Shown here piece after piece: positions 1 through 43,334 of a DNA stretch of 43,334 nt. Position 1 is the stretch's first letter. Every line of letters begins with the position of its first letter. Under the pieces are notes generated by a model that saw only the letters and a list, made by a program, of their open reading frames with translations, made no database searches and was not told the origin of the DNA. Source of the DNA: a virus; IMG/VR virus record IMGVR_UViG_3300030109_001018, positions 1 through 43,334 of that record; one strand, 5' to 3'. Both the position numbers and the translations under genes were made by a program.

Positions 1-1
1 A

Positions 2-25
2 CCAATTATGAAATCCATAAATTGG
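2..25 (-). terminator. Stem-loop after the last late gene at this edge
   Basis: Nine base pairs can form between CCAATTATG (2-10) and CATAAATTGG (16-25) with one bulged base and a 5-nt loop. It lies directly after the stop codon of the gene at 27-878 in the direction of minus-strand transcription. No T-tract follows before the window ends, so it may be a processing or attenuation hairpin rather than an intrinsic terminator. Confidence 0.3.
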
Positions 26-26
26 A

Positions 27-878
27 TTATATCATATTGTTTTGGTTCTTCCTATATCCACCTAAAGATTTTACTTGTCTATCTTTTATATCTAGTTCTT
101 TTAATCTATCCCAATCTAAATCTTCATACTGAACTATGTCATGTTTTGCACCAATACTATTTCTAGGTACTTCCATAATATGAAACAAGGGTGTACCTTT
201 TTTAACTTCCCATCTTTCGCCTAATGGTAAGTTCCATATAGTATTTAGATTTATGCTAGTTAAACCATTAGTATCTTGTATTCCCTCTACTACTCTAAAA
301 GGTAACTCACCTAACCAAAACAAAGACTTGTGTATTATATATTCTGTACTAAAAATTCTATAAGGTAATATAAATTTAACTGTATGATTATGTGTAACAT
401 CAAAATTCATTTTAATTAAATCTATTTGTGGTGCTGAGTGCATAGTACATATTGGTTTATTATTACTATCCATAGCAATAAGAGTTACTTTGTTTGGGTC
501 ATTATCTACCATAGCACTTTCAAACCACATGTCTGTCCACGCAGGTATAACAACTCCTGTCTTAAATAAATCTATTAGAGCAGGACATCTTTTTACAGTA
601 GCTATTTGATTATCTATTTTCTTATATCTTTCATCTAACAATTTATTTTCTGTAATTACTACATCACAAGATTTATCTTGTTGGTCTGTACATAATTGAC
701 ACATATCTGTATGACTACCTCTATTACTGTCCATAAAAAATACATCATTATTTCTTATTTCTATGGATTCTTCTCTTGAAGCAAATGATGTTATTTCATC
801 CCAATGTTGATATTCTTTTATGACTTCAAGATAAGTCATAGGGTCAGGTATGTTAGGTCTTACCTTTAATATTTTCAA
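27..878 (-). CDS. Conserved-type phage protein of unknown function, TTG start
   Basis: This 283-aa soluble protein has no predicted membrane segment. It has a Cys cluster near residues 60-71 (CQLC, then a further Cys) and a central CPALIDLFKTG stretch followed by a Trp-rich segment (AWTDMWFE). That layout is reminiscent of uncharacterised proteins in other marine phages, but I cannot name the family securely. The only possible start in frame is TTG at 878, because an in-frame TAA lies two codons upstream. The start sits 6 nt after the stop of the preceding gene, with no clear Shine-Dalgarno sequence, so translation probably depends on coupling. It is the last gene of the late unit before the window edge, downstream of tail genes, and may be a virion accessory or late host-takeover protein. 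Confidence 0.75.
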   Translation of the reverse strand: MKILKVRPNIPDPMTYLEVIKEYQHWDEITSFASREESIEIRNNDVFFMDSNRGSHTDMCQLCTDQQDKSCDVVITENKLLDERYKKIDNQIATVKRCPALIDLFKTGVVIPAWTDMWFESAMVDNDPNKVTLIAMDSNNKPICTMHSAPQIDLIKMNFDVTHNHTVKFILPYRIFSTEYIIHKSLFWLGELPFRVVEGIQDTNGLTSINLNTIWNLPLGERWEVKKGTPLFHIMEVPRNSIGAKHDIVQYEDLDWDRLKELDIKDRQVKSLGGYRKNQNNMI

Positions 879-884
879 TGTAAC

Positions 885-1202
885 TTATGTTACTTCTTCA
901 GACCCTGTAATTCCCCCACCTTCGCTGTAAGTATTTTGCATTAACTTACCATTTGTTGGGTCGAACCACCTAGCTTTTCCTGAACTATCGACTCCGGGTG
1001 CAGTAAAACTTGCTGCTGTTTTTATACCATCAGCTTCTGCACTACTGTCATATTTATAATTTAACAACTCATCACTATCGTGAGTTTCTTCTACTTCTAT
1101 AAATCCTTCACCCAAGAATGTTCTGCTGTCATCTATTCTTTCACTCTTAGGAATGATTGTAGATATTACTACATTACCTTCTGATAAACCTATATACTTC
1201 AT
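885..1202 (-). CDS. Small late protein, unknown function
   Basis: This 105-aa protein has no recognisable domain. The N-terminus (MKYIGLSEGNVV) is followed by an acidic middle, and the C-terminus is Gly/Ser-rich (EGGGITGSEE). Its start overlaps the stop of the upstream gene at 1202, so the two are translationally coupled. Its place between tail-type small proteins and the last late gene suggests a minor virion or tail-tip component. That is inferred from position only. Confidence 0.65.
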   Translation of the reverse strand: MKYIGLSEGNVVISTIIPKSERIDDSRTFLGEGFIEVEETHDSDELLNYKYDSSAEADGIKTAASFTAPGVDSSGKARWFDPTNGKLMQNTYSEGGGITGSEEVT

Positions 1203-1540
1203 TATAAATCGTACTCTATTACTGTTCCATAAAATGTTGCAGCTTTACTATCATAGTTAATACCAAAATGGTCCCTATCTGTTGCAATAATTCTAACATT
1301 AGTAGTAGATGTAAACTCTGCTGTCAATGGAGAACTGTTACCACCACTATGACTAGATTGGTCATTAGCTGCTGCACCTGCAAAACTACTAAATTGTCCA
1401 TTAGGTATAATTACAGAATTATTTATAACTACTGCTGTTATTGTAACGTCACTTGTGCTGTCATTAACTGAACTTGATGTAATATGTTGCATACTTTTTA
1501 TCAATCCTTTTTGTGATGTTCCTGTTAAAAATCTAGGCAT
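1202..1540 (-). CDS. Small structural-type protein, paralogue of the next upstream gene
   Basis: This 112-aa protein aligns along its whole length with the 113-aa product of 1540-1881. Shared elements in order are K-S-x-Q-H-[IV]-T near residues 15-21, V-x-I-T-x-x-V near 32-38, ANDQS near 58-62, T-S-x-T-N-V-R near 77-83, and a TV-x-E end. Many phage head and tail proteins carry a comparable KSIQ..T plus beta-strand pattern, which suggests a small beta-rich virion protein. The start forms a TAATG overlap with the stop at 1540. The pair most likely arose by tandem duplication. The exact role is unknown. Confidence 0.75.
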   Translation of the reverse strand: MPRFLTGTSQKGLIKSMQHITSSSVNDSTSDVTITAVVINNSVIIPNGQFSSFAGAAANDQSSHSGGNSSPLTAEFTSTTNVRIIATDRDHFGINYDSKAATFYGTVIEYDL

Positions 1541-1881
1541 TATGTTGTTTCCACTACTGTTACTTTTGCTGCTGCAGATGTACGACTATAAACAGGTCCA
1601 TCAGCATCTAAATCATTCATGTATAAACGAACATTAGTTGATGAAGTTAGGTTAACACCCGGATTACTATCATGTCCATAACTAAATCCTGATTGGTCAT
1701 TAGCTTCAGCTCCATAAGAACTTGCTGCAGAACCTGTATATATACAATAAGATTTAGTTTCATCTACTGCACTAATAGTTATATCTACAGTATTAGTAGA
1801 ACTACCACCTATACTACCTGTAACATGTTGAATACTCTTAACAGCACCTGTTAAGGTTTCTCCTATTCCAAATCTGCCCAT
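1540..1881 (-). CDS. Small structural-type protein, tandem paralogue
   Basis: This 113-aa product is the upstream member of a tandem pair with 1202-1540. It keeps KSIQHVT (residues 15-21), VDITISAVD, ANDQS and TSSTNVR in the same order and spacing. It is Ser/Gly/Thr-rich with one Cys and no signal peptide, as expected of an intracellularly assembled virion protein. Its start overlaps the stop at 1881 as TAATG. A tail, fibre-base or head-decoration role is likely from the neighbourhood, but no partner can be read from the sequence. Confidence 0.75.
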   Translation of the reverse strand: MGRFGIGETLTGAVKSIQHVTGSIGGSSTNTVDITISAVDETKSYCIYTGSAASSYGAEANDQSGFSYGHDSNPGVNLTSSTNVRLYMNDLDADGPVYSRTSAAAKVTVVETT

Positions 1882-2225
1882 TAACTTGTGCTTTCTTCTA
1901 TGCCTGTAACTACAACATTGACACCTGTACTGTCTAATCCTGTAGTCGGGACTACCACTGACCTGCCTGCTTCCAATACAATGTTTGTATTTTCAAGTAC
2001 TGCTGCAACTGCAAGTGGAGCTGCATCTTCTAAAGCATCAAGTCCATCAAATGTACCATCAGTTTCATCGGGTATAGCTAAGTCTACAGTTTGAGCAGCA
2101 GATGAAATATTTACAATTCTTATATTGCAAACAGCAAGTGTGCTAGAAGGAACTGTATAAACAACTAATCCTGTTCCTGAAGAACTTGATGTAATTACTT
2201 TTTGTCCTAATACTCCGCTTGCCAT
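1881..2225 (-). CDS. Small virion protein (tail or decoration type)
   Basis: This 114-aa protein starts MASGVLGQKVI, with a YTVPSSTLAVCNIRIVN stretch and a C-terminal half ending in an ..LEAGRSVVVPT.. stretch. Small beta-sandwich proteins with this MASGxLG...YTVP...EAGxxVVV pattern occur next to tail genes of marine podoviruses and siphoviruses. Function there is usually unassigned but virion-associated. A good ribosome site (GGAG, read on the minus strand just upstream of 2225) supports the start. It follows the tail-fibre-like gene and precedes the paralogous pair. Confidence 0.7.
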   Translation of the reverse strand: MASGVLGQKVITSSSSGTGLVVYTVPSSTLAVCNIRIVNISSAAQTVDLAIPDETDGTFDGLDALEDAAPLAVAAVLENTNIVLEAGRSVVVPTTGLDSTGVNVVVTGIEESTS

Positions 2226-2238
2226 ATTTTATCTCCTA

Positions 2239-2868
2239 CTATCCGTTTGCTGCAAAGAATGCCTTTGCACTATTTAATTTAAAACCTTCACTTGCATTTA
2301 ATTGTCCACCGCTTGCTGTTAAATTTGTACCTGCAATAGCTGCTGCTATTAAAGCTACATCACCTTTTTTAAGTGTTCCACCATCTGATATTAAAAGTTC
2401 ATCTGTTAATGCAAGTCCTGAAGCTAAATCTGTTTGAGCTGATATTGCATCAGTATTTAACATACTTCCATGAACTGCGGTTGCAGCGATTGTTGTTGCT
2501 ACATCTTGTGTAGCTGATGCTAGTGTACCTGTTACGTCACCTGTTAAAGCTATGTCTTCTATTCTGTCATGTACATCATCAAAATGTTGTTTAACTACAG
2601 CTAATCTTACTTTTGTTCCTGCATCATGTGTAGGGTCAGGGTCATGCTTAGAGTCTACGTCTCTTGTTACTGTAGCTGCTGCGTGATTAGTTCCTGATGC
2701 CCACAACACAACTTCTCTATTGCTGTCGCTGTCAGGGTCTATTACAAAATATGCTTTGGAATCTATTCCGGGGTCGTCTGTTAAGTTCATTGATGTACCA
2801 CCACTAGCTAACTGTGCAGCTAAAGTAGTTTCAAATGCGTTTACTAAGTTTGTTTCTTGTGCTGTCAT
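2239..2868 (-). CDS. Tail-fibre-like protein
   Basis: This 209-aa protein has two visible parts. Residues 1-100 contain a short beta-rich module with a TVTRDVDSKHDPDPTHDAG stretch, a form of the V-x-R-x(n)-H module seen in phage tail proteins. Residues 120-209 are low-complexity and Ala/Gly/Thr-rich, with LTDELLISDGGTLKKGDVAL and NLTASGGQLN. That tail is typical of trimeric tail-fibre or tail-tip proteins of marine phages. It lies between the propeller-like tail protein and small beta-rich proteins, so a host-recognition or fibre-attachment role is likely. It is too short to carry a receptor-binding head of its own. Confidence 0.7.
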   Translation of the reverse strand: MTAQETNLVNAFETTLAAQLASGGTSMNLTDDPGIDSKAYFVIDPDSDSNREVVLWASGTNHAAATVTRDVDSKHDPDPTHDAGTKVRLAVVKQHFDDVHDRIEDIALTGDVTGTLASATQDVATTIAATAVHGSMLNTDAISAQTDLASGLALTDELLISDGGTLKKGDVALIAAAIAGTNLTASGGQLNASEGFKLNSAKAFFAANG

Positions 2869-2888
2869 TTTATTTTATTATACCTCAT

Positions 2889-4814
2889 TTATCCAAATCT
2901 CATAACACCTAATGCATTAATTCCGAATGCATTACCTGATGTTACTGTACCATAAACTTCTTGCCTTGTCCCTCTTATTGTTATTATTGCATACTGAGTT
3001 ACGCTACCTACCTGATTAATACCTGATATAGGATAAGCAATTTGTTCTACTACACCTCTAATAACTTCAGAAGGTTCATATATTTCTAGTGTAACAGGAG
3101 TACCTTCTTTCTTTTTTAATTGTTTATATATAGTTTCTCCTAAGTTTTTAACAGTAAAAGGTTTTCTCATAGGTCTTTCTACTCTATCGCTTAGGTTTAC
3201 AGGTATCTGTACTACTACAAGTTCAGGTCTTGCTAATGCACGATAAGATATAGCGTTTACTCGTGGTGTATTAGTTACACCTGTAGAGTTCATTACTAAT
3301 TTAATTACACCATACCTAGATATTTTATTATCAACTTGAGCTATATGAGTACCTACACCTGATTGTATATCTATTACTTTATCCCATGACGTATGTGTAC
3401 TAGAGCTTAAACTTTCTATACTATCTGATACGTGCAGTTCAACCGTAGAACTATTTGAAAGTTCTTCTGTTTCTATCTGTGCTTCAACCCATTGTTTTCT
3501 TTCTGCCGTAAAGAAATCTGCAGCAGCTGTAATAATATAACCTGTAGTTACAAAGTTAGATGTCTGATAATAAGTACCTTGTTCTTGTACAGTTGCTTGT
3601 AACTTTTCATTTACTATACCAATACCTTTAACTATACCTGTTGTACCAAATTTTAAATCTCTAGCTATACCTGCAGTAGGTAAGTAGTATCTATACAAAT
3701 AAGAAGAATCTGTTTCTTTAATACCTGTATATAACGAATCTCTAGTAGCAAATAATTTATAAGGCGTAGCATCTACACCATCTATGTTCCATTCTTTTAT
3801 TAAACTTGCGTTTGCTAAAACATATAAATCATCTGCCACTACTAGTTGTGCTCTATATAATCTACCAATTTTTTTTGCAGTGGTTGTATTCTCAGTAGTA
3901 CCATAAAAAATTTGTCCTTGTATTTCTATAACAGACACAGGTTCTTCATGTGATAATACTGTTTGACCTTTAAGTACAAAAGATGATGATACATCTTTAA
4001 TAGAATGTATCCTTCCATCTGATGAACTAGCTAATACTACAGCACCTACGTCTGCAGCATCTGTCCATGTTTCCCCTGTTGGAAGTGTAGCTATAGCAGA
4101 AGATACTGTTGTAGCTCCATCATACTCTCTTAAAGATGTGCCAATAGATACTAAGAATTTTCCTTTGACTGACCATATACCATCAAAAGCACCTGTTGTT
4201 GCTTTTTGTGTAGATGTACTACCATCCCATGTTTCTATTTCTCCTGCTGAGCCATTGTTAGCTACTATATATAGTGTAGTTCCATGTGCTGCTAAACCTT
4301 TAATGTGATATCCTGCGGTTAAACCAAGGCTAACTGTACTCCAATTTAACCCTGCGTCTGTAGATTGATATAATGTTGCATCATCAGAAACATATATAGT
4401 AGTACCAACTACTGCTAAATAATTATCACCATCAGATGAACTAAGTGATTGTACTTTTGCTGTACTATTTAATAAACTTAAACTATATCTGTCACCTTTG
4501 TTTTGTGTAAAGACATCAATACCATTACTATCCCAAAATCTCTGTGTATCGGTAGGAGAACCACCTCTAAGATGTGCCATGTCTAAGTTACTACCACCTG
4601 AAAAATTATTTCTAGAGTATATACGTCCTTGATTTCTTGTAAAGTCTTCAGGGTTTTGTTGTAAATTTATATCTTGTGTATCTACATCTGATGATTGTAT
4701 AGTCATTTGCAATTCACTGTTAACTGCAGCTCTATACAATTGGTTGTCTATTCTAAAATCGTATCCTTTTCTATGCGGATTACTAACTTCAGCTTGTGTA
4801 GCTAGCCTTACCAT
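2889..4814 (-). CDS. Large tail protein with Asp-box beta-propeller-like repeats
   Basis: This is a 641-aa protein. Residues about 120-420 form a series of short beta-repeats (SSSDGDNYLAVVGTTIYVSDD, then STDAGLNWSTV, GTTLYIVANNGS, IETWDGST). STDAGLNWS is a good BNR/Asp-box (S-x-D-x-G-x-x-W), usual in beta-propellers. Residues 1-110 resemble a tail-attachment segment (NPEDFTRNQGRIYSRNNFSGG). The C-terminal part is beta-rich. Such proteins sit at the tail of podoviruses and may stabilise the tail or contact surface glycans. No sialidase-type catalytic set was identified. The start at 4814 overlaps the stop of the connector-like gene. Confidence 0.75.
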   Translation of the reverse strand: MVRLATQAEVSNPHRKGYDFRIDNQLYRAAVNSELQMTIQSSDVDTQDINLQQNPEDFTRNQGRIYSRNNFSGGSNLDMAHLRGGSPTDTQRFWDSNGIDVFTQNKGDRYSLSLLNSTAKVQSLSSSDGDNYLAVVGTTIYVSDDATLYQSTDAGLNWSTVSLGLTAGYHIKGLAAHGTTLYIVANNGSAGEIETWDGSTSTQKATTGAFDGIWSVKGKFLVSIGTSLREYDGATTVSSAIATLPTGETWTDAADVGAVVLASSSDGRIHSIKDVSSSFVLKGQTVLSHEEPVSVIEIQGQIFYGTTENTTTAKKIGRLYRAQLVVADDLYVLANASLIKEWNIDGVDATPYKLFATRDSLYTGIKETDSSYLYRYYLPTAGIARDLKFGTTGIVKGIGIVNEKLQATVQEQGTYYQTSNFVTTGYIITAAADFFTAERKQWVEAQIETEELSNSSTVELHVSDSIESLSSSTHTSWDKVIDIQSGVGTHIAQVDNKISRYGVIKLVMNSTGVTNTPRVNAISYRALARPELVVVQIPVNLSDRVERPMRKPFTVKNLGETIYKQLKKKEGTPVTLEIYEPSEVIRGVVEQIAYPISGINQVGSVTQYAIITIRGTRQEVYGTVTSGNAFGINALGVMRFG

Positions 4815-5821
4815 TAGGACTGTATACCAAAAACCAACCCATCAACAGCAACAGATTCAGGATACTTAGCTCTTAGATATTTTCTAGCTTGTGTTAACAG
4901 TAACTGTTGATACTGTAACAATGAATTACGTAGATTATTACTGCTACCTACAGGGTATTGTTGAGTAGCCATTGCTTCTGTTATATAACTAGATGTAGCA
5001 GCAGGTATGTCTCTACCTGATATTAACTGTGCCGCAACACCTGCCATAATAATTGGTTCGTATTCAGGTTCTAAACCTATATCATCTAATGTGCTTGATT
5101 CAGCAGTAGGTTCTATAAACTTTTTTTTAAATGTAACATGTATTGTTTTATTTGTGGATATGTTAGCAAACTGTATTGCATGCACAACACTAGGTCCTGT
5201 AGTATATGTCATAGTTCTTTCTGTACCATTAGAATCTGTATATGTAAAAGGGTTAGGTAATTCTATTAAAGAACATGGCACCGTACTAAAGTTAACACTT
5301 GTAGTATCTGAGCCTGAACTAAAATCTGTGTATTGTGATATAGCTCCTATAATAGAAACTATATAGTTATGAGTACCAACTGAACTATAGTCTCCAATCA
5401 ATGTATACCCGTCATTTGATTGCATGCTTACTGTAGTTACTGCAAACAAAGAAGGAAACAAATTATTTATTTGGTCTTTAACTGCATCAAACACAGCTTT
5501 TCTAGTAAACACAGGTGCTATTTTTATTATAGCTGCAGTATCATGTGAGTCTGCTGTTGTACCTCTAGCTGCCCTTATAACAGTAACTTCGTTATTAACT
5601 GTATCTATCTCAGTACATATCATTAGTTCACTATCTATTTCTATGATTGTACCTGCATCCATCATGTCTTCTTCTTCTTGAGTAAGTAAGTTTGCATTAA
5701 ATGGTACTGTAGTTACAGATGAATTAATGCTTGAAGTTAATGCAGTATAAGATGTTAAATCATCATTAGGTTCTAAATATTCTCTGTAACATCTGTCTAT
5801 TAAATTTCTTATTGTTGCCAT
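4814..5821 (-). CDS. Head-tail connector or tail-tube-like protein
   Basis: This 335-aa protein begins MATIRNLIDRCYREYLEP, the helical start typical of phage adaptor or tail-tubular proteins. Residues 30-100 hold a beta-module (PFNANLLTQEEEDMMDAGTI, IDSELMICTEI, VIRAARGTTADSHD) common in head-tail interface proteins. The C-terminal half contains a long helical stretch (SSNNLRNSLLQYQQLLLTQA, then RKYLRAKYPE). It lies after capsid and two small genes and before the propeller-like tail protein, where a connector is expected. No tape-measure or sheath gene follows, which fits a short-tailed virion. Confidence 0.7.
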   Translation of the reverse strand: MATIRNLIDRCYREYLEPNDDLTSYTALTSSINSSVTTVPFNANLLTQEEEDMMDAGTIIEIDSELMICTEIDTVNNEVTVIRAARGTTADSHDTAAIIKIAPVFTRKAVFDAVKDQINNLFPSLFAVTTVSMQSNDGYTLIGDYSSVGTHNYIVSIIGAISQYTDFSSGSDTTSVNFSTVPCSLIELPNPFTYTDSNGTERTMTYTTGPSVVHAIQFANISTNKTIHVTFKKKFIEPTAESSTLDDIGLEPEYEPIIMAGVAAQLISGRDIPAATSSYITEAMATQQYPVGSSNNLRNSLLQYQQLLLTQARKYLRAKYPESVAVDGLVFGIQS

Positions 5822-5991
5822 TATGCAGGTCTATCCACTTCCATAGCGTATGGTGTTACACCTAATAATGAAATACCAAAGCCACCACTAGCTACTGTTT
5901 GATTATCTACGATTTCATAAGAAGGTTCTATGTCTGACTTACTGTCAATAGTAAGTAACCTACCCTCTTTAAGCATTAAGAGCATACTCAT
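5821..5991 (-). CDS. 56-aa late protein, unknown function
   Basis: A short ORF encodes MSMLLMLKEGRLLTIDSKSD and a further 36 residues, ending VDRPA. The ATG at 5991 has an excellent ribosome site (AGGAG, 6-7 nt upstream). That site overlaps the TAG of the upstream gene, and its own TAA overlaps the ATG of the connector-like gene as TAATG. This tight fit on both sides strongly supports a real gene. No domain is recognised. It may be a small connector or completion protein. Confidence 0.8.
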   Translation of the reverse strand: MSMLLMLKEGRLLTIDSKSDIEPSYEIVDNQTVASGGFGISLLGVTPYAMEVDRPA

Positions 5992-5999
5992 TGTTGCTC

Positions 6000-6245
6000 C
6001 TAACTGTGTCTAAAGTGTAATGTTAAACTTCTATCTGCTGCTTCGTTTCCACTAGATGTAACTCCATCTGTTTCTTTTACATCTACCCATGTAGAATTGT
6101 CCATTGCAAAGTCAAATGTAATTGTAGAACCTGTCATAGCTGCAGGAAACTGTACGCCACATAGTAACATACCTTCAGTTTTAACTCCTAAAGAGTTGCT
6201 GTTGTCTGCAGAAATGTCTATTAAAGCTGTTTTTGATTGTATCAT
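6000..6245 (-). CDS. Small late protein, possible virion decoration
   Basis: This 81-aa protein contains LLCGVQFPAAMTGSTITFDF followed by an acidic-polar end (DNSTWVDVKETDGV). The pattern G-x-Q-x-P-A-A-[ML]-T-G-[ST]-x-[IL]-T-F is known from phage proteins encoded just after capsid genes. Those are usually longer (about 140 aa), so this copy looks like a short version lacking the C-terminal strands. An AAGGA ribosome site precedes the ATG. A capsid-decoration or neck role is possible but unproven. Confidence 0.7.
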   Translation of the reverse strand: MIQSKTALIDISADNSNSLGVKTEGMLLCGVQFPAAMTGSTITFDFAMDNSTWVDVKETDGVTSSGNEAADRSLTLHFRHS

Positions 6246-6279
6246 ATCATTCCTTACTATAGCAGAAGATAAGGGCGGA

Positions 6280-6293
6280 GGTGGAGTTCCACC
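6280..6293 (-). terminator. Hairpin after the capsid gene
   Basis: On the minus strand GGTGG AACT CCACC forms a compact 5-bp GC stem with a 4-nt loop in the 66-nt gap after the capsid gene. The gap is the longest in this part of the late unit. There is no T-run. A partial terminator or an mRNA-stabilising 3' hairpin that keeps capsid message abundant is the likely role. Confidence 0.4.
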
Positions 6294-6311
6294 CTAATCT
6301 TCAATATTAAT

Positions 6312-7430
6312 TTAACTTACTGCTTGAATTTTTGCATGATATGAAGGAGGACCAAATTCGAATCCCATCTCCATATAAACTGCTTTACCAATTCTAGCGT
6401 TAGCGTCTTGGTCTAAGTCACGTACGAATACTGTACCAAATCCGGGGATGTTGGTAAATACAGGTTGTATGTAAGCTAAGTCCAAAATAAATGCAGTATT
6501 AGCCGGTAGGATGTTAGGGTCAACAACCATCATTCCGATTGCTCCGAATGGGGTTACGATTGTATCAACATCGATACCTGCAACATTTCTATCTCTAGGA
6601 ATAATTGCTCCTGCTATATCAACTGTACCTTTAACAAGTTCATTGTTAAGGTCTAGAAGTTGCTGCGGACTAACACACAATACAGGTTGCTTCATTGGTG
6701 CATGATTGTCATACATTCTCTTTAAAGTTTCAGCTATAGTTTTAAAACTGATAACTTGTGTAGAGCCTGAACCGTCTCCTGCTGTGTCGTTGTAGTAACA
6801 GTTACCACCTAATGGGTTAACTGCTGCTGCGTTGTTAGCATTTTTGTTTAGTGTAATCCAAACATCAATACCGTACATTTCTCTAGTTCCATCACCCGGT
6901 GTTGTATTTGCACCGTCTGAGAAAGAACCGTTGAACGCAAACCACTCAACTTCTCTTGCTACTTTTTCCATTGCTTTTTCTAATTGCAATGCGAACTCAT
7001 CATTTATTGCTGAGCCATCAAAAAATCCTAATTTATCTCCTGCTGTAGTGCCTCCACTACCATCAGAAAAATTAGCTATATTAGCTGATAAATCAAAAGG
7101 ATTTTGATTGCCTGTGGATGCTAAAGCGGTATATGTCATTTGTACACCCTTATGGAAAATTTGAGTTACATATGTGTATGCAGCTCTATCTCTTCCAAGG
7201 TATTCTGTAGGTGCGTCACCTTCTTTTCCTTTGCCGGGTTCTGAAGAGATAACAGCATTATCTTCTACTTGGACTTGCCAATATGTAGAGTTTAATACTT
7301 TACCACCATTCAGACCACCAACAGCAGAAAGTAAAGGTGTTCTTTGACCACCAACTTTAAACAATTCACCACTAAAGTTATTAATATTTTGTGCATAAAT
7401 CGTACTGTTAGTTAACGATATGTCTGCCAT
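6312..7430 (-). CDS. Major capsid protein (HK97 fold, SU10/DUF5309 type)
   Basis: This 372-aa protein has the features of the SU10-like capsid family. An N-terminal arm is followed by a beta-rich E-loop region (STYWQVQVEDNAVISSEPGK) and a helical spine (FALQLEKAMEKVAREVEWFA, near residues 150-170). A DNHAPMK..VSPQQLLDLN segment follows, and the C-terminal signature GFEFGPPSYHAKIQ closes the protein. Capsomers of this protein form the icosahedral shell. It follows the scaffold gene with 15 nt between them and has a strong ribosome site (GGAG, 6 nt before ATG). No protease gene is seen nearby, so maturation may be protease-independent or use a host or unrecognised enzyme. Confidence 0.9.
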   Translation of the reverse strand: MADISLTNSTIYAQNINNFSGELFKVGGQRTPLLSAVGGLNGGKVLNSTYWQVQVEDNAVISSEPGKGKEGDAPTEYLGRDRAAYTYVTQIFHKGVQMTYTALASTGNQNPFDLSANIANFSDGSGGTTAGDKLGFFDGSAINDEFALQLEKAMEKVAREVEWFAFNGSFSDGANTTPGDGTREMYGIDVWITLNKNANNAAAVNPLGGNCYYNDTAGDGSGSTQVISFKTIAETLKRMYDNHAPMKQPVLCVSPQQLLDLNNELVKGTVDIAGAIIPRDRNVAGIDVDTIVTPFGAIGMMVVDPNILPANTAFILDLAYIQPVFTNIPGFGTVFVRDLDQDANARIGKAVYMEMGFEFGPPSYHAKIQAVS

Positions 7431-7445
7431 TTTAATCTCCTATTG

Positions 7446-7904
7446 TTATTTATTGTTCTGTTGTTTTATATTGTCCATCATCGCTAATTTAGCTCTGATA
7501 GTATCTTTAGGAGTACCTGTATTTAGTATATCTCTAAATTGGTCTTCCATGTTTTGAGATTCTACATGACCTGCTACTTGATTTAATTGTTGAACTCTAG
7601 CCTCGGACGTGTTTACTTGTTCTGTTTTGTTCACAATTTGTTCTATCGGTGCTTCACTCACATCTTGGTTAGGCACATAATTAAACTCTTCTGAAACAAA
7701 TTTACTAATAGACTCTTTGTCAATAGGACCATCGTATAACTGTGTTACAGCTTTACCTAATCCTTCAGCTTGATTAAGACCTAACTCACTTAGAGTTAAA
7801 CCTACAAGTTGTGACTCAGCTTCCTTACGCCTTGCCTGTTCTTTTTTCAATTGTTCTCTTAGACCTTTAGGAGTTTCCTCCATGTTGTCGTAGTTTTCTT
7901 CCAT
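7446..7904 (-). CDS. Capsid scaffolding protein
   Basis: This 152-aa charged, helix-rich protein has a long coiled-coil N-terminus (GLREQLKKEQARRKEAESQL) and a Gln/Glu/Asn-rich middle. A short basic C-terminus (IRAKLAMMDNIKQQNNK) is the usual capsid-binding end of scaffolds. It lies immediately before the capsid gene. I chose the ATG at 7904 (MEENYDNMEE) because GGAGA precedes it at good spacing. A longer in-frame start at 7946 lacks a ribosome site. Confidence 0.85.
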   Translation of the reverse strand: MEENYDNMEETPKGLREQLKKEQARRKEAESQLVGLTLSELGLNQAEGLGKAVTQLYDGPIDKESISKFVSEEFNYVPNQDVSEAPIEQIVNKTEQVNTSEARVQQLNQVAGHVESQNMEDQFRDILNTGTPKDTIRAKLAMMDNIKQQNNK

Positions 7905-8053
7905 ATATTTTCTCCGTATTTCTCTAGCATATACACCATTGCACAATCAATAGCTAGGTAAATGATTGGGGTGTTTTGAACTCTACGTATTAAATACACA
8001 ATAGGCAACGTAGGACTACCTATCGGATGCAGGTCTATTAGCGGACCACGCAA
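7859..8053 (-). CDS. Possible 64-aa ORF overlapping the scaffold start, TTG start
   Basis: An open frame from a TTG at 8053 encodes RGPLIDLHPIGSPTLPIVYL and continues through the first 46 nt of the scaffold gene in another frame. The 170-nt gap here is otherwise unexplained and unusual in this packed operon. Base use is richer in G and C than in the flanking genes. There is no Shine-Dalgarno sequence and no ATG in frame before the middle of the ORF. It may be a small late protein whose translation couples to the scaffold, or leader RNA that happens to be open. Confidence 0.3.
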   Translation of the reverse strand: MRGPLIDLHPIGSPTLPIVYLIRRVQNTPIIYLAIDCAMVYMLEKYGENIWKKTTTTWRKLLKV

Positions 8054-8074
8054 CGCATTGTAATAATTATAACA

Positions 8075-9169
8075 TTAAGTTTCTATAAGTCCAACTACTT
8101 GACCGGTTTCTGTAGTAGATGCTCCTGTAGCTGTAGTACTTAATGATTCTCCTATAGCACCTAATCTAGTAAATGTAGTAATAGCATCAGCATCCATATC
8201 TACAAATGCAGATAAGTAATCTTGTATGTTAACTGCATTAACTATACTTTCAGGAGACACACCTGCTTGTTGTGCTTGTGCTCTCATGACTTGTGATAAG
8301 GCACTAGATGCAGTACCAAATAATTCAGTAGCTCTTGCCATATCGTAACCTCTTTCATACAAATCTAATGCAATTCCTTTTGATAAATTAAATCCTTGCA
8401 AGCTTGCTTCTACACCTATGTCTGCTATCTTAAATCTTTCATCTAATATAAATGAATCTACGTCAGGTGCAATAGCTAATAGAAACAAAGCTTCATCTGT
8501 CATCTCTATGTTCTTACCTTGAGCTGCAAAGAACTCATTGTATTGTGATAGCACTGCGTCTTTGTTTGGATTGTCTAATACATTAGTTCTTACTTCATCT
8601 AATCGTGCAGAAAATTCTTGTGGGTCTACTTGATTTTTAAATAAATCTGCTTTTCTTTCTTGTAATATAGGTAAGAAAGGATTTAAACCTTTCTCTGCTA
8701 ATGCTACATTATAGTTTCTATCTTGTGCTGTGTAAGCTGATATGGTATATATAGCATTACCATTGTCATCTTTAATGCCGGGGAATGCTGATTCTAAAAA
8801 AGGACTAGCATACATAGCATCTTCAGCTAAATCTTCTGAACCTGTATTAACCCATTCATCTATAAATACTTGAACTAATTCTCTAGCATTGTTACGTCCT
8901 TTTAGCTGTGGGTTAGTAGATAAGTATTGGTCTACTGTTTGTATTTGTACACCACTAGCATCTGTACCTGTTACCATTCTGCTGTATTGACTTTTAGATA
9001 CAGGTGTAAAATTATTATCAAGTCTATCTTGTAACTCTACATCACTACCTGCAGTTACTGTTACGCCACTATCATTAGTTAAATACACTACTGTACCAAA
9101 AGCACTACCCGGTTCATCAGTATATATAAATTGACTTTCTACGTTATCACTTGTAATTGCACTAGCCAT
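8075..9169 (-). CDS. Putative internal virion protein
   Basis: This 364-aa protein is mostly helical. It has a beta-rich N-terminus (residues 1-65, with GSAFGTVVYLTNDSGV) followed by repeated acidic and Ala-rich helices. Residues about 280-300 (TASSALSQVMRAQAQQAGVS) and the Thr/Ser-rich C-terminus suggest a particle component rather than an enzyme. It starts in a TAATG overlap with the preceding gene. It belongs to a consecutive set of large uncharacterised genes between portal and scaffold, so it is likely to enter the head. No catalytic motif is seen. Confidence 0.6.
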   Translation of the reverse strand: MASAITSDNVESQFIYTDEPGSAFGTVVYLTNDSGVTVTAGSDVELQDRLDNNFTPVSKSQYSRMVTGTDASGVQIQTVDQYLSTNPQLKGRNNARELVQVFIDEWVNTGSEDLAEDAMYASPFLESAFPGIKDDNGNAIYTISAYTAQDRNYNVALAEKGLNPFLPILQERKADLFKNQVDPQEFSARLDEVRTNVLDNPNKDAVLSQYNEFFAAQGKNIEMTDEALFLLAIAPDVDSFILDERFKIADIGVEASLQGFNLSKGIALDLYERGYDMARATELFGTASSALSQVMRAQAQQAGVSPESIVNAVNIQDYLSAFVDMDADAITTFTRLGAIGESLSTTATGASTTETGQVVGLIET

Positions 9170-10461
9170 TAAAATTTCTCCTCGTACTTGCTATCTCCTA
9201 GTTTAGAATTTAACAATCCTTTAACAATGTTCTCTGTATAATCAATACCTTCTTTAAGTCCATCACCTCTAGCTTTTTTAAGCATATCTCCATACTCTAA
9301 ATATTTATAATTATCAAATTCTTCGTGTGTTATATTCATACTTCTACCCTGATTGGTTGTCATAGCTTGATTAAAATATAAATATTGTGCGTATGCATTA
9401 CTACCTTTTAATGAGTCAGGTGCACCTGCATCCCACAATGCCTGTATTTCTTCTTGAGCTTTAGCTTTACCATCTGTTGTGTTGTACATGTTTTGCCATC
9501 TCTGCATTTTCTTTTTATCTTCTTTAATAGTTTGACCTATATTTCCACCAATTAAATTATCTAAATCATCACTTACTAATGCAAGGTTATTAGTAAAATC
9601 TAATGTAGTAGGGTTGCTAGAACCATAGATATCGCCTTTAATACTATCAAAGTATTCATTAAAACTATCTCCGTAATCTGTATCTACAAACATTTTAGAA
9701 ACAATTTTATCTAAGATTGCTTCGTTTTGTATACTACCTTCAGTCCACATAGCTTTAATGTTTTGATATATCTCAGGGTTATCGTATTTAAAATTACCTG
9801 CATACTCATCTAAGACTGTATCAAGTGTTTCTTCTTGTGTTGCTTCCCAAGCTGCCATTGCTCCGGGACCTGTAATCTTAGCATTAGTATAATCAAGCAA
9901 TCTAAAATTAAACTCTGTACCTATTGGCAATGCATCTTGTATAGCTTGCCTATCTATTTCTACATTTTGTATAGCAGATTGAAATACTATATCTAATACT
10001 GCATCATACTCAGGTGTTAAGTAACCTCCCCATTTAGCAATAAACTTTTCAGCCTGTATATTCATTAATTCAAATGGGTCAAATCCTCTTTGGTTTTGAT
10101 AAGCTATAGGTAATGCAGATACTTTACCTAAGTTAATTGATTCTGCAATAAAGTTATCTGATAAAGATGAGCCATCATATACTTTTACATTCTGCACAAA
10201 ATCACCGGTATCGCCTTGCATCTTTACATTGGTGCCTATACTAGGACCATTTGGGTCTACGTGTTCAAAGAAAGCAGATACAGTTTGCCCTGCAATAGTT
10301 GTTGTGTACATAACATAATAGGTGTTACCCTTCTTATATATAACAGTATCAGGATTAGTTGGTGCTTTACTTAATACATTATCGTAACCTTGTATTACAG
10401 TTTTATCTGCACCTAACCCACCCGGACCTTGAACACCATCAATTGTTATTCCATTACCCAT
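9169..10461 (-). CDS. Putative internal virion protein
   Basis: This is a 430-aa protein. The N-terminal 120 residues are beta-rich (KTVIQGYDNVL, YKKGNTYYVMYTTTIAGQTV), and the rest is helical and acidic (residues 180-430, with EEFDNYKYLEYGDMLKKARG). Its two-part layout of a beta N-terminus plus a helical body matches that of the following 364-aa product, so the two may be distant relatives or partners. The ATG directly abuts the TAA of the 2512-aa gene. No known domain is recognised. Confidence 0.6.
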   Translation of the reverse strand: MGNGITIDGVQGPGGLGADKTVIQGYDNVLSKAPTNPDTVIYKKGNTYYVMYTTTIAGQTVSAFFEHVDPNGPSIGTNVKMQGDTGDFVQNVKVYDGSSLSDNFIAESINLGKVSALPIAYQNQRGFDPFELMNIQAEKFIAKWGGYLTPEYDAVLDIVFQSAIQNVEIDRQAIQDALPIGTEFNFRLLDYTNAKITGPGAMAAWEATQEETLDTVLDEYAGNFKYDNPEIYQNIKAMWTEGSIQNEAILDKIVSKMFVDTDYGDSFNEYFDSIKGDIYGSSNPTTLDFTNNLALVSDDLDNLIGGNIGQTIKEDKKKMQRWQNMYNTTDGKAKAQEEIQALWDAGAPDSLKGSNAYAQYLYFNQAMTTNQGRSMNITHEEFDNYKYLEYGDMLKKARGDGLKEGIDYTENIVKGLLNSKLGDSKYEEKF

Positions 10462-13400
10462 TTACTTTAGACCTCCCGGTATAGAGTATATATCTTTAGC
10501 ACTATCTAAAGTATTATCTCTTTCTTCTTTATCTGTATTCATAAATTTATTTAACATCTTATTAACAAATCTTCTACCATTATTGTAGTAATCATCACTA
10601 TAATTGTAGGACATATGTTTAGTTGCCGCTAAGTCTGAATAAGATTTTTGTATATTTTCTAACCATTCTTCTTCTGTTGCACCTTTAAAATTTTCAGCAA
10701 CTAACTTACTTTGTTGTTGTGCTATTTCTAAATCTCTACCCATATCTCCCGGCACTGCTTCTATAAAGCTTTGAAACAAAGTACCAACAACTCTAACTAT
10801 ATTTTCAGTACTTGTGTATTGTTCTTCTCTTGTATTGTATACAGCATTTTTAGTATTGTATGTAGCTTGATTTATAACGCCACTATTTAAATCTTGTTCT
10901 AGTTTTAATCTTTGCTTTTTTAAATTTTCTTTTGCTATAGTTGGTGATTCCATTAATTTTTGTATAGGTAAAAATATTTTATTAAGTGCTTCTCTGCCTT
11001 TTAATGTTTGTCCTTGTTCTATAAACTCTTGATACGTCATGTCTCCAACATTTTTATTGTATGCATTTACAGAATATATCATGTCTGCTGCAAAAGCTGC
11101 AACGTTTGCTCTACCATAAGCTCTTAATGGTCTAGCAATTAAGTTCTGTTTTAGATGTGCAGACTTTGTATTTCTATACCAATCTTCAAATACTTTAGGG
11201 TCAAATTCAATACCTGCTTTTACAGGAGCTATACCTAATTTAACTCTTGGTTGTTTCTTAGCTTTTGGATGAGCTGATTGATATACAGGTTCTGTTAGAT
11301 AATAACCTACATACGCTCTTGGACCACTTTTACCTGCGTGCCTATTATAAAAATATGGTAATTCAGATAGTGTTCTATAGTTTCTAAAAAATCTAAGAAA
11401 GGGATTCATTTTTTGATGAGGAACTAAATTACCCGGACTACCACCACCTGTATATAATTGTATATTTTTACCTCTACCAAAATTATATTCATATCTAGCA
11501 GGTTGATATTTAATGTTATTTATATTTTTAATTAAATTTTTTAACATAGTAAAATCTCTAGGTGTTTTAATTTTTTTAGCTTTAGGTGCAGTATAAGAAT
11601 TTGCAAATGGGTCACCTTCACCAAAGTTAGGTCCTTTAATTATTTCATTGCTATATTGATTGTAACCTCTTGTACTTAAACCTTTAAGTACTATATCACT
11701 TGGTTGTGCTCCCGGTCCTAATGGAATTGCAGGACGTTTAGGTTCTACTATTTGCCAACCTTTAGGTCCTATTATTGCTAAGTCATTACCTTTTCCTGAC
11801 ATCAATTGAGGTGATGTAATAGACAAATTAGTATTTATATATTCAGTTAAACCATCTTGATAATTTCTTAATTGAGAACTTATTTCTACTGAATCTTTAA
11901 ATAGTTTATCTTCATAAACAGGTCCAACAAAAGGATTAAAATCTTTAGCCCATTGCATATTAAACATAGCACCAAAGTCTTTAAAGTTAGTTACATCAAC
12001 AGGTCCCGGTTCAGGAGTAACTAATCTATCAGTCATTATTTTATATCTGTTAGTTGTGTCTTCAAACCATTTAGCCATATCAATACGTCCACCATCATTC
12101 ATAGGTACGGCATATATATTTTTAAAATGCTGTTCATATTTGTTATAACTTCCTTGTAAATAATCTTGTATAGATTTATTATCAGGAAATACATCAGTTA
12201 CATTTTTTGGTCTTGGTATGTTATTTAAATCTACACCTTTATTAAATTGATTTATCATACCTATAAAAGCAAATTGGTCTGATAAATTTACTAATTTAAA
12301 ATCTTTAGATATATTAGCTACAGGTTCAAACAAACCTCCATCACCATAAAACATTTTGTTATTTAATTCATTAGCAAAATTTAATCCATTGTCTAAGTTT
12401 TTTCTACCTAATTTCTTTTCAGTTAAATCTTGTAAGACTTCTACGTATTGTCCTATTTCAAAATTAACTTTGTCATCTAACAATTTAGCTTCAATGTCTT
12501 TTAAAGTAACAGCATCTAATGATTTCATTCTCATAGCTGCAGGCATTACTGCACTTGTAAAAACAATTGCATCTGCAGTGTTACTATAAAACTCAGGACC
12601 AAATTTTAATTTAAGCAAAGGAAATGCACCTGTATCATCTAATCCATAAAAAGTACGCACACCTTTCTCAGAAGGTATTTCTCTAGAAAATGTTTGATTT
12701 CTGTATGCAGCTAATTTAAATGTTTCCATTAAGTTGTCTTGCAAACTTTGTATTGACAACACAAGTTTTGAATATGCAACATTGTCACCGGACACTTGAT
12801 TAAATAACTTTTCTTTTATTGCGTCAACTATACTCATTATTTCTAGTTGTTCTTTTTGTAATTGTTTGTTTAATGCATGATGACCTATAGGTTCATTAAT
12901 ACTATCTGAAAACAAATATGAATTTAATATTCCATTTTTTAACATACTTGAATTATGATTGCCATGTAAACTGCTTGGGTTTATATAGTTAGTTGGCTGT
13001 TCTACAGTTAATATATAATCAATTATAGATGCTAGTTGTGGTGACGCATCTAGAGATTCTGCAAAACCTATGCTTGAGTCTCTAAATTTAGGAACAAGAT
13101 GATAAAAAGAATCAGCACCTTTAGACGGATTAATTGTAAATGGATTAAATTGTTTTCCTTCTGCTACTTTAAGTTCCCATTTGTTAGGAAGGTTACTTTC
13201 TAATTCAAAATAAACATTACTATTAGGTCCTAACATTCTGTTAAATGTACCTACCATATCTTGTAATCTTCTTTTACTTTGTTTTTTTAAATCAGATATA
13301 TCTTCAGGTGTGACCATTATTGAATCTCCTTCACCTGTTAATACTTTAAATATATTTGAACCTAACACTTTATTTTTTAAAACATTAAAATTTACATCCT

Positions 13401-16400
13401 TTAATCCTTGTTTTGATAATTCTATATCAATTAATTTTTGCATATTTTCAGGACGTAATGCTAATCGTTTTAAATTAGTTTCAACTATCTCAAGTAAAAA
13501 TGCCATTGTTGGTTGGTCAAGAAAATTTTGAAGCATTGGATGTTCTTCAACAGGAAATACTTCTATTAACTTATCACTTAACTGTTTCCAATCTACATCT
13601 AAATCATCTAAATCATTTATTGTTCCTAATACATTTACTATGTAATCTTCTACACTTTTTACTTTATTAAAATCTACTTTAGGTGGAACACCATTATCAG
13701 ATACTTTATACATTAATTTAATTAATTCATTTAAATTACCATTGTCAATAATTAAACGTTGAGATGCTAAAGGCATAACAGTTCCATAAGAATTTCTTAT
13801 ATTCTCAACATTAATAACTAAATCCCCATACTCTCTTAAAAAATCTTTTATAAAATTATCTTGTATAGCAGGATTTACATTTGTATCGTTTAACATTAAA
13901 GCTTGAAGTGCTGTAGGTGAACCGGCAAAAAAATTATCTATACCATCTCTTAACAAATGTGGAGAAAGATTAGCAACTCCTTCTAAACTACCTTCAGTAA
14001 ATATCTTACTTTGAGGAGTTCTTACAGGTTCTATTTCATTATAAGTATAATTTGGTGCATCTTCTAATCCAAACAAGTTATCTATCCTTAATCTATCTTC
14101 ATTTAGATAATGATTAGCAAATCCTTTTATAGCTTTATTCAAAAAAATTAATTCGTAATCATAACCTACTTTGTTTTTTTTCAAAAATATATCATCTAAG
14201 ATTCCTCCCGGTCCATCAAATTCAATTTGTTTTAAAGATTCATAAAATATCTGTGCACCTTTGTGTTGTAAATGTACATTTAAATCATCTAAAAGAGATG
14301 TAGTTAATTCATTAAATCTTTTATCTTGTTTTGGATTAGCAAATCTATATAAAAGATTTGTTACTTTTTCTTCAAAAGTAGAAATCCATTGATAGTTTTG
14401 TTTTTGGTTTTGTTGTAACATCATTTCATTCTCATATAAAGGAGTTGAGTCCATCATATTTCTCATTGCTTTTTGTAATTTATCTAAGTCCGGAACAGTT
14501 ACACCTTCAAAAGATTCTAATAATTTATTTATTAAACCATCCATTTCAGTTTTACCTTTTGAAACTTCATAATCTAATACACTTCCTTCAGAAGAAATTA
14601 CTGTTTCATCTACGATACCTTCTTGCCTTATCTTATCTATAGCTCTTAAATTTTTGTATGGTTCTTTTATTTCAGGAAACCTTTGTAATATTTCTAATTC
14701 AGCTAAACCTAATTGATTTATTACTTCTAAAATTTTTGCAGCTAAATGTTCATGATGATTGCCAAGTGTTTCATTTAATATATTATTTAAATTTTTACTG
14801 CTATTTAAATCATCTATGTTGTTTAATTCTGATAAAAAGTTTTGCACTTGTTCCATGCTTCCATCAATGTCATAGTTTCTACTAAGTAATTCTTTACTTA
14901 TGTTTAACACCACCGCATCTAATACAGCATTGTGCCTACCCATTAATTTATAAAACATAGTTAATTTACCTAAGAAGTTTCTTTCTCTTGCTACGTTTAA
15001 TACTTTTTCATCAACAGGTTTAACAGCATTTGTTAGTTGAATATCATCAGTTAAAATAGCATTAACTATTTCTTGTAGAGATTCTGATTTGTAAACATCA
15101 GAAGGAAGGTTATACATTAATCTTTGCATATCAAAATCTCTAGGACCAAAGTCATACGCTGTTAATTCAGAAAATAATTGTTGTGCTACAGCAGTAAACT
15201 CAGGTCTTATAAAAGTTAAGTTATATACTTTAGCAGGTAAGTTTCTTTTGTTTACTCTTGTTATAGCTTTAGGGTCTTGTCCATAAGACCAATACTTATT
15301 ATTAAGTTCTTGTTGTTGTTGTAAAGCTCTTAATGCTTCGTTAGTTGCTTGTGCTATTTTTACAGCAGTTGGTACTACATCTCCAACTTCTAATAACCAC
15401 ATTGGCTTTGGTTCTTGTACATTTCCAAATTTATCAAATCTTCTTTCATTTTGATTTGATACATAATTTACTAGGTCATCCATGTTCATAAACTTTTCAT
15501 CACCTGTTTCCCATTGGTTTGTTTTAGGATTAAGGTATTTTGCTTTTTTAAAAAACTCAGTTGAATTACCTAGTATTTCTTTAAATATTTCTACATAAGG
15601 TTTCCTGTTTTCTATTGTATAGTTACCATCTTTACCTTTAACTTTATCTCCAAACTTATAGGCTTCCATTTTATTCCAACCATTAATACTGACTTTTAAT
15701 TCTTGACCTGCGTCAAAGTTAGCTAATCTTAATTCAGGATTAGTTTCTAATATTTTTATAGCTTCTTTAACAGTACGCACTCCAAGTTTTTTTAATAAGT
15801 CTGCTTCTCTAATTAAAAAACCTTTTTGTTTACCATCTCTAATAGCATCAATTTGTGTTACAACATTAGGATTGTTGTAATCAGGTTTGCCATCTTTAAT
15901 TACATTTTCCATTTTTTCATTATTAATAACTGTGTAATCATTTATAGCAACAGGACTCTTACCATAATCTGTTTGAACACCTGTTGAGTTCTTTTGCATA
16001 ATTTGTTTTCTTGCAAACTTTTCGTAATATTGTTCAGGACTAACTAATGCTTGTACTATGTCTTGTGCTAAGTCTTTATAATATCCTGTTACAGTATTGC
16101 TATCACCACTAACGTGTATTTTATAATCACCTAAAGACTCAGGAAACAATTGTGAAGCATTTGTATGTATATCAACAATTTTTAATACTTCATTTACTTT
16201 GACTATTGCTTTACCTTTGCCTATTAATTCTTCTTGAAATTTTTGTAAAGCATTACCTAATTCTTGATATTCTATATTTGTTAAATCTATTATTAATGTA
16301 TTCTTTTTTATACCACGTTTACCTTCACCAATTGAACCTTCTATGTAAGGTGTATTAGTTTTATAATTTAAATCAGATACATTTTTATTTCTTAATTCTA

Positions 16401-18000
16401 TTTGTGATAATGCTGCTTTGTTCCAATATTCTAATGGTCTTTTAAGATTTGATTTGCTTCTTAAATCATCAGCAACTCTATCTATTGCTGCTTGAGTAAC
16501 AGGAGATTTTCTATTGTTAGGTAGTTTAAATTCTCCATACAATGAATACATTATTGTTTTTTCAAGTATCTCATCTGTTTTATTTGTAACAAAGAATACA
16601 TTTAAATTAGCTGAATCTACATTCATTTGTTTAGCTATATTAAATTCTGCTTGCTTACCTTTTTTAATTGACCAACCTCTGTCGTATTCTATTCCTTCTT
16701 TAGTTTTTGTAGGCTTAGCATATATATAAGCTTCAGCTAATTTAGTTAAAGGTGCATCATAACCTAACTTTTCTAAATTTCTTATATGTTCACGTAATTC
16801 AGGTGTTGAATATTTTTCTATAAAATCATGTACTTTTCCTGAGTCTATATCTAAACCGGGTGACACTTCTTCGTTTATATATATTGGTTGTAAATCGTAT
16901 TCAATACCTTTTTGTGGAAATATTTTAGGATTACTTACAGCGTTATTAATAAATCCCGGTGGTGCAAATCCTCCTGTTCTTCCTTTATTTCTATTATGTA
17001 TATCTAATGCTGCTTCTTCTAAACCCATATGTCCTGAATTAATAATTACAGGATTATTTCCAAACCATGAATCAGGTTGTGTAGCTTTCCATTGTTTAAG
17101 TGCATTGATTGCAGCTTGACCTTGTACGTTTAATGTAGGTTTATTTTTTGCTTTTTCTTTTTTTCTAAGTATTTCTTCATCTAATTCTTTAGATAATTTT
17201 GCAGATACTTCAGGGTCTAATAAATCTTTCCATGCGTACTTCTTTATTAACTCTTCATCTGCTGTTATGATATCTAATAATCTTGTTACGCTATTGTAAT
17301 CATTAATAGTCATTTTAAAATTATCTATTTCACCATGAAGGTTTACCATTTCGTAACCAAGCATAGATGCTATTTGTTCTGCTGCATGAACAAACACATC
17401 AGATTGACTTCTGTTTATTTTAAAATCGCCTTCAGATAATTCATTAACAACTTTTCTATATGGTTGCATAGCAATTAAACCTTGGTCCATAGCAGCTATA
17501 GCAGCTAATAAATTAGTATATGCAGGTATAAAACCTGTTGGTCCATCAGGCATACGTCTTGTTTGTCCAACAGTTTCTAAGGTTTGGAATGAAGCATTTA
17601 AATCATGGTTCATACTATTACCTGAGTTAGACATATTTCTATATATACCTTTGTAACTAGGAGCAAATACTAACTCAATTATTTTAGATATTTTTTCTGC
17701 TGTAGGTTGTAAATTATTTATTTCATCAAATAATAACGCAGTAAATTGTGCATCTCCTGATGTTTCTACAATTGCTTTATACAAACCTTTTAATTTTTTA
17801 TTGTTTATACGTCCTGTTTTTTTTGCACCATCAATAATTTCTTGTAATAACTTTGCTTGTGTGTCAGGAACTCCAACTGTTTTACCTACAAGACCTATCA
17901 ATGCACCTGTATCATATATCATTAAAGGGTCTTTGTATGTTACTTGCATAACATGTTTAAAAAACTTTTCTAATATTTCTTTAATATCTTTTTCATTCAT
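10462..18000 (-). CDS. Giant 2512-aa virion-associated protein, function unknown
   Basis: One uninterrupted frame of 7.5 kb encodes the largest protein in the window. It is mainly helical, with Asn/Lys/Leu-rich segments. Regions that look globular include residues about 300-480 (NSGHMGLEEAALDIHNRNKG, EKYSTPELREHIRNLEKLGY) and a basic, aromatic and Pro-rich section near 2180-2330 (NPFLRFFRNYRTLSELPYFY, KKQPRVKLGIAP). I looked for T7/N4-type RNA polymerase, helicase, protease and transglycosylase motifs and saw none I would defend. In podoviruses proteins of this size are head-packaged and ejected with DNA. Giant polyvalent proteins near portal genes are another known class. The start overlaps the stop of the transglycosylase-like gene, so expression is coupled. 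Confidence 0.8.
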   Translation of the reverse strand: MNEKDIKEILEKFFKHVMQVTYKDPLMIYDTGALIGLVGKTVGVPDTQAKLLQEIIDGAKKTGRINNKKLKGLYKAIVETSGDAQFTALLFDEINNLQPTAEKISKIIELVFAPSYKGIYRNMSNSGNSMNHDLNASFQTLETVGQTRRMPDGPTGFIPAYTNLLAAIAAMDQGLIAMQPYRKVVNELSEGDFKINRSQSDVFVHAAEQIASMLGYEMVNLHGEIDNFKMTINDYNSVTRLLDIITADEELIKKYAWKDLLDPEVSAKLSKELDEEILRKKEKAKNKPTLNVQGQAAINALKQWKATQPDSWFGNNPVIINSGHMGLEEAALDIHNRNKGRTGGFAPPGFINNAVSNPKIFPQKGIEYDLQPIYINEEVSPGLDIDSGKVHDFIEKYSTPELREHIRNLEKLGYDAPLTKLAEAYIYAKPTKTKEGIEYDRGWSIKKGKQAEFNIAKQMNVDSANLNVFFVTNKTDEILEKTIMYSLYGEFKLPNNRKSPVTQAAIDRVADDLRSKSNLKRPLEYWNKAALSQIELRNKNVSDLNYKTNTPYIEGSIGEGKRGIKKNTLIIDLTNIEYQELGNALQKFQEELIGKGKAIVKVNEVLKIVDIHTNASQLFPESLGDYKIHVSGDSNTVTGYYKDLAQDIVQALVSPEQYYEKFARKQIMQKNSTGVQTDYGKSPVAINDYTVINNEKMENVIKDGKPDYNNPNVVTQIDAIRDGKQKGFLIREADLLKKLGVRTVKEAIKILETNPELRLANFDAGQELKVSINGWNKMEAYKFGDKVKGKDGNYTIENRKPYVEIFKEILGNSTEFFKKAKYLNPKTNQWETGDEKFMNMDDLVNYVSNQNERRFDKFGNVQEPKPMWLLEVGDVVPTAVKIAQATNEALRALQQQQELNNKYWSYGQDPKAITRVNKRNLPAKVYNLTFIRPEFTAVAQQLFSELTAYDFGPRDFDMQRLMYNLPSDVYKSESLQEIVNAILTDDIQLTNAVKPVDEKVLNVARERNFLGKLTMFYKLMGRHNAVLDAVVLNISKELLSRNYDIDGSMEQVQNFLSELNNIDDLNSSKNLNNILNETLGNHHEHLAAKILEVINQLGLAELEILQRFPEIKEPYKNLRAIDKIRQEGIVDETVISSEGSVLDYEVSKGKTEMDGLINKLLESFEGVTVPDLDKLQKAMRNMMDSTPLYENEMMLQQNQKQNYQWISTFEEKVTNLLYRFANPKQDKRFNELTTSLLDDLNVHLQHKGAQIFYESLKQIEFDGPGGILDDIFLKKNKVGYDYELIFLNKAIKGFANHYLNEDRLRIDNLFGLEDAPNYTYNEIEPVRTPQSKIFTEGSLEGVANLSPHLLRDGIDNFFAGSPTALQALMLNDTNVNPAIQDNFIKDFLREYGDLVINVENIRNSYGTVMPLASQRLIIDNGNLNELIKLMYKVSDNGVPPKVDFNKVKSVEDYIVNVLGTINDLDDLDVDWKQLSDKLIEVFPVEEHPMLQNFLDQPTMAFLLEIVETNLKRLALRPENMQKLIDIELSKQGLKDVNFNVLKNKVLGSNIFKVLTGEGDSIMVTPEDISDLKKQSKRRLQDMVGTFNRMLGPNSNVYFELESNLPNKWELKVAEGKQFNPFTINPSKGADSFYHLVPKFRDSSIGFAESLDASPQLASIIDYILTVEQPTNYINPSSLHGNHNSSMLKNGILNSYLFSDSINEPIGHHALNKQLQKEQLEIMSIVDAIKEKLFNQVSGDNVAYSKLVLSIQSLQDNLMETFKLAAYRNQTFSREIPSEKGVRTFYGLDDTGAFPLLKLKFGPEFYSNTADAIVFTSAVMPAAMRMKSLDAVTLKDIEAKLLDDKVNFEIGQYVEVLQDLTEKKLGRKNLDNGLNFANELNNKMFYGDGGLFEPVANISKDFKLVNLSDQFAFIGMINQFNKGVDLNNIPRPKNVTDVFPDNKSIQDYLQGSYNKYEQHFKNIYAVPMNDGGRIDMAKWFEDTTNRYKIMTDRLVTPEPGPVDVTNFKDFGAMFNMQWAKDFNPFVGPVYEDKLFKDSVEISSQLRNYQDGLTEYINTNLSITSPQLMSGKGNDLAIIGPKGWQIVEPKRPAIPLGPGAQPSDIVLKGLSTRGYNQYSNEIIKGPNFGEGDPFANSYTAPKAKKIKTPRDFTMLKNLIKNINNIKYQPARYEYNFGRGKNIQLYTGGGSPGNLVPHQKMNPFLRFFRNYRTLSELPYFYNRHAGKSGPRAYVGYYLTEPVYQSAHPKAKKQPRVKLGIAPVKAGIEFDPKVFEDWYRNTKSAHLKQNLIARPLRAYGRANVAAFAADMIYSVNAYNKNVGDMTYQEFIEQGQTLKGREALNKIFLPIQKLMESPTIAKENLKKQRLKLEQDLNSGVINQATYNTKNAVYNTREEQYTSTENIVRVVGTLFQSFIEAVPGDMGRDLEIAQQQSKLVAENFKGATEEEWLENIQKSYSDLAATKHMSYNYSDDYYNNGRRFVNKMLNKFMNTDKEERDNTLDSAKDIYSIPGGLK

Positions 18001-18743
18001 TAGAATTTATTGTATATCCCATCTAGTATAGAATACTGTTCTTCTTCGTTTGTATTATCTATATGTAAAGTATCTGTAGCTAGTGCATGTAAATTTACTT
18101 GGTCAAATTTTTGATAACCATAATCTCTATTTAATATATTATGTCCTTTATCTACTTCACCATACTTATAAGCATCCCATGCTTCACCACCATACACACC
18201 TTGCTTTTCTCTATCCATAAATGCTTCTTTAGCAATTGTAGCTTGTACATCAAAAGTATTAGGGTCTTTAGCCCATTGAAGTATAGCAAATTCATTATCA
18301 GGATTTTTTAACCACAACCTAGCCACATTAAAGTTTCTTTCTTTTATTTCTAAATCAGGGTCATCAGCTTTCCAATTATTTTTTTTAACAGATAAAAATG
18401 TAGGACTAAAGTTAAATTCATCTGTATATCCTAAATCAATCATGCTACGCATTATCATGTCAGGAAAATGATTTACACTTACTTGAAATACTCCTACTGC
18501 TAATAGACCATCGTCATCATAAGTATGTGCTATAGGATTAAAAGCTACTTTGTTTTGGCTTTCATTGCCTATACCATCTACATCTGCAAATGATTCCCAT
18601 GCCATAGCACCAAACATATCCCATGCTTCTTCATAATCAATACCACCATATTGTGTATCTTCAATTATATTTAGTATTGCTTGATAAACTTTTTCAGGTT
18701 CTACGCTTGGTATGTCATTGTTGTCAAATATTTGATAAGACAT
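18000..18743 (-). CDS. Probable virion lytic transglycosylase (SLT-like)
   Basis: This 247-aa protein has the layout of a soluble lytic transglycosylase domain. A helix ending in the W-E-S of AMAWESF supplies the candidate catalytic Glu50. FNPIAH (68-73) takes the place of the usual NP-x-A, and AVGVFQVS (82-89) that of the G[LV][MF]Q signature. A later NVARLWLKN matches the helix after the active site. Such enzymes cleave peptidoglycan, locally opening the wall during genome entry when carried inside the head. It sits among giant putative internal proteins rather than with the holin, which favours an entry role over lysis. The motifs are divergent, so the call is probable rather than certain. 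Confidence 0.6.
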   Translation of the reverse strand: MSYQIFDNNDIPSVEPEKVYQAILNIIEDTQYGGIDYEEAWDMFGAMAWESFADVDGIGNESQNKVAFNPIAHTYDDDGLLAVGVFQVSVNHFPDMIMRSMIDLGYTDEFNFSPTFLSVKKNNWKADDPDLEIKERNFNVARLWLKNPDNEFAILQWAKDPNTFDVQATIAKEAFMDREKQGVYGGEAWDAYKYGEVDKGHNILNRDYGYQKFDQVNLHALATDTLHIDNTNEEEQYSILDGIYNKF

Positions 18744-18744
18744 T

Positions 18745-20103
18745 CTAACCTAATGAACTTAGCAATCTCCAAAGGTTAGTGCCATAACTTTGTTGCAAAG
18801 CACCTTGATTCATTGCTTGATTATCTTCAATAACTAATTTAGCTATTGATTCGGTTACTTTTTGATTTATTAATTCTAATGGGTCAGAGAATGGTTTAAC
18901 TACTTGATTAGGTGCATCACCTTTAATTCTATCTTGTTGTGCTGATTTATATACACTAGCTGCTGCTGTATAAGGTGACATGTATCTACCTTCAGACAAT
19001 TGAACTTCTTCATAAATTTTTGCTATATCTGCTGCCGCAACTCCTGCAAGATATGGATTCATTAAACTACCTGTCATTTGTAACCATTGGTTTTTAGCTT
19101 CTGACATTCTTGCATCCATAGAAGGTGTAACTATAATCTGTGTGTCCATACCTGTTTTTCTTTTATCTTTAATTAAAGAATCAGCACCTTGTAATAAATA
19201 ATTATGAAACAACCCTTTTGCTTTAGGACTTGATGCTACATCCGCAAACAATCTACTTACAGCTGCAGCATCACCTGATGCTAAAGCAGCTTCAATATTT
19301 GCTGTATCTATACCTGCTGATACAAAACCTTTTATAAGCTCATCACCACTTGGTAAGTATTGCCCACTCCTATTTAAAGTAGTCATTAAATCTTGCATAG
19401 CATTAATAGTTGGTTGGTCAAGTTGATTAGGAGTATATATTGTTCTATCTTCTTGATTAATATAATCTCCTAATAAACCTAACTCTACTAATCTTAGTTG
19501 TATATCTTGCAACCAAGTTTGCCCATTCTTTTGTATATGTGGGTCTGCATATAAATTTGTTTCTATACCTAATGTAAATATAGGTAATGTACCTCCTGTA
19601 CCAAAACCTCTTTGACCTATAGCAGGACTTCCTTGTATTCCATAGAATTGTGAACCTAACATAGAACCTACTGCTGCTGCTAATTCTTCACTACCATATA
19701 AATCTTGTAACGCAGCTTGACCTTGAATAAACTCTTCATATTCTCTTTCGGCATCTGTCATTCTGCTTTGGTCTAATACATCTCTCCATATTTCAGGTTG
19801 TTCTTCTACTAATGTAGGTAATATAATATCAAACTCTTCTTTACGTTTTGTTAATGCACTACGATTGTTTTCGTACATTGTAAAATAATTTTTACCTTCA
19901 GCAGTTAACATATTAATTAACTGAGCTTTTTCTGTTTCATCTAAATTATATGGCATACTATTCACAATCTCTTCTGCTTGTGTACGTATTAATGAATCAT
20001 TACCAAATGCTTGTTCTTGCAATCCTGATGCACTAAACAAATCTGCAACTATATAATATTCAAGTAAAGGTAATATTTTATTGTATGCATCATTAACTGT
20101 CAT
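18745..20103 (-). CDS. Putative internal virion protein, 452 aa
   Basis: This helical, Gln/Ala-rich protein has acidic N-terminal helices (PYNLDETEKAQLINMLTAEG) and a Gly-rich centre (QFYGIQGSPAIGQRGFGTGG, near residues 150-170). It has no signal peptide, membrane segment or catalytic motif. The ATG overlaps the TGA of the 1721-aa gene as ATGA, and the next gene starts 1 nt after its stop. This tight set (1721, 452, 247 and 2512 aa) looks like an ejection or internal-core module, as in T7-like phages. There is no sequence match I can name. Confidence 0.6.
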   Translation of the reverse strand: MTVNDAYNKILPLLEYYIVADLFSASGLQEQAFGNDSLIRTQAEEIVNSMPYNLDETEKAQLINMLTAEGKNYFTMYENNRSALTKRKEEFDIILPTLVEEQPEIWRDVLDQSRMTDAEREYEEFIQGQAALQDLYGSEELAAAVGSMLGSQFYGIQGSPAIGQRGFGTGGTLPIFTLGIETNLYADPHIQKNGQTWLQDIQLRLVELGLLGDYINQEDRTIYTPNQLDQPTINAMQDLMTTLNRSGQYLPSGDELIKGFVSAGIDTANIEAALASGDAAAVSRLFADVASSPKAKGLFHNYLLQGADSLIKDKRKTGMDTQIIVTPSMDARMSEAKNQWLQMTGSLMNPYLAGVAAADIAKIYEEVQLSEGRYMSPYTAAASVYKSAQQDRIKGDAPNQVVKPFSDPLELINQKVTESIAKLVIEDNQAMNQGALQQSYGTNLWRLLSSLG

Positions 20104-23100
20104 AATTCAAACCCATCAAATAGTGGTAACTCCATTGTATCAGCATCTCTAAATTCTCGCACTCCAACATTATAAAACCAAAAATAGAAATCAGGAGATA
20201 TACGTATAAGTTTTTCTGCTGCTGCTTGTAGTAACTCACGTTCTTGTCGTGCATCTGTTCTGCTAAGTTGTGCAGTTGCATTGCCTGTTCTAAACCTTAA
20301 ACCACCTAATAATAAGTTTCTTTGTTGTAGGTAAGCATTAAGTGCATTAGTAACAGGTAAGTCTTTTATCTTAACTTTAGTTCCATCAGGTAAACTTACA
20401 ACAGTATCAGCCTCTCTACTTAACATATTCTGTAATTCATCCATTTGAGAATCAATAGGCACAGTACTGATAGAAGGATACTCTTTTATCTCATATACGT
20501 CTGCGAGCTCTATAACGCCCATTTTAAACATGTTATCTCTAGCTACGGTGTCCATTGCCATGTTAGGATTTTCGTATAATGTTCTTCTTAAATTTTCTTT
20601 AGCTAAATTAAATAACCCTGTTTTATATCCATCTTCATACCATTCATCTAAGTTCCTAGCTTTTCTTGCACCTGTAATAAAAGTGTTAGTATATGCAGTT
20701 AAATAGAACTCATCTGTTGGTGCATCAGGAAATAACCAATAAGCAGTATTAGGATATCTTTCAAATATTTCAGGGTTAGCTGCAGCAAAGTATGTACCTT
20801 GTTCTGTATAAGATGTAGGTGTAACTTCTTTTGATTTAGATGTAGTTAACGCTACAGGATTAAATCCAAATTGTTTAATAAACCAATCAGTAGCTCTTAA
20901 TTCATCTCCGTTAAACCTTGCTAAAGCTCTATAGTATGCGTCACTAAACAAAGCAGTTTCAAAAAATGCAGGGTTTTTTTCTATCTCATCAGGTGATACA
21001 TGTAACGCAGCACCCGGTACAGATGTTTTATATTCATACTTAACAAATGCTTGTGTTGGCAAAACAGCTTGAGTAGCTGCCCTATACAATACAATATTTG
21101 TTGCACCTTTTTTAATTCTATCTAATGATTTAGCTTGTAACTCAGGAGTAGTGTCATCATAAAGACCTGTATCAATATGAACTTTCATTACGTCAATTAA
21201 AGTATCTTCATACAATTTTCTTTTCTGTGGGTCATCACTAAACAAAGTTTGTAATTTCCTAACCCAACCCGGTAAAAATTGGTCTTGTATCTCATCAGGT
21301 CTACCAAATGGAAATATAAGTTTTTCAAATCTTGGTTCTAAATCACCCGGTGGCAACATGTAATTTATAGGTACAGTACCTAGTGGACCTAATCCTAAAC
21401 CAATACCACCTGTAATCATGTTTAATCCTTCTAATCTAGAAGGTGTTTTAACTCTTGCTTGTACATCTCCTACTTGTTCTTCTGATGAACCTAATGACCA
21501 TTTAGTTAATAACCTATCTCCAAATTGTGAAAAGTTATAAAACTCTTCACCTGTTTGTGGGTCTGTATATACAAATCCTTTTTTCTTTGCACCGTCTATT
21601 CCCATCTGTGCATATCTTGGTATTGCAGGATTAGCTGATAATAATCTTTTCCATGTTCCTAAGACTTCAATATATACTTCTGCGAAAGGAACAATGTTAC
21701 GTAGTATTTCAGAAGTAACATGTCGTTTATTTAAATCGTATAACAAGTTTTGAGTTTTAGTTAATGCTGTAGCTTTAGCTAAATTGTCTACATCAACAAT
21801 GTCTGCATCTAATAAAGTTGCTTTATAGTTTCCTGTCTTTTGTTCTTTAATTGCACTTTTAATTTTATTACCTAGTTTGCCTTTCATTACATTAGATTTG
21901 TATGCCATCTTTTGTACTTGGTCTCTTAAACCTGCATCCATGTGTGGTAATAAATCAGATATTTCTTCCCAATAAAATTGTCTAAATGCAGGTGAACGTG
22001 ATAATTGATTAGTAGGTCTTGACATAAATATATCAAACAAATTTTCTAATGTTGCATCTAAAGAACGTCCCCATTCATGAGATACATCAAATCTTTGTAT
22101 CTTAACTGTTGGTGGTCTATTAGGTATTTTTTTTGTACCTAACCATGTACTAAATTTTCTATAAGCATCTTGTGATTCACCTTCTCCTAAATATATAATA
22201 TAATCATTTCCTGTTTGTGGATTAACCATACCTCTTAATGTAAATTGTGATATTAAACCATCTTCTCTAGGTACAGCAGCTAAGAAATCTTGTATAAGTT
22301 CAGTATCTCCTTGTTTAGTTATACGATAAGTAAATGCATCATTAATCCATTCATTAGGATTTATTTCTTCACCCATGCCATAAATACGACCTGTTGTAGT
22401 ATTGACTACTTCATAAGCTCCACCTGTTTCATAATGAATACGTGCATAAACAGATTCAACATACTCTTTAGCTTTTTGGTCAGAATCCATAATTATCTTT
22501 TTACTATTAACAAAAGCATCATCTACATTTCCTGCAAACGATTCTCTTATGTAACGTAAATCACCATTTAAAAATCTTTGTGTTATTTCATCTAAACTAA
22601 CTTCAGTCATACCTGTTCTGTGATATTTAGCTAGTTCTTTAACAAGTGGGTCTTTTTCTAATATAAACAAACCTCTAGCCCAACCTTTATCAAAACCTTC
22701 TATATCAGGTCCTGTAGGTCTATTTAAATATTTCCAATATCTAGAACGTTCAGGGTCTACACCTAACCAACCACCATGTCCCATTGACATAGAAGCTACG
22801 TGGTCATAATGATGAGAACTAATATTACCTGTAATGTCATACATACCTTTACCAAATCTATCTTTAAATGCTGCTACTTTTTGTACAGCTAACTCTTCGT
22901 CACCTGTAAATCTTGTTACTGTTTTTAATAATTTACTTCTCTCTGCAGGTGTTCTACCTAATACCCAACCAAACCATGATGTAGGGTGATAGAATACTGA
23001 ATCCATATTTGCTGATGCCATACGTAATTGTTCTTCACCAATAACACGAGCAGTCCATGCAGGTCTTAATAACACTAAAGGTTTCCATAATTTTTGCATA

Positions 23101-25265
23101 ACACCACTAGCTAATCTTGTTATAGAAGCTTCTTGTAATGTTATTGAATCTTCAATAAACTCTCCACGTTTACTTACTCTTGTAGCTTTAGCAACAAATC
23201 CTTTATAAAACATATCTTGAATAGCTTCTAAACCTGTTAACTTGCCATGAGCAACATCATCTAATTCTCTTTTAACTCCTAGTTCTATTGCACGTGCTAA
23301 AGGTTTATTCATAAATTTTTGTACGCTAGCAGTGTCAGCAACACCAAGTGTTAATATTTTTCCTACAAAAGTTCTTAAAGGACCTACAAGTTTTATAAAT
23401 GTTCTAATATCAGGCATAGGTATAAAACCTTCAGACACATACTCTGATATAAGTTGTGCTGTAGGTTGTGATAAAAATACTTCTTCTCCATTTACTTTTA
23501 ATGATTTAAATTTTTGTCCGGGTATTATCTGACCTGTATTAATACCTACACCTTCTTTTTGACCAAGTGTTACGAAATACTTTCTTGTTTCATCTACTGA
23601 TGCCCACCATGCTTCTACACCTTTTAATACAGAAGGCGGTATACCTGCAGCTTCTAATGATGTAGTTATTTCATTTAACACACCTGTACCTGCAGGATTA
23701 TTCCAAATATCTACAATAGTATTAAAGTTATCTACAAAGTTTAAATCATCAGTAACAGCTTGCCTTGATGCCATTTCAGCTATTTTATCTAATACTTCGT
23801 CTTGTTTTTTTACTGTAACATTTGCAAACTTCATCCACTCTGATAATTGTTTATATGTTCTATCTAAATTTCTAACTTCTAATTTTTCTACAGGAAATGC
23901 ACTTGCTAACATTTGTCCTAATGCTGTACCATCTGCACCTAAAGACCTAACTGCAGTAGCAGAACCTACATCAAATCCATATTGAAATCCTTTACCTTTT
24001 GCTGCAGAATATAATCCACCTGCAACTCTAGTAGGTACTGCACGTGTTAATAATGATGTTGCATCTAATCTATGTTTAATTGATGTACCCATATGTGGTA
24101 CAAGTAAATCTATAACTTCTTCAGGAGTTTTTGATTTTTTTAAAGCACCCATTAAAGCAGCAGTACCTTCGTATTTAAGTAATGCTTGTATTTCAGTATG
24201 TGTTTCTGCTTTAGCTAGATAATTAGCAATACGATAACCTGATTCTGATTTTCTAAAGTAATCATTTAATGCAGGTTTATTTATTACACGTCTATACATT
24301 GTATCTACTAATCCTGCAGAACGTGCTGCTTTTAATGCTTCGTCACTTTCTATTACACCTTTTGTATATATAGAAGGAGCTGCTTTAACTTGTTTAGCTA
24401 ATTTACCATAAGCTGAACCTGCCCATAAAGCAGGGTCTGTACCTAATCTCCAAGCACCATCAAATATTGTACTCATTAATTTAAATTGCCAATCATCAGG
24501 TTCAAATAACTCTACTGCTATATTTCTACCAATAGATAGAGGTACAGTACCATTGTTAGTTGTATAGCTACCAAAGTTAGCTACTTCTTCTCTATAATCA
24601 CTTGTTATCGGTGCACCTAACTCTTCTTGTAATCTTTGTCCTACAATGTTAGGGTCTGCACCCATACCAACTAATTCTTGATATATTTCTGTCTCTTCTG
24701 CTTTTTGACTTTCACCAAGTATTCCATCACCTAGGTTTACTTTTTCTCCTGATTTTATTTTATTTACTGCTTGTACAAATGGTGTATCAGGTTGTGCTCT
24801 ATAGTAATTCATTACGTCATCTGCATAAGTTGGGTCTATAGTAGACATAGCACCCCAAGCTACAATGTTCCAAGGTTTCATACCTCTATCCATTAATGCC
24901 ATAGCATTAGCTTTGTATGTTTTGTCTATAGAATCAGCCATAGATTGTAAACCTGTAAAAGCCATACGTAATGCTGACTTACTTGCTTCTTTCCATTTAC
25001 TTTGTTCTTCAGCTTCGTTAGCTAACCATTTGTCAACAATTGCATCCCATTCAGGTCTACTAGGGTCTAGTCCATATAATGAAGCACCAACAATAGTATC
25101 TGTTGGTAAAAAACCAAAAGCATTAGAATTTTCTTTTAATGTAGTAGAAAATTGTGGATTTTGATTTACATAATTTCTAAATGCTAATCTTTTTTTATGT
25201 TGAGCTTCTGCTTGTTTAGAAGCTTTATCTTCCATCCAAGGAGGCAAATGATAAAATAATGCCAT
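20100..25265 (-). CDS. Giant 1721-aa virion-associated protein, function unknown
   Basis: A single frame of 5.2 kb encodes a mostly helical protein. The N-terminus is charged (DKASKQAEAQHKKRLAFRNY). There is an RPAWTARVIGEEQLRMASAN segment near residues 745-765. A segment near residues 1240-1290 (EILRNIVPFAEVYIEVLGTW, then KRLLSANPAIPRY) recalls the membrane-proximal IVPF-type stretches of large phage ejection proteins. It is followed by a Gly-rich hydrophobic loop (TGGIGLGLGPLGTVP) that could insert into membranes. Its start is a TAATG overlap with the small gene upstream. Ejection into the host envelope is inferred from size, position and neighbours. Confidence 0.75.
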   Translation of the reverse strand: MALFYHLPPWMEDKASKQAEAQHKKRLAFRNYVNQNPQFSTTLKENSNAFGFLPTDTIVGASLYGLDPSRPEWDAIVDKWLANEAEEQSKWKEASKSALRMAFTGLQSMADSIDKTYKANAMALMDRGMKPWNIVAWGAMSTIDPTYADDVMNYYRAQPDTPFVQAVNKIKSGEKVNLGDGILGESQKAEETEIYQELVGMGADPNIVGQRLQEELGAPITSDYREEVANFGSYTTNNGTVPLSIGRNIAVELFEPDDWQFKLMSTIFDGAWRLGTDPALWAGSAYGKLAKQVKAAPSIYTKGVIESDEALKAARSAGLVDTMYRRVINKPALNDYFRKSESGYRIANYLAKAETHTEIQALLKYEGTAALMGALKKSKTPEEVIDLLVPHMGTSIKHRLDATSLLTRAVPTRVAGGLYSAAKGKGFQYGFDVGSATAVRSLGADGTALGQMLASAFPVEKLEVRNLDRTYKQLSEWMKFANVTVKKQDEVLDKIAEMASRQAVTDDLNFVDNFNTIVDIWNNPAGTGVLNEITTSLEAAGIPPSVLKGVEAWWASVDETRKYFVTLGQKEGVGINTGQIIPGQKFKSLKVNGEEVFLSQPTAQLISEYVSEGFIPMPDIRTFIKLVGPLRTFVGKILTLGVADTASVQKFMNKPLARAIELGVKRELDDVAHGKLTGLEAIQDMFYKGFVAKATRVSKRGEFIEDSITLQEASITRLASGVMQKLWKPLVLLRPAWTARVIGEEQLRMASANMDSVFYHPTSWFGWVLGRTPAERSKLLKTVTRFTGDEELAVQKVAAFKDRFGKGMYDITGNISSHHYDHVASMSMGHGGWLGVDPERSRYWKYLNRPTGPDIEGFDKGWARGLFILEKDPLVKELAKYHRTGMTEVSLDEITQRFLNGDLRYIRESFAGNVDDAFVNSKKIIMDSDQKAKEYVESVYARIHYETGGAYEVVNTTTGRIYGMGEEINPNEWINDAFTYRITKQGDTELIQDFLAAVPREDGLISQFTLRGMVNPQTGNDYIIYLGEGESQDAYRKFSTWLGTKKIPNRPPTVKIQRFDVSHEWGRSLDATLENLFDIFMSRPTNQLSRSPAFRQFYWEEISDLLPHMDAGLRDQVQKMAYKSNVMKGKLGNKIKSAIKEQKTGNYKATLLDADIVDVDNLAKATALTKTQNLLYDLNKRHVTSEILRNIVPFAEVYIEVLGTWKRLLSANPAIPRYAQMGIDGAKKKGFVYTDPQTGEEFYNFSQFGDRLLTKWSLGSSEEQVGDVQARVKTPSRLEGLNMITGGIGLGLGPLGTVPINYMLPPGDLEPRFEKLIFPFGRPDEIQDQFLPGWVRKLQTLFSDDPQKRKLYEDTLIDVMKVHIDTGLYDDTTPELQAKSLDRIKKGATNIVLYRAATQAVLPTQAFVKYEYKTSVPGAALHVSPDEIEKNPAFFETALFSDAYYRALARFNGDELRATDWFIKQFGFNPVALTTSKSKEVTPTSYTEQGTYFAAANPEIFERYPNTAYWLFPDAPTDEFYLTAYTNTFITGARKARNLDEWYEDGYKTGLFNLAKENLRRTLYENPNMAMDTVARDNMFKMGVIELADVYEIKEYPSISTVPIDSQMDELQNMLSREADTVVSLPDGTKVKIKDLPVTNALNAYLQQRNLLLGGLRFRTGNATAQLSRTDARQERELLQAAAEKLIRISPDFYFWFYNVGVREFRDADTMELPLFDGFEL

Positions 25266-25684
25266 TACGTTGGCTCTTGTCTAGCTACTTGTCCTCGTCT
25301 AGTTAACGCTGCAGTTTCATAACTTGGAACAATTGCGTTTATTTCTTCTAATAATAAATCAACATCATCAGGTGTTAATCCATTAGACATTTGAAACGCA
25401 GGTCCAAGATTTGGATTGCTATTACTTACAGCACTATTGTTACCACCGGGACCAAACACATTTGGTATATTTACTATTTGTTCTGCACTTGTTTGTGCAC
25501 CTGAAGGAACTACTCCTTGTTCTGCTTCTCTTGCCATTGGTGCACCTTGTTGTTGGTCAACTAAAGATTTACTTTGACCTGTTGGGTCACCTTCTGCACG
25601 AGGTATATTTGTTACAGGTTGTGTATCGTATGTCGGTCTACCACCTGCTACAGGGTTGCTATCTCTAGTACGTCTCTTCGCCAT
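25265..25684 (-). CDS. Disordered basic/acidic late protein, unknown function
   Basis: This 139-aa protein begins MAKRRTRDSNPVAGGRPTYD. It is Gln/Gly/Pro/Asn-rich through residue 100, so it is probably disordered. It ends with a short acidic helix (TPDDVDLLLEEINAIVP) and a basic tail. It overlaps the upstream 68-aa gene by 20 nt and the start of the 1721-aa gene as TAATG. It may be an adaptor between portal and internal proteins or a DNA-binding head protein. Both are guesses from position. Confidence 0.65.
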   Translation of the reverse strand: MAKRRTRDSNPVAGGRPTYDTQPVTNIPRAEGDPTGQSKSLVDQQQGAPMAREAEQGVVPSGAQTSAEQIVNIPNVFGPGGNNSAVSNSNPNLGPAFQMSNGLTPDDVDLLLEEINAIVPSYETAALTRRGQVARQEPT

Positions 25685-25871
25685 AATGTTCCTCAGGTAT
25701 AAATCTAATTTCTATACTTCCTAAACCCGGAAAATAAATTACAGGCATATCTAATTCATCTTCTTCTGCTTGATAAGTATCTAATTTAGCTTGTGCTTTT
25801 AAAACTAATTGTTCTGCTAATGAAACATCATATTTATATTCTTCCCATATAATTTCATTAAACTCATCCAT
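25665..25871 (-). CDS. Small acidic protein next to portal
   Basis: This 68-aa, strongly acidic product has a helical first half (YDVSLAEQLVLKAQAKLDTY) and a beta-like second half (MPVIYFPGLGSIEIRFIPEE). Its ATG overlaps the portal stop as TAATG. Small acidic genes at this place often encode portal-associated or head-assembly factors. No family is recognised. Confidence 0.65.
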   Translation of the reverse strand: MDEFNEIIWEEYKYDVSLAEQLVLKAQAKLDTYQAEEDELDMPVIYFPGLGSIEIRFIPEEHYGEETY

Positions 25872-27601
25872 TATTGAACACCTCCAAAAGCTTGTTGAAC
25901 ACTTGGTAATCCTCCCTGTTGTGCCATAGCAGCTGCTTGCATTGCTGCTTGTTGTTCTTCTTGTGCTTCAGCAGTTTCAGCAAAAAAGTTTTCTAATATA
26001 TCTACCATGTTCTTTGGTGATTTATAAATAGAACTTAATGCTGTCATAGCTTGCATGTTTCCTTGTTGTGCTTGTGCAAGTAAAGAATCAAATAAAACTC
26101 TTTCTGCTTTTTCTTTTGTAATTCTATCGTTAATCATTTGTAAGTTATCTAAACCATCCATCTCTTCTTGCATGGTTTGTCTATCAATAATACCTGCTTG
26201 TAGTAATTGTAAACCTGTTACAATTTTCTGTGGTTCATCAAATGATGCCATAGCACCATACTTACGTACAGTTTTATATGCACCTTTAATATCTACATCA
26301 GGTTTATAATTCTCTTCAAATATACTTCCTCTATAAATTCCTGATATAGAACGTTTAACATTTCCGTGCATTATTTCGTCATACTCTAAACGTTTGTAAT
26401 CTACTTGTTCTAATGCTGTAGTTAAAATTGTATGGTACTCTCTAACCATTTGACCAACACCGCTGTTAAGTTCTTCTAAACCTCTACCGGTAACAAATGA
26501 ATTAGGAGATACACCATCATCTTGTACAGGATATCCTGCTACAACACGTAGGTGTCTTTCTAATCTAGATACTTGGTCAAATAATTGATAAGGTAAATTA
26601 GTTACAGGTTTTACAACTTGAGTACCCGGAGATAAATAATTTACAGAGTGTCTACCTTTTCTATACTTACCTGATTCTAATTCTCCAACAATATTTGTTT
26701 CTGTAAATACTGCATCTTCCATAGCAATAACAGACATAATATTTATTTTTGCCATAGCTGACATTAAACCTATAACTTGGTCAAACTGTCCTTGTAATGC
26801 ATCAAATGAAAATCTTTTAGCAACAACAAATGCAGGTCCTGATTTTAATGGATTAGGAACAAAGTCTACAATTTTACTAGAAGCTACGTGTACAACATGT
26901 GTACCAACTTCATTCATGTATTCTACAATGACTTCACCACCACGTGAACTTTCCCAACGTTCTTCATCATTTTGTGGTAAACCAACATTGCCTGTTATAG
27001 TTACACCACCCGGAGCTGACCTTTTCTTTTTTGTATTAAAATAACTTTTTAACTCAGGATACATTTGTACTAAATCTGATTCAGGTATTCTACGTATAAT
27101 TCCTAACTCTTGTGGTTGTTGTGCTGTACCATAGTAACCCGGATAACAATCATAAGGGTCTCTTAATACTGCACAAGGATATGGTTTACCTGTAGGGTCC
27201 ATTTTAGTTTGTATAGTCCAAACAACAAATCCATAGCCCGGTAACCATCTACCTATTTGTGGTAGTTGCATATTTAATTCTTGATGTTCGTCATATGCAT
27301 GTACAATTCTTTCTAACTTATCTCTTCTATCTTTAGCTCTTACACTGTCTTTGTTTACAGATAATGGAATTTCTAAATTAGGAACTCTACCAATTTTTTG
27401 TGCAATTCTATCTAATGCAGATAATAATAAGTTAGGTGCAGGTAAATCTCCTCCACCCATAGCTGCGTTAGGACCTAGTAATTCACGTATACCATCAGCA
27501 CCACCATTAATAATTTTTCTAAATCTATTTCTATCAGGTAGAGCTTTATCGTGTAGATGTTTTAACTCTACAACTCTATCTATTATGTTGTCAACTTTCA
27601 T
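25871..27601 (-). CDS. Portal protein
   Basis: This 576-aa protein forms, by family analogy, the dodecameric ring at the DNA entry vertex. It shows a wing and clip of mixed beta structure (VVWTIQTKMDPTGKPYPCAV, DPYDCYPGYYG), a QFDQVIGLMSAMAKINIMSV stem-like helix, and a C-terminal helical crown. The crown is followed by a Gln/Ala-rich tail (EEQQAAMQAAAMAQQGG). The length is normal for a portal. It starts 3 nt downstream of the terminase stop, and the pair is the standard packaging module. The start uses an ATG with no strong ribosome site, so coupling to the terminase gene is likely. Confidence 0.88.
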   Translation of the reverse strand: MKVDNIIDRVVELKHLHDKALPDRNRFRKIINGGADGIRELLGPNAAMGGGDLPAPNLLLSALDRIAQKIGRVPNLEIPLSVNKDSVRAKDRRDKLERIVHAYDEHQELNMQLPQIGRWLPGYGFVVWTIQTKMDPTGKPYPCAVLRDPYDCYPGYYGTAQQPQELGIIRRIPESDLVQMYPELKSYFNTKKKRSAPGGVTITGNVGLPQNDEERWESSRGGEVIVEYMNEVGTHVVHVASSKIVDFVPNPLKSGPAFVVAKRFSFDALQGQFDQVIGLMSAMAKINIMSVIAMEDAVFTETNIVGELESGKYRKGRHSVNYLSPGTQVVKPVTNLPYQLFDQVSRLERHLRVVAGYPVQDDGVSPNSFVTGRGLEELNSGVGQMVREYHTILTTALEQVDYKRLEYDEIMHGNVKRSISGIYRGSIFEENYKPDVDIKGAYKTVRKYGAMASFDEPQKIVTGLQLLQAGIIDRQTMQEEMDGLDNLQMINDRITKEKAERVLFDSLLAQAQQGNMQAMTALSSIYKSPKNMVDILENFFAETAEAQEEQQAAMQAAAMAQQGGLPSVQQAFGGVQ

Positions 27602-27604
27602 TTA

Positions 27605-29530
27605 TCACCATGGTGCTTCGTTCATATCTGTTTCTTCAAAATTACTATAACTAGGTTCGTAATCATATTCCATACTAGCATACGATGTCTTACTTATACG
27701 TCTTATAACTTTCATAGGAAACCAACTAGCCATAACAATGTCACTTACAGTTTTGTTTTTCTTTTGTCCTTTAGATGCAAAATAAACTAATTGTTTTTTA
27801 TATTGGTCTACTTTTACTTGAGATTCAGGATTACCATAAGGTAAAATAATTTTTCCATCTTCAAAAAGATTAGCCATTGCTGTAACACCAAACTGTGGGT
27901 CCCATTTATTTTTATATGTTTCATGTCCCTCTAATATAACTCCTCTTGTATTACAGTATTCTTTTATACGAGTGTCTTGTCTAATAGCTTTTTGAAAGTT
28001 GTTTTCTTCTATAACCCAATGATATAAATCATAACGTTCTTTCCATTCCTGTATAACTCTTAACGCTTGGTCTATACCACCGCCATGTTGATTATCTATA
28101 TCTACTAACTGCATATGGAATGGGTCATAAGTTACAGCCCATAATACTGCAGCTTGATAACCTGTAGCTGCCGGGTCTAGTCCTGCTACTAAATAAGATT
28201 TAGGTGGAACTACTCCTAAAAATTTATCATAAACTTTACAGTTCTCAATTAAATCAGGATTAAATATTTGTAACCCACCTGCAATAGCTTTATTAAGATA
28301 TACCATTTCATATCTCTGTAAACCACCTGTAGTCATAGAGTCTTGTCTTCTTGACTCTAACCATTTAAATGTTCTAAAGCCTGACCACAACATACACTCA
28401 TAATGTTCTTCTACATCCTCTATAGGTATATTGCAGTTACTATCATGTGCTTCTTCTACTATATTTTGCCATGCTTGATTATCAAGTAATGAACTATATA
28501 AATCTTCAGGATGTTGTCTAGAACCAATAACAACAATAGCTGTATGTTCCTCTTTACGTGAACCTAACGTTGTTGTCCACCAATTCTTTGTGTGTTCTCT
28601 AGCAGAAGGTTGCACAGTAGAACTGTGGTCTTCAATGTCATCTGCAATAATTAAATCACAGTCACGTGATAATATCTTACCACCTCTACCAATACCAACC
28701 ATAGTAGGAGACTTAATACCTGATACTGTTCTAGTAGCTACAGTAAAACCTGTTTGAGACCATGACTTACCTGTACGTGTAGCAGGTTTAAAAGTACCAC
28801 CCGGTCCACAAAAATCTTCTACTAATTTTTCATTTGTTTCTAATTGGTCAAGTACAGATGCTACAGAGTTCTTAGCAATATCTTCGTTACCACCTACCCA
28901 CATAATACGTATGTTAGGGTTTTTACATATTTCCCAAATACAAAAATGTATTAGTAGTTCTGTCTTGCCATGTCTTGGAGGACTTAAGATTTGTAACTGA
29001 CCTCCTTCTTTGATAGCCTTAAGTATGTTTTTAATCCAATTTGTATGGAAAGGTGCTGTTTGAAATGGCACGCCTTTCTCTGTTAAAAAATAACGTTTAC
29101 GAAACTTGGAAAAAGATTTTAATGATTTGGTTGCTTCTTCAGGGACTACCCAACCTTCCTGTTCTATCGCAACAGCCATATCTTCCTTATACGCAGCAAA
29201 CATACGAGACACGTGTGCCACAGTACAATTCATATCTTCTGCCACTTCTGCCTGAGTTATACGCTCCTCTGCCATATCACGAGCATAATTCAATTCAATA
29301 AATTTTTTATATAAAGGACCACGCCTTGCTGATGTCCTGCCTTCTTTGTCTTTAGATAAGGTAGGTGATTTATTTATATCTTTCTTTTCTATAATATATT
29401 CTCTGCCATCTTCTTTAGCACGTTGTACTCTTTTATCCCTATTCCATTTGCATTGCTTAGAACAATATTTTCTTTGTCCTTTAGGTAATGTATTATTACA
29501 ATCGGGAAGCTCACATACTATATTTGGCAT
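27605..29530 (-). CDS. Large terminase with N-terminal zinc finger and HTH extension
   Basis: This 641-aa packaging motor has an ATPase with Walker A SPPRHGKT (183-190), Walker B DLIIADDIED (292-301) and a GSRQ coupling motif (336-339). It is followed by an RNase H-like nuclease with acidic residues in GLDPAATG (D452) and VIEENNF (E509). The first about 130 residues are extra. They contain a C-x(4)-C...C-x(3)-C cluster (6, 11, 23, 27) and a helix-turn-helix near ITQAEVAEDMNCTVAHVSRM (91-110). No separate small terminase was found nearby, so this extension may do the DNA recognition. The ATG at 29530 has no Shine-Dalgarno sequence. A leader ORF lies 32 nt upstream. Confidence 0.92.
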   Translation of the reverse strand: MPNIVCELPDCNNTLPKGQRKYCSKQCKWNRDKRVQRAKEDGREYIIEKKDINKSPTLSKDKEGRTSARRGPLYKKFIELNYARDMAEERITQAEVAEDMNCTVAHVSRMFAAYKEDMAVAIEQEGWVVPEEATKSLKSFSKFRKRYFLTEKGVPFQTAPFHTNWIKNILKAIKEGGQLQILSPPRHGKTELLIHFCIWEICKNPNIRIMWVGGNEDIAKNSVASVLDQLETNEKLVEDFCGPGGTFKPATRTGKSWSQTGFTVATRTVSGIKSPTMVGIGRGGKILSRDCDLIIADDIEDHSSTVQPSAREHTKNWWTTTLGSRKEEHTAIVVIGSRQHPEDLYSSLLDNQAWQNIVEEAHDSNCNIPIEDVEEHYECMLWSGFRTFKWLESRRQDSMTTGGLQRYEMVYLNKAIAGGLQIFNPDLIENCKVYDKFLGVVPPKSYLVAGLDPAATGYQAAVLWAVTYDPFHMQLVDIDNQHGGGIDQALRVIQEWKERYDLYHWVIEENNFQKAIRQDTRIKEYCNTRGVILEGHETYKNKWDPQFGVTAMANLFEDGKIILPYGNPESQVKVDQYKKQLVYFASKGQKKNKTVSDIVMASWFPMKVIRRISKTSYASMEYDYEPSYSNFEETDMNEAPW

Positions 29531-29562
29531 ATTTAATATAAACTATACAACATCTTGTGTTT

Positions 29563-29607
29563 TTATGCTATTATATAAGTAGGAAAACTCGAATATAATT
29601 TATTCAT
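29563..29607 (-). CDS. 14-codon leader ORF before the terminase
   Basis: ATG at 29607 is preceded by a perfect AGGAGG (29615-29620) at 7-nt spacing, the best ribosome site in the window. It encodes MNKLYSSFPTYIIA and stops 32 nt before the terminase ATG. The terminase itself has no Shine-Dalgarno sequence. A leader peptide that controls terminase and late-operon translation, or a ribosome-loading site, would explain this. The peptide itself may have no function. Confidence 0.45.
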   Translation of the reverse strand: MNKLYSSFPTYIIA

Positions 29608-29628
29608 TTGTTATCCTCCTTTCGGCAT

Positions 29629-29650
29629 AAGGGACACGCAAGTGTCCTTT
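29629..29650. terminator. Nine-bp hairpin with a 4-nt GCAA loop
   Basis: AAGGGACAC GCAA GTGTCCTTT pairs over nine positions with one G-T pair, and the loop is of GNRA type on the plus strand. On the plus strand it is followed by ATGTTTTT, so it could stop plus-strand transcripts running toward the terminase gene. On the minus strand it sits just upstream of the AGGAGG of the leader ORF, where it could protect or regulate the 5' end of the late mRNA. Confidence 0.5.
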
Positions 29651-29734
29651 ATGTTTTTCAGGAGAAAAAAATTTTTTTTTATAATACTTTAATTTATGTT
29701 TTATGCTACTGTTAATTCACAAACACTAATTATC

Positions 29735-29966
29735 TAGTAAAAGGAACAGGTAAAGCAGAGACCGGGACTCTAAAAGCTGAGGACACGTGGCAGTGTAAAC
29801 TAGAAAGGCAAACTCAGTACCCAAGACCTTCTAACAATAATTAATCAGAGCACACCCCCTAACAATGCCCGCTCACGCCAACCCGCAATAAACAGGAAAG
29901 TAGGACTAGGACTATACTGTAGTTCCTTTTACTGATACTCTCTATCTCTACTTTGTAGTCCTAGTC
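29735..29966 (+). ncRNA. Candidate structured non-coding RNA
   Basis: A 12-nt perfect inverted repeat (AGTAAAAGGAAC at 29736-29747, GTTCCTTTTACT at 29922-29933) closes a segment of about 175 nt. That segment is richer in G and C than the flanks and lacks open frames. A second 11-bp perfect stem (GACTAGGACTA 29904-29914, TAGTCCTAGTC 29956-29966) encloses the 3' arm of the first, so the two stems overlap in span and could form alternative or pseudoknotted folds. No tmRNA, 6S, RNase P or group I signature was recognised. The strand is uncertain. Plus is favoured only by the possible TATAAT at 29680. Confidence 0.5.
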
Positions 29967-30170
29967 GTTCCTTCCTTTATAAAAAAGATTTACCAATAAT
30001 AACTAGAGGTATAACGTTACACAAGAAGTACCACCCCACATTAAACCCCTAGTTTACCTGCCCGTGATATACGTGCGGTGAAAGGTTTGCAGTATTCACA
30101 CCTAGATTATATTTACACTATTCCTACTCTGTGTTGTGTTGCTATGTGTCTGTGTGTCTCTCTCTGTTCT

Positions 30171-30182
30171 ATCCCCCCCCTA
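30171..30182 (+). repeat. C-run motif, left arm of a 12-bp inverted repeat
   Basis: ATCCCCCCCCTA (eight C) is the exact reverse complement of TAGGGGGGGGAT at 30863-30874. The two arms flank the first early gene. Related C5-C6 plus TAA motifs occur at 29855-29862 and 30351-30359, with another C6 run at 30365-30370. Such runs are rare in the rest of this AT-rich sequence. Protein binding or origin function is possible. Run length may suffer sequencing error. Confidence 0.5.
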
Positions 30183-30456
30183 TGTTGATATGTTATGTCT
30201 TGTTTTGTATTGTGTTTGTGTTCCCTTGTCATGTATCGTTGCAAAGACATATGCTTGATTAATCTTATAGTGTTCTTTTCAACTTCGTTGATGAGATATA
30301 TAGATGCGTGAAAGATAGCATAATTTCTAACAAGTAAAGTTCCATGGGTTCCCCCCTAAAGGCACCCCCCATCTCACTTGACTTCCCCATAAATCACGCT
30401 TTGATACGCATTGTTATAGATAGTTAGTAAGTAGCTATCGTGTTTAGGAGATAATA

Positions 30457-30825
30457 ATGAGTAAAGATAAACCAATCAAAGAAGGTAAAGGTAAAAGAAG
30501 TTCAGACTATGGTGCATTTAAATCAGCACAACAAATAGTAGGTACTAACTTATACGTATTCTTTCTAAAAAGTGCTAACGTAACTAAGAAAAATCCACAA
30601 GGATTACGTAGATACACAGCATTTATCTTAGATAAAACAGACGAAACAGGTACAATCAAAAAGTTCACACAATTCCAAGCATTGGATAATGTTACGAAAT
30701 GTTTTGACTTAATTGAATTACTATCTAGTCAAGATATTACTATGAACAAAAATGGTACTGTACCTAAAGCATTACTTAACATTGTAGGTAAAGCCTCAAT
30801 GATGAGTGAATTCATTGACAAGTAA
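30457..30825 (+). CDS. First early gene, unknown function
   Basis: This 122-aa protein has a basic N-terminus (MSKDKPIKEGKGKRSSDYGA) followed by a mixed alpha/beta body (NLYVFFLKSANV, RRYTAFILDKTDE) and a helical end. It has no Cys and no known motif. It is expressed alone: a GGAG ribosome site lies just upstream, and the following 266 nt lack a convincing gene. First-expressed phage genes often act on host transcription or defence, and the basic start would suit nucleic-acid binding. That role is inference only. Confidence 0.75.
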   Translation: MSKDKPIKEGKGKRSSDYGAFKSAQQIVGTNLYVFFLKSANVTKKNPQGLRRYTAFILDKTDETGTIKKFTQFQALDNVTKCFDLIELLSSQDITMNKNGTVPKALLNIVGKASMMSEFIDK

Positions 30826-30862
30826 CTACACTCTAAACGCATACATAACGTAGTTATTATAT

Positions 30863-30874
30863 TAGGGGGGGGAT
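30863..30874 (-). repeat. G-run motif, right arm of the 12-bp inverted repeat
   Basis: TAGGGGGGGGAT pairs with 30171-30182 as an exact inverted copy. Locally GGGGA can also pair with TCCCC about 6 nt downstream to form a small hairpin after the first early gene. No T-run follows, so it is not a standard terminator. Confidence 0.45.
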
Positions 30875-31000
30875 TAAGTTCCCCTCTCTAAAAAATTTAT
30901 ATCGTGTCTATAAAAAATATAAACACAAAAAGAAACTCAGGTTATATAGTGTACCATGCACGCCCACACATAATAATAATAGAATAATAAATCGTAATAA

Positions 31001-31029
31001 TTAATTAGCTGAAAAAACACCACTATGAT
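31001..31029 (+). promoter_or_regulatory. Promoter-like repeat, copy 1
   Basis: TTAATT (31001-31006), exactly 17 nt, then TATGAT (31024-31029). The -10-like box differs from consensus by one base, while the -35-like box is weak. The whole 29-nt block is repeated with a single difference at 31289-31317, again upstream of a small early gene. This favours a functional promoter or activator site. Confidence 0.55.
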
Positions 31030-31073
31030 AAAAGGCTAGTAGAAATGGAATACCAAATCTTTTCTTTATATCT

Positions 31074-31086
31074 ACAGAAAGCGAGG
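31074..31086 (+). promoter_or_regulatory. Repeated translation-start element, copy 1 of 3
   Basis: ACAGAAAGCGAGG, containing the GAGG ribosome site, recurs exactly at 33028-33040 and 34906-34918. Copies 1 and 3 also share the next ACAAT and the ATG. Thus the genes at 31092, 33048 and 34924 carry near-identical start regions. Common translational control or recent shuffling of gene cassettes would explain it. Confidence 0.6.
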
Positions 31087-31091
31087 ACAAT

Positions 31092-31271
31092 ATGACAGTA
31101 GGAGATATAGACAATGGTAGACATAAAATCATATGTGATAACTGCAGACAAGATGAGATGCGTAAGTTGTATATGCATAGCAATGTCAAATCACACATAC
31201 ATTATTGTATGCAGTGTTACACGTGTGGCTACCAAGCCATAAAGAAACTAAGTGCGAAAAGAAATCTATGA
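31092..31271 (+). CDS. 59-aa zinc-ribbon-like protein
   Basis: The product has two Cys pairs: CDNC (residues 15-18), then CMQCYTCG (38-45), with several His between them. This is a treble-clef or zinc-ribbon arrangement in a very small protein. The ATG at 31092 has a GAGG ribosome site in the repeated start element. It lies 63 nt after promoter-like repeat 1. Nucleic-acid or protein binding is likely. A host-takeover function is possible. No named family. Confidence 0.75.
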   Translation: MTVGDIDNGRHKIICDNCRQDEMRKLYMHSNVKSHIHYCMQCYTCGYQAIKKLSAKRNL

Positions 31272-31288
31272 ATTTCTATCGCTTTAAT

Positions 31289-31317
31289 TTAATTAGCTGA
31301 AAAAACACTACTATGAT
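31289..31317 (+). promoter_or_regulatory. Promoter-like repeat, copy 2
   Basis: TTAATT (31289-31294), 17 nt, TATGAT (31312-31317). It differs from copy 1 by one base in the spacer. It lies about 90 nt before the gene at 31403, with a hairpin in the leader. Two conserved copies 288 nt apart argue for selection on the sequence. Confidence 0.55.
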
Positions 31318-31341
31318 TTTGAAATAGTAGCTTTGGGGTAG

Positions 31342-31366
31342 CCAAAAAGTTTTATTTTCTTTTTGG
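31342..31366 (+). other. Leader hairpin
   Basis: CCAAAAAG (31342-31349) pairs perfectly with CTTTTTGG (31359-31366) around a 9-nt loop, between promoter copy 2 and the ATG at 31403. Only a short TTATTA follows, so attenuation is possible but not clear. Confidence 0.4.
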
Positions 31367-31402
31367 TTATTACGTTATTACCTAAGTGAGAGGAGAGAGT
31401 AT

Positions 31403-31900
31403 ATGGGTAAGAAATACAATACAAGTGGTAAGCCTTATCTTGGTATGAGAGGTATGGACTTCTCAAATCCGAGAGCAGTAGATAACTACCAAAGGTTTCC
31501 CAAGTCATGTAAGTTCTGCCAATCCAACACAAGAGCTAGAGATTACATATGTTATCAATGCAAACGTGATGGACTTGACAACATGAATGAGAAAGCAGAA
31601 CAGTTAGCCAATGAGAAGGGTTATACATTCACAAGTATGAGTGGTCGTATGATAGATACTGATGCAATGTTAGAACGTTTTCATAAGGGTTGGATAGAAC
31701 TAGGTGATGGTTCTATGCTAGAAGTTACACAATCTGCAAGGGATATATATAACTCACAAGAGTTAAAAGAACGTAAGCGTAAGCAGTATATCCTTAGAGA
31801 GTTAATGAATGCCAAGCATTGTGTAAGAAAAAATGGTTGTAAGTTCGTACCGTTTACAGGAAGCGAGTGTAAATGTTACGGAAGTGAGGAGGAACTATGA
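31403..31900 (+). CDS. 165-aa protein with zinc-ribbon motifs
   Basis: The start region is basic. A zinc-ribbon-like CKFC...CYQC (near residues 36-53) follows, then a helical centre. A second Cys/His cluster forms the C-terminus (HCVRKNGCKFVPF...ECKC). The ATG has an AGGAG ribosome site. Its stop overlaps the next ATG as ATGA. The two clusters suggest nucleic-acid binding or an adaptor role. Endonuclease catalytic residues (HNH) are not evident. Confidence 0.75.
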   Translation: MGKKYNTSGKPYLGMRGMDFSNPRAVDNYQRFPKSCKFCQSNTRARDYICYQCKRDGLDNMNEKAEQLANEKGYTFTSMSGRMIDTDAMLERFHKGWIELGDGSMLEVTQSARDIYNSQELKERKRKQYILRELMNAKHCVRKNGCKFVPFTGSECKCYGSEEEL

Positions 31901-32028
31901 GCGATAGTGAACTCTCATGTATGTGTCGTGAAAGACACGGAGAGAGTATTTGCAGTACTTGTCTTGACAACGTTATAGACAGGAGATTTGCAAGCGAACG
32001 CAGGGAACACAATCACACTTACGGATAA
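31897..32028 (+). CDS. 43-aa zinc-knuckle protein
   Basis: The 43 residues include C-M-C near the start, a His, then CSTC (19-22), followed by a basic helix and a His-rich end (REHNHTYG). It overlaps the upstream gene as ATGA, with a strong GAGGAGGA ribosome site. It resembles the 37-aa product at 32308 (MS-E, C-x-C, then ICS), so the two look like relatives on either side of the structured RNA region. Confidence 0.7.
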   Translation: MSDSELSCMCRERHGESICSTCLDNVIDRRFASERREHNHTYG

Positions 32029-32034
32029 TGAACA

Positions 32035-32294
32035 GGTGCTACACTCTAACAAGCATAACAAATTTCGTAGCACCATTCATTACATATAAGATTAAACAAA
32101 CACGCCTAGTGCATACTCTCAGCTAGGTTGTAACAAAAGCTACCTATAGCCTAACGAGATACAAATTGCCTCACTAGTGATTATGTATCACAGCCCTTTG
32201 TTGTTAGGTGTAGGTAGCTTGTAGCACATAGAGTAAGAGAGTTCCGGCCTCTAAGCTAGCAAGGAATAGGACGACTATGTGTTACAAGCTATCT
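32035..32294 (+). ncRNA. Multi-stem structured region, possible cis-regulatory RNA
   Basis: This 279-nt gap in a packed operon can fold extensively. Visible stems: (a) GGTGCTAC 32035-32042 with GTAGCACC 32067-32074, 8 bp. (b) AAGCTACCTA 32137-32146 with TAGGTAGCTT 32211-32220, 10 bp, continued by CCTAAC 32150-32155 with GTTAGG 32203-32208 and by GATACA 32158-32163 with TGTATC 32184-32189, around TCACTAGTGA. (c) 32212-32231 with 32275-32294, 20 pairs including two G-U. Stems b and c compete for 32212-32220, and stem c ends 6 nt before the GGAG of the next gene. This suggests a switch or an ncRNA. No known class recognised. Confidence 0.6.
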
Positions 32295-32307
32295 ATAAAG
32301 GAGAGAG

Positions 32308-32421
32308 ATGAGTGAAATACAATGCCGTTGTAAAGGTAATGTAATCTGTAGTAACCATTGGACTACAGAACATACAAGAATATATCAATTGCAACAGCGT
32401 ATACATAAAGGAGAAAGATGA
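32308..32421 (+). CDS. 37-aa zinc-knuckle protein
   Basis: It encodes MSEIQCRCKGNVICSNHW plus a basic helix rich in Gln and Arg. C-x-C and C-x(3)-H... could hold one zinc ion. GGAG precedes the ATG, and the stop overlaps the next ATG as ATGA. It is related in pattern to the 43-aa product at 31897. It is the gene immediately controlled by the upstream RNA structure if that is a cis element. Confidence 0.65.
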   Translation: MSEIQCRCKGNVICSNHWTTEHTRIYQLQQRIHKGER

Positions 32422-32651
32422 GCGAAGTATATGAGTTCGTACAACACGGACACAAAATAGATGAGAACGAACTTGTTGTAGAGTTTCGTTTTGATGCAGA
32501 TGTAACAAAGGAACAAGCCATTCGTATGGTAGATAAAATTGTATCACTTGCAGATAACGACAACAGGTTTGCAAAGATGAGTGGACATACACCTAAGATG
32601 TATGCACTATCACCTTTCATACAAGACATACAGGCAGTGAACGATGAATGA
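32418..32651 (+). CDS. 77-aa early protein, unknown function
   Basis: This small acidic alpha/beta protein contains ENELVVEFRFDADVTKEQAI and a helix (RMVDKIVSLADNDNRF). There are no Cys. The layout of strand then helix resembles small ferredoxin-like or ACT-like folds, but this is only a shape guess. It is coupled by ATGA to the 37-aa gene and overlaps the next gene by 8 nt. An AAGGAGA ribosome site supports the start. Confidence 0.7.
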   Translation: MSEVYEFVQHGHKIDENELVVEFRFDADVTKEQAIRMVDKIVSLADNDNRFAKMSGHTPKMYALSPFIQDIQAVNDE

Positions 32652-33051
32652 AGCATGGTTAGTAATAGCTAATCCCATTAGACACAGACAAGTAGCAAGT
32701 ATCTACGCACACATGAGATATGCTGAGGAGAAAGCTATGGCTGAGGAGATGGGTGCGATATACATAAATCAATTAGTAGACACACCTATGCCTAATGACT
32801 TGTGGGTATGTGATTTCTGTAACAGTTCAATAGATACGTTACAAGCAATCAACATAACTACAACCATACACGACATGGAACTAGCTAAGAAAGATGCAGA
32901 TGCAGGACTACCTATCAATGGTGGGCATGCGTTATGTGGTAGCTGTTTCCAAAAAAGTAAGAACAACAACCCTGAGTATTGGACACGTAAGATAATCTGT
33001 GGTTGTTGTAGAACAGAAAGCAACACAACAGAAAGCGAGGTACTTTTATGA
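32644..33051 (+). CDS. 135-aa protein with zinc-binding Cys pairs
   Basis: Residues 1-45 are helical (RQVASIYAHMRYAEEKAMAE). A zinc site is formed by CDFC (near 56-59), CGSC (near 98-101) and CGCC (near 119-122). Three CxxC motifs in 70 residues could bind one or two zinc ions. It overlaps both neighbours. No catalytic residues are recognised, so a DNA, RNA or protein binding role is the most that can be said. Confidence 0.7.
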   Translation: MNEAWLVIANPIRHRQVASIYAHMRYAEEKAMAEEMGAIYINQLVDTPMPNDLWVCDFCNSSIDTLQAINITTTIHDMELAKKDADAGLPINGGHALCGSCFQKSKNNNPEYWTRKIICGCCRTESNTTESEVLL

Positions 33052-33494
33052 GAGAGAGAAACTCTAAAGGTAACGATAATACTTTGCATGAGCGAGGTAG
33101 AAAGAAAACTAAATACACAGCACAGATAATGATTGGGTATAAAGAACCACCTGTCATGCAAATAGATATCAATGCTAGGTCTTTGGCTGAAGCAACGACA
33201 CGTGCTATTGAGTTAGGTAGACAACACATACAAGCAGACATACTGAATGCAAATCATGATGACTTGTATAAGATACTTAAACATAAGCAAGAAGGTGGAG
33301 AACTTACTGATGAGTTTATGAAAACCTTACAGATGCCAAAGGTAAGTCATGATGACTTTGACATAGACGGAATCATTGTCAATCGTGCAGACACAGTACA
33401 AACAAAAGTAATGAGTGAGAAGGAAGTTAATAACAACCTACACACAGGAATAACAGAGTTCTTAAAAGAGAACTCAGAACAGGAGGAAGAATAA
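33048..33494 (+). CDS. 148-aa early protein, paralogue of the next gene
   Basis: A basic N-terminus precedes a core with INARSLAEATTRAIELG (near residues 40-56), a helix, and GGELTDEFMKTLQM (near 83-96). The same core appears in the 214-aa product at 33496 as VNASSIQEATTRVYE and KGELPEQMMEGID. The genes are adjacent and separated by one base, which suggests duplication. The start uses the repeated ACAGAAAGCGAGG element. Function unknown. Confidence 0.75.
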   Translation: MRERNSKGNDNTLHERGRKKTKYTAQIMIGYKEPPVMQIDINARSLAEATTRAIELGRQHIQADILNANHDDLYKILKHKQEGGELTDEFMKTLQMPKVSHDDFDIDGIIVNRADTVQTKVMSEKEVNNNLHTGITEFLKENSEQEEE

Positions 33495-33495
33495 C

Positions 33496-34140
33496 ATGGA
33501 AAGAAACATAGAAGACATGGCACAAAAAGCGTTAAACGATATGGAATACGTACCTGAGAAGGAACCTGTAGACTATATGTGTGTTGTTTCATTGGGTAAC
33601 TTACAAGTTGCAAAGACAATCAAAGCAATGACTAAGGACATGCCTGAGAATATAGATGCTGATGTACGAGAGGTTGCAGATACTGTAACCAAAGGAATGA
33701 GTATGATTAATCTCAAGGTAAACGCTAGCTCAATACAAGAAGCAACAACAAGAGTGTACGAAACTATTAGTAAGTTGTTCTTCATTGATGGTATGACAAA
33801 TGGTTTTGACATACTACACAACTTGATAGTTGAACATGACAAAGGTGAGTTACCTGAGCAAATGATGGAAGGTATAGATGCAACAGGTATACAAGCTACG
33901 AATAACATATATGCAAACTCAATCTTTACGAACATGGGTTTGTTTCAAGACATAGCTGACAGTACAAGTAAAGGTGCAGAAATCATGTCTAACATGAGTT
34001 TCCCTGTAATCAAATCAATACTTGTGTTTGAAGAAGGACACATTGAAGGTTTGTTTGGAGATATGCCTGAGAAATTACAACAAATGATAAATGAAACAAT
34101 AGATGAAGAAGGAGGTGAAACAAATAATGAAGTTAGTTAA
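33496..34140 (+). CDS. 214-aa early protein, paralogue of the previous gene
   Basis: The conserved core (residues about 75-127) aligns with the preceding gene. In addition it has an N-terminal acidic segment and a C-terminal acidic tail (MINETIDEEGG), both absent or shorter in the partner. It is Met-rich. No enzyme motif is visible. GGAGGA precedes the ATG. The two proteins could form a heteromer. That is inference. Confidence 0.75.
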   Translation: MERNIEDMAQKALNDMEYVPEKEPVDYMCVVSLGNLQVAKTIKAMTKDMPENIDADVREVADTVTKGMSMINLKVNASSIQEATTRVYETISKLFFIDGMTNGFDILHNLIVEHDKGELPEQMMEGIDATGIQATNNIYANSIFTNMGLFQDIADSTSKGAEIMSNMSFPVIKSILVFEEGHIEGLFGDMPEKLQQMINETIDEEGGETNNEVS

Positions 34141-34450
34141 AAAATTCAGAGGTATTAAAGTACCCGAATACATAACAAGTAAATCACAACTCATTGCATG
34201 GGCATTGTTAATTGCACGTAAGCAAAACAAACCTGTATCTAATGGTGAGTTTGTATTTGATTTACGTTGCACTAGATATGGTGGTGTGATACACGACTTA
34301 CGTAAGAAAGGTTGGCGTATCGAAACCATCAACGAAGGTAACAGTAAGTATACGTTTAGATTAACCAAGCAACCTGTTGCTTATGGTATGAGCTTAGCGT
34401 ATCAAAACATATTACAACAAGAGAAACTAAGAGGAGTTACAAATGTCTGA
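34127..34450 (+). CDS. Winged-helix DNA-binding protein
   Basis: The product is 107 aa. Residues 13-75 (SKSQLIAWALLIARKQNKPV, then DLRCTRYGGVIHDLRKKGWR) form a helix-turn-helix, followed by a wing (YTFRL). R-Y-G-G-x-I-x-D-L-R-x-x-G-W is a common signature of small phage winged-helix proteins. I chose the ATG at 34127 because GGAGG lies upstream, although with a long 11-nt spacing. A start at 34103 lacks a ribosome site. It probably regulates early transcription or replication. The start overlaps the preceding gene. Confidence 0.75.
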   Translation: MKLVKKFRGIKVPEYITSKSQLIAWALLIARKQNKPVSNGEFVFDLRCTRYGGVIHDLRKKGWRIETINEGNSKYTFRLTKQPVAYGMSLAYQNILQQEKLRGVTNV

Positions 34451-34901
34451 AGAGATATTCACAGAAGGTGATGACTTGAAAATGGTAGATACAAAACGTA
34501 TTGCCATTACGATTGATGTACTAGAAGTACTCAATCAACAAGCCATTGACAATGACTACAATCAACAGCTAGTAGATAAGTTCTTTCAAGATGTTGATAA
34601 ACGTTTCCCTGCATATCTCAAAATGTATATGAAACATATGCACCGAGAAGGTGTGCCATGTGAAGTACACATGAGAACTATATGGGAATGTGTAATGCTA
34701 GACCAATCAGATGTGAAAGGTAACAAGGTTAAGACAATCAATGTCAAGGTAGATATACCTTTGAAAACATTTGAAAGTCTACCTAACACACCTATTGCAT
34801 ATGCACTAGCAACAGACTACGACAGCATGGACTTAGATGAAGTAACTAAGAAAATGCTAGATGAAATAAATTCTTACCTCATCAAAGCAGAGGAAGAATA
34901 A
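34443..34901 (+). CDS. 152-aa early protein, unknown function
   Basis: An acidic alpha/beta protein containing RIAITIDVLEVLNQQAIDND, a helical middle with HMHREGVPCEVHM, and a long acidic end. No Cys cluster or catalytic motif is identified. A GAGGAG ribosome site precedes the ATG, and the start overlaps the winged-helix gene by 8 nt. Directly upstream of the AAA+/VWA pair, it may belong to that module as an adaptor, on position alone. Confidence 0.7.
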   Translation: MSEEIFTEGDDLKMVDTKRIAITIDVLEVLNQQAIDNDYNQQLVDKFFQDVDKRFPAYLKMYMKHMHREGVPCEVHMRTIWECVMLDQSDVKGNKVKTINVKVDIPLKTFESLPNTPIAYALATDYDSMDLDEVTKKMLDEINSYLIKAEEE

Positions 34902-34923
34902 CATAACAGAAAGCGAGGACAAT

Positions 34924-35628
34924 ATGGATAACTGTTGGGAATTAGCCGAACAAGTTATTGGAAACAGTGATAGAGTATTATTGTATGGCGTGCCGGGAAC
35001 AGGTAAATCATATCAAGCATCTCTACACAATCTAAAAGAGGAACAAGAAGTAGTAACTACTACCCTTACTGAGGATGGTAGTGCTATGGAATTGAGAGGT
35101 CATTTCATACCGAATGATAAAGGAAGTATGGATTGGCTACATGGTACAGCAATATCTGCATGGTTACAAGGTGCTAGGTTTGTCATTAACGAGATAGACC
35201 ACGCATCTAGTGATGTGCTTACATTCCTGTATGGAATACTAGATGACAAAGAGTTTGCAGGTATGACATTACCTAATAAGAAACAAACATTTGTCAAGCC
35301 AAGTGATGAGTTCAACGTTGTTGCAACTATGAATGGCACACCCGAAACACTACCCGAAGCACTAGCAGATAGGTTTCCTGTCAAGATAAACATTGACAAG
35401 ATACACCCATCTGCTTTGAAACTGATACCTGAACAGTATCGTGATGCTTGTGAAAGCATGTCAATCATAGAGGATAGTGCTAGGCGTACAAGTATTCGTT
35501 CATGGGCAGAGTTCTCTAGGTTACAAGAGTTCATGACAGAGGAGAACAGTGCAAAGGTTGTATTCCAAGACAAGTATCAAGATATACTTGACACAATAGA
35601 ACTTACGAAAGCACAAGATGACAAGTGA
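34924..35628 (+). CDS. MoxR-type AAA+ ATPase (CobS-like)
   Basis: This 234-aa protein is a compact AAA+ ATPase of the MoxR/CobS group. Walker A is GVPGTGKS (22-29), Walker B is VINEID (87-92), sensor 1 is VVATMNG (132-138), and an Arg finger lies in ALADRF (R150). Such ATPases act with a VWA-domain partner as metal-chelatase subunits or chaperones. The partner is the next gene, overlapping by 11 nt. The length is normal for the minimal core with a short lid. It starts in the third copy of the ACAGAAAGCGAGG element. The substrate is unknown. Cobalt chelation is not implied, because no CobN is present. Confidence 0.88.
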   Translation: MDNCWELAEQVIGNSDRVLLYGVPGTGKSYQASLHNLKEEQEVVTTTLTEDGSAMELRGHFIPNDKGSMDWLHGTAISAWLQGARFVINEIDHASSDVLTFLYGILDDKEFAGMTLPNKKQTFVKPSDEFNVVATMNGTPETLPEALADRFPVKINIDKIHPSALKLIPEQYRDACESMSIIEDSARRTSIRSWAEFSRLQEFMTEENSAKVVFQDKYQDILDTIELTKAQDDK

Positions 35629-37483
35629 AGGTATGTTATATCCTGAGATACTTGACCTAAAAGAATACAGGGTATCACTAGGTAAAACTGCGTCTATAGA
35701 CAGACAGAAAAGAGAAGCTGTGTCTATAGACAATACCTTTTGTACGTGTAGCAGGACAATTGATGACCAATTGCTAAGGGAAATCAATCATGTTCTATCC
35801 AAAATACAAGAAGATTATGATTTTGATAACAATTACTACACAAGGAACATTAAGAAAAATCATAATCATGCACGTAACATTAGAAAAGCTGTTATGTATA
35901 AGGAAATGTTTGACTTACCTGTCATGCAAGGAACTAAAGGCATTGACAAGGAAATGTTAGAAAGAGCTTATACATCTCATAGATACTATCGGGCAAGTTG
36001 GAACAAGAACAACAAAGAACGATTGAAAACACACAAGAAATCTAATGCTAAACGTAAAGCAGAAGGTAGATATCAATATGCTTATGACAGTACAGGGTTC
36101 AACTCAAGAGAGTTTAGAGATGAAGCATTGTTTTGTGATGACATCTGTATACAACAACTAACTTCATGGTTGTTGCAAGAAGATGTGCCACAACAACAGA
36201 TGGGACAACTCTTGTCTTTGGGTACCTTAGGGGACGTAACTATCTTGCAATCATTTCTTAGGTGCATTGACAGAGCATTGTATACGTTATATGATGGTGA
36301 ACTTACATCTGATAATACAGTTGAAAGTAACTACAGGTATATCAAAAAACTGTTTGATAAAAATCCTAAGAGTAGATGGACACCCATACAAGCAAAGCAA
36401 TATGCAAACTTGATGTTGAAAGATGAAGTTGATATAAGTCTACTCTGCTTCAACAATCCTATGTACATATATGACAATGTAATAAGTTTATTACAGAGTT
36501 TTGGTGGTATGACAGTAGAAGAATTGGAGAGAAGATTAGATAACATAAGAAGCGTATTGGATTTAGTGTATACATACGTACGCAATACAGTTCCTCAACA
36601 AGCTGTTGGTATGCAAACATTAACTAAATACAGAAAAGAAGTTAAGCATTTAGCTATGTTGTATCAAGCCATGTGTACAGGTAGTTCTAAAATAGTTGCA
36701 CGTAGAGTAACTCCTAAGTCTGTTGCTAATGACAAAAGCAATAACTTTGAGTTAAAACATTACACGCAAGAGAAAAGTACAGCAGACAATTTACAATCAC
36801 AAGTAGATTACATGATGAAACAAGGTGGTTTACCTAGTAAGACTAACAATAGAAAGATTAGGTGGGCTAACACAGTATTCATTAAAGGTAAATTAGTCAA
36901 GAACTTGCAGAGTACATTGAAAGCAAGAAGGGATAGACCTAGTGAAGTAGGTGCAGTACCTAAGTATATAAACAGATGGGCTACTGACAAATACATATGG
37001 GCTAGTAAGCGTAAAGCCACTAGAGGTGGAACAATAGCTATAGACTGTAGTGGTAGTATGTCGTTTAGTAGTGAGGATATATACGAAGTTATAAAATCAT
37101 TACCTGCTAGTAAGATAGTAGGTTATGCAGGTAGGAGTACATACGAGAGTGATTATTCGGAACTACCCGAAGGTGTCATAGAAACATTCGCTGAAGACCA
37201 ACGAATGATTGGTGATTACTATGAAACATTCATAAAGAAAAACGGATATGGACAAAATTATGTAGATGTACCTGCAATTATGTGGCTGTCAAGACAACCT
37301 AAACCAAGAATGTTAGTAACTGACATGGAGGTAGTTGCACTTGATGCAACACGAAAAGGTAGTCATGTGTACACAGAGGAACTTATTGAAATGTGTGAGC
37401 AACTTTGTATTAAACATGACATCATTGTCATAGCAGATGTAGATGAAGCAATTGAATATGCTAAACACATAAGCAACAGATAG
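35618..37483 (+). CDS. VWA-domain protein, partner of the AAA+ ATPase
   Basis: This is a 621-aa protein. The C-terminal about 150 residues form a von Willebrand factor A domain. The metal site (MIDAS) is DCSGS at 476-480 (D-x-S-x-S) with a second Asp in LVTDMEV (D569). The N-terminal 450 residues are mainly helical and basic (RLKTHKKSNAKRKAEG), with no named domain. MoxR/VWA gene pairs (RavA-ViaA, CobS-CobT) are known from cells, where the VWA protein selects substrates. The ATG at 35618 is inside the ATPase gene, so coupling is expected. Metal-dependent remodelling of a host or phage complex is a reasonable inference. Confidence 0.85.
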   Translation: MTSEGMLYPEILDLKEYRVSLGKTASIDRQKREAVSIDNTFCTCSRTIDDQLLREINHVLSKIQEDYDFDNNYYTRNIKKNHNHARNIRKAVMYKEMFDLPVMQGTKGIDKEMLERAYTSHRYYRASWNKNNKERLKTHKKSNAKRKAEGRYQYAYDSTGFNSREFRDEALFCDDICIQQLTSWLLQEDVPQQQMGQLLSLGTLGDVTILQSFLRCIDRALYTLYDGELTSDNTVESNYRYIKKLFDKNPKSRWTPIQAKQYANLMLKDEVDISLLCFNNPMYIYDNVISLLQSFGGMTVEELERRLDNIRSVLDLVYTYVRNTVPQQAVGMQTLTKYRKEVKHLAMLYQAMCTGSSKIVARRVTPKSVANDKSNNFELKHYTQEKSTADNLQSQVDYMMKQGGLPSKTNNRKIRWANTVFIKGKLVKNLQSTLKARRDRPSEVGAVPKYINRWATDKYIWASKRKATRGGTIAIDCSGSMSFSSEDIYEVIKSLPASKIVGYAGRSTYESDYSELPEGVIETFAEDQRMIGDYYETFIKKNGYGQNYVDVPAIMWLSRQPKPRMLVTDMEVVALDATRKGSHVYTEELIEMCEQLCIKHDIIVIADVDEAIEYAKHISNR

Positions 37484-37488
37484 ATTAG

Positions 37489-37524
37489 GTAGCTAAACTA
37501 TTCTCGCTTATAGTATTTAGCTAC
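37489..37524 (+). other. Stem-loop after the VWA gene
   Basis: GTAGCTAAACTAT (37489-37501) pairs with ATAGTATTTAGCTAC (37510-37524) over 13 positions with a 2-nt bulge and an 8-nt loop. It begins 5 nt after the stop codon and is the first of three hairpins in a row. It may protect the mRNA 3' end. Confidence 0.6.
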
Positions 37525-37526
37525 TA

Positions 37527-37566
37527 AAGGTGTGGTATCGTGCGAGCGATACTGCACCTTTTTTTT
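37527..37566 (+). terminator. Rho-independent terminator
   Basis: AAGGTG-TG-GTATCG (37527-37540) pairs with CGATAC-TG-CACCTT (37547-37560), forming 12 Watson-Crick pairs and two G-T pairs around a 6-nt loop, then eight T residues. This is the strongest intrinsic terminator in the window and closes the first early transcript. Confidence 0.92.
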
Positions 37567-37572
37567 GGTTTC

Positions 37573-37596
37573 TTTCGCGGGGGCGAAAAGTTTTTT
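37573..37596 (+). terminator. Second tandem terminator
   Basis: TTTCGC (37573-37578) with GCGAAA (37583-37588) around GGGG, followed within 2 nt by six T, one A and a longer T-run. It stands 6 nt after the first terminator T-tract and would catch read-through. Confidence 0.75.
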
Positions 37597-37647
37597 ATTT
37601 TTTTTTTTAATCGCCCTCGTACACGATTACTCTGCTAGTATGAACAC

Positions 37648-37896
37648 ATGGATAACAATGAAATGAATGAACTAATCAATCTTGCGACCGTTGGAAATCT
37701 TAATGCTACCTTTACTGCACGTTTAAATGATGATGCAAAAAAGTTTATCCTCATGTTAGAGGAACAAATAGCACAAGGTAAAGATGTATCGCCAAGAGTA
37801 GTAAGCACCATACTTCGTGAGAAGTTTGGAAGTAAAGTAGATGAAAGTACGATAAGCAAATGGAAAAGAAAAGTAAAGCAGAGTTCGTCGACCTGA
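37648..37896 (+). CDS. 82-aa helix-turn-helix protein
   Basis: This small helical protein has ILREKFGSKVDESTISKWKR (about residues 56-75) as the predicted helix-turn-helix, where STISKWKRK would be the recognition helix. The size and layout fit a phage transcription regulator. A small-terminase-like role is also possible, since none is found beside TerL. It is the first gene after the terminators, so it probably has its own promoter, which I could not place. It overlaps the next gene by 37 nt. No clear ribosome site. Confidence 0.7.
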   Translation: MDNNEMNELINLATVGNLNATFTARLNDDAKKFILMLEEQIAQGKDVSPRVVSTILREKFGSKVDESTISKWKRKVKQSSST

Positions 37897-38927
37897 TAGC
37901 AGAGGCTACTAGCGATAAGGTAGATGAGTTAAAGAAAGTCATAGAGAAACAAAGAAAATCTATTGACCGATTAAAAGATAAGAAGTTGGATTTGATTGAG
38001 GCTATGAACTTTGCTATTGAAAGTAATTTAGCTGAGTTAAATCTACGCCCTGTGAAACCCCCGACTAAGAGTAAAAGAAAAATTAAACATGAAGAGATTT
38101 GTGTACCTTTGCTTAGTGATATACAGCTAGCAAAGATTACACCTACCTATAGCACAGAGGTTGCAGAGGAAAGAGTTGTAAGATACGCACACAAAATAGT
38201 AGAACTTACAAAGATACAAAGAGCTAGCCACAAGATAGATAAATGTGTGGTGTTAGCGTTAGGAGATATAGTTGAAGGTGAACTAATCTTTCCGGGACAA
38301 GCACACTTGATTGATAGTTCTCTGTACTCACAAGTAACAGTAGACGGACCACGTATCTTACATAAGTTCTTTAATATATTATTGCAGAACTTTACTGAAG
38401 TAGAATGTCATTGGGTTATAGGTAATCATGGTGCGTTAGGTGGTAGAAGTAGAAAAGATATGCACCCCGAAACAAATGCTGATGCTATGTTAGGCAACAT
38501 AGTTCAAAGAATATTTGCTGATGAACCACGACTAACGTTTCATCTAGCATACAAGAAAGGTGAGAAGGCATGGTATACAGTAGCTGACTTGGGTAAGAAG
38601 TGTAGGTTCTTTATGTTTCATGGTGACCAAGTGCGTGGATTTGCAGGGTTTCCATGGTATGGCTTTGGTAAAAAGATACAAGGTTGGAAAACATTAGCAG
38701 CTCAAGGACTTATGGAAGACTTTGATTATGCAGTAGCAGGACACTTTCATACACCTAACACACAGTACATAAACGATATTAGATTTTGGTGCAATGGTAG
38801 TACAGAAAGTTATAACACTTTTGCACAAGAACAATTAGCAAGTATGGGTAGACCTTGTCAGTACACATTGTTTGTAAAACCTGACAAAGGTGTAACTGCT
38901 GAGTACTTGGTTAATTTGGAGGAATGA
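37860..38927 (+). CDS. Metallophosphoesterase (SbcD/Mre11-like nuclease candidate)
   Basis: This 355-aa protein carries the calcineurin-like motif series: LSDIQLAK (D87, with Gln89 in place of the usual His), GDIVEG (D136), GNHG (N189, H190), FHGD (H254) and GHFH (H295, H297). Residues 18-60 form a coiled coil. Enzymes of this fold are Mn-dependent nucleases or phosphatases, and in phages they commonly work in DNA recombination or repair. The next gene encodes an annealing-type protein, which supports a nuclease plus annealase pair. The DxQ variant is seen in some family members but could alter metal binding. The ATG lies inside the HTH gene. Confidence 0.85.
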   Translation: MEKKSKAEFVDLIAEATSDKVDELKKVIEKQRKSIDRLKDKKLDLIEAMNFAIESNLAELNLRPVKPPTKSKRKIKHEEICVPLLSDIQLAKITPTYSTEVAEERVVRYAHKIVELTKIQRASHKIDKCVVLALGDIVEGELIFPGQAHLIDSSLYSQVTVDGPRILHKFFNILLQNFTEVECHWVIGNHGALGGRSRKDMHPETNADAMLGNIVQRIFADEPRLTFHLAYKKGEKAWYTVADLGKKCRFFMFHGDQVRGFAGFPWYGFGKKIQGWKTLAAQGLMEDFDYAVAGHFHTPNTQYINDIRFWCNGSTESYNTFAQEQLASMGRPCQYTLFVKPDKGVTAEYLVNLEE

Positions 38928-38953
38928 TATGATTAGATATAGAAAGGAAAGAC

Positions 38954-39829
38954 ATGACATTTAATCTCAATGACTACGAATTAGTAGAGGATAGACTGAA
39001 AGCCTATTGGAAAGAACATCCCAATGGACAAATTACAACAAACGTAGAACACATTACTGATGATGGTAAGTGTGTAACAATCAAAGCATTCGTACATGAC
39101 AACGAAGGTAACTTGGTATCTACAGGTATAGCACAAGAAACACAAGGTCAAGGTGGCTTTGCTAATAAAGATGCGTGGGTAGAGAACTGTGAAACCTCTG
39201 CTATAGGTAGAGCGTTAGCCAATTGGAAGTATCAAGGTAGTAATAAGAAGAGACCTTCCCAACAGGAAATGAGTAAGACACAAGATACTAAAAAAAAACC
39301 ACCATTGAAGACTGCCCCTTCTGAAACAGTTAAAGAACTTAAGGTAGAAACTAATATGAAAAACTTAGTCTTTAATATGTGTGAGAGTAACAAAGAATTT
39401 GCTAAGAAAACATTTGAGTTTGCTCACAATAAAGTAACCTTGGGCGGTGCAACCAAAGACATGGAGTCATGGGACACCAAGATGCAGGGTAAATTCTTAG
39501 ATGAAGCAGAAAAGTTTTCATTGAAATATGCTGAAGAAGGTAAAGAGATGAAATCTTGGGAAGGTAAAACTATACAAGAAAAAGTAGAAACTGTATTTGA
39601 AATAAAAAAAGGAGAAGATATGACAGACATACCAAGCGGAGCATGGGAGAATGACCCAATGAGTGAGCCACAAGCTAACTTTATGAATACATTAATAACA
39701 GAATGTATTGATAGTGGTAACTCTGCTGCTGAACACATAGCACAAGAAGCTAAGTCATTAATTAATAAGGGTGAGATGACTAAGAAAATTGCTAGTGAAT
39801 GGATTGATAAGTTAAAGAACGCTAAGTAG
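38954..39829 (+). CDS. Single-strand annealing/ERF-like recombination protein
   Basis: This is a 291-aa protein. Residues 1-95 have a beta-rich core ending in WVENCETSAIGRALANWKY (75-93). The motif E-x-S-A-x-G-R-A-L-A is typical of Erf/Rad52-like annealing proteins and related single-strand-binding proteins in actinobacterial phages. Residues 95-130 are a Lys/Pro-rich linker containing a run of nine A in the DNA. The C-terminal part is helical (SEPQANFMNTLITECIDSG). It probably anneals single strands during replication or recombination with the metallophosphoesterase. An AAGGAA ribosome site precedes the ATG. A second start lies inside at 39620. Confidence 0.75.
   Translation: MTFNLNDYELVEDRLKAYWKEHPNGQITTNVEHITDDGKCVTIKAFVHDNEGNLVSTGIAQETQGQGGFANKDAWVENCETSAIGRALANWKYQGSNKKRPSQQEMSKTQDTKKKPPLKTAPSETVKELKVETNMKNLVFNMCESNKEFAKKTFEFAHNKVTLGGATKDMESWDTKMQGKFLDEAEKFSLKYAEEGKEMKSWEGKTIQEKVETVFEIKKGEDMTDIPSGAWENDPMSEPQANFMNTLITECIDSGNSAAEHIAQEAKSLINKGEMTKKIASEWIDKLKNAK
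39620..39829 (+). CDS. Possible internal translation product of the annealing gene
   Basis: In frame with the 291-aa protein, ATG at 39620 is preceded by A-rich sequence and GGAG at 5-nt spacing, better than the site of the full-length start. It would give a separate 69-aa protein (MTDIPSGAWENDPMSEPQAN...), matching the C-terminal domain. Either two isoforms are made, or this was once a separate gene fused to the upstream one. Confidence 0.4.
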   Translation: MTDIPSGAWENDPMSEPQANFMNTLITECIDSGNSAAEHIAQEAKSLINKGEMTKKIASEWIDKLKNAK

Positions 39830-40028
39830 TAGGTTCTTCTTTTTGACTCATATGATAGTTATAATCTATAACAAATTTATCAACGAGTTTATCAATCTCT
39901 TTGATGCTTGGTGGCGTGTTAGTTATCACGCTACCACACGCATCTGACAAATCTATTGACCACCTTTTTAATGACGCAGGACTTAAAAATATATTAGTAT
40001 CTTCTTTTTTTGCCGCCACGTTTTCCAC
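39822..40028 (-). CDS. 68-aa late protein, GTG start
   Basis: A soluble alpha/beta protein (SPASLKRWSIDLSDACGSVI, then IKEIDKLVDKFVIDYNYHM) of unknown function. The only usable start is GTG at 40028, inside the tiny basic gene at 39994 in another frame. Its TAG overlaps the end of the annealing gene on the opposite strand by 8 nt, so the early and late units meet tail to tail with no terminator visible. Composition looks coding over its length. Confidence 0.55.
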   Translation of the reverse strand: MENVAAKKEDTNIFLSPASLKRWSIDLSDACGSVITNTPPSIKEIDKLVDKFVIDYNYHMSQKEEPTT

Positions 40029-40065
40029 CTTTGTAACCTTTTTTCATACCTTTTTTAATTGGCAT
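39994..40065 (-). CDS. 23-aa basic Gly/Lys peptide
   Basis: It encodes MPIKKGMKKGYKGGKRGGKK and RRY. ATG at 40065 has a near-perfect AAGGAGA ribosome site at 5-6 nt. The peptide has about 11 basic residues and no acidic ones. Similar tiny Lys/Gly peptides are annotated in late regions of marine phages and might condense DNA or bind nucleic acid. It is overlapped at both ends by other-frame genes (39822-40028 and 40055-40183), giving three nested starts. Confidence 0.7.
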   Translation of the reverse strand: MPIKKGMKKGYKGGKRGGKKRRY

Positions 40066-40183
40066 TGTATCTCCTTATAAGTTTATTGTAGTCTATACAA
40101 CCAAGATTAACACATCTTTTGTTACGCTTGTGTATATCTAAAAGTTTTCCACACGTTTTGCATTTAGTTTTTTCTGCTACCAC
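40055..40183 (-). CDS. 42-aa zinc-ribbon protein, GTG start
   Basis: It encodes VVAEKTKCKTCGKLLDIHKR, then NKRCVNLGC and a basic end. C-x2-C ... C-x4-C over 22 residues is a small zinc ribbon. The GTG at 40183 overlaps the stop of the DUF6321 gene, and its own stop lies inside the 23-aa gene, so it is tightly coupled on both sides. No Shine-Dalgarno sequence. Confidence 0.6.
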   Translation of the reverse strand: MVAEKTKCKTCGKLLDIHKRNKRCVNLGCIDYNKLIRRYNAN

Positions 40184-40431
40184 TTAGTCTTTGCTGCCCA
40201 ATAAGCAGCAGACATCTTACCTTTTTTAATATTGGCAGCATGTCTTGCCCTAAAAGCTTTGTTTCTTTTTGTACCTTTAGGACTACCTCTCACACCTTTC
40301 TGACCAAATCTAATTAGTTTAACTTTATCACCTGACTTGGCTAGTACAGCGTGTGACTTAGACCCATGTTTAGGTGTAGCCTTAGGTTTGTTGTAACCTG
40401 AAAACCTCTCACCTCTGTACTCAATAGACAT
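40177..40431 (-). CDS. DUF6321-type small basic phage protein
   Basis: This 84-aa protein begins MSIEYRGERFSGYNKPKATP, with VLAKSGDKVKLIRFGQKG (29-46) and FRARHAANIKKGKMSAAYWA (60-79). This matches the known phage family DUF6321, whose members share SGYNKPK, K-x-x-L-I-R-F-G and RH...S-A-x-Y-W. The function of the family is unknown. It is strongly basic. The ATG shares its A with the stop of the upstream gene. Confidence 0.85.
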   Translation of the reverse strand: MSIEYRGERFSGYNKPKATPKHGSKSHAVLAKSGDKVKLIRFGQKGVRGSPKGTKRNKAFRARHAANIKKGKMSAAYWAAKTKW

Positions 40432-40574
40432 TATTTTTTCTTTTTCTTTTTAGGAAATCCTGCCTTCATATTGGCATACGCCTTAGGTGAGATAGTAGAA
40501 TTTTTCTTTGACCTACTTGTACCTGCTTTTTTTCTCTTGTTCATATTGTAATACAAACCTTTTTTAGCAGCCAT
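40431..40574 (-). CDS. 47-aa lysine-rich phage protein
   Basis: It encodes MAAKKGLYYNMNKRKKAGTS and ends in a run of six Lys. Small proteins with MAAKKGLY..N.NKRKKAGTSRSK and a Lys tail are recurrent in marine phage late regions, and their role is unknown. I chose ATG at 40574, one base after the holin stop codon. A longer frame to 40634 lies entirely within the holin gene. Nucleic-acid binding is likely from charge. Confidence 0.75.
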   Translation of the reverse strand: MAAKKGLYYNMNKRKKAGTSRSKKNSTISPKAYANMKAGFPKKKKKK

Positions 40575-40575
40575 G

Positions 40576-40857
40576 TTATTTAGTAATTTGTTTTTTAGCG
40601 TATGTCTTAATGACTGCAAGTGCAGCACCACCACCTGCTAATGCAGCTAGCTGTAATGTTTCAGCTTCTACACCAACGAGAGGTGCAACTGTTAACGCAC
40701 CGATAAACGCTTCTACGAATGTCCAAGCAGTACGCTCAATCATATCTTTTAAGTCTTCACTCATCTTGTAACTCCATGCTTCAGACCAAGGAGTCCACCC
40801 CACATCTTTCTTAAATGTGCCGTCTTGGTTTCTTTTTCTTTTTGATTTCTCAAACAT
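40576..40857 (-). CDS. Holin (r1t-like)
   Basis: This 93-aa protein has a charged N-terminus (MFEKSKRKRNQDGTFKKDVG) and two hydrophobic segments. These are about residues 45-62 (TFVEAFIGALTVAPLVGV) and 66-86 (ETLQLAALAGGGAALAVIK), ending in a basic tail. The pattern WTF-[VL]-x-AFIGA...LA-x-GGAAL-[AS]-V-[IL]-K is that of the r1t-type holin family. Holins form pores that time lysis. It directly follows the DUF5675 gene in the lysis cassette. Its start shares a base with the upstream stop. Confidence 0.78.
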   Translation of the reverse strand: MFEKSKRKRNQDGTFKKDVGWTPWSEAWSYKMSEDLKDMIERTAWTFVEAFIGALTVAPLVGVEAETLQLAALAGGGAALAVIKTYAKKQITK

Positions 40858-41447
40858 TATGTAATTAACCTACCTTTAATTCTAGCATCAACTGTTAGTA
40901 CATTCCCATTTATCTCTTGAAGTTTTTCCATAACAGTCCTTGACAAAACTACATCATCTGTTGATGCATTTGATAATGGTTTCTCTAACAGTTTAGTTAT
41001 AGTTGTGTACTCTATAGATACGCTTTCACCCATAAGTAATTTCTTTGACACTTTGTTATACAATTTTACGTATGCAGTACCACTATGTCCTATAAACCCG
41101 TCATCACTACGGTCTAAATCTTGTTGAGTTTCACCTACAATAAGACAACCTGAGGTATGCTCATCGGTATTTCCTGCGTGTATAAGGATGTAAGTAAAGT
41201 TAGGTACATCTTGTAAGTGCAACATACCATAATGTGAATTACCGTACCTTTCTTTATACTTTGTATGGAATCCACCTGTCCTTCTAAACTGTATGTTGTA
41301 TGTACCTTCAGGTATACAAGTTTCATGCATAACTTTTACTGATTGATATTGGTCTTCAAGTGTATAGCATTCAAATATACCATCGATAAACAACAAACCA
41401 TTAGTTGCATCTGTTCCAAATTGTGTTCTTACTACTTGTAGTTTCAT
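40857..41447 (-). CDS. DUF5675 protein, probable lysis enzyme
   Basis: This 196-aa protein contains NGLLFIDGIFECYTLEDQY, TCIPEGTYNIQFRR, and ILIHAGNTDEHTSGCLIVGE (HAGNT...GCLIVG near residues 86-105). These are the DUF5675 signature. The fold is related in pattern to L,D-transpeptidase-like (YkuD) proteins, where His and Cys in H-A-G-N-T...G-C would be catalytic. In a phage next to a holin it is a likely peptidoglycan-acting protein. ATG at 41447 follows GGAGG at 5 nt. A start 4 codons upstream is less well placed. The start overlaps the stop of the 22-aa ORF as ATGA. Confidence 0.72.
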   Translation of the reverse strand: MKLQVVRTQFGTDATNGLLFIDGIFECYTLEDQYQSVKVMHETCIPEGTYNIQFRRTGGFHTKYKERYGNSHYGMLHLQDVPNFTYILIHAGNTDEHTSGCLIVGETQQDLDRSDDGFIGHSGTAYVKLYNKVSKKLLMGESVSIEYTTITKLLEKPLSNASTDDVVLSRTVMEKLQEINGNVLTVDARIKGRLIT

Positions 41448-41512
41448 TTGTTCCTCCAATTATTACAATGCAAATTGCAACCACAACAAAGGTAATTGCA
41501 TTTACACATCAT
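41444..41512 (-). CDS. 22-aa Cys-rich micro-ORF
   Basis: It encodes MMCKCNYLCCGCNLHCNN followed by WRNK, with six Cys and one His in 22 residues. Its start overlaps the stop of the 12-aa ORF, and its TGA overlaps the ATG of the DUF5675 gene as ATGA. The ribosome site for that downstream gene lies inside it. It may bind metal or form disulfides, or serve only as a coupling leader. Confidence 0.45.
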   Translation of the reverse strand: MMCKCNYLCCGCNLHCNNWRNK

Positions 41513-41547
41513 CCACCATTGCAACAACCGCTACCGCAACAGTCCAT
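41509..41547 (-). CDS. 12-aa Cys-rich micro-ORF
   Basis: It encodes MDCCGSGCCNGG, with two CC pairs. The ATG is in a TAATG overlap with the membrane protein stop at 41547, and its TGA overlaps the start of the 22-aa ORF. The unbroken stop/start chain from the membrane protein to the DUF5675 gene supports translation. The peptide function is unknown. Confidence 0.4.
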   Translation of the reverse strand: MDCCGSGCCNGG

Positions 41548-41762
41548 TATTTACTCACATTCTTTTTTGTTTTAGGTTTGTCACTTCTAAAGCCTATAGT
41601 TAATAACCACACAGCTAATGTTATAACAGTAGCTAAGCCTGTCACTTGCTGTGCAGACCCGGTAAGCGTGAGTGTCGCAATCACTAAACCCACTAATGTC
41701 CACGAAAGGTTTAATGTTTCTTTAATTATAGTTATAAACCAATTCCATATTTTTTTAATCAT
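41547..41762 (-). CDS. 71-aa membrane protein, possible second holin or antiholin
   Basis: There are two hydrophobic segments (about residues 18-35, NLSWTLVGLVIATLTLTG, and 40-58, VTGLATVITLAVWLLTIGF). The short charged N-terminus (MIKKIWNWF) and the basic C-terminus (RSDKPKTKKNVSK) flank them. In the lysis cassette such proteins act as holin, antiholin or pinholin. It overlaps the acidic gene as ATGA and the 12-aa ORF as TAATG. Confidence 0.7.
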   Translation of the reverse strand: MIKKIWNWFITIIKETLNLSWTLVGLVIATLTLTGSAQQVTGLATVITLAVWLLTIGFRSDKPKTKKNVSK

Positions 41763-43334
41763 AAACTTTTTCTCATTACAAATGCTGCAATACTTACTAT
41801 TCTAGTCAAAATAACAGGGACTACAACTTCTTGTGCTTTTTCTTTTTGGTCTTGTGTCATGTCATTACCTATGGTTGATAGGTTTATGTCTTGTATATCT
41901 ACATCTACAAATACTTCTATTGGATTTTCTAAGAATGCTTCGTACTGTACCTCTGTGACAACATCAGCAAGAGTATAGTTCTCTACATCTGCGTTTTCTA
42001 TAGCTCTCTCTACGTATTCTGTTACAGCTTCTGCTACTACTTGGTCTTCTTTAATAGCCTCAGCAACAATAGCAACATCTTCTGTTTCAACTTGTAATAC
42101 TTCAGCAACAACTTCAACTTGCTCCTGTGTAAGCTCTTCAACATCTTGTATAGCCTCCTCCACTACTGCTTGAATTACTTCTTGTACTTCCTCTGATACC
42201 TCTTCTAATTCTTGTACACCTATATCGTTAACTTCTTCTAGTACTTCTATTACTTCTTCTGTTTCAAGTTCTTGTACAAACTCTTGTATAGCTTCTTCTT
42301 TTGCTTCTTCATATTCTATAATCTCCTCTTCTGTAAGTTCTTCTTCTATTACTTCAGGTATATCTAAAGTAATAACTTCTTCTATCTCTTGTACCTCTAC
42401 TTGGATTTCTTCTTCTGTAAGTTCTTCAATGACCTTTTCCTCTCTAGGTTCCAAATCTGTAGGTCTATCCACCACCACATCTTCTGTAATTTGTTCTTCA
42501 ATTATCTCCTCTATCTCTTCTTCTATTATAACAACTGTAATATCTTCAGGTATATCTAGTTCTATTATCTCTTCAACGATTTCAATAAGTTCTATTGTAT
42601 CTTCTATCTCTTGAATGACATCTACAAACTCTTCTAGTTCTTCTTCTGTCAATCCTTCTAAGATAATTACACTATCTTCTAACTCTTCTAGTATAATTAA
42701 TTCTTCTTCAATATCAGCTATCTCTTCTTCTGTTAGCTCTTCCTCAATAATTTCCTGTATTGGCTCATCCAAAACTTCCTCGTCTTGAATTGTATCTTCT
42801 GTAGTAATGTCATCTCTAAGTATCTCTTCGTCCAACTCATCTATATACTCCTCTTCTTCGACAATAATAGTAATGCTGTCAGGTACATTAGTGCAATCAT
42901 CGGGTTGATATCCAAACCAATCTCCACTTTCTACCGCTTCAAGATATTGTTTATACGATAACGGATTGTCCGGATGTTCGCAACCATATTCGTCCCAAGC
43001 CAAGTACGTAGTAATATTATCTTCGACCACATCTTCTGCCGCAGGTAACGTGGTGGGCGTTGTTGTTGACGAACTAGATGTCGTTGTATCAGGTACATAA
43101 TCATAATCATATAATACACTTTCTACGGGAGTAAAGTCGCTAGTTGTACCATTAGTATCATGAAATGCTTTTACCTTTGCATATATCTTTTGATTATCTA
43201 CAGACAAGTTGTTATATAAGTACTCTGCTGTAAAGTTATAGACTTGCCAAGACAATGCTTCTGTAAATCCAAAGGTAGTTTGTACTGACACATCATCAGC
43301 AGTTTCAGTAAGTCCTATATAAACTATGTAGTAT
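41759..43334 (-). CDS. Very acidic repetitive late protein, partial at the window end
   Basis: At least 510 aa from a GTG at 43291. The frame stays open upstream to the window edge (...VYIGLTETADD), so the true start probably lies beyond it. Residues 1-70 look globular. A Thr/Ser linker (DTTTSSSSTTTPTTLP) follows, then a small Cys-containing domain (TYLAWDEYGCEHPD...DDC). Residues 150-430 are extremely acidic, with LTEEE repeated four times plus LTQEQ. The C-terminus is hydrophobic and basic (VPVILTRIVSIAAFVMRKSL), which could insert in a membrane. The function is unknown. A surface fibre, a DNA-mimic-like or charge-based inhibitor, or an envelope-tethered lysis factor are possible. Confidence 0.7.
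   Translation of the reverse strand, partial: YYIVYIGLTETADDVSVQTTFGFTEALSWQVYNFTAEYLYNNLSVDNQKIYAKVKAFHDTNGTTSDFTPVESVLYDYDYVPDTTTSSSSTTTPTTLPAAEDVVEDNITTYLAWDEYGCEHPDNPLSYKQYLEAVESGDWFGYQPDDCTNVPDSITIIVEEEEYIDELDEEILRDDITTEDTIQDEEVLDEPIQEIIEEELTEEEIADIEEELIILEELEDSVIILEGLTEEELEEFVDVIQEIEDTIELIEIVEEIIELDIPEDITVVIIEEEIEEIIEEQITEDVVVDRPTDLEPREEKVIEELTEEEIQVEVQEIEEVITLDIPEVIEEELTEEEIIEYEEAKEEAIQEFVQELETEEVIEVLEEVNDIGVQELEEVSEEVQEVIQAVVEEAIQDVEELTQEQVEVVAEVLQVETEDVAIVAEAIKEDQVVAEAVTEYVERAIENADVENYTLADVVTEVQYEAFLENPIEVFVDVDIQDINLSTIGNDMTQDQKEKAQEVVVPVILTRIVSIAAFVMRKSL

Follow-up and report, generated by a model that had tools for sequence, protein, structure and literature searches.

The window (the whole stretch of 43,334 nucleotides that was analysed) came from a marine-type phage of 43 kb, uncultured, whose capsid protein is of the SU10 type. 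For the capsid, the exonuclease and the CobS-like ATPase, the closest relatives in culture were mostly phages of actinobacteria, and the host is likely an actinobacterium. A non-coding gap of 279 nt (32029-32307) extended from the stop of a 43-aa ORF to the ATG at 32308, within an operon of small overlapping genes. Both the gap and the overlapping-gene operon had been described in a first-pass annotation and were borne out, the flanking genes overlapping through ATGA (31897/31900 and 32418). The gap held a chain of hairpins, downstream of which no ORF of the window matched a PHROG family; the CobS-like ATPase followed further on.

Some other elements of the region were recorded. The CobS-like AAA ATPase was followed by a 621-aa protein (34924-37483), the two forming a CobS/CobT-like pair that resembled those of actinobacteriophages. 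On the 3' side of the 621-aa gene, a perfect hairpin with a tetraloop and a T-run (AAGGTGTGGTATCGT/ACGATACTGCACCTT; 37526-37561) was highly conserved in relatives and is likely a terminator. Near-identical copies of TTAATTAGCTGAAAAAACACYACTATGAT at 31001-31029 and 31290-31318, upstream of two small genes and conserved in relatives, resemble an early promoter of a phage (TTAATT, 17 nt, TATGAT).

The gap contained, in this order, HP1, HP2, an R-linker-F hairpin and an F-module-R cassette, the last two sharing the F arm. The features were:

31897..32028, + strand: 43-aa ORF preceding the array, a conserved neighbour by tblastn synteny
32026..32082, + strand: HP1, leader hairpin of 8 bp plus an outer 7 bp, with the conserved 24-nt loop ACTCTAACAAGCATAACAAATTTC (fold; relatives)
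32104..32128, + strand: HP2, second leader hairpin, CCTAG..CTAGG, with loop TGCATACTCTCAG (fold; relatives)
32137..32220, + strand: R-linker-F hairpin (P frame), with R arm 32137-32146, nested inner stems, CAGCCCTTTGTTGT and F arm 32211-32220 (covariance model R1; fold)
32209..32297, + strand: F-module-R cassette, with a clamp of 21-23 pairs, 32209-32231/32275-32297 (fold; relatives; stem family A7, which covaries)
32211..32220, + strand: shared F arm segment, partner of both the upstream and the downstream R arm (pair probabilities)
32232..32274, + strand: interior module AGTAAGAGAGTTCCGGCCTCTAAGCTAGCAAGGAATAGGACGA (module family 7 of the interior clustering)
32308..32418, + strand: 37-aa ORF following the array; in relatives another gene or none stands there

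The hairpins of the gap were real and far beyond chance. The minimum free energy of 32020-32310 was -85 kcal/mol (z = -5.2; 0 of 200 dinucleotide shuffles as low), and the hairpin at 32209-32297 was the strongest of the 43-kb window (score 21.5 vs. a maximum of 17.5 in 40 whole-window dinucleotide shuffles). The R-linker-F hairpin had a free energy of -33.8 kcal/mol, and the best match in the window to covariance model R1, built from 23 linker-hairpin examples, lay at 32138-32219 (19.3 bits, E = 0.017). The 8-bp, 10+6+6-bp and 20-pair stems of the earlier description all appeared on folding. The last stem, which had been placed 6 nt before the GGAG, did adjoin the Shine-Dalgarno (SD) sequence, but ended at 32295-32297, 2-5 nt before the GGAG at 32300.

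Both leader hairpins varied in sequence among relatives (designated by L numbers). In an alignment of seven relatives, the outer stem of HP1 was TAATGAA/TTCATTA in the window, ATAGTGG/CCACTAT in L002 and TGATGG/CCATCA in L021, L022, L026 and L033; the changes were compensatory and the loop was kept within this close clade. The stem of HP2 covaried as well (CTGAG/CTCAG in L002, CGACTAG/CTAGTCG in L021, CGGCTAG/TTAGCCG in L014), and its loop AGTGCAACTCTC was conserved across relatives. A hairpin resembling HP1, CTACACTCTAAACGCATACATAACGTAG, also occurred just 3' of a 122-aa gene (approximately 30826-30880 in the window) and was followed by a G-run/C-run hairpin; this second copy of the motif was present in L009 too.

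Syntenic relatives were retrieved via neighbouring proteins, without use of the RNA. In the same early gene cluster they carried arrays in which two kinds of long RNA hairpin alternated, both using the same two complementary arms, F (GTAGGTAGCT...; consensus GTAGGTAGCTTGTAGCACATA) and R (...AGCTATCTAT; consensus TGTGTGTTACAAGCTATCTAT). Phages of the close clade had from one to several more long hairpins after HP1 and HP2, different in each phage. Canonical cassettes were present in 24 of 29 relatives chosen by their exonuclease (exo) and having at least 6 kb upstream of it, and in these 24 they lay on the strand of exo, at a distance of 1.7-6 kb upstream of it. A scan of IMG/VR with the R-arm pattern returned at least 120 stretches; because the loci obtained in this way are biased towards the R arm, stem statistics refer to the exo-chosen plus close-clade set unless stated. 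Arrays occupied several different gaps of the same gene cluster, and about half of them ended 10-40 nt ahead of a start with an SD sequence. The array was followed by a gene of 37 aa in the window, by a different one of 96 aa in L002, L004, L021 and L026, and by none in L022. Strong hairpins of the cassette kind occurred at a single place in the window and, in each relative, in a single early region. The comparison identifies the chain in the window as one copy of a widespread type of array, not catalogued before, in which conserved stems enclose interchangeable RNA modules, and this anatomy of a modular cassette array is regarded as virtually certain.

Other long hairpins were seen in phages further away. 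In the distant relatives L025 (1744-2100) and L034 (5570-5960), long hairpins also stood in chains but had arms of different sequence, and HP1 and HP2 were unrecognisable; some hairpins of distant relatives held known modules (CAGTAACTC..ATGAGCCAA in L034). A second class of long hairpins, with the common loop motif CCCTTTCTGT.TACGT, occurred in L090, L097, L103, L077, L080, L136 and L186, and its loop is possibly related to the CCCTGTT loop of the linker hairpin.

The F-module-R clamp measured 19-28 bp in 172 of 174 cassettes, most often 22-23 bp. Across 33 distinct arm pairs, 98.1% of the cells were paired and 11 of 21 pairs had changed on both sides; cells with double-sided changes numbered 78 vs. 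18.7 in shuffles, and controls with slid arms collapsed. The R-linker-F hairpin, which sits between cassettes, had an invariant CCCTGT and a conserved CCCTGTT loop, and all six pairs of its inner stem had changed on both sides. Model R1 matched most other arrays, many of them outside the training set; over all 79 matches 16 of 17 pairs had changed on both sides, in an alignment that was fitted by the model and leans towards it. Covariation was seen in every stem class. The outcome that the first-pass annotation had named as speaking against a structured RNA, sequence kept and pairing lost in homologues, was the opposite of what was found, as stems changed in sequence and kept their pairing. 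In the unbiased stems G-U cells outnumbered A-C cells (121 vs. 9), also outside four fixed wobble positions (35 vs. 5). An A-C cell corresponds to a wobble on the opposite strand, and the dominance of G-U thus indicates that selection acts on the sense-strand RNA; the substitution pattern identifies the array as an RNA structure under selection.

The earlier observation that a 10-bp and a 20-pair stem need the same bases was confirmed, both using 32211-32220, and the 10-bp pairing was 32137-32146/32211-32220. By partition function, a transcript ending at 32300 paired the shared arm upstream with a probability of 0.82 and downstream with 0.51 at its most-paired position, and a transcript ending at 32320 paired it upstream with 0.02 and downstream with 0.99. 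Given this shift upon addition of 20 nt, the two registers are nearly isoenergetic in the window. The inner clamp (32221-32231) was always paired downstream, so the competition is limited to the outer ten bases, and in the model it behaves like branch migration between adjacent hairpins. An exact 10/10 upstream partner of F was present in 83 of 126 first cassettes vs. 1.5 expected; the competing helices are therefore not peculiar to the window. The competition may have a use, or it may simply follow from the construction of arrays out of common arms.

Approximately 174 distinct cassettes held about 80 to 105 kinds of interior depending on the clustering, the higher count being inflated by a few antisense readings. 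Interiors were mostly 30-85 nt long, and the units of one array were different modules. Between L021 and L033 the flanks and the clamp were nearly identical, the arms intact and the interior different, and the interior of L033 was found again in L097. The cassette of the window was 93-94% identical over 87 nt to cassettes of L048, L124 and L171. In matching segments elsewhere, the divergent phages L048 and L124 were approximately 65-82% like the window, and its module was identical at 38 of 43 positions in L048 and at 41 of 43 in L124. An interior that stood in the F..R frame in one phage was found in the R..F frame in another, and interiors also occurred in clamps of unrelated sequence (e.g., GATGAAAGGAACGC/GCTAACTTTCATC). 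These identities indicate that a module moves as a unit from phage to phage, from one frame to the other and into clamps of unrelated sequence.

Predicted pseudoknots are supported by covariation in two module families. Module family 0 kept a hairpin and an interleaved helix, with one pair seen as A-U, G-C and U-A. The family of the L077 module kept two interleaved helices and a hairpin, each with double-sided changes, and a distant version in L048 had GGCGA/TCGCC in place of the TACCA/TGGTA of L077 (read by hand anchors). Averaged over module kinds, nested folding of the interiors was weakly better than in mononucleotide shuffles (mean z = -0.30). Strong folding as a general feature of interiors was rejected on this value, and because of the weak average, independent structure is claimed for the two families only.

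No module was matched to a known target. Module family 1 (L109, L114, L137, L167, L192), with GTAGGTTGAAYTCCTACCA and a covarying hairpin ATACGAAAGTAT/ATAATTTATTAT, resembled a tRNA T arm with a CCA-like end and is a possible tRNA mimic. A 162-nt linker between two cassettes of L153 had a canonical-looking T arm (CTTATAGGTTCAAATCCTATC) and gave no tRNA by ARAGORN; it may belong to a defective tRNA or a mimic. Two modules resembled a T arm or an anticodon arm, but among the hairpin loops of all modules, 5-bp stems closing 7-nt loops were not in excess, and mimicry of tRNA as a general rule was discarded.

No Rfam or ARAGORN match identified the array as a known RNA family or a tRNA array. None of 4227 Rfam 15 families, the CRISPR families among them, matched at the gathering threshold in the window plus 32 array loci, the best sub-threshold scores being far below, and ARAGORN found no tRNA or tmRNA gene in the window plus 60 loci. 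Cultured phages (50,697 records) and plasmids (72,556 records) gave no credible match, with only short ones at E > 0.5. An occurrence in bacteria was considered and rejected: 84,980 bacterial and archaeal species genomes gave one exact 19-mer (L229), apparently in coding sequence and lacking both an F arm and a neighbouring phage gene, which is put down to chance. No description of the array element was found in the open-access literature.

As to function, the array would be co-transcribed with the early genes as part of the early message, and the long clamps would let each module fold separately. The clamps may also be cutting sites for a double-strand-specific RNase of the RNase III type; they have the duplex length of approximately 20 bp or more of RNase III sites. 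Small RNAs freed in this way would target host factors in trans. Their most plausible role would be that of decoys or binders serving counter-defence or host takeover, as the early location and the fast turnover of modules suggest. This turnover would be the mark of an arms race, and the common arms would yield both the competing helices and the homology for exchange of cassettes by recombination. The reading of the array as a precursor, from which small RNAs that act in trans, possibly as counter-defence decoys, are cut out of the early message, is given an even chance. More tentatively, and with a probability closer to one third than to one half, the array may represent a platform of general use to phages. 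Its clamp hairpins, strung together polycistronically, would bring many different small structured RNAs into the host, each against a different defence or housekeeping protein, and the array would evolve by cassette exchange at the shared complementary arms. If so, it would be an RNA counterpart of anti-defence gene islands.

The geometry had been proposed at first to fit either a two-state cis-regulator or an ncRNA cut from the message. As a cis-regulator, the shared F arm would pair with the upstream R arm early in transcription or with the downstream R arm, altering access to the SD sequence or the stability of the following message. The mutually exclusive helices, nearly isoenergetic at 32300, are real, and the recurrence of the upstream partner in first cassettes agrees with such a role, which also predicts the frequent ending of arrays shortly before an SD-bearing start. 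However, the following gene is not conserved, and in L022 it is missing with the array still present; the array showed no constant association with one gene or pathway. A gene-specific switch is weakened by this, and a switch for the gene at 32308 is disfavoured. A switch would moreover keep its sensor, whereas modules vary freely and are replaced with both arms left intact. Masking of the SD sequence GGAGAG by the CUCUC of the HP2 loop was rejected, as the two are complementary in the window and L002 and not in L021, L022 or L033. Movement of the modules from phage to phage and from stem to stem also speaks against a switch for this gene. Cis-regulation is accordingly considered unlikely, and the excised ncRNA, still a prediction, fits better.

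Alternatively, the clamps could set the early cistrons apart, as RNase III sites or as blocks to exonucleases, and so serve processing or stability of the mRNA, as in T7, with the interiors as tolerated filler. The narrow range of clamp length whatever the sequence, the replaceable clamp sequences, the position between early genes and the weak average folding of interiors would all suit this role; yet filler would drift, and the interiors are kept as units across divergent phages and different clamps, with pseudoknots maintained by compensatory change in two families. A pure processing device is judged quite improbable. Conserved complementary ends around variable interiors, and cassettes mobile between phages, also recall selfish palindromic repeats acting as DNA (REP/BIME-, MITE-like or integron-like attachment sites) and spread by a recombinase or transposase. 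Against that origin, the arrays are restricted to one early gene cluster per genome and to one strand relative to exo, and the rest of the window was free of dispersed copies; the DNA palindrome is interrupted, strand-specifically, by conserved G-U wobbles, and unrelated holders accept the same modules. Such repeats are a very improbable explanation.

If trans-acting RNAs are indeed excised, a group of uncultured phages that is common and probably infects actinobacteria has dozens of small structured RNAs, unrelated to one another, in holders that can be swapped. These would make up a large pool, so far uncatalogued, of RNA effectors and of possible decoys of host defence systems. Even without a function, the arrays are a natural experiment in RNA modularity, in which clamp, linker and module evolve separately; the three are separately testable, and clamps and modules can be predicted by pattern.

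The early region of T7 has long RNase III-site hairpins between early genes of a phage operon, and the array is alike in placing long hairpins between early genes; to our knowledge, T7 sites have neither modular cassettes swapped between phages nor an alternating second hairpin frame that shares the arms. Like CRISPR and integron cassette arrays, the array combines conserved repeats with variable, exchangeable inserts. Unlike in those arrays, its repeats are complementary arms closing an RNA hairpin and its inserts recur as families and may be pseudoknots; unlike in integrons, no cassette ORFs were seen and no integrase was noticed. MicroRNA clusters of eukaryotic viruses have several hairpins with stems of about 20 bp on one transcript, and there the stem carries the information. 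The likeness is an analogy only: in the array, of a bacterial virus, the interiors are large and structured, and a conserved clamp around a variable module is the reverse arrangement. Phage decoy RNAs have precedents in pseudo-ToxI of phage PhiTE (PMC3475682) and in the RNA anti-CRISPR Racr, a small phage-encoded structured RNA (PMC10651486). With pseudo-ToxI and the RNA of type III toxin-antitoxin systems (PMC3475682), the array shares phage-borne, repeated, non-coding units that are pseudoknotted (as found in two module families), that evolve by expansion and recombination and that act, presumably in the case of the array, as decoys. In pseudo-ToxI, every unit repeats a single antitoxin of 36 nt, which the toxin itself cuts (PMC3475682), whereas in the array each unit is different, is held in a clamp of 19-28 bp and alternates with a linker hairpin, and tandem near-identical repeats of about 36 nt were not found. 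Like Racr, the small structured RNAs of the array are phage-encoded and would have host proteins as their targets. No CRISPR-like repeat was noticed in the array, whereas each Racr mimics a CRISPR repeat as a solitary unit (PMC10651486), and the array brings together many unrelated modules.
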